A stretch of 64,000 nt of DNA from Pseudomonadota bacterium (GTDB taxonomy: Bacteria; Pseudomonadota; Gammaproteobacteria; Halothiobacillales; Halothiobacillaceae), in NCBI GenBank assembly GCA_021801265.1, contig JAJYYE010000001.1, forward strand, positions 620,001 through 684,000, written 5' to 3'. The translations under genes were made by a program, and so were the position numbers. Below are positions 1 through 64,000 of this stretch, piece by piece. Position 1 is the stretch's first letter. Each line of letters starts with the position of its first letter. The notes under the pieces were generated by a model, which was not told the DNA's origin, ran no database searches, and saw only the letters and a list, made by a program, of their open reading frames with translations.

Positions 1-292
1 TGTGGCGGTTCGGCCGCTACCCGTTTGTACGCCCGCTGTCTGGGAAATTGTAGGCCCGGTCTGTGAAACCGGCGATTTTCTGGGGCATGAGCGGCATTTA
101 GCGCTTGCTGAAGGTGACCTCATCGCTATTTTAGGTGCGGGTGCCTATGGATTTTCCATGGCCTCGAATTACAACACCCGGGGCCGTCCGGCGGAAGTGC
201 TGATCGATGCAGGCAGCGCGCATCTCATCCGCGCGCGCGAAACGACGGAGTCCTTATGGGTTAATGAGCAGATTCCGGTCAATTATCAATAG
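1..292 (+). CDS. lysA: Diaminopimelate decarboxylase, C-terminal part (partial)
   Basis: This is the last 96 or so residues of LysA, the PLP enzyme that decarboxylates meso-diaminopimelate to lysine in the cytoplasm. The frame is open to the window edge, so the start lies upstream. The C-terminal barrel signature is visible: VCETGDFL matches the family's C-E-S/T-G-D motif, whose Cys comes from the partner subunit's active site, and AYGFSMASNYN supplies the conserved Tyr that touches PLP. The gene ends in TAG, followed by a very AT-rich spacer leading to the peroxiredoxin gene. The PLP-lysine half cannot be seen. Confidence 0.93.
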   Translation, partial: VAVRPLPVCTPAVWEIVGPVCETGDFLGHERHLALAEGDLIAILGAGAYGFSMASNYNTRGRPAEVLIDAGSAHLIRARETTESLWVNEQIPVNYQ

Positions 293-319
293 AATAAAAT
301 TAGAAATATTTGTATATTG

Positions 320-356
320 ATAGGTTTTATCTATTGAAATAATTAAAACTTTTAAT
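320..356 (+). promoter_or_regulatory. Candidate OxyR binding site upstream of the peroxiredoxin-glutaredoxin gene
   Basis: ATAGGTTTTATCTAT at 320-334 fits every fixed position of the OxyR dyad ATAGnTnnnAnCTAT. Exactly seven bases later lies a second A/T palindrome (342-356), placed where the second OxyR dyad is expected but matching it poorly. The next gene is a peroxide-reducing enzyme, a known class of OxyR target. The spacer is very AT-rich, which raises the chance of a fortuitous match. No oxyR gene is in the window. Confidence 0.5.
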
Positions 357-458
357 TTCAAACGAAAAGCGGCTTAGCGTATTGTCATCACCCTTCAATG
401 AAAAAGGTTTTAACTCATTGGAAGGCCACCCCCCTATGAATCACTCAAGGAGAACATC

Positions 459-1193
459 ATGCTCGAAAATCGTGAAGGCCAACGTGTACCCCAGGCCATA
501 TTCCGCATCCGCCAAAATAATCAATGGGTCGATGTCACCACCGATGATCTGTTCAAAGGCAAAACTGTCGCGGTATTTTCCCTGCCCGGCGCGTTCACGC
601 CGACCTGCTCATCCAGCCATGTGCCCCGTTTTAATGAACTGGCACCGGTTTTTGCCCAGCATGGTGTCGATGACATCGTCTGTTTATCCGTGAACGATAC
701 GTTCGTGATGAATGAATGGGCGGCCGATCAAAAAGCCGAACACATCCACTTCATCCCCGACGGCAATGGCGAGTTCACCGCTGGCATGGGGATGTTGGTC
801 GATAAGGAAAACTTGGGTTTTGGCAAGCGCTCCTGGCGTTATTCGATGCTGGTACGCGATGGCGTGATTGAAAAGATGTTCATTGAGCCGAATGTTGAAG
901 GCGATCCCTACGAGGTGTCTGATGCCGACACCATGCTCGACTGGTTGGCGCCCAAGGCCGCTAAACCCCATTCCGTGATGTTGTTCTCTCGTCGTACCTG
1001 TCCATTCTGCGCACGTGCCAAAGGTATGTTGCACGATGCAGGTATGGCCTTCGACGAGATTTTGGTGGGCGAGCATGTCAATCTGCGCGCCTTGCGTGCG
1101 GCCACGGGTTCCGAGTCAGTGCCGCAGGTGTTTATCGACGGCAAGCTGATCGGCGGTAGCGATAACTTGGCCGAATGGATGGCGGCGCGCTAA
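459..1193 (+). CDS. Peroxiredoxin-glutaredoxin fusion (hybrid Prx5/Grx)
   Basis: This 244-residue cytoplasmic enzyme reduces peroxides with glutathione, using its own glutaredoxin domain as reductant. Residues about 3-165 are a Prx5-type peroxiredoxin with the peroxidatic Cys50 in PGAFTPTCS. Residues about 170-244 are a glutaredoxin with the dithiol motif C181-P-F-C184 and a later SVPQVFIDG segment that carries the cis-Pro. Such hybrids are known from Haemophilus, Neisseria and other proteobacteria. The ATG at 459 has a good AAGGAGA ribosome site 5-6 bases upstream. Glutathione reductase follows 158 bases downstream, which fits GSH-dependent peroxide reduction, and a candidate OxyR site lies in the upstream spacer. 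Confidence 0.95.
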
Positions 1194-1351
1194 GGGTTCA
1201 ACCCTGCGTTGCGTGTCGGCAGACTGACAGCGCCGACACCGAATCTCAAGCGGGTGTGCCCAGCACATCATTCCAAACTCAGACATCTTGGGCGCGCCCG
1301 TTTCGGCTTCGGATTGATTTTTATACTCACACAATATTAAGGTACGACTTC

Positions 1352-2719
1352 ATGACGACACATTACGATTTGATTGTGCTCGGCGGCGGTTCGGGTGGTT
1401 TGGCGGTGGCTGAACGCGCGGTACAGTACGGTCAGCGCGTGGCCGTCATTGAGCCGCATAAACTCGGTGGCACCTGTGTGAATTTAGGCTGCGTGCCGAA
1501 GAAGGTCATGTGGTATGCCGCGAACATGGCGCATGCGCGTCACGAGGCGGAAGGCTGGGGTTTTGCACCCCTGCATGACCGCGTGGATTTCGCCAAACTG
1601 GTTGCTGGCCGACGGCAGTTTGTCGATAACATCACCCAGTTTTGGGATGGTTATGCGGTCGATCTTGGTATTGACATCATTCAGGGGTGGGGCGTTTTAA
1701 CGGGGGCAAATACCGTCAGCGTCAACGGTCAGTGTTATACCGCACCGCACATTGTGCTTTCCACGGGTGGCAAACCCTTGGTGCCCCCCGTGCCCGGTGC
1801 GGCGTTAGGTATTACCTCGGATGGGTTTTTTGATCTTGAAATCCTGCCCGAACGGGTCGCCGTGATCGGTGGTGGTTACATCGGTGTTGAGTTGGCGGGC
1901 GTGTTGCATGCACTCGGCAGCGCGGTGACCTTGCTGGATATGCTGGATTCCGTGATTGCGCCGTTTGATTCGATTCTGCGTGAAACGGCGACCGAAAATT
2001 TGCAGACCTTGGGCATCAAATTGCATCTGCCGTTCAAAGTGCAGCAACTGATCCAAGGTGCCGAGGGCAAATACATCGAAAGCACCAGTGGCGAACGCCT
2101 GGGGCCCTTTGACGTCATCATTTGGGCCGTAGGCCGTGCGCCGCATACGCGCGAATTGGGCTTGGAGGCGGCGTGCGTGCGCATGCAACCCAACGGCATT
2201 ATCCCGACCGATGAATACCAAAACACCAATGTGCCCAGTATTTATGCCATTGGTGACATCACCGGGCGTGCGCCACTGACACCCGTGGCCATTGCAGCGG
2301 GCCGACAATTGGCTGAACGCTTGTTCAATGGAAAAACGACCGCCAAGCTCGACTACAGCACTATTCCCACGGTGGTATTTGCCCATCCGCCCATTGGTAC
2401 GGTAGGACTCACTGAAGACGCCGCGCGGGCAGAGTTCGGCGATACGTCCGTGACAATTTATGAGACTCGCTTCACACCCATGCGCTACGCGCTCTCAGCC
2501 CAAGGCTTTAAAACCGCGATGAAACTGGTATGCGTTGGCGAAAATCAGCGCGTGATTGGGTTGCACATGATTGGCGATGGTGTGGATGAAATGCTCCAGG
2601 GTTTTGCGGTAGCGGTGAAGGCCGGTTTAACCAAAGCCCAGTTCGATGCCACCGTCGCTATTCACCCTACGGCTTCTGAAGAGCTGGTGACGATGAAAAC
2701 CCCGCGTAGCGATACCTAA
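1352..2719 (+). CDS. gor: Glutathione-disulfide reductase
   Basis: This 455-residue FAD/NADPH enzyme reduces GSSG to GSH and so regenerates the reductant of the upstream peroxiredoxin-glutaredoxin. It starts with an FAD Rossmann motif (LGGGSGG), then the redox disulfide C42-V-N-L-G-C47, a second nucleotide motif (GGGYIGVEL), the [12 protein letters not shown] segment, and the C-terminal HPTASEE that holds the base His of the partner subunit. The frame is open further upstream, but the ATG at 1352 begins directly before the Rossmann strand as in the family. The metR gene starts 3 bases after the stop, so the two are probably co-transcribed. Confidence 0.95.
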
Positions 2720-2722
2720 ACC

Positions 2723-3643
2723 ATGTTCCTGGAAACGCGCCACCTGCGCACGATTCGTGCGATTGTCGACAGCGAGTCGTTGGCATTGGCGGCTGAGCAG
2801 TTGCACCTCACGCAATCGGCGCTCTCACATCAGATTCGCGCCATTGAGGCATATTACGGCCTGCCGCTATTTTCCCGGCGCTCCCGCCCGATGCAGCCGA
2901 CCCCCGCCGGGCGGCGGTTTTTGCACGCGGCAGCGCAAGTGCTGCCTTTGATGGATGCGCTGGATCGAGATTTGCGACAATTGGCGGGTGGCGACACCGG
3001 GCGGTTATTTATCGCACTTGAATGCCATTCCTGTTTTTCCTGGCTACTGCCCACCCTCGATGCCTACCGAGAACAATGGCCGAATATCGACACCGATTTA
3101 TCGCTCTCGCATAGTTTTGATGCGCTGGATGCCTTGGTGCGTGGCTTGGTGGACGCGGTGGTGAGTTCGGATCCGGTGGATAACCCCGCGATCTGCTTTG
3201 TGCCGCTGTTTCATTACGATGTGGTTTTGACCCTTGCGCCCCAGCATCCTTTGGCCGCCGAGTCGTTTATCACGCCACAGATGCTCGCCGATCAAACCGT
3301 GATTACCTATCCGGTCAGCCGCAATCGCCTGGATGTTTTTTCACGGTTTTTGGAACCTGCTGGCATCGAGCCCGCCGCGACACGCAGTTCAGAGCTTACC
3401 GTGATGATTGCCCAATGGGTCGCCAATCAGCGTGGGGTGGCGGCGTTGCCGGCCTGGGCGGTGGCGGATGAACTCGCCCGCGGCTCAATCATTGCGCGCC
3501 CCTTGGGGGAAGCGGGGATGAGGGCCACGTTGTATTTGGCCTTTCGAAGACAAGAGCGCGATTTGGCGTATGTATCTGCATTGGTTGATACCGCGCAATC
3601 CTCCGCGCGCAAGGTGTTGGCGGATATTCGTATTGCATCCTAA
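2723..3643 (+). CDS. metR: LysR-family regulator, MetR type
   Basis: This 306-residue LysR-type regulator has a winged-helix DNA-binding domain at about residues 3-62 (LTQSALSHQIRAIE) followed by a periplasmic-binding-like effector domain. Several segments match MetR, the homocysteine-responsive activator of methionine genes, closely: ALECHSCFSWLLP, YPVSRNRLDVFSRFLEPAGI and GVAALPAWAV. Residence directly after gor suggests a common transcript, though MetR usually lies next to metE or another target gene, which is not present here. The call to the LysR family is certain; MetR identity rests on motif similarity. Confidence 0.85.
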   Translation: MFLETRHLRTIRAIVDSESLALAAEQLHLTQSALSHQIRAIEAYYGLPLFSRRSRPMQPTPAGRRFLHAAAQVLPLMDALDRDLRQLAGGDTGRLFIALECHSCFSWLLPTLDAYREQWPNIDTDLSLSHSFDALDALVRGLVDAVVSSDPVDNPAICFVPLFHYDVVLTLAPQHPLAAESFITPQMLADQTVITYPVSRNRLDVFSRFLEPAGIEPAATRSSELTVMIAQWVANQRGVAALPAWAVADELARGSIIARPLGEAGMRATLYLAFRRQERDLAYVSALVDTAQSSARKVLADIRIAS

Positions 3644-3660
3644 CGGTGCCGGGTTGCGTG

Positions 3661-6255
3661 TTATCCGGCGGCGACATCATCACGGGGTAATGGCAGTTTT
3701 TCGGCCAGCAAGTGACCTTGAACCCAAGTAATCCCGGCAGCACGCACGGCGGCCAAGTGTTCGGGCGTTTCGATTTTTGTGGCGATGACGGTCACAGAGA
3801 GCGCACGCGCCAAACCCAGCACGCTATCGATAAATGCGCGATCCCGCGTGATACGCTCGCGGTTCGCGAGCCAATCCGCATCGATTTTTACGTAATTCAC
3901 GGCATAACGGCGCAGATGCTGAAAAATCCAATGGCCGGAACTGGCATTGTCGATCGCAAATTTAAAACCAAATCCGTGCAAGGATTCGATAAAACGATCT
4001 AATAAATTCAGGTCGGCCAGCGACTCACGTTCGTTGAGCTCAAATACCAACCGACTGCGGGCAATGCCGGCTGAATCGGCTAAATCCGCCATGTCCTGCA
4101 AAAATGTGGGCGCCCGTACGGTGCGGGGCGAAATATGTACAAATAGTAAGCCATCACATTGATTGGTGGTTTTTGAGCGTAAAACCTCAGCGATCACCAC
4201 GCGGTCGAACGACTCGACCTCGCCTCTGCGCTCAATCATGCTCATAAATTCCTGTGCCATTAACCAGTGTTGACCGACGTATACCTGCGCAAATAACTCC
4301 ATCCCAATCCGTTGCATTAACAAGTCTTCGAGTCGCTCGGTGATGGCATCCTGGATGGCAAAAATTGACTGGTAAAACAACTGCGGCGGTTGTTCGTTTA
4401 ATGCATCGAAGAGCGCATTTTCTTCGACCAAAGGCGTGACCAGATCGGCGAGTGGCGCATCAGGGTCAGGTAAAGACAGTTGATTTTTGCCCGCCAACTT
4501 TGCGCGATACATCTGGCTATCGGCAATCGCAAATAATCCACGCGCGCTATCCGCATGGGTTAAGCCAATGGCAATGCCGATCGACAGTGACGCATTGACG
4601 GTGTGACCGTCGGGTGTTTTTATCGACAAGGTGCGGAGTCGAGTTAAGAGGCGGCTCGCCACCCTATGGGCTTCTTTTTCCCCTGCTTCGGGTAAAATAG
4701 CCGCGAACTCATCCCCGCCATAGCGCGCTAACATATCGCCAGCGCGCAGGGTATCCTGCATCTGTTCAGCCGCTTGGTGCAAAAACAGATCCCCGAAGGC
4801 ATGGCCATAGGAGTCATTGATTACCTTGAAGTTATCCATGTCGATAACCAGTAAACTGAACAGGTAATCATGCCGTCGCGCTCGCCCCACCTCATACTCA
4901 AGTAGTGACCAAAACATTCGCTGGTTGTAGAGCTGCGTGAGTGGGTCACGGGTGGCATAAAACTCCAGATCCTCGGTGTGCTTTTCGATCGCGCGCACCG
5001 AGCCGACAACATTCAGCATGGTCGAGAGAATGGATTCAATCACCAATCGCGCCACGGGTGATTGATCCTGATCGAACGGCAAAATCAGGCCTACAACGCC
5101 CCGCATCGGCGGGGTATCCATCGTGAGCTCTTTGGTGCGAATATCGAGCAAACGGGCATTGGTCAGTGTGGGTCTGCTGGATTTATCCATCGGATGTTGC
5201 CGTGGTACCAACATGGCCGCCGATAGGCCCAGGATTTCCCCCACACGTTGCTGGACGCGAAAACTCAGGGTGGCGGCTACGGTTTCTTCAGTGGTATCAA
5301 ACCAAAACAATTCGACGCCCGGTGGTCGATCCCCTACGGCAAAGGCGGTAAATACGCCGTGAATGGGCAGTACCGTGTTGATCTCTCGCAATAAATCGCG
5401 CACATAGCGCCGCCAATCGCGCACCACGTCCGAGGTGATGACAAACCGCTCAAGTAAGCGAATTTCAAATTCCAGCAGATTGCGATCCACTGCTAGGTTG
5501 CGTAATTTATCGGTGAGGCCATCCACTTCAACCAACACGTCATCCAGCTCGGAAAAGCCCGTATGCGCATCACTAAATCGGACATGCGCTAAATCTTCAA
5601 CGCACTCGACTTGGCCAATCGCTGTTTTAAGCCGACGCAGTGAGCGCCCCATCCGGTCGCTCAACAGTACCGCGATCAGTAGCGCCGCCAACAAGGGGAT
5701 GGGCATAATCACGAGCAGTCGGTTAAATAAATCCTGATGTGCTTTTTGGGTTAACGCGGCCACGGGCTGAGCAATGGATAAAACGCCCAGCACATTGCCC
5801 GCGCGGGCATTGGTGTGACACCGCAGGCACTGCGCTTCGGCGATCAAGGGGCGATCGTAACGAATCACGCCATCATTCATTCGGGTTTGGGTGTGTCCGG
5901 TGGAAAACACCGACACCACCAAGGGATCGGCTTCGGGTTGGCTGATGGGGCCAAACAGTTCAATCACCTTACTGCCCCGATACAGCTCAATCTGCGCGCC
6001 ATTGTCACCGCCTTGCGAGCGAATGGTGTGCAAAAACTCATTCAGTTGCGCACGCGTCCACCCTTGGCGCATGATTTGATACATGGCATTAAAGGTCCCA
6101 TCCGCCAGTGAGGCCGACATCTCGGTTGCCGATTGGCGTACGGTGCGATCAAACACATCGGCGGTCGTCCAGTACATGGCCAAAGCCACCAACACCGAAA
6201 CAGCCAAAGCCGCCGCAACAATCAAGAGTCGAATCGAACGCAACCATCGCGCCAT
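3661..6255 (-). CDS. Membrane c-haem sensor with GGDEF and degenerate EAL domains
   Basis: This 864-residue protein has a TM helix at about 10-28, a periplasmic sensor region carrying a CXXCH haem c motif (CLRCH, 143-147), a second TM at about 179-198, a GAF-like linker, a GGDEF domain (GGDEF at 513-517, active-site type) and a C-terminal EAL-like domain from about 625. A product-inhibition I-site RxxD (RAGD, 504-507) lies five residues before GGDEF. The EAL part has lost key residues: ELFAQ for EALxR, IDNASS for DDFG-G, and ATKIET for AEGVET. I infer a cyclic-di-GMP synthase with a non-catalytic EAL, sensing redox state or a gas ligand through haem. It converges with metR. Confidence 0.88.
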   Translation of the reverse strand: MARWLRSIRLLIVAAALAVSVLVALAMYWTTADVFDRTVRQSATEMSASLADGTFNAMYQIMRQGWTRAQLNEFLHTIRSQGGDNGAQIELYRGSKVIELFGPISQPEADPLVVSVFSTGHTQTRMNDGVIRYDRPLIAEAQCLRCHTNARAGNVLGVLSIAQPVAALTQKAHQDLFNRLLVIMPIPLLAALLIAVLLSDRMGRSLRRLKTAIGQVECVEDLAHVRFSDAHTGFSELDDVLVEVDGLTDKLRNLAVDRNLLEFEIRLLERFVITSDVVRDWRRYVRDLLREINTVLPIHGVFTAFAVGDRPPGVELFWFDTTEETVAATLSFRVQQRVGEILGLSAAMLVPRQHPMDKSSRPTLTNARLLDIRTKELTMDTPPMRGVVGLILPFDQDQSPVARLVIESILSTMLNVVGSVRAIEKHTEDLEFYATRDPLTQLYNQRMFWSLLEYEVGRARRHDYLFSLLVIDMDNFKVINDSYGHAFGDLFLHQAAEQMQDTLRAGDMLARYGGDEFAAILPEAGEKEAHRVASRLLTRLRTLSIKTPDGHTVNASLSIGIAIGLTHADSARGLFAIADSQMYRAKLAGKNQLSLPDPDAPLADLVTPLVEENALFDALNEQPPQLFYQSIFAIQDAITERLEDLLMQRIGMELFAQVYVGQHWLMAQEFMSMIERRGEVESFDRVVIAEVLRSKTTNQCDGLLFVHISPRTVRAPTFLQDMADLADSAGIARSRLVFELNERESLADLNLLDRFIESLHGFGFKFAIDNASSGHWIFQHLRRYAVNYVKIDADWLANRERITRDRAFIDSVLGLARALSVTVIATKIETPEHLAAVRAAGITWVQGHLLAEKLPLPRDDVAAG

Positions 6256-6451
6256 ACAGGGTGTATATCCTTGAAAAAGACAAAAGTTACGCGCTATTTT
6301 TTATGCGTATCACGAAAAACGCGGCACGGCGTAACGACTTTGATACAGAGCAAATCCCATTTGCTCTCAACGTAATTTAAGTAAATTAGTGTAAACGAAA
6401 ATAGTGGGGGTAAAAATCAGGGTTTATTGGGGGGGATAAGCAAATCTAGGG

Positions 6452-7141
6452 TTATATATCCTCAGGGACGAGGGGGACGCCTGATTCGGATGGATCTGAT
6501 TCTGATAAGCCGGGTTCCGGGGTTGGGGGCTCTGACACATCAGGCTCAATGCCTGACGCCAGCCACTCGCTTAAAATAGCCCGTGTTTGCGGTACGCCCA
6601 CCCCGCGCAACCCCGAAAAAGGCAACCACTGCACCGCCGCGAGGGATGCCTCGCGTTTGAGGGCAAAGACGGCCTTGCTAATCTCATTCTGGCTGAGTTT
6701 GTCGGACTTATTGAGCAAGCATAAAATCGGCAATTGTCGATCGATCGCATATTCAATCATTTGCTGGTCCGTTTCCTTTAAAGGATGGCGAATATCCATG
6801 ATGATGACCACGCCAGCGAGTGAGCGGCGCTCGGCGAAGTAGGCTGCCAGCGCATCACCCCAGCGCTTGCGCATGGCTTCGGGGACTTTGGCATACCCAT
6901 AGCCGGGTAAATCGACAAAACGTCGCGTTTCGTCACCCAACCCAAATAGATTGATGAGCTGGGTGCGTCCTGGCGTGCGGGAGGTGCGCGCCAGGCTTTT
7001 TTGCCCCACCAATGCGTTGAGCACCGTGGATTTTCCCGCATTCGAACGCCCTGCGAACGCGATTTCTGCCCCGAAATCGTCAGTCAGCTCTTTGGTTGAC
7101 GGTGCGCTTTTAATAAAAAATGCCGTCCTGAAATCAATCAT
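6452..7141 (-). CDS. engB: Ribosome-biogenesis GTPase EngB (YsxC/YihA)
   Basis: This 229-residue TRAFAC GTPase is needed for large-subunit ribosome assembly. It has the P-loop GRSNAGKS at 31-38, the switch II motif DLPGYGYAKVP and the base-recognition LNKSDK. The core ends near residue 200 and is followed by a Pro/Glu/Ser-rich tail of about 30 residues that is probably disordered. It is divergent from the cytochrome c4 gene, an arrangement also found in pseudomonads. The preceding 297 bases (7142-7437) must contain both promoters; I could not assign -10/-35 boxes with confidence. Confidence 0.95.
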   Translation of the reverse strand: MIDFRTAFFIKSAPSTKELTDDFGAEIAFAGRSNAGKSTVLNALVGQKSLARTSRTPGRTQLINLFGLGDETRRFVDLPGYGYAKVPEAMRKRWGDALAAYFAERRSLAGVVIIMDIRHPLKETDQQMIEYAIDRQLPILCLLNKSDKLSQNEISKAVFALKREASLAAVQWLPFSGLRGVGVPQTRAILSEWLASGIEPDVSEPPTPEPGLSESDPSESGVPLVPEDI

Positions 7142-7437
7142 CGCCTAAGCTCTCCATCATAAGTTTTCGGTCATCATACGCGTCCCAAGACTGGGGTATG
7201 CGAAAATGGAACGGTAGCCTGAATAAACCCCTTCTAGGTGGGTATTGATTGATCCGAATCCCACGGTACGGTTATCACTGTTAAACTGCAGCGGTTTTCG
7301 GCTGGAAATAGGGATGGGTTCTCCGCCCCAACGGCTTTCACGGGGCTTTGACGGTGAATATTTCCGCCTGCCTTGTCCTTGATACACAGGTTTTTCGAAC
7401 CCCAATGGTTTTTGAATTGATTTTGAACAGGTGCCCT

Positions 7438-8088
7438 ATGAGTCAGTCACGTTTGTCCTTCGTCATTTTTGTGCTCCGTCAAACCGCGCTTAACGGCGTT
7501 TTGGCGCTTGGTTTGACCTTGTCCGGCAGCTTGGCTGTGATGGCGGGCGGCGATATTCAAGCCGGTTTGGAGGCCAGCAAGACGTGTGCGGCTTGTCACG
7601 GCGCCGACGGCAATAGCGGGGTGCCGATGTTTCCTTCTATTGCGGGGCAGGGGGCGGGGTATATCGCCGAACAGTTGCACGCGTTTCGCGATGGCAATCG
7701 CGTCAATGTACTCATGAGTCCACAGGCAAAAGCACTCACGGACACGCAAATTACCGATCTGGCGGCGTATTTTGCAGCGCAGAAACGGGTGGTAAAAACC
7801 GCAAGTACGGATGATTCCATCCCTGGCGCCCATTTATGGAAGTTTGGCGGCCATGCCAATACGATTGCGGCCTGCGCTGCTTGCCATGGTGCCCAAGGCC
7901 AGGGTAATCAACCCGCTGGTTTCCCCGCCTTACGGGGTCTGACGTCGCAATATGTATTGGAATCGTTGATGGCCTATCGTAACAATGAACGCAAAACCGA
8001 ACACGCCGACATCATGGTCAGCATCGCCAGCAAGTTAAGTGACGATGACATGCACGATTTGGCTAAGCACGTCGCAACCTTTCCTTGA
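7438..8088 (+). CDS. Dihaem cytochrome c4
   Basis: This 216-residue periplasmic electron carrier has two similar monohaem halves. A signal peptide (hydrophobic about 8-35, cleavage near VMAGG) is followed by CAACH at 50-54 and CAACH at 146-150, with candidate axial Met ligands in VLMSPQAKAL and ADIMVSIASKL. Cytochrome c4 usually links the bc1 complex to terminal oxidases. The ATG at 7438 is chosen because it sits just before the signal peptide; the frame is open 30 codons further upstream. The resB and ccsA genes needed for haem c attachment follow on the same strand. Confidence 0.94.
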   Translation: MSQSRLSFVIFVLRQTALNGVLALGLTLSGSLAVMAGGDIQAGLEASKTCAACHGADGNSGVPMFPSIAGQGAGYIAEQLHAFRDGNRVNVLMSPQAKALTDTQITDLAAYFAAQKRVVKTASTDDSIPGAHLWKFGGHANTIAACAACHGAQGQGNQPAGFPALRGLTSQYVLESLMAYRNNERKTEHADIMVSIASKLSDDDMHDLAKHVATFP

Positions 8089-8264
8089 AATTAACGTAGT
8101 GCTGTTTTTTTTGGGGTCAGTCGATCTGATCGAGAGAATGTTTCTCCCTTTGGTGGTTCAGGGCTGAAATAGCCAAGTATCGCGCTCGGGAACTTGTGGC
8201 GCCTGAATCGCTCTCACCTCTCCTAGGCTATTGTTTAACTTAATTTCGACCATAGGCAGCGCGC

Positions 8265-10367
8265 ATGTCCGATCCCACGAATATTTCTGGCCAGCCCATT
8301 CCTGCGGCGGATTCCTCATCTGCGGCGCCTGTACGGCCTATTCATCAGGTTGGGCTGACCAAGCGGCTGTTGCTCTGGCTGACTTCAATGAATTTGGCCG
8401 TTACGCTGCTGGTGTTCTTGGCGATTGCATCGGTGATTGGCACCGTGCTCAAGCAAAATGAATCATTCAGTAGTTATCTCGATGTATTCGGACCGTTCTG
8501 GTTTGCCGTATTCAAAAATTTATCGCTCTTTGATGTGTATTCGGCCACATGGTTTGTGGCGATCTTGCTATTTTTGGTGGCATCCACTTCCTCGTGTGTT
8601 GCGCGCAATGCCCCCAGTTTCCTGCGTGATATGCGAAGTTTCCGTCTCAATGCCCAGGAAAAATCATTACGGGGTTTTGCTCACCAGGCCGAGATGCGCA
8701 CCGATTTAACGCCTGAGGCGCTTATGCCGCGAATCCAGGCAGTATTGAGTAGCGCCGGATTTAACAGCCGGATAAAGCAACAATCACACGAAACCCTGAT
8801 TTCTGGCCGCAAAGGCAGCATTAACCGTATTGGTTACGTGCTGACCCATCTGGGCATTATCGTGATTTTGCTGGGCGGCCTTTTAGACAGCAAAATGCAG
8901 CTGAAATTAATGGACACGCTCGGCATGGTCAAGGTGGAAACTGCGAACATCCCCGTGAGCGAAGTGCCCGCCACCAGTAAAATTCCAGTCGGCGGTTTGC
9001 AGGCGTTCCGGGGTACCGTCAACATCCCTGAACATAAGTGGGGCGATGTGGTGTTCATTGGCCTGAAAGATGGCTACGTGGTGCAAGAATTGCCCTTCAA
9101 GGTCTTCGTCAATAAATTCTCGATTGAGCATTACGATACGGGCATGCCGAAGTCGTATATGTCCAATGTCACGCTCACCAATAAAAAAACGGGTGCGGAA
9201 ATGACGCAAACCATTGAAGTGAATCATCCCATTCACTATATGGGTTACAACATTTTTCAATCGAGCTTCGGCGATGGCGGCACCAAGCTGAAAATGGAAG
9301 CTTGGCAATTGAACGGCAAGGCGGGTGTTGCTCAACCGATTGACTCTGCGGTGTTTGACAAGAAGAACTTTGATTTTAATGATCAAAAATATCGGATCGA
9401 GTTTACCGACTTCCGCATGTACAACATCAACCCGGTCGTCGGTGCAGATGGTCTCGTGCATCAACAAAATTATGGCCCCTCGATTACCTTCAAGTTACGC
9501 AATGCGGCCGGTGAGGCGATTGAGTACCAAAACTACTTTTCCCCGATTACTTTTAAAGATCACTCGTATTTCTTGAGCGGTGTGAAACGTAGCATTGGTG
9601 ACCAGCAGCAGTTTCTCTATATTCCCGCCGATCAGCATGGCTCGATCAAAACGTTCATGGCGTTTTTAGCCACCTTGTCTGACCCGGTTAAAATGCAAGC
9701 GATTGCCGCACAGTTGATCGGCGATGCGGGCAACGCCACCGGTAAAGAGGCCGCGACGAGCGCGCAACTCACGCAGGCGGCGAGTACCTCCATTGCGCAA
9801 TTGGTTGGGGTGTTTGTTAGCCAAGGTTTCCCGGCCATGCAGGCCAGAATTGGTTCGGCTTTGGCGGATCGAAAACTCAGCCCGGAGGCGACCAAGCAGG
9901 CAGAGCAAGCCTCGATCAGCGTCGTGCGCTCAGTGCTTGAGCGCGCGTTCCTGGATACGCTGACTCAATTGGGCGACAAGCAGGAATTTACCGACAAGGA
10001 TGCCAAATTTTTCGATGATGCCATGGACGCTATTTCTGCATTGCCCGTGTATGGTTCACCCATCTTGATTCAGCCCAAAAGTTTCGAGCAAATTCAGTCT
10101 ACCGGGTTGGAAATTTCGCGCGCACCGGGTGCCATTTGGGTCACCATTGGCTCGATCATGCTGGTTGTGGGTATCTTTATGGGCTTCTATATTCACTACC
10201 GTCGGCAGTGGATTTTGGTTAAACCCGAAGGTGGTGGCGCGCGGCTGTTGGTTGCCGGATCCGATGTACGTAAAAATATTGATTTTGACCGGGATTTTGC
10301 CGTCTTTTGTACTGAACTTATGTCGGCGACAGAGTCAAAACCTGTCAATGGAGAGCGCCCGACTTAA
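8265..10367 (+). CDS. resB: System II cytochrome c maturation protein ResB (Ccs1)
   Basis: This 700-residue membrane protein works with CcsA/ResC to move haem outward and attach it to apocytochromes c. N-terminal helices lie near residues 35-60 and 85-105 (LVFLAIASVIGTVLKQ; ATWFVAILLFLVAS), a third near 185-200 (LTHLGIIVILLGG), then a large periplasmic domain and a final helix near 620-645 (IWVTIGSIMLVVGIFMGFY). An Ala/Thr/Gln-rich stretch of about 100 residues inside the periplasmic domain is longer than in many homologues and may be an insertion. The ccsA gene follows after 111 bases. Confidence 0.94.
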   Translation: MSDPTNISGQPIPAADSSSAAPVRPIHQVGLTKRLLLWLTSMNLAVTLLVFLAIASVIGTVLKQNESFSSYLDVFGPFWFAVFKNLSLFDVYSATWFVAILLFLVASTSSCVARNAPSFLRDMRSFRLNAQEKSLRGFAHQAEMRTDLTPEALMPRIQAVLSSAGFNSRIKQQSHETLISGRKGSINRIGYVLTHLGIIVILLGGLLDSKMQLKLMDTLGMVKVETANIPVSEVPATSKIPVGGLQAFRGTVNIPEHKWGDVVFIGLKDGYVVQELPFKVFVNKFSIEHYDTGMPKSYMSNVTLTNKKTGAEMTQTIEVNHPIHYMGYNIFQSSFGDGGTKLKMEAWQLNGKAGVAQPIDSAVFDKKNFDFNDQKYRIEFTDFRMYNINPVVGADGLVHQQNYGPSITFKLRNAAGEAIEYQNYFSPITFKDHSYFLSGVKRSIGDQQQFLYIPADQHGSIKTFMAFLATLSDPVKMQAIAAQLIGDAGNATGKEAATSAQLTQAASTSIAQLVGVFVSQGFPAMQARIGSALADRKLSPEATKQAEQASISVVRSVLERAFLDTLTQLGDKQEFTDKDAKFFDDAMDAISALPVYGSPILIQPKSFEQIQSTGLEISRAPGAIWVTIGSIMLVVGIFMGFYIHYRRQWILVKPEGGGARLLVAGSDVRKNIDFDRDFAVFCTELMSATESKPVNGERPT

Positions 10368-10478
10368 TCGGGTATGACCGCAATGACGCCCACAGCCTGC
10401 ACTATGGGTTGAGCGTTGTTGCCTTAAATGCGAATGGCCATCTGGCTAAAATTGTTTCTGTCCTCAGGAGTAACCGAT

Positions 10479-11687
10479 ATGTCTGTGCCGAAAGAACACA
10501 TGATGCCGATGCTAGATGCGTCGATGAAAAAACCATCCAGCCGCATCCGCATGATTGACGGAATTTATGCCCTGATCCTGTTGGCGGGGGCAAGCTATGC
10601 CTATGTGAATTACAGCGCCGCGATGGGGTCTTATGGCTCAGGTACACTGTGGGGTGCGGCTTTGGGTTTGGCCTTTTTGGGTTGGCTCTGGCCTGCGACG
10701 CGTGTTCTGGTCGCGGTTGTAGCGGTTTTTTCACTGCTGACACTATATCAATACGGCCTGTATACCCCTGGGGGTGACGCAGTGGGGCGGATCAAGCTGC
10801 ACGATATTCAGGAAGGTCATTTTTTTCTGACCTACTTTTTGTCCAGCCCCGCCGCCACCATGTGGATGGTGACACTTTTTGCCTTGGCGATGCCCACCTA
10901 TTTCTTTGGCCTATGGCGCCGGTCTGAATTCACTCTCAAAGTCGGTAGCGGCTTGGTGTGGAGCGGCATTGCAATGGGGTTTATCGGCTTTTTTGCCCGG
11001 TGGCGTGAGTCATACCTGATCAACTTCGATTATGGACATATCCCGGTCAGTAACTTGTATGAAGTATTCGTGGTGTTTAGCGTATTTACCTCGATTCTGT
11101 ATTTGTATTACGAGCGCCGTTATAAAACCCGTGCATTAGGCGGCTTTGTGATGACGGTTGTGACCGCCGCACTTGGCTTCTTGATGTGGTATCAGTTTGC
11201 TCAGGCAGCCAATGCGATTGAGCCTTTAGTGCCCGCACTCAAAAGCTGGTGGATGAAAATTCATGTACCCGCCAATTTTATTGGCTACGGTAGCTTTGCG
11301 ATTTCTGCGATGGTCGGCGTCGCCTATCTGCTGAAAGAGAAAATGGGCGGCGATGGCGTGAATGACCGTTTGCCGTCGCTGACGGTGATGGACGACATCA
11401 TGTACAAATCGATTGCGCTCGGTTTTGCATTCTTCACGATTGCGACCATTTTGGGTGCGATGTGGGCCGCCGAGGCCTGGGGTGGTTACTGGAGCTGGGA
11501 TCCGAAAGAAACCTGGGCGCTGATCGTGTGGCTGAACTATGCCGCCTGGTTGCATTTGCGTTTAAGTAAAGGCTGGCGGGGTACCGCGATGGCTTGGTGG
11601 GCAGTGGGCGGCTTGGTTGTTACCACCTTCGCCTTCCTTGGGGTGAATATGTTCCTGTCGGGCTTGCATTCATACGGTAAGCTTTGA
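10479..11687 (+). CDS. ccsA: System II cytochrome c maturation protein CcsA/ResC
   Basis: This 402-residue polytopic membrane protein is the haem handler of System II cytochrome c biogenesis. The tryptophan-rich WWD motif is present as WGGYWSWDPKETW near the C terminus, flanked by the helices expected to carry the His haem ligands. ATG 10479 is preferred over the in-frame ATGs at 10428 and 10434 because CAGGAG lies 9 bases before it. With resB upstream it forms a complete System II pair; no ccmA-H genes are in the window. The gene ends 47 bases before a strong rho-independent terminator. Confidence 0.95.
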   Translation: MSVPKEHMMPMLDASMKKPSSRIRMIDGIYALILLAGASYAYVNYSAAMGSYGSGTLWGAALGLAFLGWLWPATRVLVAVVAVFSLLTLYQYGLYTPGGDAVGRIKLHDIQEGHFFLTYFLSSPAATMWMVTLFALAMPTYFFGLWRRSEFTLKVGSGLVWSGIAMGFIGFFARWRESYLINFDYGHIPVSNLYEVFVVFSVFTSILYLYYERRYKTRALGGFVMTVVTAALGFLMWYQFAQAANAIEPLVPALKSWWMKIHVPANFIGYGSFAISAMVGVAYLLKEKMGGDGVNDRLPSLTVMDDIMYKSIALGFAFFTIATILGAMWAAEAWGGYWSWDPKETWALIVWLNYAAWLHLRLSKGWRGTAMAWWAVGGLVVTTFAFLGVNMFLSGLHSYGKL

Positions 11688-11734
11688 CCTCCCCGATTGA
11701 TTTCCCGGCTTGATGATTCGGGATCTACCTCATC

Positions 11735-11758
11735 AACCCCGCTCAAGCGGGGTTTTTT
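11735..11758 (+). terminator. Rho-independent terminator after ccsA
   Basis: A perfect stem CCCCGCT/AGCGGGG with a two-base CA loop is followed at once by a run of six T residues. It lies 47 bases after the ccsA stop and before dsbA, so it should end the resB-ccsA transcript. Confidence 0.9.
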
Positions 11759-11881
11759 CTGCGCCAGGATCGAACATCCAGCGCATTGCGCTGTCTATGT
11801 CGTACAATCCTCACGCAATGGGAACGGTTGAGGGTGTTGATCATTTTCCTTGTTTAACTCACAATTTTTCTGGAGTTTTCT

Positions 11882-12595
11882 ATGTCTGTTCTTGAATCCT
11901 GTCGATTTACTTGGGCTCGATTGGGTCAGGTATTGCTACTGAGCGGTTCACTTGCCTTGATGGGTTCTCCTGCCGGTCACGCGGCTGAGTCCATTGCGGC
12001 CGCCGCGAATGGGCAGCCCGTCACGCTTCAGGAAAATGTGAATTACCGCGCGGTGATTACTGATGAAACACCCCCCAAAGACGGCAAAATTTTAGTGCAG
12101 GAGCTTTTCTGGTATGGCTGCCCGCATTGCTTCCACCTTGAACCTGCGATTGATGCGTGGCGCAAAACCTTGCCCGCTAATGTCGAGTTCGAACCGTATG
12201 CGTTGCCTCTTACCCCAACTTGGGTGCCCTTGACGAAAGCGTTTTACGCCGCGAAGCTCATGGGTGTGTTGCCGCAAACCCATGTGCAAGTATTTGCCGA
12301 CCTGCATGTAAAAAACATGCGCCCGGTCACGAAAGAGCAAATTGCCGATATGTACGCCGATCTCGGGGTGAACCGCGACCAGTTCCTGCAAATGTACGAC
12401 TCGTTCGGCGTGGATAATGCGGTGCGTCAAGCCCAGGCCGTGGGGCAAGACGCAGGGGTTACCGGTGTGCCGGCGCTGTTAATCAATGGCAAATATCTGG
12501 TAACCGGTGACATGGCGGGCAGCAATGAAGCCATGTTGCCGATTGCGCGCGCGCTGATTGCCAAAATTACCGCTGAGCAAAAAACCGTACATTGA
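11882..12595 (+). CDS. dsbA: Thiol:disulfide interchange protein DsbA
   Basis: This 237-residue periplasmic thioredoxin-fold oxidase introduces disulfides into exported proteins. It has a signal peptide (hydrophobic about 15-34, cleavage near GHAAES), the DsbA active site C80-P-H-C83 in FWYGCPHC, and the cis-Pro loop VTGVPALLING. It lies after a terminator, so it has its own promoter. DsbA chemistry is linked to the neighbouring cytochrome c genes, because cysteines of apocytochromes pass through disulfide states before haem attachment. The next gene overlaps nothing and begins 28 bases later. Confidence 0.95.
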   Translation: MSVLESCRFTWARLGQVLLLSGSLALMGSPAGHAAESIAAAANGQPVTLQENVNYRAVITDETPPKDGKILVQELFWYGCPHCFHLEPAIDAWRKTLPANVEFEPYALPLTPTWVPLTKAFYAAKLMGVLPQTHVQVFADLHVKNMRPVTKEQIADMYADLGVNRDQFLQMYDSFGVDNAVRQAQAVGQDAGVTGVPALLINGKYLVTGDMAGSNEAMLPIARALIAKITAEQKTVH

Positions 12596-12623
12596 TCAGG
12601 CTACCGCTGCACGAGGGATGACA

Positions 12624-13511
12624 ATGTCCAATCCGCTGCCGATTCGCCAGAGTAAGAGCCAGAGTGCACCACTGATTTCCTCTGGCCTGGCGGCGCCACG
12701 AAGCGCCATCGCCCCAGAGGGCGAGCCGACTTTGAGGCTGTTGTCCTATAACATCCAAGCGGGCATTGGTACGCGGCATTTTCGGGATTATGTGCTCAAT
12801 GGCTGGAAGCATGTGCTGCCGTTCCCGGAACGGATGCATAATCTGGATCATATTGCCCAACTGCTCGGCCAGTTTGATTTAATCGCGTTGCAAGAGGCCG
12901 ACGGTGGTTCACTGCGCAGCCATTTTCTCAACCAGATTGAGTATTTGGCCCTCAAGGCCGGGTTGCCTTTTTGGGCTTCCCGAATTAACCGCGACCTCGG
13001 CCACTGGGGGCAACATGCGTTGGGCTTGCTTGCCCGCTGTGAACCCACTCATATTGAACGCTATGCGTTGCCGGGTCGAATTCCAGGGCGCGGTGTGCTG
13101 CTGGCGGATTTCGATTGGCATGGACAGCCGTTGCGTGCGCAAGTCAGTCATTTATCACTCAGCCATCGTGCGCGCAGCCTACAATTGGATCGGATTATCA
13201 GTCGCTGCAATGAGCATTCGGGCATCAACCTTGTGATGGCTGATTTCAACTGCACCCCGAATAACCGCGATTTGCAACGCTTATGCGCTGAGGCGGATCT
13301 CAAACTACCCAGCCTGCCCCCCCGCACCTACCCCAGCTGGCAACCCCGTCGGGCAATCGATCATATTCTGGTGAGCACGCGCGTTCAGATCGAGTCGGTT
13401 GCTGCGCTTGCCTATGGCGTCTCGGACCACGCGCCCTTGGCCATGGTGGTGCGTTTGCCTGCTTGCGTGCCCATTATTCAGCAGCAGGCCGCTTATCGCG
13501 TCGAGGATTAG
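12624..13511 (+). CDS. Endonuclease/exonuclease/phosphatase-family protein
   Basis: This protein of about 295 residues has the EEP (DNase I-like) fold. Visible motifs are LLSYNIQAG (start of the fold), LIALQEADGG (metal-binding Glu), LSHR, MADFNCTPNN (D-x-N) and VSDHAPLAM (terminal SDH with the catalytic His). Substrate cannot be told: family members cut nucleic acids, inositol phosphates or sphingomyelin. The ATG at 12624 is preferred over the one at 12618 because GAGGG stands 6 bases before it. It lies between dsbA and a diguanylate cyclase, whose start is 3 bases after its stop, so the two are probably one operon. No signal peptide is seen. Confidence 0.85.
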   Translation: MSNPLPIRQSKSQSAPLISSGLAAPRSAIAPEGEPTLRLLSYNIQAGIGTRHFRDYVLNGWKHVLPFPERMHNLDHIAQLLGQFDLIALQEADGGSLRSHFLNQIEYLALKAGLPFWASRINRDLGHWGQHALGLLARCEPTHIERYALPGRIPGRGVLLADFDWHGQPLRAQVSHLSLSHRARSLQLDRIISRCNEHSGINLVMADFNCTPNNRDLQRLCAEADLKLPSLPPRTYPSWQPRRAIDHILVSTRVQIESVAALAYGVSDHAPLAMVVRLPACVPIIQQQAAYRVED

Positions 13512-13514
13512 GGA

Positions 13515-14891
13515 ATGAACGATACGGTAAAAACGGATTATCGGGCTCGATATGAGCAGTTACTCACCGAGTTTGGCGATTTAGAGGTCAACATGCAGCG
13601 CCAGCAAAATTTGCTGCATAGCTTGTTGAATCGGGTGTTGTTCGCAGTCGATAAAGCCTATCCCGCGTTGGCAAAAACCTGCCAGGACCTGCGTGAAATT
13701 ATGCGCCAGACAGGAGATGAGCCCTTACCGATAGCGAAGTTGCAGCCGGGAATCGAATATTTGGGCGAGGCCATTCGGGGGATTGAAGCGGGCAGTCTCG
13801 CGCCGGATCGAAATGAATTAATGGCGGAAAAAGACACCGCCGATCAGGTGGATGTGCGGGATTTTTTGCCGTTATTACTGGAACGAATCGCGTTCACCGA
13901 TGCCATGGAAGCCCGCCGCGCAAAGCTGCTGGAGATTTTGCACAATCCGCACGATCAAACCCTCAATTCGATTTTAATCGACCGCGCCGCGTCGCTCATC
14001 AACGATATGCGGCGCGCGCTGGAGCAGGAGAAATCCGAGCTGACTGAGTTTTTGCAACAGCTGACTGATGCGTTGTCGGAAATCGATCAAAGTACGTTGG
14101 CCAATTTAGGCGATATTCAAAATCAGCGCGCATCACAAAAGGCCCTTGATGAGGCGGTTACCGCGCAAGTCGCCCATATTGATCGAACCGTGGCGGATGC
14201 CACCGATTTGGATGAACTCAAACGCGTGGTGCGTCAACGCATTACGCGCATTAGTGAGTATATTCAAAGCTTTCGCCAAGCCGAGGATCATCGGCTCAAC
14301 ATCGTTGAACAGGAAAATCAGGGCATGCGCGAGCACATCACCAGGCTCGAGCTGTCACGTGCACGTCTGCAGGAGCAATTAACCGCCAGCACGCAAAAAA
14401 TGCTTCGCGATGCGTTAACCGGACTGCCGAACCGCCTCGCTTATGATGAGCGCGTCGCGCTCGAAATCGCACGGATGAAACGCGAACATGGCCCCTTATG
14501 TTTAGCCATTTGGGATATTGATCACTTCAAGAACGTGAACGATATCTTCGGTCATCAGGCGGGGGATAAGGCGCTGCACGTTGTGGGCAAAACCCTGAAT
14601 AAATTGATTCGGGATGTCGATATGGTTGCGCGGTACGGCGGTGAAGAATTTATCATGATTTTGCCGCGAGCCAATTTGCAGCAGGCCTTTGTCGTGCTCG
14701 AGCGGATTCGGGAAACCTTGGCCAACACCGCCTTTCGATTCAAGGATAAGCCTCTGAAAATTACGCTGTCCTGCGGTGTGGCTGAATTTGCGCCCAATGA
14801 AACCTCTGAAGAGGTCCTGGCGCGTGCCGATGAAGCGCTGTATCGGGCTAAAGCGAATGGCCGGAATCGTACCGAGATGGCGCATCGCTAA
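13515..14891 (+). CDS. Soluble diguanylate cyclase with long coiled-coil N terminus
   Basis: This 458-residue protein has no membrane segment. Residues about 1-300 are mostly helical and coiled-coil-like, rich in Glu, Gln and Arg, with no recognised sensor domain. The C-terminal domain (about 300-455) is GGDEF: DALTGLPNR, the DIDHFKNVND metal site, and the active site GGEEF, with a product-inhibition RxxD (RDVD) nine residues before it. It should make cyclic-di-GMP in the cytoplasm. It is the second such enzyme in the window, besides the haem-tagged one at 3661-6255. The 3-base spacing to the upstream EEP gene implies translational coupling. Confidence 0.92.
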   Translation: MNDTVKTDYRARYEQLLTEFGDLEVNMQRQQNLLHSLLNRVLFAVDKAYPALAKTCQDLREIMRQTGDEPLPIAKLQPGIEYLGEAIRGIEAGSLAPDRNELMAEKDTADQVDVRDFLPLLLERIAFTDAMEARRAKLLEILHNPHDQTLNSILIDRAASLINDMRRALEQEKSELTEFLQQLTDALSEIDQSTLANLGDIQNQRASQKALDEAVTAQVAHIDRTVADATDLDELKRVVRQRITRISEYIQSFRQAEDHRLNIVEQENQGMREHITRLELSRARLQEQLTASTQKMLRDALTGLPNRLAYDERVALEIARMKREHGPLCLAIWDIDHFKNVNDIFGHQAGDKALHVVGKTLNKLIRDVDMVARYGGEEFIMILPRANLQQAFVVLERIRETLANTAFRFKDKPLKITLSCGVAEFAPNETSEEVLARADEALYRAKANGRNRTEMAHR

Positions 14892-14924
14892 GCGTTTCGG
14901 ATGGGTTTGACCCTTTTTGCCGGT

Positions 14925-16175
14925 TTACGGCACCAAGCTTTGATCAGAGGGTCCTTGGCGGGGCGGAATTTCTTTGGATTCAAGCGCCAATCGATTGAAG
15001 GCTTGCGTGTACAAAGCCAATGCCTGCACGCTATCCCGCTGACGCTGGGCAATTTCTGCGGCCAATTTCAGGCTCGGTACATCGGGCTGATCGTTCAAAA
15101 TCGGGGCTAGTGCCTGTTGCGCGCCATCCAGGTCATCATTCAACCAAGCCAGCCACGCCCGGCCATAGGCTCGAGTCGGCTCATCCACCGTGCAGTTTGG
15201 CTGATTTACCCACCCCTGAAAGCGCGCGCGTGCGCGAACGGGGTTGGCCGGCGGCACCGCCAGCCAATGACGAAGCAGTTCGGGGGTGCAGGTGTGGTTC
15301 AGGGCTTTTTCAAGCAGTTGTTCCGCTTGTGCGGGCTGCCCCAGTTGCATCCACGCCCGCGCCGCTGCGTTTAATAAGCTCGCATCCATCCGCAAGGTTT
15401 TGGGCACATCAATCCATAGCGCGGTTAATTGATCCGGTTGTTTGGCGCGTACCATCGCGGCCATCAAACCACGGTACACCCCAAGTTCATACCGATACAG
15501 ATCTTGCTCGGCCAAGCTCGGCCATTTTAAACGGCGTAATACGGGCATTAAGGTACGCAGCTTGTCCCAATCTGCCGCCGTATAGAGTGTTTCGGCGAAG
15601 GCGCAGATAATGGCTTCATCTTTGGGGTGTCTTGTTGCCAGGTTCTGCAACAGTTCGACTGCGGGCGGGAAGTTATGTTGGGCTCGGAAGCGATTGGCTA
15701 AGTGCAGGGCTAAATAATCGGCAAATCGCGGAAAGCTGTGGCGAACCTCATCCAGTAGATTTAATGCCGCAAGCGTTTCACCACGCGCTAACAGTGCATC
15801 TGCCGCGACCACATAATGCAGAGGCGGCACGCTGGCATGGGCGTGCTGAGTCAGTGCCAGTTTTCCGGCAACCTCAAAGCGCCCTCGCTCCAGCTCAGCC
15901 CAAGCCCGCAGCAATTGCTCATCTGCAGCGGCCCGTTTCTGCCGCGCACTGCGCTGCCGCCAGAATGTCGGAATATTCAGCACGGAAGCCATGATGCGCC
16001 AAATCAACGTCAGGACGATAAATGCCACAAATAATAGCGCCAGCAGGCCAAGGGCAGAGGTTTGCAGTTGCCAGCCCAGCAGGGTGATGTCCGCCGTCCC
16101 CGGGTCACGCATGAAATAAAGTCCTGCCGTGACTGCCAGTCCCAAAATCAGAACAATGAGCGCCAATCGTTTCAT
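14925..16175 (-). CDS. hemY: HemY-like inner-membrane TPR protein
   Basis: This 416-residue protein is anchored by two N-terminal helices (LALIVLILGLAVTAGLYF and a second near 40-65) and continues as tetratricopeptide-like helical repeats. It is the gammaproteobacterial HemY, which lies at the end of hemCDXY operons and is thought to assist haem biosynthesis at the membrane; it is not the protoporphyrinogen oxidase of the same name. The start overlaps the hemX stop by 4 bases (ATGA), showing translational coupling. It converges with the diguanylate cyclase. Confidence 0.92.
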   Translation of the reverse strand: MKRLALIVLILGLAVTAGLYFMRDPGTADITLLGWQLQTSALGLLALLFVAFIVLTLIWRIMASVLNIPTFWRQRSARQKRAAADEQLLRAWAELERGRFEVAGKLALTQHAHASVPPLHYVVAADALLARGETLAALNLLDEVRHSFPRFADYLALHLANRFRAQHNFPPAVELLQNLATRHPKDEAIICAFAETLYTAADWDKLRTLMPVLRRLKWPSLAEQDLYRYELGVYRGLMAAMVRAKQPDQLTALWIDVPKTLRMDASLLNAAARAWMQLGQPAQAEQLLEKALNHTCTPELLRHWLAVPPANPVRARARFQGWVNQPNCTVDEPTRAYGRAWLAWLNDDLDGAQQALAPILNDQPDVPSLKLAAEIAQRQRDSVQALALYTQAFNRLALESKEIPPRQGPSDQSLVP

Positions 16176-17380
16176 GGTTGTACCTCCGAAAGGATTGGGC
16201 TATCTGGCACTGGCGTTAACCCCGCCGCTTGCCATGCCTTGAAAATCGGCGCCAGGTCTGGCCAGTGTGCAGTCGTGGTGAATTCTTGCATTTTGGTCAA
16301 ATCATTTAACACCGCCTGTAGATCAGGTGCCTGCGTTGTGTAGTGGCTAAGAATCCAATGTTGCGCTTGGGTGAGCGCTGCCCTGAGCATCGGCGTATCC
16401 CGTGCGAGCAGGGCCTCACGCACGGCGGTCAGCCAGAGCAGGGTTTCGCGGTCGGTAGCGCCGCGCGCGCTGGCCTTGAACGGTTCATCGCTGCGCGTCA
16501 GGGTGAATTGCCGCGTGAACCAATCCGCAACGGGTTGCCATGCAGCGCGCGGCCACCGGATATACCATGGCGCATCGGCGGCCGGCGTATTGCTCAGCGT
16601 ATGCGTTGAGGTTGTCGCTGGCTCGGTCGCGCTGGCTTGATTATTGGGTTTGCTACCCGCTAACGGCCACAGGGTTACCTGTTCAGCGGCACGACGCAAT
16701 GCTAAAGCCATGCCCACGCGATCAAATGCGGCGGCCACTGTGTCCAAGCGGGTTAAGGCATCGCTGATCGCGGCACGTACCGGTAAGAGTTGCGGTAAGG
16801 CCAAGGCCGCCAAATGTTCATCTGCCAGCCTAAGCGCGACGGCAGCCTCTTCGGGATCATGGGCGATACTCAAGCGCTCTTGCGCGCGGGTGAGTAAAAA
16901 GCCAATGTCGGCTAACTGCCAAGCGGTTTCACCACGCCCCAACCGATCTTGAATCCCGGCCAATTTTTGTTCAACTTGACCGATTTGCGCGGTTAACGCC
17001 TGTTGACCCGCCTGACTTTCGCTTCTCAGTTGGGTGATCTCGCCGCGTTCCGTTTTAATTTGGGTTTGCGCGTGTATCAACTCACGTTGGGCTGCGCTTA
17101 AGGCTTGGCTTAAGTTGTTTTGCTCGGCGCGCTGAGTGGTCAGAACCTGATCAATCCGCTCGGCATTGGTTTGAAATAATTTCCAGCCAATCCAGGACAG
17201 GCTGACCAGCGAGCCGGAAAAAACCACAAACAGCGTCAACAGCCAATAGGCATAAACCCGGCCTATCGGGATGGGGCGGTCTTCTGCCGCGGTTTGTTCC
17301 GCAGCCTGATCAAGGGCCAAGGGATCGATTTCTTTACGATCGTGCGCCACAGGCGAATCGGATGATGGTGATTGGGTCAT
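16172..17380 (-). CDS. hemX: HemX-like membrane protein of the hem operon
   Basis: This 402-residue protein has a short charged N terminus, one TM helix near residues 45-68 (YWLLTLFVVFSGSLVSLSWIG), a coiled-coil region rich in Gln/Ala/Glu (about 75-150) and a globular end. It is often mis-labelled uroporphyrinogen-III methyltransferase, but it lacks that enzyme's SAM-binding motifs. Its role alongside HemY is not settled; a scaffold for haem enzymes is the usual proposal. It lies between hemD and hemY, with 7 bases to hemD. Confidence 0.92.
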   Translation of the reverse strand: MTQSPSSDSPVAHDRKEIDPLALDQAAEQTAAEDRPIPIGRVYAYWLLTLFVVFSGSLVSLSWIGWKLFQTNAERIDQVLTTQRAEQNNLSQALSAAQRELIHAQTQIKTERGEITQLRSESQAGQQALTAQIGQVEQKLAGIQDRLGRGETAWQLADIGFLLTRAQERLSIAHDPEEAAVALRLADEHLAALALPQLLPVRAAISDALTRLDTVAAAFDRVGMALALRRAAEQVTLWPLAGSKPNNQASATEPATTSTHTLSNTPAADAPWYIRWPRAAWQPVADWFTRQFTLTRSDEPFKASARGATDRETLLWLTAVREALLARDTPMLRAALTQAQHWILSHYTTQAPDLQAVLNDLTKMQEFTTTAHWPDLAPIFKAWQAAGLTPVPDSPILSEVQP

Positions 17381-17387
17381 GGGCTTA

Positions 17388-18254
17388 TTATTCCTGCTTA
17401 TTGAGTGAATGATCGCCGCAAACCTGCGTTAGAGCCGATGTCAGCGCCAGTGCCAGGGTTGATGCCAGGGCCGCATCATCCGGCGTTTCAGCGAGCGCAA
17501 TGCGCCCCGTGAAGCCGAGGGCGCGAGCCTGGTGTGCGGTGCGTTCATTGATCACGATCAAATCGCAGTGTAACAGCCTGCGCCGCAAGTCGGCAGAGGG
17601 TAACCGTTCGGCCACTGTGTGCAGACAGTTCAGCGCAGCGGGTGCGGTAACCACCCAAACCGTGGGCAGCGTGCTCGGTTCGCCGCGCCAAGCCGTGCAA
17701 AGCCGTCGGTATACGGCAATTGGCTGTGCCAGGGCACCTGCTGTGCGTAAGGCCTGAATTAAAAGTTCCCGCCCCGTTTCGCCCCGAAAAATCCAAACCC
17801 GCTGCTTCGCCATGGCCGCCAGGGGCAACGCGGCCAACAAGCCTTCAGAATCCTGCGTGGTGACGGGGACTCGGATGGGCGGCACACGGGGGAAAACCCC
17901 TCGAATCGCTGCCGCCGTGGCCGTGCCGACCGCTGCCCAATGGCACTCGGGTAAATCGGATAACTTGCGTAGCGCGTGCGTAAATTGCACGGCACGCGGA
18001 CTGACGAAAACCAACCAATCACCCGGAGAAATTTGATTTAAGGCCGCAATCGTAGCTGCTGGATCTGCTGCGGGCTCGAACCCCAGCAGGGGCCAATCCA
18101 TCAGGCGTGCATTGGGTTGTAGCGCTAAAATTGCCGTCGCCAAGTCAGTATTACCCCCCACCGGACGGGTCAGCGCGATCAGCGGCGTTGGGACTGTCGT
18201 TGGCGCCCCCGGTATGCGCTCTGGGCGCGCGCTGGCATCACACCGGGTCGGCAT
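17388..18254 (-). CDS. hemD: Uroporphyrinogen-III synthase
   Basis: This 288-residue cytoplasmic enzyme cyclises hydroxymethylbilane to uroporphyrinogen III with inversion of ring D. The family is poorly conserved, but the start of the fold ([11 protein letters not shown]), the [12 protein letters not shown] segment and the [11 protein letters not shown] segment near the second-domain junction are typical. The start overlaps the end of hemC by 17 bases. The N-terminal 25 residues before LIALTRP are longer than usual, so a later start is possible, though no in-frame ATG with a good ribosome site is apparent. Confidence 0.93.
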
Positions 18255-19209
18255 GAATCCCGACTTCGCTCAGGATTTTATCCGCACCCGCTGCCAGCAT
18301 TCGTTCGGCGAGCAACACGCCCAGCGCTTCGCCCATTGCTGCCGCGCCAGTGATTTCATCGCGCAGCATCTGGGTGCCATCGGGGCTGCCCACCATGCCG
18401 CGTAACCAAATTTGATCGTTATCCAGCAGCACCGCGTGTCCGCCAATCGGAACCTGGCAGCCTCCATTCAAGCGGGTGTTATACGCCCGCTCGGCGCGCA
18501 CGCGGGTGTTGGTGGCTGCGTCGATTAAAGGCGCGATGAGTTGATGAATAGCCGTATCGTTTGCCCGTGCTTCAATACCGAGCGCGCCTTGCCCCACCGA
18601 GGGCAGGGATTCTTCTGTGCTCAAAATGGCGTTGATACGGTCATCGTACCCCATCCGTTTCAGGCCGGCCGCCGCCAGAATAATGGCGTCGTACTCGCCC
18701 CGATCAAGCTTGCTGAGCCGCGATTGGATATTACCCCGCAACATTTTGATGGTTAGCCTCGGAAACTGCGCCCGAATCTGGGTTTCTCGCCGCAGGCTAG
18801 AGGTGCCCACCACTGCCCCATCGGGTAAGTCTGCGAGCTGGGCATAGTGGTTGGATACAAAGGCATCGCGCGGGTCATGGCCTGCCAAAATCGCGATGAG
18901 GTTCAAGCCTTCGGGGAAGCGCATCGGCACATCTTTCATGGAGTGCACCGCAATATCGGCGCGCTGTTCCAGCAGTGCGACTTCCAATTCCTTAACAAAT
19001 AGTCCTTTGCCGCCAATTTTGGCCAATGGGCTATCCAGCAATTGGTCGCCTTGGGTGGTCATGCTGATCAAGGTTACCTGCAAACCGGGGTGCAAACGAC
19101 GTAATTCAGCCGCCACAAATTCGCTTTGCCACAGCGCCAGCGGGCTTTCGCGCGTGGCGATTCGAATTCGCTCTATTACCCGCTCTCGGGGTTGGGTCAT
19201 GGGTGGCAT
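18238..19209 (-). CDS. hemC: Hydroxymethylbilane synthase (porphobilinogen deaminase)
   Basis: This 323-residue enzyme polymerises four porphobilinogens into hydroxymethylbilane. The substrate- and cofactor-binding motifs are clear: [34 protein letters not shown], the VGQGALGIE loop, and GGCQVPIG with the Cys that binds the dipyrromethane cofactor. It is the first gene of hemC-hemD-hemX-hemY, all tightly packed. The promoter must lie in the 118-base divergent spacer shared with the thioredoxin-fold gene at 19328. In pseudomonads hemC follows algR; here an algR-like gene lies about 12 kb away. Confidence 0.96.
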
Positions 19210-19327
19210 CGGTATTCTCCAAATAATCGGTGCGTTATGGTACCCAAGAATTCGGCATAACGGGATGATGGGTTTTTTAGTCTATGATTCACGACCACTT
19301 GTTATGAAATTTGCTGGAGCGTCTGCT

Positions 19328-19921
19328 ATGCCTCAAACAACATTACCTCGCCGCCGCTGGATGATGAGCGCCCTGCCGGGTGTGTTATTCGGGATGCTGC
19401 TTGTTTTGAGTGGTGCCACCCAAGCAGCTGGGGTCATTCAATCGGCTGGAACGGCTGATACGCTGCCGTTCATGGCGAATTTGAGCGATATTCCACGGGA
19501 TCTAGCCGCCATGCAGGAGCGGAAAATCCCCATGCTGCTGTTCGTTCACGCCAGTTATTGCGGTTATTGCCAGCTGGTGGACAGCAGTTTTATTCAGCCG
19601 ATGCTTGATGACCCCGCCTATCAGGGGAAATTAATTATTCGCCGTATCGAGATTGACGCGCCGTTGTCCATTCTGGATCGGCACGGCATCGAGGAAACCA
19701 ATATGCACTTTGCCCGGCGGCTGGACGTGCGGCTGGTGCCGATGGTGGCATTTTTCGGGCCAGATGGCAGGGAAATCGGCGACTCAATCAAAGGTGTTAC
19801 GGTGCCGGATTTTTATCCGTATTACTTGGACGAGGGCATCAAATTGGCTGAGCAATGCGCCAAAACCCCCGATCCTGCGCGGTGTATGCCGTCTAAAGTT
19901 GCTGGTCAGCGAAGTTTGTAA
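19328..19921 (+). CDS. Exported thioredoxin-fold protein with CGYC motif
   Basis: This 197-residue protein has a twin-Arg-like N terminus (PRRRWMMSALPG), a hydrophobic signal segment to about residue 38, and a thioredoxin-like domain with the redox motif C-G-Y-C in HASYCGYCQLVDSSF followed by a cis-Pro loop (VRLVPMVAFFG). It resembles SoxW/DsbD-C-terminal-type periplasmic thioredoxins that reduce exported partners. The ATG at 19328 is chosen for a TGGAG ribosome site 8 bases upstream. It converges with tonB, overlapping by 16 bases. The substrate is unknown; cytochrome c or sulfur-enzyme thiols are possible. Confidence 0.85.
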   Translation: MPQTTLPRRRWMMSALPGVLFGMLLVLSGATQAAGVIQSAGTADTLPFMANLSDIPRDLAAMQERKIPMLLFVHASYCGYCQLVDSSFIQPMLDDPAYQGKLIIRRIEIDAPLSILDRHGIEETNMHFARRLDVRLVPMVAFFGPDGREIGDSIKGVTVPDFYPYYLDEGIKLAEQCAKTPDPARCMPSKVAGQRSL

Positions 19922-20712
19922 ACGAGGCTAATCGTCAGATTCATGGGGGTTTTCCCTAATTCAGGCGGGATGGGTTTGAATTTCCCGACCCGCTCAATCG
20001 CCTCAATCGCCCCCCGCTCCAACGCGGCGGATGGCGATTGCCCCAGCACATGGATATTCACAATGCGGCCATCCGCCTGCACGGTAAAACCCACGTCTAC
20101 GATGCCCTCTTGATTTAAACGCCGCGCTAGGGGCGGGTAGAATTTTTCTCGCTCAATGGCTGCGGCCAATGCCGCTTGATAGATGGCCAATTGGTCGCGT
20201 TGTTGCGCCGCATTATGTTCGGGCAAGGGGGGCGTGGGCGCTGCTGCCGTTGTGGGCGTCATCGTGGGCGGTGCGGTGACTTGCGATTCGGCCGTGGGGA
20301 ATGGTTGTGACGCGGGTTGAATCGGCGGCTCGGTTGGCGCGTTGTGCTCAGCGTGCGCGCGGGGTTTTGGCCTGATGGGCTTGGGTTCGATCGGCTTGGG
20401 CTTGACGGGGTTTGGGGCCGGTTGATGTTCAGGTTTCACAAATTCCTTGGGCGACGCGGACGCCGGTTCTGTGACTGGAACCGGCGGAGCGGGTGTGGCT
20501 TCTGGCATGGGTGCAGGCACCGAGTCTGGTCTGGTTTCTGGTTGAGGTACCGGTTCTGGTGCGGGCGCGAACATCGCCAAAGTCAGCGGGACGGATTCTG
20601 TGGGCCTTGGGGCGGGTACCGTCTCCGATTCTAGCCATAAAAACAGGAATAAACCCACCACCGTGCCGTGCAGTCCCACCGAGATGAGCAAGCCGATTCG
20701 TGAGGGGGTCAT
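19906..20712 (-). CDS. tonB: TonB energy-transducing protein
   Basis: This 268-residue protein has one N-terminal TM helix (IGLLISVGLHGTVVGLFLFLW, with the Ser/His expected for ExbB contact), a long Pro/Glu/Lys-rich spacer of about 130 residues that spans the periplasm, and a C-terminal TonB domain (VDVGFTVQADGRIVNIHVL; IERVGKFKPIP). It carries proton-motive energy to outer-membrane receptors. Its start overlaps exbD by 4 bases. No TonB-dependent receptor gene is in the window, so the substrate (iron chelate, copper or other) is unknown. Confidence 0.94.
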   Translation of the reverse strand: MTPSRIGLLISVGLHGTVVGLFLFLWLESETVPAPRPTESVPLTLAMFAPAPEPVPQPETRPDSVPAPMPEATPAPPVPVTEPASASPKEFVKPEHQPAPNPVKPKPIEPKPIRPKPRAHAEHNAPTEPPIQPASQPFPTAESQVTAPPTMTPTTAAAPTPPLPEHNAAQQRDQLAIYQAALAAAIEREKFYPPLARRLNQEGIVDVGFTVQADGRIVNIHVLGQSPSAALERGAIEAIERVGKFKPIPPELGKTPMNLTISLVYKLR

Positions 20713-21086
20713 GCCGCCGGTTCGGTGCGAATGGTTAGGCGGTCAAGACCGCGACTTTGGAGTGCATCAATCACCCTTACGAACTGCCCAAATTCGGTTT
20801 TTTGATCCACGCGGAACACAATGGCCTGGGTTTTGTCCAGCGTATCCAAACGCGCGCTTAATACCGCCAGCGTGACCGGTGCATCATCGAGAAATAACGC
20901 GCCCGTGGCATTCACGGTAATCATGAGGGCGGGTTCGCTGCTCACCGGTTGCGCAGATTTGGCTTCCGGCAGATTAACGCTAATTTCCCCTTGGGCAATA
21001 AACGTGGCGGTGGTGAGCACAATCGCCAACAGCACCAACATGATGTCGATAAAGGGGATGACATTAATTTGATCGAAGCGACGCAT
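20709..21086 (-). CDS. exbD: ExbD/TolR-family proton-channel subunit
   Basis: This 125-residue protein has a single TM helix near residues 12-33 with the conserved channel Asp in PFIDIMLVLLAIVL, then a periplasmic domain. With ExbB it forms the proton-driven motor for TonB. It is placed exbB-exbD-tonB, 3 bases after exbB and overlapping tonB by 4 bases, so the three are one operon. Confidence 0.94.
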   Translation of the reverse strand: MRRFDQINVIPFIDIMLVLLAIVLTTATFIAQGEISVNLPEAKSAQPVSSEPALMITVNATGALFLDDAPVTLAVLSARLDTLDKTQAIVFRVDQKTEFGQFVRVIDALQSRGLDRLTIRTEPAA

Positions 21087-21089
21087 GAT

Positions 21090-21569
21090 TCACCTCAATT
21101 CACGTTGCGGGGGTTCGCCCTGATCGACAGCAATTTTGCCCTGAGCGCGTTGTAGTTGCCCCCATTGCGCGGTGAGTACGTCAATTTTTCGCAAAAACCC
21201 GTTGTACATCAGAATTGCGGGAATTGCGACGACCAAGCCCAAGGCCGTGGCTTTCAATGCCAGAGCCAAACCCAACATCATCTGATTGGCCGCGATATGC
21301 CCGCTTTGGCCGAGCTGGTGGAAGGTAATTAGAATCCCCAATACCGTGCCGAGCAAGCCCACATAGGGGGCATTCGCACCAATGGAGGATAAGGTGGTGA
21401 GATGGTGCGTGAGCGCAATCGTTAACGATTCCCGGTCCGTGAATTCACCTAAGGGTACTTGGCGATAATACAAAAACCGTTCAATACTCAGCCAAACCAG
21501 AATTAGGCTCATGAATCCTAGGATGCCTAAAATAAAGGCGTCCAGGTAGTTTTGCATCAAGTTGATCAT
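21090..21569 (-). CDS. exbB: ExbB/MotA/TolQ-family proton-channel subunit
   Basis: This protein of about 159 residues has a first TM helix near 10-28 (AFILGILGFMSLILVWLSIERF) and two later helices with the family motif APYVGLLGTVLGILITF and GLALALKATALGLVVAIPA. It is on the short side for ExbB, lacking the N-terminal periplasmic extension, as in many TonB-linked minimal versions. The ATG at 21569 (MINLMQNY) is chosen because the frame upstream codes for low-complexity, non-homologous sequence. It is first in the exbB-exbD-tonB operon. Confidence 0.92.
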   Translation of the reverse strand: MINLMQNYLDAFILGILGFMSLILVWLSIERFLYYRQVPLGEFTDRESLTIALTHHLTTLSSIGANAPYVGLLGTVLGILITFHQLGQSGHIAANQMMLGLALALKATALGLVVAIPAILMYNGFLRKIDVLTAQWGQLQRAQGKIAVDQGEPPQRELR

Positions 21570-21795
21570 AAAAATTCCGTTGTGCTTTTCAAGCGTGTCC
21601 GCGTGATAGTGTAACAAATCTTCCTGGCTGGACCGCAGGGGATGACTGCCGGATAACCTCCACCGGTGATTTGCTGAAATAATGCGGTAGTATTCATTAC
21701 GCGGGTTGGCATGGTGATACCAATCAGGAAATTGCCGAGAAACCTTCCATTCCACTCAACACCGTGACAAGTTGGGTACGACGCGTCCTCGTTGA
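21570..21795. other. Non-coding spacer upstream of exbB
   Basis: I recognise no gene here. It must hold the exbB promoter on the minus strand; no convincing Fur box or -10/-35 pair was seen. Confidence 0.4.
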
Positions 21796-21984
21796 ACTGA
21801 CGCATTGCATTGGCTGCGGAGCGCTCCCCTCATCAATCATACCGAACCCCAAGAATATATCCTCGGGTTGCTGGACGCCGATGCCGTTGTGGCGTTTGAG
21901 CCTGCGCAGGCCATTATCGGCAGTAAACCGCAGGGACCAGTCGTGCTGATCGGCGATAGGCGCGCCCTGCCGGCAGCGCCCTAA
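21796..21984 (+). other. Open frame without ATG, possible gene remnant or small protein
   Basis: The 62 codons between the TGA at 21793 and the TAA at 21982 read like a normal protein tail (EYILGLLDADAVVAFEPAQ, then VVLIGDRRALPAAP). There is no ATG; only TTG 21805 or CTG 21814 could serve as a start and neither has a ribosome site. Composition matches coding DNA of the region. I do not recognise the family. It may be the 3' end of a gene whose front has been lost. Confidence 0.25.
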
Positions 21985-22002
21985 ATTTATTTTTTCATAA
22001 AG

Positions 22003-22033
22003 ATACGCAACTTTTTTAGAATAAGTTGCGTAT
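22003..22033. repeat. 11-bp perfect inverted repeat, candidate operator of the RiPP operon
   Basis: ATACGCAACTT (22003-22013) and AAGTTGCGTAT (22023-22033) are exact reverse complements with a 9-base A/T-rich spacer. The right arm overlaps the proposed -35 element of the promoter for the small precursor gene at 22129. That position suits a repressor or activator site. There is no T-run after it, so a terminator is unlikely. Confidence 0.6.
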
Positions 22034-22054
22034 ACAGTGGGCGGGAGCTATAAC
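22026..22054 (+). promoter_or_regulatory. Candidate sigma-70 promoter of the MNIO RiPP operon
   Basis: TTGCGT (22026-22031) and TATAAC (22049-22054) are separated by 17 bases, the ideal spacing. Transcription would start near 22061, about 68 bases before the precursor ATG. The -35 box lies inside the right arm of the inverted repeat. Confidence 0.5.
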
Positions 22055-22128
22055 TCTATCTTTCGCCGCAATTTTCGCCCGCGATTGCATGCTTTCGTTT
22101 CTGTTTCTGTTTCGAGGAGTACTGATTG

Positions 22129-22356
22129 ATGAAAACACGTTCCATTCAAAAAACCCTGCTTGCTTCTACCGTGATTGCTGCCGCAGTTACAGCGGGTTCG
22201 GCCATGGCCGCCACCGGCCAAAGTCCATTTACCAGCAACCACACACAGGGCAGCAGCATGCAACTGGCTGAAATGTCCTGCGGTGGCAATGCCTCTTGTG
22301 GCGGTCACATAAAAAAAGATAAAACCACCGATAAAACCGATAGCAGCAAAAGCTAA
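22129..22356 (+). CDS. Exported two-cysteine RiPP precursor of an MNIO (DUF692) system
   Basis: This 75-residue protein has a clear Sec signal peptide (Lys/Arg N terminus, hydrophobic 9-27, cleavage after SAMA at about 28). The mature part is only some 47 residues, with two Cys (C51, C57) in a Gly-rich core SCGGNASCGGH and then a Lys/Asp/Thr tail. It is followed by genes for a DUF692 multinuclear non-haem iron oxidase and its DUF2063 partner, the layout of bufferin (BufABC) and HvfABC systems in which precursor Cys are oxidised to heterocycles that bind metal such as copper. The core is shorter than in BufA1/BufA2. ATG 22129 has GAGGAG 9 bases upstream. Confidence 0.85.
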   Translation: MKTRSIQKTLLASTVIAAAVTAGSAMAATGQSPFTSNHTQGSSMQLAEMSCGGNASCGGHIKKDKTTDKTDSSKS

Positions 22357-22435
22357 GGTTCCCGCCAGGCGTTAATGCGTGCGCGCAATCCATCCATGGT
22401 GAACTTGCGCGCTATTTCTTTTCTGGAGGCGCTTT

Positions 22436-23305
22436 GTGCAACACCCGCCAGCCGCATTGCCTATTGATGTCGGGATCGGATTGCGTCGAGGCAGTCTGAT
22501 GCACGAGATTGAAACCGAACTTCCTGCGCTCAATTTTTTGGAAGTGGCCCCCGAGAATTGGCTGCGTTTGGGTGGCGCGGTCAAACGCCGGTTTGAAGTG
22601 CTGATCGCGCAGTATCCGCTGTATACCCACGGACTTTCGCTGTCGATTGGTGGCCCGGCACCGCTTGATTTCGCTTTTATCGACGCCATCAAGCTGTTTT
22701 TGGACCGCTATCAACCAGTGTTGTATAGCGAGCATCTGTCGTTTTGCAGCGATAACGCGCATCTTTATGATTTAATGCCGATTCCCTTCACCGAAGCAGC
22801 CATCGACCACGTGGTTGACCGTATTGTTCAAGTGCAGGATCGGCTTGGCCAGCGCTTGGTACTGGAAAATGTCTCGTATTACACTGCACCCACGGCGGAG
22901 CTCAGTGAAATTGACTTCATCACCGCTATTCTGGCGCGTGCCGACTGCGACCTGCTGCTCGACGTGAATAATGTGTATGTCAACAGTGTCAATCACCAGT
23001 ACGACCCTCGGGCGTTTATTGATGCCATGCCGTGTGAACGGGTACGCTATCTGCACGTGGCCGGGCATTTGCAGCTTGAGCCCGATTTGATTATCGACAC
23101 CCACGGCGCGCCGGTTAGCGATCCTGTCTGGGATTTATTGGCACACACCTACCAGCGGTTGGGCCCGGTGCCTACCTTGCTGGAACGCGATTTTGAGATT
23201 CCACCGCTGCGCGAACTGCTGGCCGAAGTGGCGCAAATTCGGGCCATTGCCGAGCGCGCCCATTCCGGCATTCCGGCCACCCCCCCGACGGCCCGCTGGG
23301 CATGA
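22436..23305 (+). CDS. Multinuclear non-haem iron oxidase, DUF692 (BufB/HvfB/MbnB type)
   Basis: This 289-residue TIM-barrel enzyme is expected to use two or three iron ions and O2 to convert precursor cysteines to thiooxazole- or oxazolone-type rings. Conserved metal-site segments are present in order: YSEHLSF, ENVSYY, DVNNVYVN, HVAGH, DTHGAPV and LERD. It starts at GTG 22436, supported by TGGAGG 6-8 bases upstream. The gene order precursor - DUF692 - DUF2063 and the 4-base overlap with the next gene mark it as the modifying enzyme for the small protein at 22129. Confidence 0.93.
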   Translation: MQHPPAALPIDVGIGLRRGSLMHEIETELPALNFLEVAPENWLRLGGAVKRRFEVLIAQYPLYTHGLSLSIGGPAPLDFAFIDAIKLFLDRYQPVLYSEHLSFCSDNAHLYDLMPIPFTEAAIDHVVDRIVQVQDRLGQRLVLENVSYYTAPTAELSEIDFITAILARADCDLLLDVNNVYVNSVNHQYDPRAFIDAMPCERVRYLHVAGHLQLEPDLIIDTHGAPVSDPVWDLLAHTYQRLGPVPTLLERDFEIPPLRELLAEVAQIRAIAERAHSGIPATPPTARWA

Positions 23306-24051
23306 TCCCCGATTTCCAAACCCTGCAACGGCAATTTGCCGCCTATATCCGCAACCCCTTGACGGCTGAACTGCCCCCCGGTTGCGATGTCACGCGCATG
23401 CGGCACTATCATCACTTGTTTTTGAATAACTTTGATGGCGTGCTGGAGGTCGCGTTCGAGCGCCTGCGCAGTAGTTTTTCCGACACGGACTGGTCAGGGT
23501 TGACCCGCCGGTTTTTCCAGACCATCCCACAGCATTCGCCCTATTTTTCTGATGTGCCAATGCGTTTTATTGAGTTTCTCGATGAACAAACCGAGGTACC
23601 GCTCACCGACGGGCAAAACGAACTTGCGGCGTACGAGCTGGCGTGTTTTGTGCTCAAAACCGACGAAGATTCTCCCTTGCCCGATGCGTTAACCCCAAAC
23701 GATAATGAGTCGGCGGCTTTCCCCGTATTGAACCCCGATAGCCTGCTGTTTGAGAGTCTGTATCCCGTGCATGATGTGGCATGGAATCCCCATGATCCTG
23801 CGCAATTGCCTACGTTTTTGATCCTCGTGCGCGATCACACCGGTGCTGTGCAAACCCACGAGCTCTCTGCCGTGAGTGCGCGCTTGCTGCAATTGATTCA
23901 TCAACATCCCGAGTTCACCGGTGCAGAATCTATTTCTGCGTTAGCCCAAGAACTCAATCAACCGGTTGCGAGCCTGCAGCCCTTTGCCCTTAAGCAGTTG
24001 GCGCAATGGCGGGATGATCAGGTTCTACTGGGTACCCGGCCTCGCCCTTGA
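23302..24051 (+). CDS. DUF2063 partner protein of the MNIO enzyme (BufC/HvfC type)
   Basis: This 249-residue protein has the N-terminal DUF2063 region (MIPDFQTLQRQFAAYIRNP, RMRHYHHLFLNNFDGVLE, DTDWSGLTRRFF), a helical domain once named a putative DNA-binding domain. In characterised systems this protein presents the precursor to the iron oxidase. It overlaps the DUF692 gene by 4 bases (ATGA), so the two are made together. The C-terminal part is variable, winged-helix-like in related proteins. No DoxX-type membrane protein follows, unlike in many Hvf loci. Confidence 0.9.
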   Translation: MIPDFQTLQRQFAAYIRNPLTAELPPGCDVTRMRHYHHLFLNNFDGVLEVAFERLRSSFSDTDWSGLTRRFFQTIPQHSPYFSDVPMRFIEFLDEQTEVPLTDGQNELAAYELACFVLKTDEDSPLPDALTPNDNESAAFPVLNPDSLLFESLYPVHDVAWNPHDPAQLPTFLILVRDHTGAVQTHELSAVSARLLQLIHQHPEFTGAESISALAQELNQPVASLQPFALKQLAQWRDDQVLLGTRPRP

Positions 24052-24128
24052 GCAGGATCTGAACGGTGGGGCCGCATCGCTTTTAAACTTTGGTATGCTG
24101 AAACGGACTTTTTCAAGGAGGAAAACCG

Positions 24129-24800
24129 ATGGCGATTACTGACTGGCCCGCCGACGAACGGCCGCGCGAGCGTTTGCTCAATCAGGGTGCTGCGGCACTG
24201 TCGGATGCGGAGCTTTTGGCTATTTTTTTGCGCACGGGGGTCGCCGGGCGATCGGCGGTCGATTTGGCGCGGGATTTACTCACCCATTTTGGCGGCGTGC
24301 GCGGCTTGCTGAACGCGCAACACGCCGCATTTACGCAAGCCAAAGGCTTGGGCGATGCCAAATTCGCGCAATTGCAAGCGGTGCTGGAACTCGCCCGGCG
24401 GCATTTTGCCGAGGAATTGGCCGAAGGCTCGGTGCTGGATTCACCCGATGCCACGCGGCGATTTTTGCAGGCACACTTGCGCGATAGCGCTCAGGAGGTT
24501 TTTGCGGTGCTGTTCCTGGATAACCAGCATCGCACGCTAGCGTTTGAGCGCTTGTTTTACGGCACCATCAACCAAGCCGCAGTTCATCCCCGTGAAGTGG
24601 TGAAAGCCGTGCTCCGCCATAATGCTGCCGCTGTGATTCTCGCCCATAACCATCCCTCCGGCATTGCCGAACCGAGCCTGGCTGACCGCGATATCACAAT
24701 TCGCTTGCGCGATGCCCTCAATTTGATCGACGTGCGCTTGCTCGATCACATGATTGTGGGCAATGAATGCGTATCGATGGCCGAGCGTGGCCTGATTTGA
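24129..24800 (+). CDS. radC: RadC family JAMM protein
   Basis: This 223-residue protein has N-terminal helix-hairpin-helix-like sequence ([22 protein letters not shown]) and a C-terminal JAMM metalloprotease-like domain with the zinc motif HNHPSG followed by D in SLADRD. The old name, DNA repair protein RadC, came from a mis-mapped recG allele; the biological role is unclear. An AAGGAGG ribosome site stands 7 bases before the ATG. It is not part of the RiPP operon, having a 77-base spacer and its own ribosome site, but could be read through. Confidence 0.94.
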
Positions 24801-25017
24801 CGGAGTGATGGATTCAGCGAAGGCACCCTGCGTCTGAATGTGATCGTGCTGTCGGGCTTCGCATTAGGGATGAATCCCCTCCTACACATTCCGCCCCCAT
24901 GCGGTCGGGGTTAACGCCAATATCGCGCCAAGCGTTGGTAGGATGAGTTTTAACCCCGACGCGATGCCGGATGCGGCCTAAGGTCGTGCGGCAGGGATTC
25001 GGCATGTTTTGGATGAA
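24801..25017. other. Intergenic spacer with imperfect REP-like pieces
   Basis: No gene is seen. The spacer contains the related words TCGGGCTTCGCATTAGGGATG, GCGGTCGGGGTTAACGCC and GTTTTAACCCCGACGCGATG, the last two partly inverted copies of each other (GGTCGGGGTTAA against TTAACCCCGAC). They could form a hairpin between the convergent radC and ung genes. Confidence 0.4.
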
Positions 25018-25752
25018 TTAAGTGCGCCAATCAATGGGCTGTTCGTCGTGCGCTGTCAAAAATTCATTAATTTTCGAGAACGGGCGCGAGCCAAAAAACC
25101 CGCGATAAGCCGATAAGGGTGAGGGGTGTGGGCTTTGAATAATCAAATGCCTGCCATCGCGATTGTGCGGTGCAATTAACGCGAGTTTTTTTTGTGCGAA
25201 CGCGCCCCACAGCACGAACACACAGGGCTGTGCGCGGGCAGCAAGGGCGGCAATGGCAGCATCGGTTAACTGTTCCCACCCTTGATTTTGATGCGCAGCC
25301 GATTGGCCGGCGGGCACCGTCAGCACCGCGTTGAGCAGGAGTACGCCTTGCTTGGCCCAGGGCGTTAAGTCGCCTCGACTATTCTCAATCCCCAAATCAT
25401 CGCGCAATTCCTGAAAAATATTGACGAGCGATTTGGGCAAAGGCTTGACACCCGCGCGAACGGAAAAGCTCAAGCCATGCGCATGGCCGGGCGTGGGGTA
25501 CGGGTCTTGCCCGAGAATCACCACACGCACCGCATCGAAGGGCGTGACGACAAACGCATTCAGCCAATCCGCTTTGACTGGCAGCAGTATTTTGCCCGCA
25601 TGGATTTCTGCGCGTAAAAAATCGCGCAGCTGATTCAGGGATGCGGAAGCCAGTACCGGTGCCAGCGCGGCTTGCCAGCCGGGTTCCAGCGCGGCCGATG
25701 CCCGATCTGTCAGGGTCTGACCCGTCACGGCATTAAGCGCTGAATTTGCCAA
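25018..25752 (-). CDS. ung: Uracil-DNA glycosylase, family 1
   Basis: This 244-residue base-excision repair enzyme removes uracil from DNA. Catalytic motif GQDPYPTPGHAHGLSFS holds the water-activating Asp, the LLLNAVLTV strand binds uracil, and HPSPLSAYRGFFG has the conserved His and the Leu/Ser DNA-intercalation loop. It has an N-terminal extension of about 25 residues before the core. The start lies inside the end of pdxH (28-base overlap), so the two are co-expressed. Confidence 0.96.
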   Translation of the reverse strand: MANSALNAVTGQTLTDRASAALEPGWQAALAPVLASASLNQLRDFLRAEIHAGKILLPVKADWLNAFVVTPFDAVRVVILGQDPYPTPGHAHGLSFSVRAGVKPLPKSLVNIFQELRDDLGIENSRGDLTPWAKQGVLLLNAVLTVPAGQSAAHQNQGWEQLTDAAIAALAARAQPCVFVLWGAFAQKKLALIAPHNRDGRHLIIQSPHPSPLSAYRGFFGSRPFSKINEFLTAHDEQPIDWRT

Positions 25753-26390
25753 GTGCCCGTGCTATCCCGGGTGTACACAAAGCGATCATGCAGACGTGAG
25801 CGGCGACCTTGCCAGAATTCCCATTCATCGGGGTGCAAGCGATAACCGCCCCACGCCGGGTTGCGTGGCACATCGCCATGGGGATAGCGGGCTTCAATGT
25901 CGGCAAACCGTGCTTCCAGCGCCGCTCGCGATTCAATCGGCTGGCTTTGGTGCGAGGCGGCTGCGGACATCCGTGATTTAATGGGCCGCTGATTGAAATA
26001 CGCTGCGTTATCTGCGTCGGGTAAGGGCTCGGCGCTGCCGGTGACCCGCACCTGCCGATCAATTTCTGGCCAGTAAAAGGTGAGTGCTGCAAACGGGTTT
26101 TCTGCCAACTCCTGCCCTTTCCGGCTGCGGGTGTCGGTGTAAAAACACAGGCCGCGCGCATCGAGGTGCTTGAGTAAGACATACCGCGCCGAAGGCCGCC
26201 CTTCGCGGGTGGCCGTGGCCAAACACATCGCGGTGGCATCGAAGTTGCCCGCCGCTTGCGCTGCGTTGAGCCAGCTTTCACACTGTGCCACCGGGTCAAG
26301 CGACAGTTCTTGCCGATGCAGTTCGCCAAACATAAAATCCCGTCGCGTCGAGCGGTGATCAAATTCGCCGGAATCGGTTATATCCGTCAT
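25725..26390 (-). CDS. pdxH: Pyridoxine/pyridoxamine 5'-phosphate oxidase
   Basis: This FMN enzyme of about 221 residues makes pyridoxal 5'-phosphate from PNP or PMP. Family segments are evident: ATREGRPSARYVLLK (FMN phosphate contacts), YTDTRSRKGQEL, FYWPEIDRQVRVTG, and the C-terminal signature WGGYRLHPDEWEFWQGRRSRLHD split across the FMN and PLP sites. The ATG at 26390 (MTDITDSGEF) is chosen over the frame's upstream ATG because its upstream bases hold AAGGG and the protein length fits the family. It precedes ung and overlaps it. Confidence 0.95.
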   Translation of the reverse strand: MTDITDSGEFDHRSTRRDFMFGELHRQELSLDPVAQCESWLNAAQAAGNFDATAMCLATATREGRPSARYVLLKHLDARGLCFYTDTRSRKGQELAENPFAALTFYWPEIDRQVRVTGSAEPLPDADNAAYFNQRPIKSRMSAAASHQSQPIESRAALEARFADIEARYPHGDVPRNPAWGGYRLHPDEWEFWQGRRSRLHDRFVYTRDSTGTWQIQRLMP

Positions 26391-26509
26391 GGTTGCGCGC
26401 CCTTTGATTGAATGAGCGAAGTGTAGCAGGCCGCACGTCACAGGTGATTTTCACCTATGCTCACGAACCCTTTTGAATTTTACCCCACCGATAATGACAC
26501 GGGATAACC

Positions 26510-27142
26510 ATGAACGCGCAACACCAACATTTTTTCCTTCTCCACGGCCTGGGCGCCAGCGGCGATGATCTTGCGCCCGTTGGCCGTCTGTTGGCGGAGC
26601 AGGCGGGCATCCCTGCCGAGCGGGTCACGATTCACGCACCTGATGCACCCATGGCGCCGGTGACGCTGAATAACGGTTATCGAATGCCCAGTTGGTTCGA
26701 TATTCATGGCCTGGATCGATCCGCACCCACCGATTTGGCCGGTATCGAAGCAGCCGCAGGTCGGATTGCCCTGCTGATTAATGAGCGGGCAGGGGATGAG
26801 CCCTTTTGGCTGGTGGGGTTTTCTCAAGGCGGCGTGGTGGCTTTGCGTGCCGCCTGCTGCACCGCCCGCGTACCGGCGGGGGTGATGTTGCTTTCAACGT
26901 GGTTGCCGGCGCCCGACACCTGCACGCTGCCTGCCGACCGCTACGATATGCCGATTTTTATTGGACACGGCGATGCAGATGACGTCGTTGCATCCGCTTC
27001 CGCCGAGCGCATGGCCAGCCATCTTCGCGCCGCTGGCGCAACTCAAGTTAGCCAACACCGCTACGCGATGGCGCATAGCATTTGCCCCGAAGAACTGGGC
27101 GATATGGCGGTTTGGATGAATGCCGTGTCGGTGATGGGGTAA
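26510..27142 (+). CDS. Alpha/beta-hydrolase, carboxylesterase/phospholipase type (YpfH-like)
   Basis: This 210-residue cytoplasmic serine hydrolase has LLHGLGASGDD near the N terminus (oxyanion loop), the nucleophile elbow GFSQGG, the acid in GHGDADDVV and the base His in AMAHSICPEE. This set is typical of the carboxylesterase 2/acyl-protein-thioesterase-like family; natural substrates are short acyl esters or unknown. It starts 119 bases after the divergent pdxH start. Confidence 0.9.
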   Translation: MNAQHQHFFLLHGLGASGDDLAPVGRLLAEQAGIPAERVTIHAPDAPMAPVTLNNGYRMPSWFDIHGLDRSAPTDLAGIEAAAGRIALLINERAGDEPFWLVGFSQGGVVALRAACCTARVPAGVMLLSTWLPAPDTCTLPADRYDMPIFIGHGDADDVVASASAERMASHLRAAGATQVSQHRYAMAHSICPEELGDMAVWMNAVSVMG

Positions 27143-27173
27143 TCCAACGTGGGTTATCAGCGCACGCACAAAA

Positions 27174-27196
27174 AACCCGCCAACGAAGGGCGGGTT
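27174..27196 (-). terminator. Rho-independent terminator for minus-strand transcription
   Basis: The stem ACCCGCC/GGCGGGT with a 7-base loop is followed, reading the minus strand, by a T-run. It should end the transcript of the DUF4282 gene, whose stop is about 170 bases upstream on that strand. A second small hairpin (CCCTCC at 27254, GGAGGG at 27266) lies between them. Confidence 0.7.
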
Positions 27197-27364
27197 GAAC
27201 GCGCGATATGAAAATACCGGCCTAGTAAAGATCCGCCAGGAAATTTCGCAAATCCCTCCCGCTTCGGAGGGGTAAGGCCGGGATGGGGGATTTGAACATT
27301 GGAGAAACACTTAACTGCCCCCCAACCCGCCCCGAGCACAGGGAGGGGCTTTAAAGCAGGTTTC

Positions 27365-27616
27365 CTAGCTTTTATCGGCCAACTTTTGCATGTTCTCGTT
27401 GATTTTGAATAAAACGATCATGAGTTCGCTCCAGATACGCACACCAACGCCGCCAGCCACGATCATGAAGAGACCTTTTAAGAACGAGCCAAACGAAACC
27501 CCCATCGCAAACATCGAACCCAAGCCGCCAATCACCACCATCAATAAGAGCAACCAATACACCACGGTAATGATTTTTGGTGTGATCATGTCATTAAAAA
27601 ACAGCAAGTCTTTCAT
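27365..27616 (-). CDS. Small DUF4282 membrane protein
   Basis: This 83-residue protein has two TM helices (about 13-38, IITVVYWLLLLMVVIGGLG, and 48-72, LKGLFMIVAGGVGVRIWSEL) and a short charged C terminus with an FKINENMQ motif. This pattern matches DUF4282, a family of unknown function often found alone. It is flanked by a terminator downstream and by a hairpin at 27655-27672 on the argH side. Confidence 0.85.
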   Translation of the reverse strand: MKDLLFFNDMITPKIITVVYWLLLLMVVIGGLGSMFAMGVSFGSFLKGLFMIVAGGVGVRIWSELMIVLFKINENMQKLADKS

Positions 27617-27654
27617 CGATAATTCCTTTTTGGTTGATTGATCGGGCGTAAGAC

Positions 27655-27672
27655 GCCACGCACACGCGTGGC
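27655..27672. repeat. Hairpin between argH and the DUF4282 gene
   Basis: GCCACGC and GCGTGGC are perfect inverted arms around an ACAC loop, just after argH on the minus strand. There is no T-run, so it may stabilise the argH mRNA end or be a weak terminator. Confidence 0.5.
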
Positions 27673-27759
27673 ATCACGCTCAGAATACCGCAAAATCCTT
27701 GCAGTAAAATGTCAGCCAGAGGGTTGCCGGATTCAAAAAATCAGGCCCCCCTTCTGGTG

Positions 27760-29199
27760 CTAAGTTTTAACCAGCGTCTTTCTGGCGGCGATCACTTGTG
27801 CGTGCACTTGCGCGGGTGCGGTGCCGCCGGTGATGTTGCGGGCGGCCATGCTGCCTTCCAGGGTGAGTACGGCGAAAATGTCTTCGCTGATTTTCGGTGA
27901 AAAGTTCTGGAGCTCCGCCAAGGGCAGTTCGGATAAATCGCAGCCTGCGGTTTGTGCGTGGCGCACCGCTTTGCCGACAATTTCATGGGCATCGCGGAAG
28001 GGTACACCTTGACGTACGAGGTAATCGGCCAAGTCGGTGGCGGTCGAAAACCCTTGTTTGGCTGCAGCGCGCATCCGCTCGCGGTTCGGTTGCAGCGCAG
28101 GAATCATGTCGCCAAAGGCGCGCAGGCTACCCATGACGGTGTCGATGGCATCGAACAGCGGCTCTTTATCTTCCTGATTATCTTTGTTGTAGGCGAGCGG
28201 CTGACCTTTCATCAAGGTGAGCAGCGCGAATAAATCGCCATATACCCGCCCGGTTTTACCGCGTACCAGTTCCGGTACATCGGGGTTTTTCTTTTGCGGC
28301 ATGATGGAGCTGCCAGTGCAGAAGCGGTCGGGGAGGTCGATAAAGCCAAATTGGGCCGACGTCCACAAAATCAGCTCTTCGCTCATGCGTGAGAGGTGCA
28401 TCATGATGAGCGCAGTGGCGGATAAAAACTCGATGGCAAAATCCCGATCGGATACGGCATCCAGAGAATTGCGGCTCACGCCTTCAAAGCCCAGCAATTG
28501 CGCCACATAGTCGCGGTCGAGGGGATACGAGGTGCCAGCCAGCGCCGCCGAGCCCAAGGGCAGGATATTCACGCGACGGCGCACGTCGGCCAGCCGTTCG
28601 GCATCGCGGGTGAGCATTTCGTACCAAGCCAGCAGGTGATGGCCAAAGCTGATGGGTTGGGCGACCTGCAGATGGGTGAAGCCGGGCATGACGGTATCGG
28701 CTTCGCGTTCAGCCAAATCAACCAAAGCCCCGCGTAGTCGGTTCAGTGCCTGAATCATCCGATCAATGGCGCCGCGCAAATACAGACGCACGTCAGTCGC
28801 CACTTGATCATTGCGGGAGCGCCCCGTGTGCAGCTTTTTGCCGACATCGCCAATGCGGTCAATCAGGCGCGCTTCGATGTTCATGTGCACGTCTTCATAC
28901 GCCACCACCCAGGCAAAATCGCCGCGCTCGATATCCAGCAGTATCGTGTTCAAGCCGTGCAGGATTTTGTCGCATTCCTCGTTCGTGAGTACGCCCACGT
29001 GCGCCAGCATTTTGGCGTGGGCAGTGGAACCGGCAATATCTTCGCGAAACAGGCGCTGATCAAACCCTACCGAGGCGGTAAATGCTTCGACAAACGCATC
29101 GGTCGGCTCATCGAAGCGCCCACCCCAGAGTTTTACCCGACTTTTCACTAGGGGCAGGTCGGACGTTTGGTCGGCGGTATGTTCATCAGGGCGAATCAT
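27760..29199 (-). CDS. argH: Argininosuccinate lyase
   Basis: This enzyme of about 479 residues splits argininosuccinate to arginine and fumarate, the last step of arginine synthesis. Fumarase-superfamily motifs are present: [30 protein letters not shown], and the signature [12 protein letters not shown] with the catalytic Ser in its mobile loop. The ATG at 29199 ([11 protein letters not shown]) is preferred because the core motif [10 protein letters not shown] lies 25 residues later as in homologues. It is divergent from a LytS/AlgZ-type kinase gene, as argH and algZ are in pseudomonads. Confidence 0.96.
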
Positions 29200-29355
29200 G
29201 GTGGTATCTCGCTTATAGTGCAGAGTTGAAAGTTCAGAATTCATTGTGGTTTAGTATATCGCAACCGGCTTTTTGAGCCTGCACGATCAACCTTGCCGAG
29301 GCCAGTGCAAGCCAAGGCCAATCCCGACAGGGCCACTTACGACAAGGACAACGTC

Positions 29356-30486
29356 ATGACTTCTGCCGATTCTCACCCGCCAGCAAAACGGCATGGCTCA
29401 CCGCTTGGCGCACAGCCCCAATCCGGGTCGCGCACATCGGCATTGCCCGCCTTTTGCACGCCGCGTGTGCTGCTGATCACCTTGTTGCTCGGTTTTGGCG
29501 TGGCGCTGCTGCTGGCCATTGCGCCGGGCGTGGCCGAAGATCATTGGGTGCGCTTGGGCACCACGGCGTGGTTTGTGGCATGGGTTACCTTGATGACCAC
29601 CGGCGTACTCTGCACCCTGCAAAAGCCCTTGTGTCGGCTTGCCTTGCCTTGGTTGCTCTTCGTGGTGATGGCGGTTCTCCTTGCTGCTACCGCCTTAATT
29701 AGTGTGCTGGCATATCAATCGCTCACCCAACTGGGCTGGAATCCGTTTGAAAGTCAAACCGACTTCTTTATCCATAATCAAGCGATTGCGCTGGTGGTTG
29801 GCGGTATGGGGATTTGGATTTTCTCGCTGCATTGGGCAAAAACCCGTCGCATGACTGCACAAACCAAAGCTGAGCTTGATGCGTTACATGCGCGGATTCG
29901 TCCGCATTTTTTATTCAACAGTTTGAATACCGTCGCCGCGTTGATCGACACCGATCCCAAGGCGGCCGAAGCGGCAGTGCTGGATTTGGCCTCGATTTTT
30001 CGTGCGGCGCTGTATGCGGGAGATGTGTCTACACTGGCAGAAGAACTGGGTTTAAGCCAACGATATCTTGCGCTGGAACACTGGCGCTTGGGCGAGCGCT
30101 TGGCCGTGGATTGGGTGATGCCTGAAGCGCCGCTGCCGTCCATCGACCTGCCTATTCTGACCCTGCAGCCTCTGGTGGAGAACGCGGTGCGCTATGCCGT
30201 GGAGCGCAGTGCTGAGCCCTGTTCGATCCGTATTGAATGCCTAATCGGCACCCGAGCCATCAGTGTGCTCATCGAAAACCCGCTGATCGGCGGGCCCGAG
30301 TGCGCACCGAATGGGGGTAATGGGGTTTCCCTACAAAATATCCGCGACCGTTTGGCACTGATGTTTGGCGATCGCGCCAGTTTAAGGGCGGGTGTGATTG
30401 AGCATAAATTTCGTGTCAAGCTCGTGTTGCCGCGCCCGGATGCGCCACCCCATGCTTCGCTGAATGACAAGGCGCGGCGCGCATGA
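29356..30486 (+). CDS. LytS/AlgZ-type membrane sensor histidine kinase
   Basis: This 376-residue kinase has four hydrophobic segments between about residues 36 and 160 and a His_kinase-type cytoplasmic domain with the phospho-acceptor His in ARIRPHFLFNSLNTVAAL. The ATP-binding N-box is NAVRYAVE and a GxG-like segment GGNGVSLQNIRDRL follows. It lacks the usual HisKA dimer domain, as is normal for this class. ATG 29356 has AAGGA 7 bases upstream. It overlaps its response regulator by 4 bases. It resembles AlgZ/FimS in type and location, but the signal cannot be read from the sequence. Confidence 0.9.
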   Translation: MTSADSHPPAKRHGSPLGAQPQSGSRTSALPAFCTPRVLLITLLLGFGVALLLAIAPGVAEDHWVRLGTTAWFVAWVTLMTTGVLCTLQKPLCRLALPWLLFVVMAVLLAATALISVLAYQSLTQLGWNPFESQTDFFIHNQAIALVVGGMGIWIFSLHWAKTRRMTAQTKAELDALHARIRPHFLFNSLNTVAALIDTDPKAAEAAVLDLASIFRAALYAGDVSTLAEELGLSQRYLALEHWRLGERLAVDWVMPEAPLPSIDLPILTLQPLVENAVRYAVERSAEPCSIRIECLIGTRAISVLIENPLIGGPECAPNGGNGVSLQNIRDRLALMFGDRASLRAGVIEHKFRVKLVLPRPDAPPHASLNDKARRA

Positions 30487-31184
30487 GGGTTTTGATTGTC
30501 GATGACGAACCCCTCGCCCGCGCCCGCTTGCGTCGATTGCTCGCGGCCCACCCCGAAGTTCGGGTGATCGGGGAGGCGGGCAATGCCCGCGCAGCCGACA
30601 GAGTGCTGAGTGAGGAACCGGACTTGATTTTTCTCGATATTGAAATGCCGGGTGAATCGGGCCTGAGCTGGGCCAGTCATGTGCGCCAGCGCCCGGTGCC
30701 GCCCGCGATTATTTTTACCACCGCGCATCCGCAACACGCCTTGGATGCGTTTGCGAGCAGCCCGGTGGATTATCTGCTCAAACCCATTGAGCCCGCTCGT
30801 CTCGCCGCCGCACTGGAACGCGCCCGGCAGCCCACGCGCGCGCAGCAAACGCAGGAACCCAAGCTCAGCATTCAGGTGGGGCGGCAGCAGCGGTTTGTGT
30901 ATGCCCGCGACCTTTTGGCGGCAGTCAGCGAGGATAAATACACCCGCTTGATTCACAGCGAAGGCGAAGCGGTTCTGGATCACAGCCTCAAGGAATTAGA
31001 AACCCAATTCGGCGATCATCTGCTGCGCATCCATCGCCACACCTTGATTAGCCGTGCGCGCTTGCAGGGTATTTCCAGCAACGCCCAAGGCCAGCATTTT
31101 GCCGAAATCATGGGGCTGGACGCGCCTCTGGAAATTAGCCGTCGCGCGTTGCCGCTGGTGAGAGCGGTGTTGGATCAAGCTTAG
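30483..31184 (+). CDS. algR: LytTR-family response regulator (AlgR type)
   Basis: This 233-residue regulator has a receiver domain (acidic pair in VDDEPLARARL, phospho-acceptor D52 in LDIEMPGESG, Lys in DYLLKPIEP) and a C-terminal LytTR DNA-binding domain at about 130-230 (VYARDLLAAVSEDKYTRL; LLRIHRHTLISRARLQ). It is the partner of the kinase that it overlaps by 4 bases. In pseudomonads AlgR is followed by hemC; here the next gene on that strand is missing and ispH converges instead. The symbol reflects similarity of family and location, not proven function. Confidence 0.85.
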   Translation: MRVLIVDDEPLARARLRRLLAAHPEVRVIGEAGNARAADRVLSEEPDLIFLDIEMPGESGLSWASHVRQRPVPPAIIFTTAHPQHALDAFASSPVDYLLKPIEPARLAAALERARQPTRAQQTQEPKLSIQVGRQQRFVYARDLLAAVSEDKYTRLIHSEGEAVLDHSLKELETQFGDHLLRIHRHTLISRARLQGISSNAQGQHFAEIMGLDAPLEISRRALPLVRAVLDQA

Positions 31185-31328
31185 GGAATCTCTCATTTAC
31201 TCGGAGAAAGACGATCCCTTTGGGTCAGGGGCATTGTTGGAACTCAATTGAATCCATCCCGTCTAGCAAGCAGCCCGAAAGCCGCGATGGCGTGTGTTTG
31301 GTCCCGCGGCCGCGGAATGAATCCACGC

Positions 31329-32294
31329 CTACCGCGCCGACTCGCCTGGCCGCAATGATTTGGGCAAGGCAAACACCATATGTTCGATGATGTGCGGCGG
31401 CGTTTCTTCCAGACGCGCGCTAAAGCGGCTTTTGAGGTGTTCCAGCACGTGTTGTACCAGGATTTCGGGCGCAGACGCCCCGGCGGTGACCCCGACGCGG
31501 GTGCAGTGGCCGAACCAGTCGTCACTGATGTCTTCAGCGCCATCAATCAAATACGCGGTTTTCCCGGCCTGCTCGGCAATTTCGCGCAAGCGGTTGGAGT
31601 TGGAGCTGGTTTTGGAGCCCACGACCAGAATCACATCGCAGGTTTCGGTGAGCGCGCGCACTGCATCCTGGCGGTTTTGGGTGGCGTAGCAAATGTCGTC
31701 TTTTTTCGGGCCTTCAATCTGCGGGAACCGTTGCCGCAAGGCTCTGATGATGGACTGGGTTTCATCCACCGAGAGCGTGGTTTGGGTGGAATAGGCCAAG
31801 CCCTGCGGATTTTCGATGCGGAGATGGGCGACATCGTCGATGCGTTCGATGAGGTGGATTTTCCCGCCATACCGTGGGTCAAAATGACCCATCGTGCCTT
31901 CGACTTCGGGGTGTCCTGCGTGGCCAATCAGCACCACATCGCGGCCCACTCGGGCGTGCCGCTCCACTTCCAAGTGCACTTTGGTGACCAGGGGACAGGT
32001 CGCATCAAAAATGCGTAATCCCCGCACCTCGGCTTCGTCTTCGATGGCTCGGGAAACGCCATGTGCGGAAAAAATCAGGGTGGCGTCATCAGGTACGTCG
32101 CTTAGGTTTTCAATAAAAACGGCGCCTTTCTGGCGCAGGTTTTCGACGATGTAGCGGTTATGCACGATTTCATGCCGCACATAAATGGGGGCACCGAATA
32201 AATCCAGCGCCCGATCGACAATTTCGACTGCCCGATCCACCCCCGCACAAAAGCCGCGCGGGTTGGCCAGTTGGATTTTCATATCCTGTTTCAT
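31329..32294 (-). CDS. ispH: 4-hydroxy-3-methylbut-2-enyl diphosphate reductase
   Basis: This 321-residue iron-sulfur enzyme performs the last step of the MEP pathway, giving IPP and DMAPP. The [4Fe-4S] cysteines are visible in [13 protein letters not shown] (C16), FDATCPLV and in the later [16 protein letters not shown] / [16 protein letters not shown] regions; the [11 protein letters not shown] segment carries an active-site His. It is the last gene of ileS-lspA-fkpB-ispH, overlapping fkpB by 4 bases. An alternative ATG lies four codons in ([10 protein letters not shown]). Confidence 0.96.
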
Positions 32295-32752
32295 TGGAGC
32301 GCCTCTTGGTCATTGATGGCCAGAATATGCACAATCAATTGAATATTCATGCCCGCCAGCGGGTGGTTGAAATCTACCGTCAAGGTTTCTTCATTGATGG
32401 CGCGTACGGTACCGGCGACCGCATCGCCATTGGGTAAATCAAACTCAACCACATCATCGATGCTTAATGCCAAGTCGTTCGGGACATCGCTGCGCGGGAG
32501 CTCGTGAATCATCTCCGGGTCAGGTGTGCCGAAGGCGAACTCTGGGGTGAGCAAAATCCGGGTGTGCTCGCCCAGGGGCAGGCCGATGAGGGCTTCCTCA
32601 AGCTTCGGTGCAAAGCTGCCATCGCCCAGCACAAATGCCATGGGTTCGCCTTCAAAGCTGGAATCGACCACACGATTATCCGGTAAGCGAATTTCATAGT
32701 GCAGCGTGACGACATCGCCCCGCGTAATCTGTATTTGACGGGGTTCGGTCAT
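32291..32752 (-). CDS. fkpB: FKBP-type peptidyl-prolyl isomerase SlpA
   Basis: This 153-residue protein is the SlyD-like FKBP with an inserted-in-flap (IF) chaperone domain. It starts with [31 protein letters not shown], the FKBP strand and loop, then has the IF domain near residues 72-120 and the closing [13 protein letters not shown] strand. It lacks the His-rich tail of SlyD, so SlpA/FkpB is the better name. It overlaps lspA and ispH by 4 bases each. Confidence 0.94.
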
Positions 32753-33318
32753 GGCTGGGGGTTATCCGGTCGGTCGGTCTCTAAGGGATGCGCGCGGTGC
32801 GGTAATAGCTCAAACACGAGCAGCAAAACCACGCCCACCGTGATGGCACTATCGGCAATATTGAACGCGGGCCAGTGATAACCCCGTGCGTGCAAATCCA
32901 GAAAATCGACGACGTAACCCAGCATCAGCCGATCAATCAGGTTGCCCAGCGCGCCGCCGATAATGAGCGCAATCGCCACTTTGGTTAGACCAACACCGCG
33001 GCGCGTGGGATTGCCCGGCATGACGCGCGGCGTGCGCAACAACCACACCACAAGCCCCAGCGTGACCAAACCCGCCAAAATCGCAAATCCCCAGCGTTGC
33101 CAGCCCCCTGAATTCGCTAAAAATGAAAACGCTGCGCCAGGGTTATGGAGCAAGGTTAAGTTGAAGTAGCCGGTGACGGGAATCGGGTTCGCGTATTCCA
33201 GATAGCGCATGGCCGCCCACTTGGTGGCGGCGTCCGTGCCGATCACCACCGCCGAAAGCCAGAGCCAGTTGAGGTTCTGCCAATGAAGTTGACCTGACTT
33301 GAATGTGTTGTCGTTCAT
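32749..33318 (-). CDS. lspA: Lipoprotein signal peptidase (signal peptidase II)
   Basis: This 189-residue inner-membrane aspartic protease removes signal peptides from prolipoproteins. It has four TM helices; the conserved NPGAAFSFL loop, the catalytic Asp regions [17 protein letters not shown] and [11 protein letters not shown] are all present. The C-terminal tail is rich in Pro and Asp. It overlaps both ileS and fkpB by 4 bases in the classic order ileS-lspA-fkpB-ispH. Confidence 0.96.
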
Positions 33319-36131
33319 ACCCAGCTCCGTATTTCACCTGCGCCATCGATGTTTTTGATGCATCGTCCGCAGAGGGTTGGATGCATGACGTGGCTGCCGA
33401 CATCGGCTTGATGATGCCAGCAACGCTCGCATTTGGGTGTTTCGCTGACAGCAATTGACACGGCCAGGGTTTCGCCAGTGGGCAGGGTGTCGATGGGGAT
33501 GTTTTGCGGCACGTTGGCCAGTGGCTGAATCGTGAGTTCCGACACAATCAGCACAAACCGCAGCTCATCGGCGACGGGCTTGAGGAACGCAGCCAGCGCA
33601 TCATCCACAAACAGCGTGACGGTCGCCGATAAATTCGCCTTGATGATTTTCTCGTTGCGCGCCGTTTCGGCATGGCGATTGACCCCATCGCGCAGGTTAA
33701 TCAACTTCGACCAGAACGCGCGTTGTTCATCTGATAACACCGCGACCAAATCATCGGTGTGTGTGGCTAAAAATACCGACGGCGCACGGGGTTCGGCCAG
33801 GGCGGGCAAATGTGCCCAAAGCTCATCGGCGGTGAATGAGGTGATGGGCGCGATCCAGCGCGTTAATGCCTCAGCCACCCGCCACATCACCGTTTGCGCA
33901 GAACGGCGCATGGTCGCATTTTTCTGACCGGTGTAGATGCGGTCTTTCACAATATCCAGATAAAATGCGCCCAGTTCAATCGAGCAGAAATGATGCACCC
34001 GCGCCACGAGGCTGTGGAAATCATAGGCGGCATAATCGGCCAGCACGGCTTGATGCAGGGTAGTCGCATGGTCTAGGAGCCAGGCATCCAGCGGCAATAA
34101 ATCAACCGTTGCGATGCAATCGGTATTCGGGTTGAAGTCGTTGATATTCGACAGTAAATAGCGCGCAGTATTACGAATGCGGCGGTAGGCATCACCTGCC
34201 CGCTGCAAAATTTCATCAGATACGGTCATTTCGCCCGAAAAATCGGTTGAGGCTACCCACAGCCGCAACACATCGGCCCCCATTTTGTCGATGATTTTTT
34301 GCGGCGCAATCACATTACCCAGCGATTTCGACATTTTGCGGCCTTGGGCATCGACCGTGAACCCATGGGTGAGTACGCCGCGATACGGTGCGGTTTCTTT
34401 CAACGCGACACCTGTCAAAAGCGAGGATTGAAACCAACCCCGATGCTGATCCGAGCCCTCCAGATACAAGTCGGCGGGCCACGTGAGCTCGGGGCGGCGC
34501 GCCAACACCGACCAATGCGTGACGCCCGAATCGAACCACACATCCAGCGTATCGGTGACCTTCTCGTACTGGTCGGCATCGGCGCCTAATATATCTTCAG
34601 GATCGAGCGAGAACCATGCATCAATACCGGTTTGCTCAATTAAATCCGCGACCTCATTCATTAAACGCGGTGTTTCGGGATGCGGTTCACCGGTTTCCTT
34701 ATTCACAAACATGGCAATCGGCACGCCCCAGGTGCGCTGGCGGGAAATACACCAATCGGGGCGGTTTTCGATCATGCCTGCGATACGCGCCTCGCCCCAA
34801 GCGGGGATGAATTTGACGTTTTTGATGGCGGCCATCGCCTGATCGCGCAGGTCGTTTTGCGTCATCGAGATAAACCACTGGCCGGTCGCACGGAAAATCA
34901 GCGGGGTTTTGTGCCGCCAGCAATGTGGATAGCTGTGTGTCAAGCGGCTGTGTGCCAGGAGCGCGCCGGATTCTTTGAGGATTTCCAGGATTTTCGCGCC
35001 ACCGTCTTTCAGATTCAGGCCCCCAACCTGCGGCGTATTCGGCAAAAAGTAGCCGCTGCCATCCACCGGGTTATCGACCGGCAAGCCATACCGCAGGCCG
35101 ACTTTGAAGTCATCTTCACCATGGGCGGGCGCCGTGTGGACCGCCCCCGTACCGGCCTCGGTGGTGACATGCTCGCCCAGAATCACCAGCACCTGACGAT
35201 CCAAAAACGGATGTTGCAGGTGAATGCCTTCAAGCTCTGCGCCGATCGTGGTGCCGAGGATGGTGCCGCTCAATTTCATGCGTGCCAAGGCTGATTCGCG
35301 CAGGGCTTCAGCCAGAATCATCCGCCGTCCGTCGTCGCGCTCGATGAGGGTGTAGTCCAGTTCAGCGTTGAGCGCGACCGCTTGGTTGGCAGGCAGCGTC
35401 CACGGCGTCGTTGTCCAAATCACGACCGCGACAGGTACGGTGCTGTCCAGTCCGAACGCCCGATGCACCGCAGCAGAATCGACCGCCATGAAGGCCACAT
35501 CGATTTGATCGGATTGTTTGTCCTGGTACTCCACCTCGGCCTCGGCCAGCGCTGAACCGCAGTCCACACACCAATGCACCGGTTTCTCGCCACGATGGAG
35601 ATGGCCGCGCTCGATGATGCCGCCCAGCGCGCGTACGATGTCGGCTTCGGTGGCAAAATCCATGGTTTTGTAGGGGTCCGCCCAATCGCCGATCACGCCC
35701 AAACGAATAAAGTCCGCCATTTGGCGGTCGATTTGGCTTTGTGCGTAGCTGCGGCAGGCGGCGCGGAATTCTTTCGCCGACAATTTCACGCCGGGCTTGC
35801 CATGTTCGCGCTCGACCATCAGCTCAATCGGTAGGCCGTGGCAATCCCAGCCGGGCACATACGGCGCATCGAATCCGGCCAGCTGTTTGGATTTGACGAT
35901 AATGTCTTTCAAGACTTTATTGACCGCATGGCCGATGTGAATATCGCCGTTGGCATATGGTGGGCCGTCATGCAGCACGAACTTGGGGCGACCCGCACTC
36001 ACTGCCCGAATCGCGCGGTACAGCTCAAGCTGTTGCCATTGGGCCAAGCGCTCGGGTTCGCGGGCAGGCAGATTGCCGCGCATCGGAAACAGGGTATCGG
36101 GCAGGTTAAGCGTTGATTTGTAATCAGTCAC
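33315..36131 (-). CDS. ileS: Isoleucyl-tRNA synthetase
   Basis: This 938-residue class I tRNA synthetase charges tRNA-Ile and edits valine. The HIGH motif appears as [11 protein letters not shown], the adenylate loop as [10 protein letters not shown], and the editing domain includes [12 protein letters not shown] and the [16 protein letters not shown] segment. A C-terminal zinc finger is visible as [12 protein letters not shown] and CGRCIKNI. The length fits bacterial type I IleRS. It leads the ileS-lspA-fkpB-ispH operon; ribF, often found before ileS, is not here. The promoter lies in the 164-base spacer shared with the glycerate kinase gene. Confidence 0.97.
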
Positions 36132-36295
36132 GGAGAGGTCGCCGAATTAAAAGGTAATTTCAAAAATGGCGTTTATTGTAGCAAGTATGTCCCGACCTGC
36201 GGCGGTTTGTGGCACATGGAATTCGGGGTATTGCCCATTTTTAAACTTTGTTGAAATCCGGAAAATTTGACTATACGGTTTAATGAGCATTTTTT

Positions 36296-37453
36296 ATGGA
36301 CGCACCCATGCATGTTTTATTGTGTCCCGATAGTTTTAAGGGCAGCTTGTCGAGCGAAGAAGTCGCGCGCGCCATGGCGCTGGGCGTGCGTGCCGTCGAC
36401 GGGCGGGCGACCACTGAATTAAAGCCGATGGCTGATGGTGGTGAGGGGATGGCAGATTTGGCGACACGGGCCTTGGGGGGCGAGCGCCGTGCCGCATCGG
36501 TGCGCAGTTCGGATGGCTCCGCTGTCACGGCGCAATGGGGTTGGATACCCACCCGAAAGATGGCCATTGTTGAGGCGGCCAGCACCTGCGGGCTAAATCT
36601 CATTGCGCCCGAAGCACGCGACCCGTGGTGTTTCGACACGCGTGGGGTGGGCGATATGCTGCGCCATGTCCTTGATGCCGGGGCGGAGAAAATCCTGATC
36701 GGTTTAGGGGGCAGTGGGACGAATGATGCCGGTACGGGCTTGCTGGCGGCCTTGGGCGTTGTGTTTCTGGATGCCACAGGAAAATCGCTTGCGCCTACGC
36801 CATCGGGTTTAGTGGCGTTGGATCGGGTCGATTTCTCACATCTTGATCCGCGAATCGAAAACACGGCACTCGTGTTTTTAACCGATGTGGATAACCCGCT
36901 GACGGGTCCGTTGGGCGCCAGCGTGGTGTTCGGGCCGCAAAAAGGCCTCGCGCCGGGGACTATCGGTGAGATGGACGCGCGATTGGCTACCATTGCCCAA
37001 AAAATTGCAGCGGCGCGCCCATTGAACGGTTCAACCGACGCATCTGGGATGGGCGCCGCGGGTGGGTTGGGTTTCGCCTTGGGTGCGGTGCTGGGTGGTC
37101 ATTGTCATCGCGGGAGTGAATATCTGGCCGAACTTGTCGGTCTGGATGCCGCGATCGAACGGGCCGATGTGGTGATCACGGGAGAAGGGGCGCTCGATGC
37201 ACAAACCGCCCACGGCAAGGTGGTGGCCGAAGTGGCGCGCCGCGCCAGGCTCGCCCGTAAACCGGTCATCTGCATCGCGGGCAGCGTGCACTCTTCGCCT
37301 GAGCAAGTGGCTCAGATGGGGTTGTGGGGCGTTTGGGGGTTATGCACGGACGGCATTGGTGTGGAGGAAGCCATCGCGCGTGCGGAAGAGCTGATCGTCA
37401 AGCGGACCACGCAGGCGGTGGGCGCTTGGCAGACTGCCAGCAAGATGGGCTGA
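36296..37453 (+). CDS. Glycerate kinase, GarK/GlxK family
   Basis: This 385-residue enzyme phosphorylates D-glycerate with ATP to 2- or 3-phosphoglycerate. The family opens with LLCPDSFKGSLSSEEVA, has ELKPMADGGEGMADL, IGLGGSGTNDAGTG (nucleotide/substrate loop), GAAGGLGFALGAV and VVITGEGALDAQTAHGK. In this family the product is usually 2-phosphoglycerate, but the sequence alone does not fix this. It is divergent from ileS. ATG 36296 and 36308 are both possible starts. Confidence 0.93.
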   Translation: MDAPMHVLLCPDSFKGSLSSEEVARAMALGVRAVDGRATTELKPMADGGEGMADLATRALGGERRAASVRSSDGSAVTAQWGWIPTRKMAIVEAASTCGLNLIAPEARDPWCFDTRGVGDMLRHVLDAGAEKILIGLGGSGTNDAGTGLLAALGVVFLDATGKSLAPTPSGLVALDRVDFSHLDPRIENTALVFLTDVDNPLTGPLGASVVFGPQKGLAPGTIGEMDARLATIAQKIAAARPLNGSTDASGMGAAGGLGFALGAVLGGHCHRGSEYLAELVGLDAAIERADVVITGEGALDAQTAHGKVVAEVARRARLARKPVICIAGSVHSSPEQVAQMGLWGVWGLCTDGIGVEEAIARAEELIVKRTTQAVGAWQTASKMG

Positions 37454-37717
37454 AACAGCCTTTAACGGGCACTTCTATAAAGTCTGCTGAAGCCCCCCGC
37501 GTTGCCTGCGTCAAAATGCTCACCTACGGCGCGTATGCTCCGCCTTTTCGCTGTATTTTCCCTTGCCCTCATCGCCTTGATCGAGGTTCCCTAACGTTTA
37601 TCGGCTGCGCAGCGGCTTCTTCGGCCTGATTGCCAAATCGTAACTCGGCCTTCAGGCTTCGTTCATAGGGCAATCCGTACCCTGTGCGGGTCAATACAAT
37701 CCAAACCAGGAGCCGTC
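37454..37717. other. Intergenic spacer after the glycerate kinase gene
   Basis: No gene is seen. It resembles a degenerate repeat of the kind often found between genes in proteobacteria (words such as CTACGGCGCGTATGCTCCGCC), and it ends in AACCAGGAG, the ribosome site for the membrane protein that follows. Confidence 0.35.
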
Positions 37718-38506
37718 ATGCCGACAATTCACCCGTCAATCGTTCAATCGCCCGCCGCGCAATTTTGGAGCAAGGTGCCGGAAGTCACGCTGTTTTTCTG
37801 GATCATCAAAATCATGGCGACGACGGTGGGTGAAACCGCCGCCGATTACCTGAACAGGGATTTGAATTTCGGCCTGACGGTCACCTCCTTGGTGATGGCC
37901 GGCTTACTGGCCGTGGTGCTGGTGATACAGGTTCGCGCCGAGCGGTATACGCCGTGGCTGTATTGGCTGGCGGTGGTGTTGATCAGTGTGGTCGGCACAC
38001 TCCTTACCGACAACATGGTCGATCACTTCGGTATCCCTTTGCAGGCGGCCACCATCGGCTTTGCTATTGCGCTCAGTGCGACATTTGCCGCATGGTTTTT
38101 AAGCGAAAAAACGCTGTCGATTCATTCGATTTACACCCGGAAGCGCGAGTTGTTTTATTGGCTGGCGATTCTGTTTACCTTTGCACTGGGCACCGCTGCG
38201 GGCGATCTCACCGCCGAAGGCTTGCAATTGGGCTATGGGTTATCTGCGCTGATGTTTGCGGGCATTATCGCCGCGATGACGGCGGCCTATTATTTCTTGA
38301 ATCTGAACGCGGTGCTGGCGTTCTGGATTGCCTATATTCTCACTCGGCCACTCGGCGCTTCGTTTGGGGACTATTTATCACAACCTGTGGCCAATGGCGG
38401 TTTGGGGTTGGGCGCCACCGGCACGAGCGTGATTTTTCTTGGGGTGATTCTGGCGTTGGTGGTGTACTTAACCCGTACGCGGCGGGATGTGATTGCCATG
38501 AAGTAA
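37718..38506 (+). CDS. Multi-spanning membrane protein, COG4705-like
   Basis: This 262-residue protein has about eight TM helices and two related halves; the motif KVPEVTLFFWIIKIMATTVGETAADYL in the first half matches an AGDLTAEGL segment in the second. This is the COG4705 type of uncharacterised membrane-anchored protein. An AGGAG ribosome site precedes the ATG. It overlaps the end of the convergent glycosyltransferase gene by 39 bases. Function is unknown, and it seems unrelated to the polyene locus. Confidence 0.85.
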   Translation: MPTIHPSIVQSPAAQFWSKVPEVTLFFWIIKIMATTVGETAADYLNRDLNFGLTVTSLVMAGLLAVVLVIQVRAERYTPWLYWLAVVLISVVGTLLTDNMVDHFGIPLQAATIGFAIALSATFAAWFLSEKTLSIHSIYTRKRELFYWLAILFTFALGTAAGDLTAEGLQLGYGLSALMFAGIIAAMTAAYYFLNLNAVLAFWIAYILTRPLGASFGDYLSQPVANGGLGLGATGTSVIFLGVILALVVYLTRTRRDVIAMK

Positions 38507-39259
38507 CGCCTGCAACCGTCGGGCCAGCAGCCAGGGCAGCCGCCAAATGAACTCCAGAAATAACCGGATATGCATGCCGGTGAGCAAGAGGTTATCGCGT
38601 AAGTAGTTAAAATGCGATACGCCACCTTCTGCTGCCGTGAAATACCGCACTTCGGTTCGGATATTGAGGGGTACAACACCCGCCCAGCACAGCCGCACCA
38701 CGGCTTCGGGGTCGAAATCGAAGCGGCGCATCCAGCGGTGTTGCTGCATGATGTGCTTCAGCGGGGCGATGGGATACACCCGAAAACCGAACAGCGAATC
38801 GCCAATACCCATCCACAGGGTTTCCAGATTCGCCCAGGTGTTGGACACCTGCCGCCCATACACACGCAATTTGGGCGCATCGGCCGCAAATACGGGCTTG
38901 CCCAAGATCATGGCAGCGGGGTTGTGCACGGATTTCTGCATAAAATCGGGGATGCGGTTGGCAGGGTGTTGGCCATCGGCATCCATCGTCAAGATGTGGG
39001 TAAAGTCGGCTTTCTCTGCCGCAATCAGCCCCTGGAGAATCGCCGACCCCTTGCCCTGGTTTTCCGGCAGAACGATAACGCGAATCCCTGTATCGATTTG
39101 CGCCATGGCCAGCAGTTGTTCGGTGGTGCCATCGGTGCTGCCATCGATCACCACCCACACCGGCGACCATTGCGCCCGCGCGGCAGTTACGGTTTCGAAC
39201 ACCTTTTCGCCGGGGTTATAACTGGGGATCAACACCAGATGGCTGCGGGATTCGGTCAT
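38468..39259 (-). CDS. Family 2 glycosyltransferase of the aryl-polyene locus
   Basis: This 263-residue GT-A protein starts with LVLIPSYNPGEKVFETV, has the VVIDGSTDGT segment, and the DxD motif in TMDADGQHPA that binds the metal-sugar nucleotide. The C terminus has hydrophobic, basic sequence (RLFLEFIWRLPWLLARRLQALL) that suggests membrane contact. Family 2 transferases occur in aryl-polyene/xanthomonadin clusters and are thought to glycosylate the lipid anchor or pigment. It overlaps the acyltransferase gene by 4 bases and is the last gene of the halogenase-chorismatase-acyltransferase-GT block. Confidence 0.9.
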   Translation of the reverse strand: MTESRSHLVLIPSYNPGEKVFETVTAARAQWSPVWVVIDGSTDGTTEQLLAMAQIDTGIRVIVLPENQGKGSAILQGLIAAEKADFTHILTMDADGQHPANRIPDFMQKSVHNPAAMILGKPVFAADAPKLRVYGRQVSNTWANLETLWMGIGDSLFGFRVYPIAPLKHIMQQHRWMRRFDFDPEAVVRLCWAGVVPLNIRTEVRYFTAAEGGVSHFNYLRDNLLLTGMHIRLFLEFIWRLPWLLARRLQALLHGNHIPPRTG

Positions 39260-40014
39260 TCAGAGGCGCCGAGTTGTTGGCGCATCGTCGTTTCCATTTT
39301 TTTCGTACATGCGATCACCTCGCGTGGGCTTTCAAAGCAAGGACCCAAGCGCACCGACCAGTGCAACGGCAACGTCGGGCGACGCCATAACGGCCACTGC
39401 TTACCCAGATATGGGCTGGAAAACTGAATCAGCACAGTTTGAATCGATACGTCGGCGCGTTTGGCGATGAGCGCAGCGCTCTTGCCGAAGCCATCGAGGG
39501 GAAAATGCTGGGTACGACCCCCTTCGGGGAAAATTAACACATGCGCCCCCTCTTTGAGTGCGGCATCGGCCTGCAAAATCATTTCCAGCGGCCCATCGTT
39601 ACGGATGTATCCCGCCCTGCGCGCGGCGGCACCGAACAGGATGTTATTCATCAGCCCCGCTTTCATCACACAGACGACATTCGGCAGGCGGGAGACGATC
39701 AGCAGTGCGTCAAGTAACGACGGGTGATTGGCCACCAATACCCGAGGTGGCGCAGTTTTCAGGGTGTCTAGCGCGGATAAATCGAAGTGGTTAGCGCAGA
39801 AAAGGCGCAACCCCCCCAAATAAAGGCGAAAACCCAGATGAATAAACCACCGGCCGACACGCCGCCCCCGCAAGCCTGACGAGACAAAACCCAGTATCCA
39901 GGCGAAGGGCAGCCAGACGAGGCACAGCACCGCGAAGACCATCAAGCCCAGCACCATTGCGATGGTTTCATAGGTAGCCCATAAAACAGGGGCGAAATCA
40001 GGCACAAAACGCAC
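39256..40014 (-). CDS. PlsC-like 1-acyl-glycerol-phosphate acyltransferase of the polyene locus
   Basis: This 252-residue protein has a TM segment near residues 15-45, the acyltransferase motif NHPSLLDAL (HX4D) and the FPEGGRTQHFPLDGF motif. It most likely places an acyl or polyene chain on a glycerol-phosphate or similar acceptor at the inner membrane. Two acyltransferases exist in this locus (the other at 51732), as in many aryl-polyene clusters. It is coupled to both neighbours, 2 bases from the chorismatase gene. Confidence 0.9.
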   Translation of the reverse strand: MRFVPDFAPVLWATYETIAMVLGLMVFAVLCLVWLPFAWILGFVSSGLRGRRVGRWFIHLGFRLYLGGLRLFCANHFDLSALDTLKTAPPRVLVANHPSLLDALLIVSRLPNVVCVMKAGLMNNILFGAAARRAGYIRNDGPLEMILQADAALKEGAHVLIFPEGGRTQHFPLDGFGKSAALIAKRADVSIQTVLIQFSSPYLGKQWPLWRRPTLPLHWSVRLGPCFESPREVIACTKKMETTMRQQLGASE

Positions 40015-40016
40015 CG

Positions 40017-41057
40017 CTAAAGTCCCACACTCAGGCCGCTGGCTTCAATTTCGACCAGCAATTCCTGCCGACACACATCGGCTTGCACAAAGCATACATT
40101 GAGTTTTTTACCGAGACACACCCGCAACTCGCGACGTACGGCATCGGCATCCTCGGGGCGGCGCACGTACACACGTAATTGCAACTGCGCGAGTAAGAAA
40201 CCGGTATTGTTCGGCAGGCGATCATTTGCCTGCGCCACGATTTCGGAGATATTGGTGAGCGTTTCCCGCGTTTGCGCCCGTACGTTGCCGATATGCCGGC
40301 TTTCATGCCCGACAATGCTGGCCGTGCCCGAAATAAGCAGCAAATGGCGATTTTCCAGCGGAATGAGCGCGGCGCGCGAGAAGGTCGGGCTGCGTGGGCC
40401 GTAGGTATCGGGGTAATGATACGCACTGGTTTGCCGTGGATTTTCCAGTAAAACAGGCGGCTTCCGGCCCGCCAAAAAACCGACACGAAAACCGCCCTGT
40501 GGCATGCCCAAAGCGCATGCCGCCGGTGCGGTGCTGGCCGCTGGCTGGCTGAACGCATCGTAAGCCGCCTGGCGCCCAATATTAAATTGTCGGTACCGTT
40601 CCAGGCCTTGGTCGCTGCCATGGATATCGGCCAGAAAATTCCAGGTACGCCACAGATGGGGATAACCGACGTGATCGAGCAGGCGAAAAATACGCTCATA
40701 CACCGATTGGCTGTCGGCGGCGAGATGGCTATCCTTGTCATCCACCGTGAGCACGCCGAACAAGGCGGTTTCATCCCTGCGATAGCGAATACCGTCAAAT
40801 AGTTCAGTCGCACCCGGTGTGCCTTGCCAGAGTTCGCCACCGCCTGCGGCCTCGCCGAGCAACAGCGGCATGGATACGGACAGAAACGGCAGATCGGGTA
40901 TTGACCCGGATGTTTGCCCGGCTATTGATTCGGGCGGTTCGCCGAACCAAATCAACCCCAGCGCCTGCTTAAAGCCCGCGCTGTCACCGTAACCTTTGGC
41001 GCTGATGCGTGAAAAATGCAGCACATCGGCGACGGGAGCGGGTTCAGATGCACTCAT
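40017..41057 (-). CDS. Chorismatase (XanB2/FkbO/Hyg5 family)
   Basis: This protein of about 346 residues converts chorismate to pyruvate plus a hydroxybenzoate or dihydroxycyclohexadiene acid. It has the family pattern of RidA-like fold: GMPQGGFRVGFLAG, PRQTSAYHYPDTYGPRSPTFSRA, LLISGTASIVGHESRHIGN and the C-terminal CFVQADVCRQELLVEIEA with a conserved Glu. XanB2 of Xanthomonas forms 3- and 4-hydroxybenzoate, and the 3-hydroxy acid primes xanthomonadin. I infer the same role here: making the aryl starter. ATG 41057 overlaps the halogenase stop by 4 bases. The exact product isomer is not readable. Confidence 0.88.
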   Translation of the reverse strand: MSASEPAPVADVLHFSRISAKGYGDSAGFKQALGLIWFGEPPESIAGQTSGSIPDLPFLSVSMPLLLGEAAGGGELWQGTPGATELFDGIRYRRDETALFGVLTVDDKDSHLAADSQSVYERIFRLLDHVGYPHLWRTWNFLADIHGSDQGLERYRQFNIGRQAAYDAFSQPAASTAPAACALGMPQGGFRVGFLAGRKPPVLLENPRQTSAYHYPDTYGPRSPTFSRAALIPLENRHLLLISGTASIVGHESRHIGNVRAQTRETLTNISEIVAQANDRLPNNTGFLLAQLQLRVYVRRPEDADAVRRELRVCLGKKLNVCFVQADVCRQELLVEIEASGLSVGL

Positions 41058-42418
41058 GAAGACGATTCGGTTTCGGCAATGGGGCGAATATTGTGGCGGC
41101 GGGTTCGCCAGGCGCGGAAGGCGCGCGTGGGATGCCTGAGGGATGCGATGGTGTAAATCACTTTCATGATGCGCAACGATGCCCAAATCGGGGTTTTGCC
41201 GTAAATATCGCCCGCAAGTAACGAGAGCAGGGCTTCTTTGACGCGAAAAATATTGCTCGGCCCCATGAATAAATCGCGCATCGCCGGATTGGTGACGCGA
41301 TAAATAAACCAGGAAAACTCACGCGGCCCCTTGCGCATCTGTTGATCGAACTGTTTCAAGGCCATAGCGGCCTTTGCGGGGTACCGCAATGCCGTATCAA
41401 TCGCTTCGGTGGCCATCACCGCGCTCTGCATCGCCAGCAGCACACCGGAAGAAAATACGGGATCAATGAAGGTATAGGCATCGCCCAGCAAGACATAATT
41501 TTGTCCATGCGTGCGGTGGGATGAATACGAATAATTACCGGTCGCTGCCACCGTATTGACGAATGCGGCATCGCGGAGTCGCTCAGCCAAGGGCATGCAG
41601 GTTTGAACGTTATCGGTCAAGAACTGTTCAAGGTTCCGTTCGCCGCGGGTTTTCATGTGATAGGGCCAAGTCACCATACCGATACTGGTGACGCCGTCCC
41701 TCAGCGGGATAAACCAGAACCAGCCATGATCAAACCAGAAAATGGTGATATTGCCTTCGGCCTGGCCCGCATTGCGCGCCGCGCCACACATATGTCCATA
41801 CACCGCCATGCTGTTGTGCTTGGGGTTACGGTGCTTGATCTGCATTTTATGGGCAAGAAAGGTATCCCGCCCCGAGGCATCGACCACGAATTTGGCCTGC
41901 CACTCGGTTTGCACGCTGTCATCCCGCACGGCAGTGACCCGCGCGCCCTGGCCATCGGGCAGAAACGTCACGTCTTTGGCGCGGTAACCTTCATGGATTT
42001 CCGCGCCTTTTTTCGCGGCGTTGCGAATCAGGATTTCATCGAACTGCGCGCGCGGTACTTGGTAGGCCATCGGCAGGGTTTTATCCCAGGCGTCGGCAAA
42101 GTCGAATACCTGTTTGTGGGTATGATGTGGAGATACGAATTCTGCGCCCCATTTTTCCATGCCGATGCTGCGAATCTCATCGCCCACGCCGAGGCGATCA
42201 AACAGCGGCATATTGGCGGGCAAGAGCGATTCACCAATATGGAACCGAGGATGATGCGCTTTTTCGAGCACCACCACATGATAACCGCGCTCGGCCAGCA
42301 AAGGCGCAATGGTCGAGCCTGCCGGCCCACCGCCAATAACCAGTACATCACAGTGTTGCGGGTGCGTTGCCGCAGTCGTTGTATGCAAAGTGGCGCTCCT
42401 TGTCGTGAATGAAGCCAT
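41054..42418 (-). CDS. Flavin-dependent halogenase-like oxidoreductase
   Basis: This 454-residue flavoprotein has the FAD motif GGGPAG (29-34), the HPRFHIGESLLP segment typical of halogenases, a second FAD motif VLLGDAYTFIDPVFSSGV, and the halogenase sequence GWFWFIP (232-238), matching WxWxIP that separates halogenases from monooxygenases. Xanthomonadins are brominated, and a tryptophan-halogenase-like gene is found in such clusters; I infer halogenation of the polyene or starter. Geranylgeranyl-reductase-like activity is an alternative. It is the first gene of its block, divergent from the PAP2 gene. Confidence 0.85.
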   Translation of the reverse strand: MASFTTRSATLHTTTAATHPQHCDVLVIGGGPAGSTIAPLLAERGYHVVVLEKAHHPRFHIGESLLPANMPLFDRLGVGDEIRSIGMEKWGAEFVSPHHTHKQVFDFADAWDKTLPMAYQVPRAQFDEILIRNAAKKGAEIHEGYRAKDVTFLPDGQGARVTAVRDDSVQTEWQAKFVVDASGRDTFLAHKMQIKHRNPKHNSMAVYGHMCGAARNAGQAEGNITIFWFDHGWFWFIPLRDGVTSIGMVTWPYHMKTRGERNLEQFLTDNVQTCMPLAERLRDAAFVNTVAATGNYSYSSHRTHGQNYVLLGDAYTFIDPVFSSGVLLAMQSAVMATEAIDTALRYPAKAAMALKQFDQQMRKGPREFSWFIYRVTNPAMRDLFMGPSNIFRVKEALLSLLAGDIYGKTPIWASLRIMKVIYTIASLRHPTRAFRAWRTRRHNIRPIAETESSS

Positions 42419-42587
42419 TTCTCACATTTCTCATCTGTGCACGCGGTACACTCGGGTCATTGTCCGAGACAGGGGTTTCGTTGCGCCAAATCATACCATT
42501 ACTGGCCGCATCGCATCGGCGGGTATGCCCACCCGCACCCCATGACGGGATGCTCAAGTCAACACAGCTTTCAAGGAGTCCTCGCTT

Positions 42588-43355
42588 TTGGATACAGAAC
42601 AGTCGAACAGGCAAGACATTGATGCCGAGGGAACCGTCTCGTTGCGAGCCCATCCGGGTCACGTGCCGACGCACTGGGTATTCAACATCGGTCACCGGCT
42701 GGTGACGGATATGCCCTACAAGGCCATCGGCACCACGGTGTTCATGACCCTGTTTTTTATCGTTTATTTGCAGCTTCTCCATTATCCGGTCAATCCGGTC
42801 ACGATCATGCCGCTGACGCCGATGGATCACTGGATTGTGTTTGAACCGTGGAGTCTGACGATTTATTTGACGCTGTGGGTATATGTCTCTCTGCCGCCCG
42901 CGCTGATTTTGTCGCGGCGGGTCTTGTTTGGGTATGGTGCCTCGATGGGCATGGTGTGCCTTATCGGCTTGGTCATTTTTTGGCTGTGGCCGACCGCTGT
43001 CCCCACGCCGCAAATCGACTGGGCTCGCTTCCCCGGTTTCGCCGCCCTCAAAGGGGTTGATGGCACCGGCAATGCCTGCCCGTCATTGCATGTCGCCGCC
43101 GCCGTTTTTTCCGGCTTTTGGCTGCATCAGTTGTTGCGATTAATCCGTGTACCGGGCTGGATGTCGGTCTTCAATGCGCTGTGGTGTGTGGCCATCGTAT
43201 ATTCAACCATGGCCACCAAGCAGCATGTGTTTTGGGATGCTGCGGCCGGTTTTGCGCTGGGTGCAGCCGGGGCGCTGCTTTCATTACATTGGTCAATGTC
43301 GCATGAAAAAGTGTCGTCGGCTGCGTACAATGCATGCCGATTAAAACATCATTAA
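42588..43355 (+). CDS. PAP2-family phosphatase of the polyene locus
   Basis: This 255-residue membrane protein has about six TM helices and the three PAP2 motifs in divergent form, with NACPSLHVAAAV (central Ser-His) and STMATKQHVFWD (catalytic His-Asp). The first motif (KxxxxxxRP) is not clear. It may remove a phosphate from a lipid precursor. The likely start is TTG 42588, with AAGGAG 10 bases upstream; no ATG fits. It starts the + strand block PAP2-KS-CLF-KR-deacetylase, 170 bases from the divergent halogenase. Confidence 0.82.
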   Translation: MDTEQSNRQDIDAEGTVSLRAHPGHVPTHWVFNIGHRLVTDMPYKAIGTTVFMTLFFIVYLQLLHYPVNPVTIMPLTPMDHWIVFEPWSLTIYLTLWVYVSLPPALILSRRVLFGYGASMGMVCLIGLVIFWLWPTAVPTPQIDWARFPGFAALKGVDGTGNACPSLHVAAAVFSGFWLHQLLRLIRVPGWMSVFNALWCVAIVYSTMATKQHVFWDAAAGFALGAAGALLSLHWSMSHEKVSSAAYNACRLKHH

Positions 43356-43397
43356 ACACGCTCACTTTGAACGGTTACCCTCATTGATTGCCGCCCC

Positions 43398-44618
43398 ATG
43401 CCCTATTCTTCTCACCCCCACCCGATGAGCCCCTTGGCGATCACCCACAGCACCCTGACCAACGCACTGGGTCAGGGCAATGCTGCGGTGTTTTCCGCGC
43501 TCAAAAACCAGCGAAGTGGTCTTGCGCCCTGTGATTTTCTGGATATTACGCTGGATACCTATATTGGTCGGGTGGCGGATCTGGAAGCACTGCCTGTGGT
43601 CTCCCGTCTCAAGGATTTTGATTGCCGCAATAATCGCCTCGCGCAGATCGCTTTGCAGCAGGATGAGTTCGAAATCGCTGTCGTGGCCGCCAAAGCGCGT
43701 TATGGCGCGGATCGCATCGCGGTGATCGTCGGCACCAGCACCTCCGGCATATTGCATACCGAACTCGCGTTCCGCGAACGCGACCCCGTTACCGGCGCGC
43801 TGCCGACGTCCCTGCATTACCGTGAAACGCACGAGCTTTCGTCCGCTCCCGCCTTTGTGCGGCACTATTTGGACTTGACTGGCCCGATGCTCTCGATTTC
43901 GACCGCCTGTTCATCCAGCGCCAAGGTGTTTGCCAGTGCCTGGCGGATGCTGCAAGCGGATCTATGCGATGCGGTGGTGGTTGGTGGCGTGGATAGTCTG
44001 TGTTTGACGACGCTTTATGGTTTTGCCTCGCTTGAACTGGTGGCGAGCGAACCCTGCCGCCCCGCCGATGCCGATCGGGGCGGTATTTCGATTGGAGAGG
44101 CGGCCGGTTTTGCGTTGCTGGAACGCCGGGAAAATACGCCCGATGCCAAGATTGGTTTGCTCGGTTACGGTGAGAGTGTGGACGCGCACCATATGTCCAC
44201 CCCGCACCCGGAGGGCCTGGGCGCGGAGCTCGCCATGCAGCGCGCGCTCGACCGGGCCGGGCTGGTTGCCGGTGATATTGATTACATCAATCTGCACGGC
44301 ACCGCCTCGCGCACCAACGACAGCGCCGAAGACAAGGCCGTGAGTCGCCTGTTCGGCCCGCACACCCCCTGCAGCTCCACCAAGGGTTGGACCGGCCACA
44401 CGCTTGGCGCTGCCGGCATCACCGAAGCACTTATTGGCCTTTTATGTATTGAACACGGCCTGATTCCCGGCAGCTTGAACACCCGCCACATCGATCCGAG
44501 CTTTACCAGCCAGATTGTTTTGCAGAATGAAAATCGCCCCATAACCCGGGTACTGAGTAACTCCTTCGGTTTTGGCGGCAATAACGCCAGCCTGATTATC
44601 GGGCGGCTCGACGCATGA
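43398..44618 (+). CDS. Beta-ketoacyl-ACP synthase of the aryl-polyene locus (first)
   Basis: This 406-residue ketosynthase has the complete Cys-His-His set: C171 in STACSSSAK, H299 in NLHGTAS, and H333 in TGHTLGAAG. It should extend the growing polyene on an acyl carrier protein. It is coupled by a 4-base overlap to the chain-length-factor-like gene, matching the KS/CLF pair that works in aryl-polyene synthesis. The N terminus is rich in Pro/His (MPYSSHPHP); an ATG ten codons in could be the true start. Confidence 0.93.
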   Translation: MPYSSHPHPMSPLAITHSTLTNALGQGNAAVFSALKNQRSGLAPCDFLDITLDTYIGRVADLEALPVVSRLKDFDCRNNRLAQIALQQDEFEIAVVAAKARYGADRIAVIVGTSTSGILHTELAFRERDPVTGALPTSLHYRETHELSSAPAFVRHYLDLTGPMLSISTACSSSAKVFASAWRMLQADLCDAVVVGGVDSLCLTTLYGFASLELVASEPCRPADADRGGISIGEAAGFALLERRENTPDAKIGLLGYGESVDAHHMSTPHPEGLGAELAMQRALDRAGLVAGDIDYINLHGTASRTNDSAEDKAVSRLFGPHTPCSSTKGWTGHTLGAAGITEALIGLLCIEHGLIPGSLNTRHIDPSFTSQIVLQNENRPITRVLSNSFGFGGNNASLIIGRLDA

Positions 44619-45460
44619 ATATCTATCTCGACAGCATCGGCGTGATCGCGCCCGGTATGGCTAACTGGTCGGAAGCGATCAAAACCCTCACCGGCGTGCA
44701 GGCATTTGCTATCCACGCACCGCTCCCCGACTTTAACGTGGCCGATCTGCCCGCCACCGAACGCCGCCGCGCGGGAAAATCGGTCAAACTTGCGGTCGAT
44801 TTGGCCGCGCAGGCGATGGCGTCTGCTTTTATCGACCCGACTCTGCCCGCTGCCGTGTTCGCCTCAACGAGTGGCGATACGGAAGTCTTGACCGATATTT
44901 GCGCCGCGCTCGCTACCGACGACCGCCTGATTTCACCGATGCGCTTTCACAATTCAGTGCATAACGCCGCTTCCGGTTACTGGACCATCGCCCAGCAAAA
45001 CCGCCAGCCCGCCACTGCGGTGGCGCTGCACAACCTAACCGCCAGCGCCGGTTTGCTGGAAGCCGCCGCCCAGGTGGTTGCAGAAAACGTTCCGGTACTG
45101 CTGGTGATTTACGACATGCCCTTCCCGCCGCCGCTGGATGCCGCCGAACCGATTGCCGCCGTGTTCGGCATGAGTTTTTTGCTGCAACCTGCCCGAACGC
45201 CGCACAGCATGGCGCAGTTATCCATTTCGCTCAGCATGGCCGAATCCCAAACGGTGAACGTGATGGACAACCCCGAACTGGAAGCCTTGCGCATTGGCGT
45301 CGCGGCCGCGCGCGGCTTGCCCCTGCTCGCTGCCCTGGCATCTGTTTTTTCATCGGGTTTGGTCAGTGGGAATGTGCAAACGGTGGTGCTGGAGTATGTG
45401 TCGCCCCAGGTGCTGATCATCGCTGTGCAACCAATCATCTCCGGAGAACCCAACACATGA
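44615..45460 (+). CDS. Chain-length-factor-like ketosynthase homologue (ApeC type)
   Basis: This 281-residue protein has the N-terminal ketosynthase fold only, with RFHNSVHNAASGYWTIAQ in place of the nucleophile elbow and no active-site Cys. Such truncated beta-ketoacyl synthase-like proteins pair with the ketosynthase in aryl-polyene clusters and set chain length. It overlaps the KS gene (4 bases) and the ketoreductase gene (4 bases), so three polypeptides are made in step. Confidence 0.88.
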   Translation: MNIYLDSIGVIAPGMANWSEAIKTLTGVQAFAIHAPLPDFNVADLPATERRRAGKSVKLAVDLAAQAMASAFIDPTLPAAVFASTSGDTEVLTDICAALATDDRLISPMRFHNSVHNAASGYWTIAQQNRQPATAVALHNLTASAGLLEAAAQVVAENVPVLLVIYDMPFPPPLDAAEPIAAVFGMSFLLQPARTPHSMAQLSISLSMAESQTVNVMDNPELEALRIGVAAARGLPLLAALASVFSSGLVSGNVQTVVLEYVSPQVLIIAVQPIISGEPNT

Positions 45461-46179
45461 AACGCGCATTGGTCACGGGCGGCAGCGGCGCGATTGGCGC
45501 GGCGATTGGCGAACGGCTCGCCGCCGAAGGCTTCGAGGTGCTGGTGCATGCCAATCGGGGCATTGAGCGTGCCGAGGCGGTGGTCGCCAAAATTCAGTCC
45601 GAAGGCGGACATGCCCGCGCCGTGTGTTTCGATCTGGCCGATTTTGCGGCGACCGATCAGGCTCTTGCCGATTTGATGGATGACGATCACCCCATTCAAG
45701 TGCTGGTGAATAACGCGGGCATCCACGATGATGCTCCGCTGGCGGGCATGTCGGCCGAACGCTGGCACCGGGTCATCGACGTGTCACTCAACGGGTTTTA
45801 TCACGTCACCCAGCCGCTGTTACTGCCCATGATGCGTACCCGCTGGGGGCGCATCATCAACATCACCTCCGTGGCGGGATTGATGGGCAATCGGGGGCAG
45901 GTCAATTATTCCGCCGCCAAGGCCGGGCTGATCGGTGCCACCAAGGCACTCGCCAAAGAATGCGCCTCGCGCGGTGTGCTGGTGAACGCGGTTGCGCCCG
46001 GCATTATCGAATCCCCCATGAGCGAACGGGTCTTCTCGTTCGAGCAAGTTCGCCAGCTCGTGCCCATGGCGCGCGCGGGCAAGCCCGAAGAAGTGGCCGA
46101 CCTCGTGGCGTTTCTCGCTTCCGAGCGCGCAAGTTACATCACCGGCCAAGTGATTTCCGTCAATGGCGGTATGGTGTGA
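45457..46179 (+). CDS. 3-oxoacyl-ACP reductase (FabG-like) of the polyene locus
   Basis: This 240-residue short-chain dehydrogenase has the NADPH motif VTGGSGAIGAAIG, the NNAGIHDDAPL strand, the catalytic Ser in NITSVAG and Tyr/Lys in YSAAKAG. It reduces the keto group formed at each ketosynthase cycle. The gene is coupled to the CLF-like gene and to the deacetylase (GTGA overlap). Confidence 0.94.
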   Translation: MKRALVTGGSGAIGAAIGERLAAEGFEVLVHANRGIERAEAVVAKIQSEGGHARAVCFDLADFAATDQALADLMDDDHPIQVLVNNAGIHDDAPLAGMSAERWHRVIDVSLNGFYHVTQPLLLPMMRTRWGRIINITSVAGLMGNRGQVNYSAAKAGLIGATKALAKECASRGVLVNAVAPGIIESPMSERVFSFEQVRQLVPMARAGKPEEVADLVAFLASERASYITGQVISVNGGMV

Positions 46180-46871
46180 TTCAACAAGAACCGCGCGGAT
46201 TCATGTTGAGCTTCGACGACGGCCCACTGCCCGTCAAAACCGAGGCCGTGCTGGATATTTTGAGCCGATACACCGGTGAAGATGGCCTGCCGGTGCGCGC
46301 GGGGTTTTTCATGGTCGGCGATGCACCGCAGGGCTTCTGGGCGGGGCGGCGCTACTTCGCGCCCTATGAAGTCTGGATTCACAAGGGCAGCATGCGTCGC
46401 CATCCTGCACTCGTGGCGCGGGTGCAGGATGAAGGCCATGTCATCGGCAATCACACCGCACATCACATCTGGGCGCGTTGGCCCCACTACCGCCAACTGC
46501 CCACGGTGCGTGAAGAAATTCTAGGCTGGGAAGACGCCGCGATGTCGGCCGGCTGGGACCCAGCAGAATCGCCCCGCTTATTCCGTGCCCCGTATTTGCT
46601 CAACACCTCGACCATGCACGCGGCAGCCATTCAACTGGGCTATCAACTCATCGGCGGGTACACCGTCGGCGATGCCGCGCCGGGTAATGGGTTAAGCGCT
46701 ATTGAGCGACACGTACAACGCATCATGCACACCGCGAGCGATCAACCTGCCCTATTGATATTCCACGATATTTTGCCGATGACCGTGCGCCACCTGGGTG
46801 TGATTATCGAAGGCCTGCAGCGGCAGGGACATCAGCTACAGCACTTTGATCCGGCTGGATTTCACGATTAA
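46176..46871 (+). CDS. Polysaccharide deacetylase-family protein coupled to the polyene operon
   Basis: This protein of about 231 residues has the NodB-homology fold: LSFDDGPL (metal/base Asp pair), GNHTAHH (two His metal ligands), LFRAPY and LIFHD (catalytic His). The motif set is complete, so it is probably an active metal-dependent amide or ester hydrolase. GTG 46176 overlaps the ketoreductase stop by 4 bases; ATG 46203 would start just before FDDGP and cut off eight residues. No signal peptide is seen. Its substrate may be an N-acetyl sugar on the polyene lipid, though this is inference. Confidence 0.85.
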   Translation: MIQQEPRGFMLSFDDGPLPVKTEAVLDILSRYTGEDGLPVRAGFFMVGDAPQGFWAGRRYFAPYEVWIHKGSMRRHPALVARVQDEGHVIGNHTAHHIWARWPHYRQLPTVREEILGWEDAAMSAGWDPAESPRLFRAPYLLNTSTMHAAAIQLGYQLIGGYTVGDAAPGNGLSAIERHVQRIMHTASDQPALLIFHDILPMTVRHLGVIIEGLQRQGHQLQHFDPAGFHD

Positions 46872-46933
46872 TCGAGTCTGCCTCTCATTGTGCTTTTATG
46901 AGAAAAGACAGTATTGAAACGGAGACAGGGTTT

Positions 46934-47275
46934 GTGGCTACTAAAAAAACCGACATGACGTCTTTTTGTGTTTGGGCAGGGGATATTCTGGTACTGAATA
47001 TTTTGGGTACCCCCAGCGCAAAACATGATGTGATTGGCAAACCCAAGGGAAATCAGCTTAAGGTCAGTGTGACTGCTGCGCCGGTGGCCGGGAAGGCGAC
47101 CGATCATATGGTGCGTTTTTTGGCAAAAGAGTTTGGGGTCGCGGCAAGTGATATTGAGGTGGTGTTCGGGCGCTTCAACATCAACAAACAATTACGGATT
47201 AAAGCGCCGAAACGGCTGCCCGCCGTGATTGAAAAAGCGCTATCGGGTGGCCCATCTCCGGGGTCTTTGATGTGA
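46934..47275 (+). CDS. DUF167 (YggU) family protein
   Basis: This small protein of about 113 residues has the DUF167 pattern: ILGTPSAKHDVIGKPKGNQLKVSVTAAPVAGKAT (central segment, split by two loops), LAKEFGVAASDIEVVFGRF and NKQLRIKAP. Function is unknown; members are cytoplasmic. GTG 46934 is chosen for GGAG 9 bases upstream; ATG 46898 would add 12 residues but lacks a ribosome site. It is an ordinary housekeeping family sitting inside the polyene locus. Confidence 0.82.
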   Translation: MATKKTDMTSFCVWAGDILVLNILGTPSAKHDVIGKPKGNQLKVSVTAAPVAGKATDHMVRFLAKEFGVAASDIEVVFGRFNINKQLRIKAPKRLPAVIEKALSGGPSPGSLM

Positions 47276-47431
47276 TGCACCGTCACCTGTTCGCGCTAAG
47301 GCTTGAATAACCTGAATCAATAGGATCAGGCTCGACTTATTGCACTATTTTTCCTGAGTCTGGCGAGTATCATTCCGGATTCCGCTGTGCTCCATCTGAG
47401 CGACATTGCCGAATGTGAGCGCAAAGTCTTG

Positions 47432-48076
47432 TTAGCGCGGCGGATCAATTTTCCCGGTTACGCTGCCGTTGCAGCGAAACCAGCCGGCCACACTCAGCCT
47501 GGGGTGTTGGGTCGGCAAGACTTCATGCGGGATTTGTTCGCTCATAAAGACAACCAGTTTGCCCAGCTCTGGGCGAATTTCCACCTGTTTTTTTGCGGTA
47601 TCTTCGGGATAAATCACGAGCTCGCCACCCCAATCGGTCTGCCAGTCCGGGTTTAAGTACAGTACGGTTGAAACCATTCGATTTGCCTGTCCGCGAAAGC
47701 TATCACAGTGTTTTTTATAAAATCCGCCGGGTTTGTACACGGCAAAATGGCCTTCATATTCAAACAGCCCCAAAAACAACGCGCGATTGAGTTGCTGTTG
47801 GAGTTCGGCCATTTGGTCGAGATAGATTTTTTGTGCGCGTGTCGCGCCATCGAGCCATTTGATTTCATCGCGGCGAATCGCGGTGTTGACGTGGTGAATC
47901 TCGCCGCGACCTACGCCGGCTCTTCGTAAGCTCCCCTCGCACGCGTGATGCTCGGCTTCGCTGAGCAACGCCTGACACAAGGCATCCGTGACGGCATGGG
48001 GCCATTCAAACCAACCCTGCTCGACCAATGCGTCGGCGAGTTGATCGAACCGGGTGGGGGTGAGTTTCAGCGTCAT
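47432..48076 (-). CDS. 2OG-Fe(II) oxygenase (prolyl-4-hydroxylase-like)
   Basis: This 214-residue protein has the double-stranded beta-helix iron site: H123-x-D125 in YKKHCDSF, H184 in QIPHEV and R193 (2-oxoglutarate) in HPRLSVAGWFR. The VSTVLYLNPDW and GGELVIYP strands match the SM-20/prolyl hydroxylase-like branch. The substrate is unknown. It converges with DUF167 and is separated from the polyene block by 232 bases, so it may not belong to it. Confidence 0.88.
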   Translation of the reverse strand: MTLKLTPTRFDQLADALVEQGWFEWPHAVTDALCQALLSEAEHHACEGSLRRAGVGRGEIHHVNTAIRRDEIKWLDGATRAQKIYLDQMAELQQQLNRALFLGLFEYEGHFAVYKPGGFYKKHCDSFRGQANRMVSTVLYLNPDWQTDWGGELVIYPEDTAKKQVEIRPELGKLVVFMSEQIPHEVLPTQHPRLSVAGWFRCNGSVTGKIDPPR

Positions 48077-48308
48077 GAATGAATTCTTTTGAGATGATGA
48101 AAATATACAAGGGGGTCAGACGCGATTTACGCTATTCCGCGCACGGTATTTGCACACCACGCCGAGTATGCCGGTGGGGGCAAGACCGCTCGGTTATCCA
48201 CTCATGGGCGGGCAAACCGTTGGCAATACCACACCGAGTCATGGTTTAAGGGCAAATTGAGCGGAATATGCTCTGCGCGAGCCCCTCTGGCACCGGAACA
48301 CCGCTTCA

Positions 48309-48767
48309 TCACGCATCCAGAATCACGCTGGCTTCGCCTTCAAGCAAGAGATGATGCCCGCAGCGCACTTCAAAGCCATAACGCACCACCCGGGCATCAC
48401 CCATGATTCGTTCTGCCCTCACGGTCAGCTTTTCGGTGCAGTCGTCCAGCCGTTCGGCGTGCAGGGCGATGCGCTGTACGCGGGTGATCATGCCTTTTTT
48501 GGGCGCGGTGTGGCCGTCGGCAAGCAGGGCGCCGTGCACGGCCATGGCTTGCGCGGCGTATTCGATACCGAGGGCGGCACCGAGTCGGCCATTGCGCCGC
48601 AACGGGTTATCCGGCGCGCGGTGGCTGGTGGCGGCGCACTCGATGCGGTGCTCATCCCATTGCGTCACCCGATCGAGCAGACACATGGTGCCCTGATGCG
48701 GGATGCGTGCGGCGATGCCGGCGTGATCCAGCATTCCCTCCTTTGAGTATGCATCGCCTTGGGTCAT
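48309..48767 (-). CDS. Hotdog-fold 3-hydroxyacyl-ACP dehydratase (ApeP type)
   Basis: This 152-residue protein has the hotdog dehydratase pattern: IPHQGTMCLLDRV with the catalytic His, a short LGAALGIEYAAQAMAVHGAL helix with Glu, and HHLLLEGEASVIL. It should remove water from each 3-hydroxyacyl intermediate to leave the conjugated double bond. It overlaps the MMPL exporter gene by 4 bases and is last in the 56.8-48.3 kb minus block. A second hotdog domain is fused to the ligase at 52652. Confidence 0.9.
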   Translation of the reverse strand: MTQGDAYSKEGMLDHAGIAARIPHQGTMCLLDRVTQWDEHRIECAATSHRAPDNPLRRNGRLGAALGIEYAAQAMAVHGALLADGHTAPKKGMITRVQRIALHAERLDDCTEKLTVRAERIMGDARVVRYGFEVRCGHHLLLEGEASVILDA

Positions 48768-51145
48768 GCCGCCGCCGGGGGTTGGTCGGTTTTTGCGAAC
48801 GCTGCCGAAACCATCAAGGCCAGAATTGCACCGGGCGCGACGGTGCTGCCAAAGGCATGCAAAATCGGTAATTGCGAGAAGGCGAGTGTGCCGAAGGCGA
48901 TGACGGTGGTGAGGTTGGCCAAGGCGAGCGAGGCCAATGTCTGGTGATCCGGCGCTTTGCCCTGATTGAAAAACAGGGCGTAATTGGAGCCAATCGCGAC
49001 GATGAGCAGCAAGCCCACGAGATTTAACATATTGAGCTTCTCACCCGTGAGGTTCAGTCCCGCCATGACGAGAATCACGGCAATCAATAAGGGCAGCAGC
49101 ACGCGCAGCAATCGTGCCGGGCTTCTCAATACGAAACCCAGTACCACAACGATGGCGAGCAACCCGGCGAGTGACAGCGCGATGGTATTATTGAGATAGC
49201 CATTAAACAGGCGCGTGGATTCTGTATCCTTGTCGATCAACAGTGCGTTGGGCACGCCGCTGGCCGCCATGGCCCGTGTTAGGGCAGCCGTGATGTGCTG
49301 CGGTTTGAGGGCGTCTTCGTCTGGGGTGTGCAGCCGAATCAACGCGAGCCACTGATCGTTTTGCGGTTGCAGCAGGGCATGAATTGCGAGGCCGAACGAG
49401 GTGCCGTTCAGGTCATCGGGCTTGAGCGGCGCTTGTTGGCGAGCCTGCTCGACGGCATCAATGAACGGTGCGAGCTTGGCGGCCTGAATCGGCAACCCCT
49501 CGACGGCGGCATGCAGGTTCTGCGTGAGCGTGGCGCGATCGGGTAAGGCTTGCTGGCGGGCGCGCTGGGTTGCTTCACTCGGCAGGAATTTGGCGGGGCT
49601 GTCGAAGCTCGTGAGTACGCCCTGTTCGACGAGTGGCGTCAGGGCGGCATCAAGGCGTTCTGCCGCTACCAGGGCCGCTTGCTGGGTTTGGGCTGTGGTC
49701 GCGATAAAATAGCGTGCATCACCGGCGCTCATGTCCGTGCGAAGTTCATCATCCACGGCTTTGGCCTGAGCTGAAATTGGGCTCAGGCCAGATAAACCCG
49801 TCTGCCAAATCGAACCATGCCGCGCGATGAGCAACACCAAACCCGCCAGCGCCAGCACCACAAACCCCCAGCGCAATAGTTGCAGGCCACGAAATACGGG
49901 CGCAAGCCCGCGGCCCAATCCGGCCAGCGAATGCCGATTGAGCCGTGCGGTACCCAGATGCGGCAGCACAAATCGGGTAACCAGCGCGGCGGTCAGCAAA
50001 CCGGCGATGGAATAGAGCCCAATTTGCGCCAAGCCTGGAAAACCTGAAAACAGAAGCGCGGCAAAGCCGGTCACCGAGGTGAGCACGCCTAGGCGGATCG
50101 TGGGCCAGAAGCGTTCCATGCCCGCTGTTGGGTTGCCGTGTTCGGATTCGTTTTGCGTCTGGATGAAGTAATAAATCGAGTAGTCGATGGCTTCGCCAAT
50201 CAAGGTGGTGCCAAACCCGATGGTGATGCCATGCACCGTACCAAACCCGAGGCTGACCGTCGCAATCGCCACGGCGATGCCCGTCAGTACCGGCAACAGG
50301 CCCAGCACCAGCAGGGATACCGAGCGGTACACCAGCAGAAGCAACAGCATAATGGCGACGCTGCCGATGATGCTGAAGCGTTCCACGTCCGCCTTAATCA
50401 AACGGCGAGAATCCACCGAAAACACCGGTGCGCCGGAAACCATCAAGCGCAGCGGTGCCATCGCCGGGTTTGAGGTGATGAGGGCGGCAAAATCGGCATG
50501 CACTTGCGCTAACGCCTTGGCCATGGCATCGGTATCGGCACCGGCATCGCGGGTTTGCAACATCAGCAGGGCCCGCGCGCCGGTGGGCGATACCCAAGCC
50601 CCGTTCTGGCTGCGTGGGGCATGATCCTGTCCGAGCTGATTCACGATGGTGAAGGTTTCGCCGGTAGGATCGCGGGTGAAGATCTTTTGCGAAAACAGCC
50701 CGAACGGCGAGGCCAGGAGATCGATGCCGTTGGCGATGGCATCGTGCAGGCCCGTGGGGCTGAACTGTTGCGCTGTCACGGCGGGACTCAGTAGATAGCG
50801 ATGATCGAACAAGAGCGCTTCATCGGCGCTGCGGGTAGGCGCATTGCCGTTGCGCACCAGGGTAAATAACTCTGATTGCCGCAAGGTGGTGCCGAGCGCT
50901 TTGGAGGCCTCGGCACGCGTGCGTGCATCACCGCCTTCAATGCCGATCAGGATCATGCGTGAAATGGCGCCATTCTTGATTTGATCGACTAAAAACGCCT
51001 GCTCTGGGGTTGGGTTCGATGGCAGAAACGCGGACATATCTGCCGTGAAGCGGGTGTGCAGAATCACGGTAATGCTTAAGACCAAAATCAGCAGCCACAG
51101 GCCGATGACAGGTACACGCCGTTCGAAAGCAGGGTAGCGGTTCAT
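48764..51145 (-). CDS. MMPL/RND-family exporter of the polyene locus
   Basis: This 793-residue protein has about twelve TM helices in two halves, each with a large outer domain after the first helix, and the RND-like helices FSIIGSVAIMLLLLLVYRSV and MLNLVGLLLIVAIGSNYALF. The FGTTLIGEAIDYSIYYFIQT segment carries the acidic residues expected for proton coupling. Such MMPL proteins are encoded in aryl-polyene clusters and likely move the lipid-linked pigment to the outer leaflet. It overlaps the LolA-like gene by 4 bases. Confidence 0.92.
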   Translation of the reverse strand: MNRYPAFERRVPVIGLWLLILVLSITVILHTRFTADMSAFLPSNPTPEQAFLVDQIKNGAISRMILIGIEGGDARTRAEASKALGTTLRQSELFTLVRNGNAPTRSADEALLFDHRYLLSPAVTAQQFSPTGLHDAIANGIDLLASPFGLFSQKIFTRDPTGETFTIVNQLGQDHAPRSQNGAWVSPTGARALLMLQTRDAGADTDAMAKALAQVHADFAALITSNPAMAPLRLMVSGAPVFSVDSRRLIKADVERFSIIGSVAIMLLLLLVYRSVSLLVLGLLPVLTGIAVAIATVSLGFGTVHGITIGFGTTLIGEAIDYSIYYFIQTQNESEHGNPTAGMERFWPTIRLGVLTSVTGFAALLFSGFPGLAQIGLYSIAGLLTAALVTRFVLPHLGTARLNRHSLAGLGRGLAPVFRGLQLLRWGFVVLALAGLVLLIARHGSIWQTGLSGLSPISAQAKAVDDELRTDMSAGDARYFIATTAQTQQAALVAAERLDAALTPLVEQGVLTSFDSPAKFLPSEATQRARQQALPDRATLTQNLHAAVEGLPIQAAKLAPFIDAVEQARQQAPLKPDDLNGTSFGLAIHALLQPQNDQWLALIRLHTPDEDALKPQHITAALTRAMAASGVPNALLIDKDTESTRLFNGYLNNTIALSLAGLLAIVVVLGFVLRSPARLLRVLLPLLIAVILVMAGLNLTGEKLNMLNLVGLLLIVAIGSNYALFFNQGKAPDHQTLASLALANLTTVIAFGTLAFSQLPILHAFGSTVAPGAILALMVSAAFAKTDQPPAAA

Positions 51146-51735
51146 GGGGCGGAAGGCGAGGCGGGTCGGATCGTCATCACCGAGCGGTCGCCATTGGTTT
51201 GATCATATTCGATCATCTGCACGCTATCGCCAGCGCCGGTGACACTAATGTTTTTAATCAGGCTCGCGATCCGCGTATCCGTGGGTAAGAGCAGCAGCGT
51301 CCAATGTGCAGGGTCGCCGCTGAGTTCGAGCGCATAGCTTTGTTTCAAAATCGCCGCGTTGCCGGTGAGCAGCCCGCGCATGCTGTTGGCATAGGCGGTG
51401 GCTTCCGGGTGCTCGGCCAAATGTAGCGTATAGGTTTGACCTTGGCGCGTGTAGGTGAGCACCGCGTCTTGAATGATCATCACCTCATCGCGCGGCGCGG
51501 TGGTGTGCTTTTCCAGATAATCCGGCGGGCGGAACGTGAGTTTGCCTTCTGACAGGAGCGGGGTATCGAGCACGCCAATGAATTTTTCTTCCGTGAAGCG
51601 CGCCGCACTCTGACGGTGATTCGCCACCGATTGCAGCACCGTTGCGGTACTCCAACTTGTCGGTGGCTCAGCGGTCGCCCGCAATGGCCAGAAAAACCAT
51701 GCCAACAAAAATATCAACAACCATCGACGCATCAT
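51142..51735 (-). CDS. LolA-like periplasmic carrier of the polyene locus
   Basis: This protein of about 197 residues has a signal peptide (RRWLLIFLLAWFFWPLRATAEP) and a LolA-type half-barrel (VANHRQSAARFTEEKFIGVLD; GKLTFRPPDYLEKHTTAPRDEV). It likely carries the polyene lipid across the periplasm between the MMPL exporter and the outer membrane. ATG 51735 overlaps the upstream acyltransferase stop by 4 bases; an open frame before it is not homologous. It is distinct from the housekeeping LolA, as aryl-polyene clusters bring their own. Confidence 0.88.
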   Translation of the reverse strand: MMRRWLLIFLLAWFFWPLRATAEPPTSWSTATVLQSVANHRQSAARFTEEKFIGVLDTPLLSEGKLTFRPPDYLEKHTTAPRDEVMIIQDAVLTYTRQGQTYTLHLAEHPEATAYANSMRGLLTGNAAILKQSYALELSGDPAHWTLLLLPTDTRIASLIKNISVTGAGDSVQMIEYDQTNGDRSVMTIRPASPSAP

Positions 51736-52655
51736 GCAGCGGGCTCTCTCTTGTGTGACGATGGCGGCGGCGCCCAGAAATCGTAAAAATTGAACCAATT
51801 GTAGGGTGCTGAACGACAAAGCGATTCCAAAATTTTCACATAATGATCTTGCGCGCTCATGATGGCCTCATTGCGATCAGCGCGCGCGGTTTCGCTAAAA
51901 TCCGCCAGTTGCTCGAAGTGCACGCGATACCGGTTGCCGCCCAAATACAACCCTGCCATAAAATACACCGGCTTTTTCAGCAAGGCCGCCACGCGAAACG
52001 GGCCGAGCGCAAACGCGGCGGGTGCACCCAAAAACAGGCATTTGCGCAGAATATCTTGCGGCAAACTGCGATCGGCGAGCATCCCGACGAGATGGCCCGT
52101 TTCGAGCCGGGATTGCGCCGTCAGCATCGAATCCACCTGCCCCAGCGGGATGATGTCGTCTACGGCCTCGGGGTCGACCAGCGCGAGTAGCGCATTAATT
52201 TTCCGAGCATTTTCCGGGTACATCAACATGCTCACACGGCGCTTGGCGTTGACCTTGCCCACCGAACGCAAGGCTTCAAAGCTGCCAAAATGCGCGCCGA
52301 TCACAATCGCACCCTGCGGTGAATCGAATAATTCTTGATTGACGAATTCGATCTCAAACAGATCATGGCGGCGGTCGAGCAGATATACCCGATCATGTAC
52401 GGTGCTGGCAAACGCAAAAAAATGCCGGAACACCTCGATGCCCTGAGCCGGGCGACCAAAAATGCGTGCGAGATAAGTTTGCGAGGCGCGGCGGGCGGCG
52501 GGTACAAACAACAAGAAATACAGCGCGATGGGATACAAAACCCATCGGCTCAGCCGCCGCCCCAAATGTCGCGAGAGCCACAGCATCAGTCGCAGCATGA
52601 ATTGGCTGCCGCGTTCGGGGCGGCCTTGCCACGTTGCATTCGCGGGGTTGCTCAT
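51732..52655 (-). CDS. LpxL/HtrB-like acyltransferase of the polyene locus
   Basis: This 307-residue protein has an N-terminal TM region, the acyltransferase motif GAHFGSFEA (HX4E) and the LVGMLADRSL segment of LpxL-type lysophospholipid acyltransferases. It likely attaches the aryl-polyene chain to a lipid at the inner membrane. It overlaps both the ligase-hotdog gene and the LolA-like gene by 4 bases. Confidence 0.9.
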   Translation of the reverse strand: MSNPANATWQGRPERGSQFMLRLMLWLSRHLGRRLSRWVLYPIALYFLLFVPAARRASQTYLARIFGRPAQGIEVFRHFFAFASTVHDRVYLLDRRHDLFEIEFVNQELFDSPQGAIVIGAHFGSFEALRSVGKVNAKRRVSMLMYPENARKINALLALVDPEAVDDIIPLGQVDSMLTAQSRLETGHLVGMLADRSLPQDILRKCLFLGAPAAFALGPFRVAALLKKPVYFMAGLYLGGNRYRVHFEQLADFSETARADRNEAIMSAQDHYVKILESLCRSAPYNWFNFYDFWAPPPSSHKREPAA

Positions 52656-54310
52656 ACCTCAATCCCCTTGGACCGGCTCACGGCGCCGGTGACTGCCACC
52701 CCGTCGGCCATTCGCACAGAAAACGCGCAGCGATCGGTATCGGCAGAAAGATCCAGTGACACCTGGGCATCGGGCAATACCGGCTGCAAGAACTTGGCCT
52801 GTTCGATGCGCAAACCGGCGGGCGAAACACGCCAGTGGGTGGCGACGCGCTCGACGACCCAATCGAGCAGCAAGGCACCCGGCACAAGGGGGTGTCCCGG
52901 AAAATGCCCCGCGAACACGGGGTGGGCCGCCGGGATATGCCAGGTCGTTTGCGTCTTGGGTGCCGTGGCGGCGAGATGCCGATCAAATACCGCCTGCAAG
53001 GCCATTTGGGGTAATTTCCCGGTCACGTTGTACGGCAAGGTGTCGACTCGAATCAGCGGCCTGGGCAGGAATACCGGGTCCAGCCGTTCGCGCAGGGCCG
53101 CCATGATTTCTGCGCCGGTGCGGTTGGGCGCAATGACCAGCGCACACAGGCGCGTAATGGCGCGCTGCGTATGGGCCGCCTTGGGCAGAAAAAACACGCC
53201 GTCGGCCACGTCGTCGATGGCCTTGAGTTGGGCGGTCAAATAATTGAGTGAGCTGCGTTTGCCGGCCATATTGACCTGATCGGCGACGCGTCCGAGCAGG
53301 TAAAACCGTCCATCGGGGGCAATCTGCACGCGGTCCGATAACATCACCGGTACTTCGATATGCCCACCTGCGGCGATAAATAATGCGTCGTCCAGACTCG
53401 CTGGGGCAGGCGTGAGTTGAATGCCGGGAAACAATGTCCAAGTCGCCGATTGCGTCGGGCGGCGCGTGGCGATCTGGCCGGTTTCCGTGCTGCCATAAAT
53501 CTCAAACAGCAGTGCACCGGTAGTGGCTTCGGCACGCGCGGCGAGTTCGAGCGAGAGCGGTGCCGTGGCCAGCAGCAGCCGGTCAATTTTGGGAATCGGG
53601 ATGTCTGCATCCAGCAGGGCCTGCAGGTGAAATGGCGTTGTGACCAGCATGCGCGGCTCGGGCATGGCATCGAGCGCGGCCACGATATCCGCCGGATAAA
53701 ACGGTTTGCCCGACCACAGCGGGCAGCGGCCGATCAGGCACAAGAGCACCGTCGATTCAAAGCCGAACATGTGCTGCGGCGGCACGGTACCGACAAGACT
53801 CATCGGTTGCGCATCGAGCCCGAGTTGGCGCGCCCCGGCCTGGATATTCTGCACCAGCTTGTCCCAGGATTTGACATGCGGCACCGGCAAGCCGGTCGAA
53901 CCGGAGGTGAACACCCGTGCCACCACATGCGCCGCCGCTACCTGCGGCAGGGTTTCAGCGAGGGGCAAATCGCGGGGGTATTCCTGATACCCAAAATGGG
54001 CATAAGGGAACGGCCAATCATCGTGATCGTGCAGGCAAAGCGCATGGGGTGCATCGGCAAAGATTTGGCGCAATGTTTCCTCGGTATAGGTCGAGGGCAG
54101 AAGATTGGTTTTCCCCGCCAGAATCGCGGCCGCAAAGCCCACCATGAAGCGGTAGCGATCCTGGCAGATATTCACGATGGGATCGTGCGTGCCCAACTGT
54201 GCGGCCAACGCGTGAGCATCGCGGATAAACTGCCCGACCATCACGGCGCCCGTGGGCCGATAAAACATTTTCTGCCGCAGATCAGCGTACACAAGCGGGA
54301 GCGATATCAT
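52652..54310 (-). CDS. AMP-dependent ligase fused to a hotdog dehydratase domain
   Basis: This 552-residue protein combines two functions. Residues about 20-440 are an adenylate-forming ligase: P-loop TSGSTGLPVPHVK, YGSTETGQ, LLGRVADQVNMAGKR and the TGKLP Lys near the C-terminal subdomain. After a linker near residue 445, the last 100 residues form a FabZ-like hotdog with HPVFAGHFPGHPLVPGALLLD, where the usual Glu is replaced by Asp. In Ape clusters ligase and thioester dehydratase are often separate genes. I infer that it activates the hydroxybenzoate starter onto an ACP and helps dehydration. It lies between the COG4648 and acyltransferase genes. Confidence 0.9.
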   Translation of the reverse strand: MISLPLVYADLRQKMFYRPTGAVMVGQFIRDAHALAAQLGTHDPIVNICQDRYRFMVGFAAAILAGKTNLLPSTYTEETLRQIFADAPHALCLHDHDDWPFPYAHFGYQEYPRDLPLAETLPQVAAAHVVARVFTSGSTGLPVPHVKSWDKLVQNIQAGARQLGLDAQPMSLVGTVPPQHMFGFESTVLLCLIGRCPLWSGKPFYPADIVAALDAMPEPRMLVTTPFHLQALLDADIPIPKIDRLLLATAPLSLELAARAEATTGALLFEIYGSTETGQIATRRPTQSATWTLFPGIQLTPAPASLDDALFIAAGGHIEVPVMLSDRVQIAPDGRFYLLGRVADQVNMAGKRSSLNYLTAQLKAIDDVADGVFFLPKAAHTQRAITRLCALVIAPNRTGAEIMAALRERLDPVFLPRPLIRVDTLPYNVTGKLPQMALQAVFDRHLAATAPKTQTTWHIPAAHPVFAGHFPGHPLVPGALLLDWVVERVATHWRVSPAGLRIEQAKFLQPVLPDAQVSLDLSADTDRCAFSVRMADGVAVTGAVSRSKGIEV

Positions 54311-54319
54311 CGTATGGGG

Positions 54320-54994
54320 CTAGGGTTCAGGGTGCGTGACGGGCTGACGACGGGCCAGCGCCGCGCGACGATAGGCACGAAACGCACTCATCGGGCCCAG
54401 TTGATCTTCCGGAGGCAGCACGCGGCGACGCACCAGATATTCAACGCCGAACATCAGCACGAGAAACGGCAGGGTCAGGGTATTGGCAAAAACCGACCAC
54501 ACCAGGATGGGCACGAACAGATACAACAGCACCGAAGTGAAGGCCATGATGAAGAAAAATGCAGTCCAGGCCTGGGTAACGCGGGTGGTGTAGCGCACCA
54601 GCAGGGGGTTCATGTGGGGGTGAAGTACGCCGGCAAAACGGGTACACACCGATTCGCGATCCTGGCGCAGGCTCTGGCCGAACCAGAACCCCAGCACCAG
54701 ATTTGCCGTGACGTGTTGCAGCAGATAAATCAGGCTGATCCGGGTTTGCAGTTGCGGTAACAGCATCAGCGCGCCGCCGATTATCAAGGCCGCCGTCAGC
54801 AAGGCCATGTTTTTGCCGAATGTCCGCCACAACACATCCAGCGTAATCAGGGTGATGGGTAAAAAGGCCAGGGCTACCAGCGGGCCGGAAATCCGATCTT
54901 TCGGACTCAAAAAATTCGCCAGCAGCACATCAAGCCCAAGCAGGAGCAAAATCAGAATACCCTTGATACGGCCAATGCGCTCGGAGCAAATCAT
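54320..54994 (-). CDS. COG4648-type membrane protein of the polyene locus
   Basis: This 224-residue protein has about six TM helices, beginning GILILLLLGLDVLLANFLSP and ending in a basic tail (FRAYRRAALARRQ). It resembles the predicted membrane protein (COG4648) present in aryl-polyene clusters between an ACP gene and the ligase gene. No catalytic motif is seen, so its role is unknown. Confidence 0.82.
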   Translation of the reverse strand: MICSERIGRIKGILILLLLGLDVLLANFLSPKDRISGPLVALAFLPITLITLDVLWRTFGKNMALLTAALIIGGALMLLPQLQTRISLIYLLQHVTANLVLGFWFGQSLRQDRESVCTRFAGVLHPHMNPLLVRYTTRVTQAWTAFFFIMAFTSVLLYLFVPILVWSVFANTLTLPFLVLMFGVEYLVRRRVLPPEDQLGPMSAFRAYRRAALARRQPVTHPEP

Positions 54995-55002
54995 GAGGCG
55001 GC

Positions 55003-55272
55003 CTATTTGGTGCGATGGTCGGTAATGTGCTGCACCAGATAACGCAGCGAGGAGAAAATCCGCGTGTTGTCTTCATCGTCGCTGCGCAGGGCAAAACCGT
55101 AGCGTTTGGAGACCATCATCGCAATTTCCAGAATGTCGATGGAGTCGAGCCCCAGTCCTTGGCCGAACAGCGGCGCATCGGCATCAATATCCGCCGCGCT
55201 GACCTCTAAATTCAGGCCATCGACGATCAGGTTGGCCACTTCATCCACCAGTTCTTGGGTTGTATCTGTCAT
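55003..55272 (-). CDS. Acyl carrier protein of the polyene locus (second)
   Basis: This 89-residue ACP has the phosphopantetheine Ser in GLGLDSIDILEIAMM, with flanking acidic helices. ATG 55272 is preferred over 55290 because AGGG lies 10 bases upstream and the first six codons of the longer form are unlike the family. The C-terminal helix (SSLRYLVQHITDH) is slightly basic. It sits 8 bases before the COG4648 gene. Confidence 0.92.
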   Translation of the reverse strand: MTDTTQELVDEVANLIVDGLNLEVSAADIDADAPLFGQGLGLDSIDILEIAMMVSKRYGFALRSDDEDNTRIFSSLRYLVQHITDHRTK

Positions 55273-55304
55273 TTCAATTGATCCCTGCATATTTTTTTGG
55301 CGAA

Positions 55305-56549
55305 TTAAACCGGATTAAACGCTTTGAATGCAAGTACGGCATTACTGCCGCCAAACGCAAACGCGCTGCATAACGCCGCGCTCAAGCCGGTACCGCGTTG
55401 CGCATGGGTGATGTGCCGTACCCCGGCGCAGAGTGGGTCGATGATACCCAGATGCGCGGTAGGCGGAATCGCATCCTGCTGCAGTGCCAACACGGTGATT
55501 AAGGCTTCAATCGCCCCGGTCGCGCCCATCGCATGGCCGTGCATCGATTTGGTCGCACTCACGGCCAAGTGTTCAGCCTGCGCGCCAAATACGGTTTTTA
55601 GGGCCCGGATTTCCGTGGGGTCGCCTTCGCGGGTGGCGGTACCGTGGGCATTCACATAGCCAATCGCTTCGGGCGCAAAACCGGCCTGATCGAGTGCTTG
55701 GCGTAGCGCACGCACCTGACCGTGTTCCTCCGGGCGCACGAGATGGGTGTGATCACAACTTGCGCCATAACCCACCATTTCCGCCAGAATTGCCGCACCG
55801 CGCGCCATGGCGTGATCCCAGTCTTCGAGCACCAGTGCCGCTGCGCCTTCGGCCAGTACCAAGCCGCGCCGCTCGGCATGAAACGGTCGGCAGGCACGAT
55901 ACGCCGTTTCCACATCGCCCGGTGCCAGTACGCGCATCGCTTCCCAGGCGCGCACCACGCCATAGGCCAGCGGCGCGTCGGAGCCGCCGGCCAGCATGAT
56001 GTCCGCATCGCCATGACGGATGCGATGAAATGCTTCACCGATCGCCACCGCTGCCGACGCACAGGCCACGGTATAGGTCAAACAGGAGTTACCCAGCCCC
56101 AGCGCAATACCGATGTGCGCCGAGGCGGCATTGTTCATGCCTTTTATGACCGCCGTCGGGGGTAAGCGCTCCTGGCCGTTGAGCCACAAATCGCGATAAC
56201 TTTTTTCAAAAACCAGCGTGCCGCCGAGCGCTGTACCCCAGGCCACACCCGCAGCAGGGTTATCGGCACTGCGTGCCAGACCTGCGTGATCCCAGGCCTC
56301 TAGTGCCGCCACCATGCCCAGTTGGGCAAAGCGATCCATCGTGCCGAGCACAGGCCTGGGGATGCGGTCGGTGGGTTCAAACTGGGTGCACCGTACCGCA
56401 GGCAGGGATAGTCCGTGCGGTTTATCGTCGGTTTCATAGTGCGTGACGGCCGACTCTCCAGCCAGCATCCGCTGGAAAAAATCCTGTGTCGAGCCGCCAA
56501 ACGGGCTGACCATGCCCAGACCCGTGATGGCAACCCGCCGAGGCATCAT
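55305..56549 (-). CDS. FabF-like beta-ketoacyl-ACP synthase of the polyene locus (second)
   Basis: This 414-residue ketosynthase has a full Cys-His-His triad: C163 in TVACASAAVA, H302 in NAHGTAT, H339 in SMHGHAMGATG. It is closer to FabF (MPRRVAITGLGMVSPFG) than the ketosynthase at 43398, which is the aryl-polyene elongation type. It may start or prime the chain. It lies between the two ACP genes, sharing one base with the first ACP stop. Confidence 0.93.
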   Translation of the reverse strand: MMPRRVAITGLGMVSPFGGSTQDFFQRMLAGESAVTHYETDDKPHGLSLPAVRCTQFEPTDRIPRPVLGTMDRFAQLGMVAALEAWDHAGLARSADNPAAGVAWGTALGGTLVFEKSYRDLWLNGQERLPPTAVIKGMNNAASAHIGIALGLGNSCLTYTVACASAAVAIGEAFHRIRHGDADIMLAGGSDAPLAYGVVRAWEAMRVLAPGDVETAYRACRPFHAERRGLVLAEGAAALVLEDWDHAMARGAAILAEMVGYGASCDHTHLVRPEEHGQVRALRQALDQAGFAPEAIGYVNAHGTATREGDPTEIRALKTVFGAQAEHLAVSATKSMHGHAMGATGAIEALITVLALQQDAIPPTAHLGIIDPLCAGVRHITHAQRGTGLSAALCSAFAFGGSNAVLAFKAFNPV

Positions 56550-56797
56550 CAGCGCGCCCTGGATTCGGTACGGTTGCAGAATCGCTCAACCATATCGAGC
56601 AAGTCCTGCACCGTATCGGGCGTTTGTGTATCGGTCGGTATACTGACGCCGCAACGTTCCTCGAATTCGAAAATCAATTCCAGCAAGGTAAATGAGTCAA
56701 TACCGAGCGCATCAAGGCGAGCTTCGGGCGTGACTCGGTTCGGATCGGTTTGCGTCCGCTCGGTCAAAAAATCGCGAATCAGTTGAATCGAATCCAT
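56549..56797 (-). CDS. Acyl carrier protein of the polyene locus (first)
   Basis: This 82-residue ACP has its phosphopantetheine Ser in LDALGIDSFTLLELIFEFEE. The start MDSIQLIRDF at 56797 fits the family length; the frame is open 17 codons further but without similarity. Two different ACPs in one locus suggest division between starter loading and chain extension, as proposed for aryl-polyene systems. Confidence 0.9.
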   Translation of the reverse strand: MDSIQLIRDFLTERTQTDPNRVTPEARLDALGIDSFTLLELIFEFEERCGVSIPTDTQTPDTVQDLLDMVERFCNRTESRAR

Positions 56798-56844
56798 GGG
56801 TTGCTTTCTATTATTTAAGGGTGTGGTTAGTATCAAAAAATCGA

Positions 56845-58158
56845 TCAATCGTCATCATCGTGTTTCGTCGTTGATGACGCGGGCAATGGAATCCCTGCGG
56901 CCGGTAGCCAGCGCCGCAGAAGGGGTGAGGTCACCACCGTGGTCACAATCGCCATAATCACTAAAATGGTGAACATCTGCTGCGAAATAGCACCTAAATC
57001 GTACCCCACATTGATGATGATTAATTCCATCAATGCGCGCGTGTTCATCATGATGCCCACCACCTTGCCTTGGGCGTGCGATAGGCCGGTGAAGCGTGTC
57101 GCCACATAGGCTCCGCCGAATTTCCCCACCGTGGACAGGAGGATAATGACGCTACACCAGAGCCAGGCCGTTGGGGAGTCCAGGCTACCAATATCCGTAC
57201 GCAAACCGGTATAGGTGAAGAAAATCGGCAGAAAGAATACCCAGACAAACGGACCGACCTGCCGCTTCCACGCCCGCACAAACGGCTGTTCGGCATGCAG
57301 CAGGACGCCCATCAGAAACCCGCCAAAAATCGCAAAAATGCCGAGATGGTAGGTCGTCATCGCCGCAAGAAATATGGCTGCCAGCACGATACCGAGCAGG
57401 TTATGGGACAGGTGGTCGCTACCTGTATCGAACCGATGGATCAACCCGCGCATCACCGGGCGAATCACAAACCAGCTCAGCAGGAAGAAGCCCAGGACCC
57501 ACAGCACCTTGAGCGCAAAACTCATGCCATCGAACTGCGAGACGGTGAGCATGCTCACGAGGGCCAGCAGTAACCAGCCAATCACATCGTTGATCGCTGC
57601 CGCGCTGATGGTGATGACGCCGAGCGGCGTGCGCGTCATCTCAAACTCCATCATGATGCGGCCCAGAATCGGCAAGGCCGTGATCGACATTGCGGTGGCC
57701 ACAAACAATGCCGAACCTAAAGGATTCGCATCCGGCGATAAAATGGGCGCGCTCATCACTCCCGCCGCCAAACCCAGCACGAACGGCAATAACAAACTTG
57801 CCAGCGCAATCCAGAATACCGCTCGGCGATTTTGCCGCTGGCCCAAATGGGTGAAATCAAATTCCAACCCGATTTGAAACATCAGCAACACAAGGCCAAT
57901 TTGCGACAGCATCAGCATCGGTTCAGGCAGGGAGGAGTGGAACACGAAATTAAATGCGCCGGGGAACAGCGCGCCAAAGAACGAAGGCCCGAGCACAATA
58001 CCCACCACAATTTCCCCGACCACCACGGCCTGCCCTACACGTGCCGCCGCCGCGCCCGCAACACGGGCTGCCAATATGATGACGGTAAGTTGCAGCAGTG
58101 TGAAAAAAACCAGTGCCTCAGTTGCGTGTGCGGCGATTTCAGCGGGAACCAGAACCAT
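56845..58158 (-). CDS. CPA2-type cation:proton antiporter (KefB-like)
   Basis: This protein of about 437 residues has twelve or so TM helices of the Na+/H+ exchanger fold: VGEIVVGIVLGPSFFG, MFQIGLEFDF (helix 5 Asp pair region), VVGIMMNTRALMELIIINVGYD. It lacks the C-terminal TrkA-N domains of full Kef channels. ATG 58158 (MVLVPAEIA) is preferred over the start 15 codons upstream, though neither has a clear ribosome site. It precedes the polyene ACP gene by 47 bases and may be co-transcribed, though no role in pigment synthesis is known. Confidence 0.88.
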   Translation of the reverse strand: MVLVPAEIAAHATEALVFFTLLQLTVIILAARVAGAAAARVGQAVVVGEIVVGIVLGPSFFGALFPGAFNFVFHSSLPEPMLMLSQIGLVLLMFQIGLEFDFTHLGQRQNRRAVFWIALASLLLPFVLGLAAGVMSAPILSPDANPLGSALFVATAMSITALPILGRIMMEFEMTRTPLGVITISAAAINDVIGWLLLALVSMLTVSQFDGMSFALKVLWVLGFFLLSWFVIRPVMRGLIHRFDTGSDHLSHNLLGIVLAAIFLAAMTTYHLGIFAIFGGFLMGVLLHAEQPFVRAWKRQVGPFVWVFFLPIFFTYTGLRTDIGSLDSPTAWLWCSVIILLSTVGKFGGAYVATRFTGLSHAQGKVVGIMMNTRALMELIIINVGYDLGAISQQMFTILVIMAIVTTVVTSPLLRRWLPAAGIPLPASSTTKHDDDD

Positions 58159-58232
58159 GGGCGGGCACAACCTTGAATTATGGGCGCATAAGAATACACG
58201 CATCCACGCGTAAAGGCTTGAACAACCGATGG

Positions 58233-58685
58233 TTACAGCCCGCGATATCGCAGCACAATCTGATCCAGCTGATTGGCGAAATTTTGCCGATCGGTCTGGC
58301 TGAGCTTGGCGGGCCCACCGGTATTCACCCCCGTTTCGCGCAGCGTTTCCATAAAATTGCGCATCGATAGGCGGCTTTTAATCGAATCGGGCGTGTAGTG
58401 TTCGCCACGGGGGTTCAAGGCCAAACCGCCTTTTTCAATGACTTCTGCCGCCAGCGGAATATCTTGCGTCACCACCAGATCGCCCGCCGTCAGCCTTCGT
58501 ACAATTTCGTTATCGGCCACATCGAAGCCGCCCATGACTTGAATAAACCGAATATTGGCGGCACGCGGAATCGTGATCGGTTGATTCGCCACCAAGGTCA
58601 TCGACAAGCCTGTACGCGCGGCGGCGCGGAATAAAATTTCCTTGATCACGACGGGGCAGGCGTCGGCGTCGACCCAAATATGCAT
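58233..58685 (-). CDS. DUF188 family protein (YaiI/YqxD)
   Basis: This 150-residue protein has the DUF188 pattern: [53 protein letters not shown] and [15 protein letters not shown]. The acidic residues and fold suggest a PIN-like nuclease, but no activity has been assigned. The ATG at 58685 starts exactly at the conserved [11 protein letters not shown]. It is the last ordinary gene before the cassette region. Confidence 0.92.
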
Positions 58686-59149
58686 GGTGTGTACTCGTGG
58701 TTGTGGATTGTTTCTGGGCAGCATAAACCGCTGCGCCATGTGCTGTGGTGTTGAAGGATTAAAACAGCATCAAGCAAGAAAAGCTCGGCGGCGTAGGGGA
58801 TTCGGCTCGCATGGGAACGCACGGGCTACGCAATCGGAGTCTGGTCGTTTTTTGAGCGTGCCCTGACTCACCTGAACAGACTTCGGAATATTGATCCGGT
58901 ATGGCAAAGTTTGAATAAATCACAAACCCTTCTCCCCTTTGGGAAAGGGGGAAGCGAAACGTTCCGTAGCGCTACCCATTAAAACTTCATGAGGCCAGAT
59001 CAATAATGCGAAAAAACGACAACCCCCTTGAAAAAGGCCGGATTACCGTAGAATCGAAGCTCAAATCAAGCGGGATAGCTCAGTGATGATTGCCAACAAC
59101 CGCGCGGGAATTCGTTACGCAGTGGAAAGCAAAAAATCGGGAGGTCGCC
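58686..59149. other. 464-base gene-free stretch before the cassette region
   Basis: No complete gene is seen. It contains a hairpin (CTTCTCCCC near 58930 and GGGGGAAG near 58945) and sequence leading to a ribosome site GGGAGG at 59139-59144. An older cassette with no surviving gene is possible, but I could not find a clear attC site here. Confidence 0.5.
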
Positions 59150-59239
59150 ATGAGCACCGTTTTATCGCCCCTCATTTCCGAGTTTGAAACAGTCGAACAG
59201 GAAGAAAGCGATACGAAGTGGCTACGCGCAAAATGTTAA
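59150..59239 (+). pseudogene. Truncated RelB/StbD-type antitoxin gene
   Basis: The 29 codons after a GGGAGG ribosome site code for MSTVLSPLISEFETVEQEES then DTKWLRAKC and a stop. This is the start of the RelB/StbD-like antitoxin family, which normally continues past WLRAKV for another 25 or more residues. The stop comes right at GTTAAAC (59235-59241), and an attC-like site begins 13 bases later. No toxin gene follows. I infer that a toxin-antitoxin cassette has been cut back to this stub, or that the last codons were replaced at a recombination point. Confidence 0.75.
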
Positions 59240-59251
59240 ACGCACCCACAC

Positions 59252-59387
59252 CAATAACCAGTGTTCATGCGGCAGATTGATGGCTTTGCGCTCTCGTCTA
59301 TCGGGTTTCTGGCGGCCAATTGGCCGCCAGAAACATGAATCTTGACCGGTCAAAATCCCTGATACGCAGAACAAACAACGGTTAAAC
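59252..59387 (+). repeat. attC-like recombination site 1 (136 bp, long form)
   Basis: Around the centre at 59319.5 everything is mirrored. The R'' position is CAATAAC (59252-59258) and the R' box is GTTAAAC (59381-59387, fits GTTRRRY). The inner arms are TGTTCATGCG (59262-59271) and CGCAGAACA (59365-59373), complementary except for one extra A at 59267, the extrahelical base typical of attC. The middle is a perfect 30-bp palindrome (59305-59334) that would form the variable stem. R'' is degenerate. Confidence 0.7.
59305..59334. repeat. Perfect 30-bp palindrome in the centre of attC-like site 1
   Basis: GTTTCTGGCGGCCAA is followed immediately by its own reverse complement, with no loop and the centre between A59319 and T59320. 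In single-stranded form it would make a 15-bp hairpin, which suits the folded bottom strand read by integron integrases. Confidence 0.95.
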
Positions 59388-59414
59388 GCCCCGCCCCGTT
59401 TAACATATCACCCC
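59374..59414 (+). repeat. Array-flanking repeat, left copy
   Basis: AACAACGGTTAAACGCCCC, then GTTTAACATATCACCCC, matches the right copy at 62384-62422 (AACAACAGTTAAAACAGCCCC-like, then GATTTAACATATCCCCC). The two are about 3 kb apart in the same orientation and bracket the four intact cassettes. The left copy includes the R' box of attC-like site 1. Confidence 0.7.
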
Positions 59415-59834
59415 ATCTCGGAAGCGGTCTTATTCGTTACAGTGACGAAATTGCTCATAAAAATTAAGCATCGATCCCTGCGAATGAGAACTCATGTGCC
59501 ACTTCTTCGCGACTTAGTAATATCATTGGGCTGCAGAATGTTGGCCTGCTTATACAGAACGGTTGGCCTACATATGCTTAAATAGCTCTGCATATTTAAT
59601 GCTAGACAGCCTGTCGGACTTAACACAGTCCTACTGCAGAAAAGTCGGATTTGGCTCCACTCCCCCCCCATTTTTCGTTAAATGAAACAACCATTCGCCT
59701 CAAAATCGTGAATGAGGCCTCAAACCGGGCTTTCCTTCGTAACGGATGGTTAAGTCCGACAGGCTGCTAGGCAAAGCTATGAATTCCGGTATCTCGAACA
59801 CAACATTCTTACCACTTCTTACAGGGGCTTAGCC
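59388..59834. other. Gene-free first part of cassette 1
   Basis: Between attC-like site 1 and the 107-codon gene lie about 450 bases without a recognisable gene. They contain the inverted-repeat element at 59603-59770 and a ribosome site AGGGG just before 59835. The promoter of the cassette gene may be here; no boxes were assigned. Confidence 0.6.
59603..59770. mobile_element. MITE-like element with 18-bp terminal inverted repeats
   Basis: CAGCCTGTCGGACTTAAC (59607-59624) and its exact reverse complement (59749-59766) enclose 124 bases with no reading frame. The word CTAG stands just outside both ends (59602-59605 and 59767-59770), as a target duplication might. A small inner hairpin (GCCTCA/TGAGGC) lies near the right end. 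I infer a non-autonomous relic of an insertion sequence; the parent family was not identified, and no transposase is in the window. Confidence 0.75.
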
Positions 59835-60158
59835 ATGCAAAAAATTGCAAACGTACTGCTTATTGAAAACTCTACAGCGGGCAATCCACCAAAATCATTT
59901 GTGGCTCAACGTATCGAAATCACACATGAAAATGATACGGTTGTGCAAGGTGCTGATGGGCATGTCAGCAGAGGTAGTCACCCATCCAAGGTTTTATGGG
60001 TTGAAGGAAAAGCGAATGATTTGAGTGGCATTACGAACGTGAAGATAACTGCTGCTGATGGCAGCGTTTTGCTTGATGGTGAATTAAACACATACTCTGG
60101 TGCGACTAGAAACACTGATGCAGGCGTTCAGTTCTTCGTTTTAAAAGCAGGCTGCTGA
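59835..60158 (+). CDS. Cassette gene 1: 107-aa protein of unknown function
   Basis: I do not recognise this protein. It is 107 residues, soluble, without signal peptide or TM helix. It has regular alternating strands (FVAQRIEITHENDTVV; VLWVEGKANDLSGITNVKI; GSVLLDGELNTYS) that suggest a beta-sandwich or jelly-roll-like fold. It ends in Gly-Cys. AGGGG lies 8 bases before the ATG. It is followed 48 bases later by an attC-like site, so it is the gene of an integron cassette. Lower GC content than the chromosome genes points to transfer. Confidence 0.8.
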   Translation: MQKIANVLLIENSTAGNPPKSFVAQRIEITHENDTVVQGADGHVSRGSHPSKVLWVEGKANDLSGITNVKITAADGSVLLDGELNTYSGATRNTDAGVQFFVLKAGC

Positions 60159-60206
60159 GTAACCATTAAAAACTGTGCGTAGCGAGTCTATGTTTATATC
60201 CAAGAA

Positions 60207-60275
60207 GCCTAACCTAACGTTCGAGCGGGACTGCCACGAAGCAGCCCGCATCAGCCCCTAAACTTAACGCTGGGC
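60207..60275 (+). repeat. attC-like recombination site 2 (end of cassette 1)
   Basis: It begins with an exact R'' box GCCTAAC (60207-60213). The inner arms GCGGGACTGC and GCAGCCCGC pair with one bulged base, around a short loop. The right end reads ACTTAAC then GCTGGGC (60269-60275), a degenerate R' box compared with GTTRRRY. The length, 69 bases, is typical of short attC sites. Confidence 0.7.
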
Positions 60276-60317
60276 TTACAATCGACGATTCCTCCAGCAA
60301 TCCGGAAGGCGAAAGGC

Positions 60318-61331
60318 ATGAAGATAAAAATACTCATGGTGCTGATCATAGTTATTGCGCTCATCGTCGTCGGTGCAGCAACGTTTGGCTACACTCGTAT
60401 CTATGCCGACGAGCAACGGATAGCTGCCGGCGCGCCGACCGATAGGTCGCCTAATATCGTGCTCGGCGCGCTTGATGGTGCTTATCTCTCCGAAGTTCAA
60501 TTGCTTGCGCGTGCCGGGAATGCGTCGGCACAAACTGTACTGGGCGCTAGATATCAATATGGCCTAGGTGTGCCAGCGAACGTCGTTCTTATGCTGCAAA
60601 ATTATCATGCCGCAACGGGCGCAGGGGATCCAGTAGCACAATTAATGCTAGGGAGACTTTACGACCCGTATCAAGATAATGGATCTATGACTGACTCAGC
60701 AGGCAACTTCGTAATCCAGTCGCCGTCCGGTGAAATATTGCTAACAGGGAGTAGCGCCGATGCTAAAAAATGGTATCAACAAGCCGCCTCCAAAGGAAAT
60801 GTTGCAGCGATGGTGATGCTTGGTGTGTTATTCGAGAAAGAGGAGCGCATGGCTGACGGTAACATCGCTACAGCGGCCAAATGGTTCCAGCGAGCAGCCG
60901 AACATGGAAATCTTTATGGTGAGCTCAATATTGGGGAAATGTATGTGGATGGTTACGGGGTAAATAAAGACAAAGACAAAGGTATCGCGTGGCTTGAGAA
61001 AGCTGCCGCGCAAGGTAGTGTTGATGCTGAATTCGACCTTGGCATGGCATATGAAGACGACCAGGCCATGCTTGAGGATCGTCAAAAGGCAGCGAAATGG
61101 TATTTACTTGCTGCGCAGCACGGTAATCCATTCGCACAGCGAAACATTGGGATGCTTTATGCCAAAGGCGATGGCGTGCCCCGCGACTACGTTGAAGCAT
61201 ATGTATGGTTGAATAAAGCGGCGGCCTATGGCGCCCCCTCCGCGGCGAATGCGCGCGACAGTCTGGAGACACTAATGACGCCGAGCCAGTTGGAGACGGC
61301 ACAGCGTAAGGCGTCATTGAAAGGCCAGTGA
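60318..61331 (+). CDS. Cassette gene 2: membrane-anchored Sel1-repeat protein
   Basis: This 337-residue protein has one N-terminal TM helix (IKILMVLIIVIALIVVGAATFGY) and about six Sel1-like repeats from residue 55 on, for example AAKWFQRAAEHGNLYGELNIG, GIAWLEKAAAQGSVDAEFDLG and AAKWYLLAAQHGNPFAQRNIG. Such repeats form solenoids for protein contacts. Most of the protein would be periplasmic or outside. At about 1 kb it is large for an integron cassette gene. It lies between attC-like sites 2 and 3. Partner and role are unknown. Confidence 0.88.
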   Translation: MKIKILMVLIIVIALIVVGAATFGYTRIYADEQRIAAGAPTDRSPNIVLGALDGAYLSEVQLLARAGNASAQTVLGARYQYGLGVPANVVLMLQNYHAATGAGDPVAQLMLGRLYDPYQDNGSMTDSAGNFVIQSPSGEILLTGSSADAKKWYQQAASKGNVAAMVMLGVLFEKEERMADGNIATAAKWFQRAAEHGNLYGELNIGEMYVDGYGVNKDKDKGIAWLEKAAAQGSVDAEFDLGMAYEDDQAMLEDRQKAAKWYLLAAQHGNPFAQRNIGMLYAKGDGVPRDYVEAYVWLNKAAAYGAPSAANARDSLETLMTPSQLETAQRKASLKGQ

Positions 61332-61345
61332 GTAAGGGTAAGTCG

Positions 61346-61422
61346 TGGTGGGCACGATTAAAATGTGGCCGAGGGTGATCCCAGCCATTCGGTCAACCGG
61401 ATGCCCACCCCAAGCGTTGAGC
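61346..61422 (+). repeat. attC-like recombination site 3 (end of cassette 2)
   Basis: The right end CAAGC then GTTGAGC (61416-61422) is an exact R' box. Inner arms GGTGGGCA and TGCCCACC are perfect complements, with a branched middle (TGGCCGA against TCGGTCA). The left R'' box is not clear, so the left boundary is approximate. It sits directly after the Sel1 gene and directly before the ribosome site of the next gene. Confidence 0.6.
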
Positions 61423-61436
61423 CAAGGAGTGTGATC

Positions 61437-61784
61437 TTGAAAAGTTACGAGCAGCGTGTCAAGGTAACGCTTCTACTGACAGGAATTTGCGCCATTGCCA
61501 GCCTTATGGTCATGCTAATTCTGCTTGCCTGCCATCTCAAGGGCTCGTCCCACACCTCAAAAATGTTCTTTACTTGGGGTGGCGCTGCGACAGCAATCTT
61601 TGCCCTAATTGCACAGAATCGCCACAGCCACTTCAAGGCTCTGCTAGTCCCCAACACATTCTCCACAGCAGAATTCAATGCGATTTTAACAAAATACTAC
61701 AAGTATCAATCTTTCGGCAGCTGGGTCTTTCTCGCGCTGGCAATCCTTGGTGTTGTTATTGGGGCGCTTGGGTCCCATTACTAA
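61437..61784 (+). CDS. Cassette gene 3: small three-helix membrane protein
   Basis: This protein of about 115 residues has three TM helices (VTLLLTGICAIASLMVMLIL, FFTWGGAATAIFALIAQ, and the C-terminal SWVFLALAILGVVIGALG) and a short cytoplasmic or periplasmic loop with HFKALLVPNTFSTAEFNAIL. I do not recognise the family. The start is taken as TTG 61437, with AAGGAG 7 bases upstream; GTG 61431 is too close to it. The gene begins 15 bases after an attC R' box, the usual tight placement in cassettes. Confidence 0.78.
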   Translation: MKSYEQRVKVTLLLTGICAIASLMVMLILLACHLKGSSHTSKMFFTWGGAATAIFALIAQNRHSHFKALLVPNTFSTAEFNAILTKYYKYQSFGSWVFLALAILGVVIGALGSHY

Positions 61785-61812
61785 ATAATTCAGGGGAGAG
61801 GGCTATGAGCTA

Positions 61813-61871
61813 GCCTGTGACAAGTCATTCGAGGCGGGCGGCTACGCCGCCGCTCAATTCAAGCGTTGAAC
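61813..61871 (+). repeat. attC-like recombination site 4 (end of cassette 3)
   Basis: The R' box is GTTGAAC (61865-61871). ATTCGAG on the left pairs with CTCAAT on the right except for one extra C, the extrahelical base, and GGGCGGC pairs with GCCGCC around a short loop. The left R'' region reads GCCTGTGAC, an altered form of GCCTAAC. Length 59 bases. Confidence 0.78.
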
Positions 61872-61911
61872 CAAATAATCCCGTCGAAGCCTCAGCATTA
61901 AAGGAACAGAT

Positions 61912-62307
61912 ATGAAGAATGTATTGAACTGGATTGGCATGGTGCTTATTGGCTACATTACCCTCGGAGCCATGCCTACATGGGCACAGCAAAGTCTAAC
62001 TGGGCCACAAAGTAATGCCGTGAGATCTGCGAAGCAGTACATTAGCCTTTCGGGCTTCTCACGGAATGGGCTTATCCAGCAACTCTCATCGGATGCCGGA
62101 GATGGCTACAAGATCACCGATTCTACTGTAGCAGTGGATAGCCTAAACATTGATTGGAACCAGCAGGCGGTGAGGTCTGCAAAGCAGTACCTAAGTATTT
62201 CTGGCTTTTCGTGTAAAGGTCTCATCGAGCAGCTTTCATCAAGTGCCGGCGATGGGTACACAAAAAGCCAAGCAACATACGGAGCACAGCAAGCAGGCGC
62301 TTGCTAG
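61912..62307 (+). CDS. Cassette gene 4: exported protein with two Ltp-family repeats
   Basis: This 131-residue protein has a signal peptide (hydrophobic 4-24, cleavage after TWA) and two copies of the Ltp domain, at about 36-80 and 86-128: AVRSAKQYISLSGFSRNGLI and AVRSAKQYLSISGFSCKGLI. Ltp domains were first seen in the surface lipoprotein of Streptococcus phage TP-J34, which blocks DNA entry of related phages. No lipobox Cys is present, so the mature protein is free or membrane-bound by other means. AAAGGA stands 6 bases before the ATG. It lies between attC-like sites 4 and 5. Confidence 0.85.
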   Translation: MKNVLNWIGMVLIGYITLGAMPTWAQQSLTGPQSNAVRSAKQYISLSGFSRNGLIQQLSSDAGDGYKITDSTVAVDSLNIDWNQQAVRSAKQYLSISGFSCKGLIEQLSSSAGDGYTKSQATYGAQQAGAC

Positions 62308-62323
62308 CTTCGGAGCAGCGAAT

Positions 62324-62387
62324 GCCTAACCAGTCGTTCAAGCCGACGTGGCATAAAGTGCCACGCAGCTTAACTTAGTCGTTAACA
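62324..62387 (+). repeat. attC recombination site 5 (end of cassette 4)
   Basis: This is the clearest of the sites. R'' is GCCTAAC (62324-62330). The L'' arm GTTCAAGC pairs with GCTTAAC except for one extra C, the textbook extrahelical base. CGTGGCA pairs with TGCCACG around a short TAAAG loop. The right end is GTTAACA (62381-62387), close to GTTRRRY. Length 64 bases. Confidence 0.88.
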
Positions 62388-62422
62388 ACAGTTAAAACAG
62401 CCCCGATTTAACATATCCCCCA
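62384..62422 (+). repeat. Array-flanking repeat, right copy
   Basis: AACAACAGTTAAAACAGCCCC, split here at its middle, continues as GATTTAACATATCCCCC and matches the left copy at 59374-59414 at most positions. It begins inside the R' end of attC site 5 and continues into the spacer before uvrA. Confidence 0.7.
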
Positions 62423-62594
62423 AAGCGCGAAACGGCACGGGCTGAAAAATCACCAGCGCCCTAAGTGTTTGTTAAAGCAACCCCATAGCGCAGTTATTCA
62501 TCCCGTTATCCCCGCCGATTGGGGGTAAATCCAACACCCTAAAGCGCAATGCAATTGCAAGAATCGGTATTGCGCGAGTGCCCGGCAGCGGGGT

Positions 62595-64000
62595 TTAAGC
62601 CGATTCGACCGGGTTTTTGGAGGGGTTGTGCAACAACTTCGCCAAATAGCGCCCTGTGTGTGACCCCGTTACCGTGGCCACGTGCTCGGGTGTGCCGGTC
62701 GCGATAATGTGCCCGCCGCCGCTGCCGCCTTCGGGGCCTAAATCGACAATCCAGTCGGCGGTTTTGATGACATCCAAATTATGCTCAATCACCACCACGG
62801 TATTGCCTTGATCGCGCAGGCGATAGATGACGGCAAGCAGTTGTTCGACATCGGCGAAATGCAGGCCGGTGGTCGGTTCATCCAGAATATAGAGCGTGTT
62901 GCCGGTATCGCGTTTCGAGAGTTCCCGCGCGAGTTTGACGCGTTGCGCCTCGCCGCCGGAAAGCGTGGTGGCGTTTTGCCCCAGTGTTAAATACCCCAGC
63001 CCCACATCAAGCAAGGTGGTGAGTTTGCGGTGCAGGGCGGGCACGGCAGTGAAAAACGGCGCGGCGTCTTCGATGGTCATGCCCAGCACGTCGCTGATGG
63101 TTTTGCCTTTGTAGCGAATGTCCAGCGTTTCGCGGTTGTAGCGCTGGCCGTGGCAGATATCGCAGGGCACGTACACATCGGGCAAAAAGTGCATTTCTAC
63201 CTTGATGACGCCATCGCCTTCGCAGGCTTCACAGCGACCGCCTTTGACGTTGAATGAGAACCGCCCCGGCGTATAGCCGCGTGATCGCGCCTCTTGAGTG
63301 CCCGCGAACAATTCGCGAATCGGCGTGAACAGCCCCGTATAGGTCGCCGGATTACTGCGCGGCGTGCGGCCAATCGGGGATTGGTCGATGTCGATGACCT
63401 TGTCGAGCAGGTTCAAATGCTCGATCCGCGCATGGGGTGCCGGTCGGGTGCTGGCGCCGTTCAAATCACGGGCGGCAATCAGATACAGCGTGTCGTTGAT
63501 GAGCGTTGATTTGCCCGAACCCGAAACGCCGGTGATGCAGGTGAGTAATCCCAAGGGAATTTCGAGCGTATCGCCCACCAAATTGTTGCCGCCTGCGCCG
63601 TAGAGTCTGAGCATGCGTTCAGGGTTTGGCGCCATGCGCGTGGGCACGGCAATTTTTTTCTTGCCCGATAAATAGGCGCCGGTGAGGGAGTTCGGGTTGG
63701 CGGCAATTTCAGCCGGGGTGCCTTGCGCGACGATGTACCCGCCGTGCACGCCGGCGCCGGGGCCAATATCCAGCACGAAATCGGCGGCGCGAATGGCGTC
63801 TTCGTCGTGCTCGACCACAATCACGGTGTTGCCCAGTTCACGCAGATGATTGAGCGTGCCGAGCAGCCGGTCGTTATCGCGTTGATGCAGACCGATGGAG
63901 GGTTCATCCAGAATGTAGGTGACGCCGACCAGGCCCGAACCAATTTGGCTGGCCAAGCGGATGCGCTGCGCCTCGCCGCCGGAGAGCGTTTCGGCAGAAC
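62595..64000 (-). CDS. uvrA: UvrABC system protein A, C-terminal half (partial)
   Basis: This is the C-terminal part of UvrA, the ATP-driven DNA-damage sensor of nucleotide excision repair; the frame runs off the window end. Seen in order are the signature [15 protein letters not shown] and Walker [15 protein letters not shown] of the first ATPase, the second Walker [12 protein letters not shown], the zinc-finger motif [11 protein letters not shown] with [13 protein letters not shown], the second signature [12 protein letters not shown] and Walker [15 protein letters not shown]. The first Walker A lies outside. It converges on the integron cassette region. Confidence 0.97.

Follow-up and report, generated by a model that had tools for sequence, protein, structure and literature searches.

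A probably decaying CALIN of four gene cassettes beside uvrA in a Halothiobacillus genome

CALINs, arrays of integron cassettes without an adjoining integrase, are defined in IntegronFinder by the presence of at least two attC sites and the lack of an intI gene nearby (PMC9024848). IntegronFinder 2.0 recovered 2961 of them from complete genomes, with an average of almost 6 attC sites; complete integrons were roughly equally frequent in the survey, which regards CALINs as probable degraded integrons (PMC9024848). About half of the Xanthomonas genomes carry CALINs that are spatially separate from the intI locus, and insertion at attG sites has also been described (PMC12444791). A search of a literature library found no paper on the integrons of Halothiobacillus.

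The locus described here lies in a stretch of 64,000 nucleotides (hereafter the window; C8:620001-684000) of a genome that comprises 12 contigs (2.66 Mb, 99.9% complete). The genome is taken to represent the sulfur-oxidising genus Halothiobacillus, judged from the integrase most similar to its own integron integrase in other assemblies, which belongs to a Halothiobacillus MAG (84%). Between a yaiI-like gene and uvrA, there are very likely four integron cassettes without an adjoining integrase. The CALIN label given in the initial annotation is right, because a dedicated search recovered the attC sites and the cassette genes are not arranged in a fixed order in all relatives; the leftmost kilobase of the region, however, does not consist of cassettes.

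attC sites and cassette genes

The attC sites were searched with a covariance model trained on sites collected from 80 intI-bearing loci of other genomes, of which 51 sites were retained and aligned; none came from the source genome. The training alignment shows the architecture typical of attC sites, and 7 of the 12 pairs predicted by RNAalifold have compensatory changes. Run over the full window on both strands and with filters off, the model returned four matches, all on the plus strand of the array region (Table 1), whereas the fifth-ranked match in the whole window reached 10.1 bits. Rfam, applied at its gathering thresholds, gave no match in the window. The initial annotation had proposed five sites over about 3.2 kb and named the recovery of at least three by such a model as support. 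Three strong matches and a degenerate one were found, each located 3' of a small plus-strand gene, but the fifth site, placed left of 60.2 kb (near 59.2-59.4 kb), is unsupported, and the array spans only 2.2 kb.

Table 1. Features of the cassette array and its chromosomal neighbours (positions in the window)
Feature	Position	Strand	Description
Left chromosomal neighbour	58236..58685	-	presumably YaiI/DUF188-like; present in 7 of 10 genus genomes, source genome counted
Cassette 1 gene	59835..60158	+	intact ORF, 107 aa; orphan; secondary structure predicted as mainly beta strands
attC A	60207-60275	+	39.9 bits, E 6.9e-7; R' core GCT, not GTT
Cassette 2 gene	60318..61331	+	337 aa; Sel1-repeat protein, N-terminal hydrophobic segment
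attC B	61379-61422	+	16.8 bits, E 0.12; degenerate, fourth best in window
Cassette 3 gene	61437..61784	+	115 aa; small membrane protein, orphan
attC C	61815-61871	+	29.7 bits, E 1.4e-4; R' GTTGAAC intact
Cassette 4 gene	61912..62307	+	131 aa; secreted homologue of Ltp (superinfection-exclusion) proteins, with two repeats
attC D	62324-62387	+	40.8 bits, E 4.5e-7; R'' GCCTAAC, R' GTTAACA
Right chromosomal neighbour	62595..63956	-	uvrA 3' part; gene continues beyond window

Paired R boxes, paired inner arms, and one or more extrahelical bases, which had been noticed for several of the sites from the sequence alone, are present in the model alignments of attC A, C, and D, with some non-standard outer pairs. 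The best preserved is attC D, whose bottom-strand hairpin (z = -3.69) beats all 200 shuffles. In attC C, the left R box (R'') is changed (GAC for AAC); its nearest sites are those of a Halothiobacillus MAG (L169) and the congener G002. attC A is most similar to sites of another array that resides in the genome (see below) and to two outside sites. By contrast, attC B fails in arm pairing, as most of its right inner arm is gone; it retains the R' GTTGAGC next to an R'' of TCCCAGC. Taken alone, this match is not significant, but it was accepted despite its low score in view of its position, in register between the genes of two cassettes, and of its recognisable left half together with an intact GTTGAGC.

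The sites cluster on the same strand, and each cassette contains a single gene, with 16-48 bases between the stop codon and the attC site and 14-42 bases between the attC site and the next start codon, a spacing that matches the integron pattern in textbook fashion. The genes are small, intact, mutually unrelated, and all on the plus strand. They had been described as unrelated orphans; the lack of relationship stands, but only those of cassettes 1 and 3 are orphans, whereas the Sel1 and Lipoprotein_Ltp proteins belong to known families. The product of cassette 1 has no match in Pfam, and its only relatives are encoded on two Rhizobium plasmids (40% identity), with none among 368 other Gammaproteobacteria; an AlphaFold2 model computed with no alignment (pLDDT 49) is too weak for use. 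Cassette 2, which starts 42 bases past attC A, encodes six repeats of PF08238 (E 3e-33). The gene of cassette 3 has a TTG start codon, inferred from a Shine-Dalgarno sequence (AAGGAG) ahead of it, and its product has no relatives on plasmids or among the same 368 genomes.

The best lead is cassette 4, which encodes a homologue of Ltp-type superinfection-exclusion proteins, with which phages keep out other phages, on an integron cassette and is a simple candidate for a role in phage resistance. Its product contains two copies of PF07553 (Lipoprotein_Ltp; E 3.9e-29), matches PHROG families named "superinfection exclusion", among them phrog_15667 (E 1.5e-44), and is 70-82% identical to plasmid proteins of enterobacteria and Paraburkholderia. 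The plasmid homologues were also considered as cassettes, but attC sites are absent beside them in the four regions examined. None of the cassette proteins has a convincing match among the defence models of PADLOC.

The chromosomal flanks contain several further elements. The covariance model, with filters off, finds no attC site at 59150-60200. Two hairpins lie in this stretch, as do the first 29 aa of a RelB-like antitoxin (59150-59239; NF050103), which end abruptly and may be what is left of a toxin-antitoxin gene or a cassette that has been lost. The same stretch contains a 160-bp repeat (59607-59766), just upstream of cassette 1. This repeat is MITE-like, with 18-bp terminal inverted repeats (CAGCCTGTCGGACTTAAC); it has more than 10 copies in the genome, usually flanked by CTAG or a near variant. 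The array is bracketed by two similar sequences of about 30 bp (59381-59413 and 62390-62421; CCCCGWTTTAACATATC), each with a half-site whose resemblance to dif is not clear. The chromosomal dif site itself is very probably ACTTCGCATAATAGATATTATGTTAAAT, located at C7:139761 on the minus strand. On the right, uvrA is 88-92% identical in six congeners and present as a fragment in a seventh.

Integrons elsewhere in the genome and in the genus

The initial annotation reported that the window contains no intI gene, which is correct. However, a search of the entire genome, which it had recommended, found an intact intI (C8:539135-540073, minus strand; TIGR02249, 486 bits at a cut-off of 265) on the same contig, 139 kb from the array, and none nearer. 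The phrase "without integrase" therefore holds locally but not for the cell. The intI of this resident integron (C8:539-554 kb) is followed by an attI-like GTTAGGT and an array of about 19 attC sites, which extends to C8:553.9 kb. No attI-like site was noticed beside the window array, in agreement with the earlier reading, so that neither of the two components that adjoin the cassettes of a complete integron was seen there.

Judged by eye, the resident array also contains a DNA methyltransferase-like gene beside a possible restriction partner (L023, C8:540001-560000, at 1684-2615) and, further on, a gene for a protein that resembles TIR-domain proteins; these are possible defence cassettes. 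Two other places in the genome carry traces of integrons. A 45-aa C-terminal intI fragment at C9:148291-149024 (L030), with a lone attC site (38.3 bits) at a distance of 0.5 kb, constitutes the remains of a second integron, and two attC sites are located at C6:60.1-62.2 kb.

A comparison with nine congeneric genomes, which together with the source genome form a sample of ten, indicates that the cassette content of the locus varies within the genus. When the whole 2.55-kb array was used as a DNA query, none of the cassette genes was found in the nine congeners. The query matched just three short stretches, every one of them an attC site (77-92% identity): attC A matches a site in G005 (92%) with an intact GTT, attC C a site in G002 (86%), and attC D a site in G006 (77%). 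The matched stretches themselves score as attC sites (46 to 60 bits). The counterpart of attC A in G005 differs by the GTT in place of GCT and by a C in place of A in an inner arm, and the genes on both sides of it differ from those in the source genome. The same recombination sites accompanied by other cargo are the trace of an integron with exchangeable cassettes, providing evidence that is independent of the covariance model.

Synteny was judged within 1.5-kb flanks of the individual matches. G007 has the same two flanking genes at a similar distance, and the gap between them reads by eye as a mer (mercury-resistance) operon. In the other congeners, the yaiI-like gene and uvrA are not close together, and no congener has a clear attC site within 1.5 kb of either gene. 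A set of these genes that keeps its chromosomal order in every relative, which had been named as the observation that would speak against a cassette array, is thus not what the genus presents.

Within the ten genomes, an intI gene above the curated cut-off is present in six and attC sites in nine. In G007 and G005, intI lies beside a homologue of a gene that is located at C8:695.8-697.1 kb in the source genome, at a distance of about 13 kb from the array. The neighbour of the present resident intI is instead common to G009, G006, and G002. Judging from these gene neighbourhoods, integrons have held two places in the genus, one of them close to the window array.

Other congeneric arrays show further peculiarities. 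G001 and G002 carry many attC sites of about 96 nt at a spacing of about 272 bp (in G001, for example, at L247, 1563-1848). The single short cassette that was read at this position lacks a clear ORF, and another copy of it (89% identical) is present at the same locus; the 272-bp units are possibly gene-less cassettes that have multiplied many times. In G002 (C1:93711-94402; L244), an intI gene that is in pieces and contains an in-frame stop codon lies beside a long attC array, which is becoming integrase-less.

State and origin of the array

The window array is probably decaying. Its four attC sites, which represent several types, score lower than most sites of the resident array (16.8 to 40.8 bits vs. 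32.6-69.1 bits, most of them above 50), but low scores do not reflect decay alone; in part, they reflect attC types that are rare in the training set, as even the G005 copy of attC A with its intact GTT reaches only 46 bits. The GTT core is essential for cutting by integron integrases. The changes in the window sites may therefore have stopped recombination, and attC A, with its GCT core, and attC B, with its lost arm, are probably dead, which would leave cassettes 1 and 2 probably fixed. By contrast, attC C and D have kept GTT and could still serve as substrates for the resident IntI acting in trans, with attC D as the best candidate.

The reading of the region as an island fixed in the genome, with unrelated genes separated by chance hairpins or terminators, could accommodate the weakness of attC B and the presence of terminator-like hairpins in the region, although their number (8 vs. 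4.4 expected) is not clearly beyond chance. It is refuted for attC A, C, and D, whose matches (E at most 1.4e-4) lie on one strand and in register with the gene ends, with so little else scoring in 64 kb, and correspond exactly to the DNA that matches the congeners; for the array as a whole, it deserves almost no credence. Scarcely more can be said for the idea, which the dif-like sequences at the flanks of the array might suggest, that a Xer-dependent element brought in the whole array at once. The two flanks share 17 of 20 bases, and a 24-bp stretch matching the right copy recurs at C9:51123-51146; however, only 15 of 22 arm bases agree with the dif site of this genome, about 20 places in the genome score as high, the array contains no genes of Xer elements, and the motif is absent from the nine congeners, where it was also sought as a genus-wide repeat. 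Such an arrival is very unlikely.

The question of origin thus concerns mainly how the cassettes came to lie apart from an integrase. The resident IntI, acting in trans, might have inserted them directly at an attG-like site of the genome, which would make the array a satellite rather than a relic. The enzyme is intact and encoded in the same genome, the window cassettes have the same orientation as those of the resident array, the right end of the array lies at a G^TTAAC core, and insertion at attG is known from the literature (PMC12444791). However, four attC sites of several types that are weaker than most resident ones do not look like recent copies, and the mer operon between the same flanks in G007 prevents an empty site from being defined. 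The left end does not help to separate the two origins, since its boundary is eroded and no remnant of an attI site is seen. Insertion in trans is a tentative second choice; because integrons of the genus occur in two places, one of them near the array, a relic of a separate integron is somewhat likelier, and it is the origin that we prefer, if with limited confidence.

As a relic of a separate integron, the array would have been assembled by an integron integrase that folded and recombined the bottom strands of the attC sites, with cassettes drawn from a pool shared within the genus; it would then have lost contact with the integrase, and its attC sites would have mutated afterwards. It is improbable that the array still works as a satellite of the resident integron, with the gap between the yaiI-like gene and uvrA serving as a secondary depot in which IntI, acting in trans, would exchange cassettes with a genus-wide pool and in which the Ltp-type phage-exclusion gene would be active in the periplasm.

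Comparison with described systems

Halothiobacillus looks integron-rich, and the location of intI at two alternative chromosomal places makes it a tractable case for the origins of CALINs. The element itself is unsurprising, as CALINs are widespread; the window array is a real but ordinary representative of its kind. It does not differ in principle from CALINs as defined, with four sites, one of them badly damaged. It shares the attC architecture of the resident sedentary chromosomal integron but lacks the intI gene, the attI-like site, and the long series of well-preserved attC sites, and its own sites are weaker. Like the CALINs of Xanthomonas that lie away from the integron locus at ilvD, it is located apart from the intI locus; however, the positions of the Xanthomonas CALINs are fairly conserved among strains, whereas no congener has attC sites at the window locus.

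The protein encoded by cassette 4 shares its two PF07553 repeats with superinfection-exclusion proteins of the Ltp type. The prototype Ltp of a Streptococcus phage is a surface lipoprotein, with the tape measure protein as its reported target (PMC3952083). By contrast, the cassette 4 protein by eye has an ordinary signal peptide that lacks a lipobox, belongs to a Gram-negative host, and is encoded on an integron cassette.
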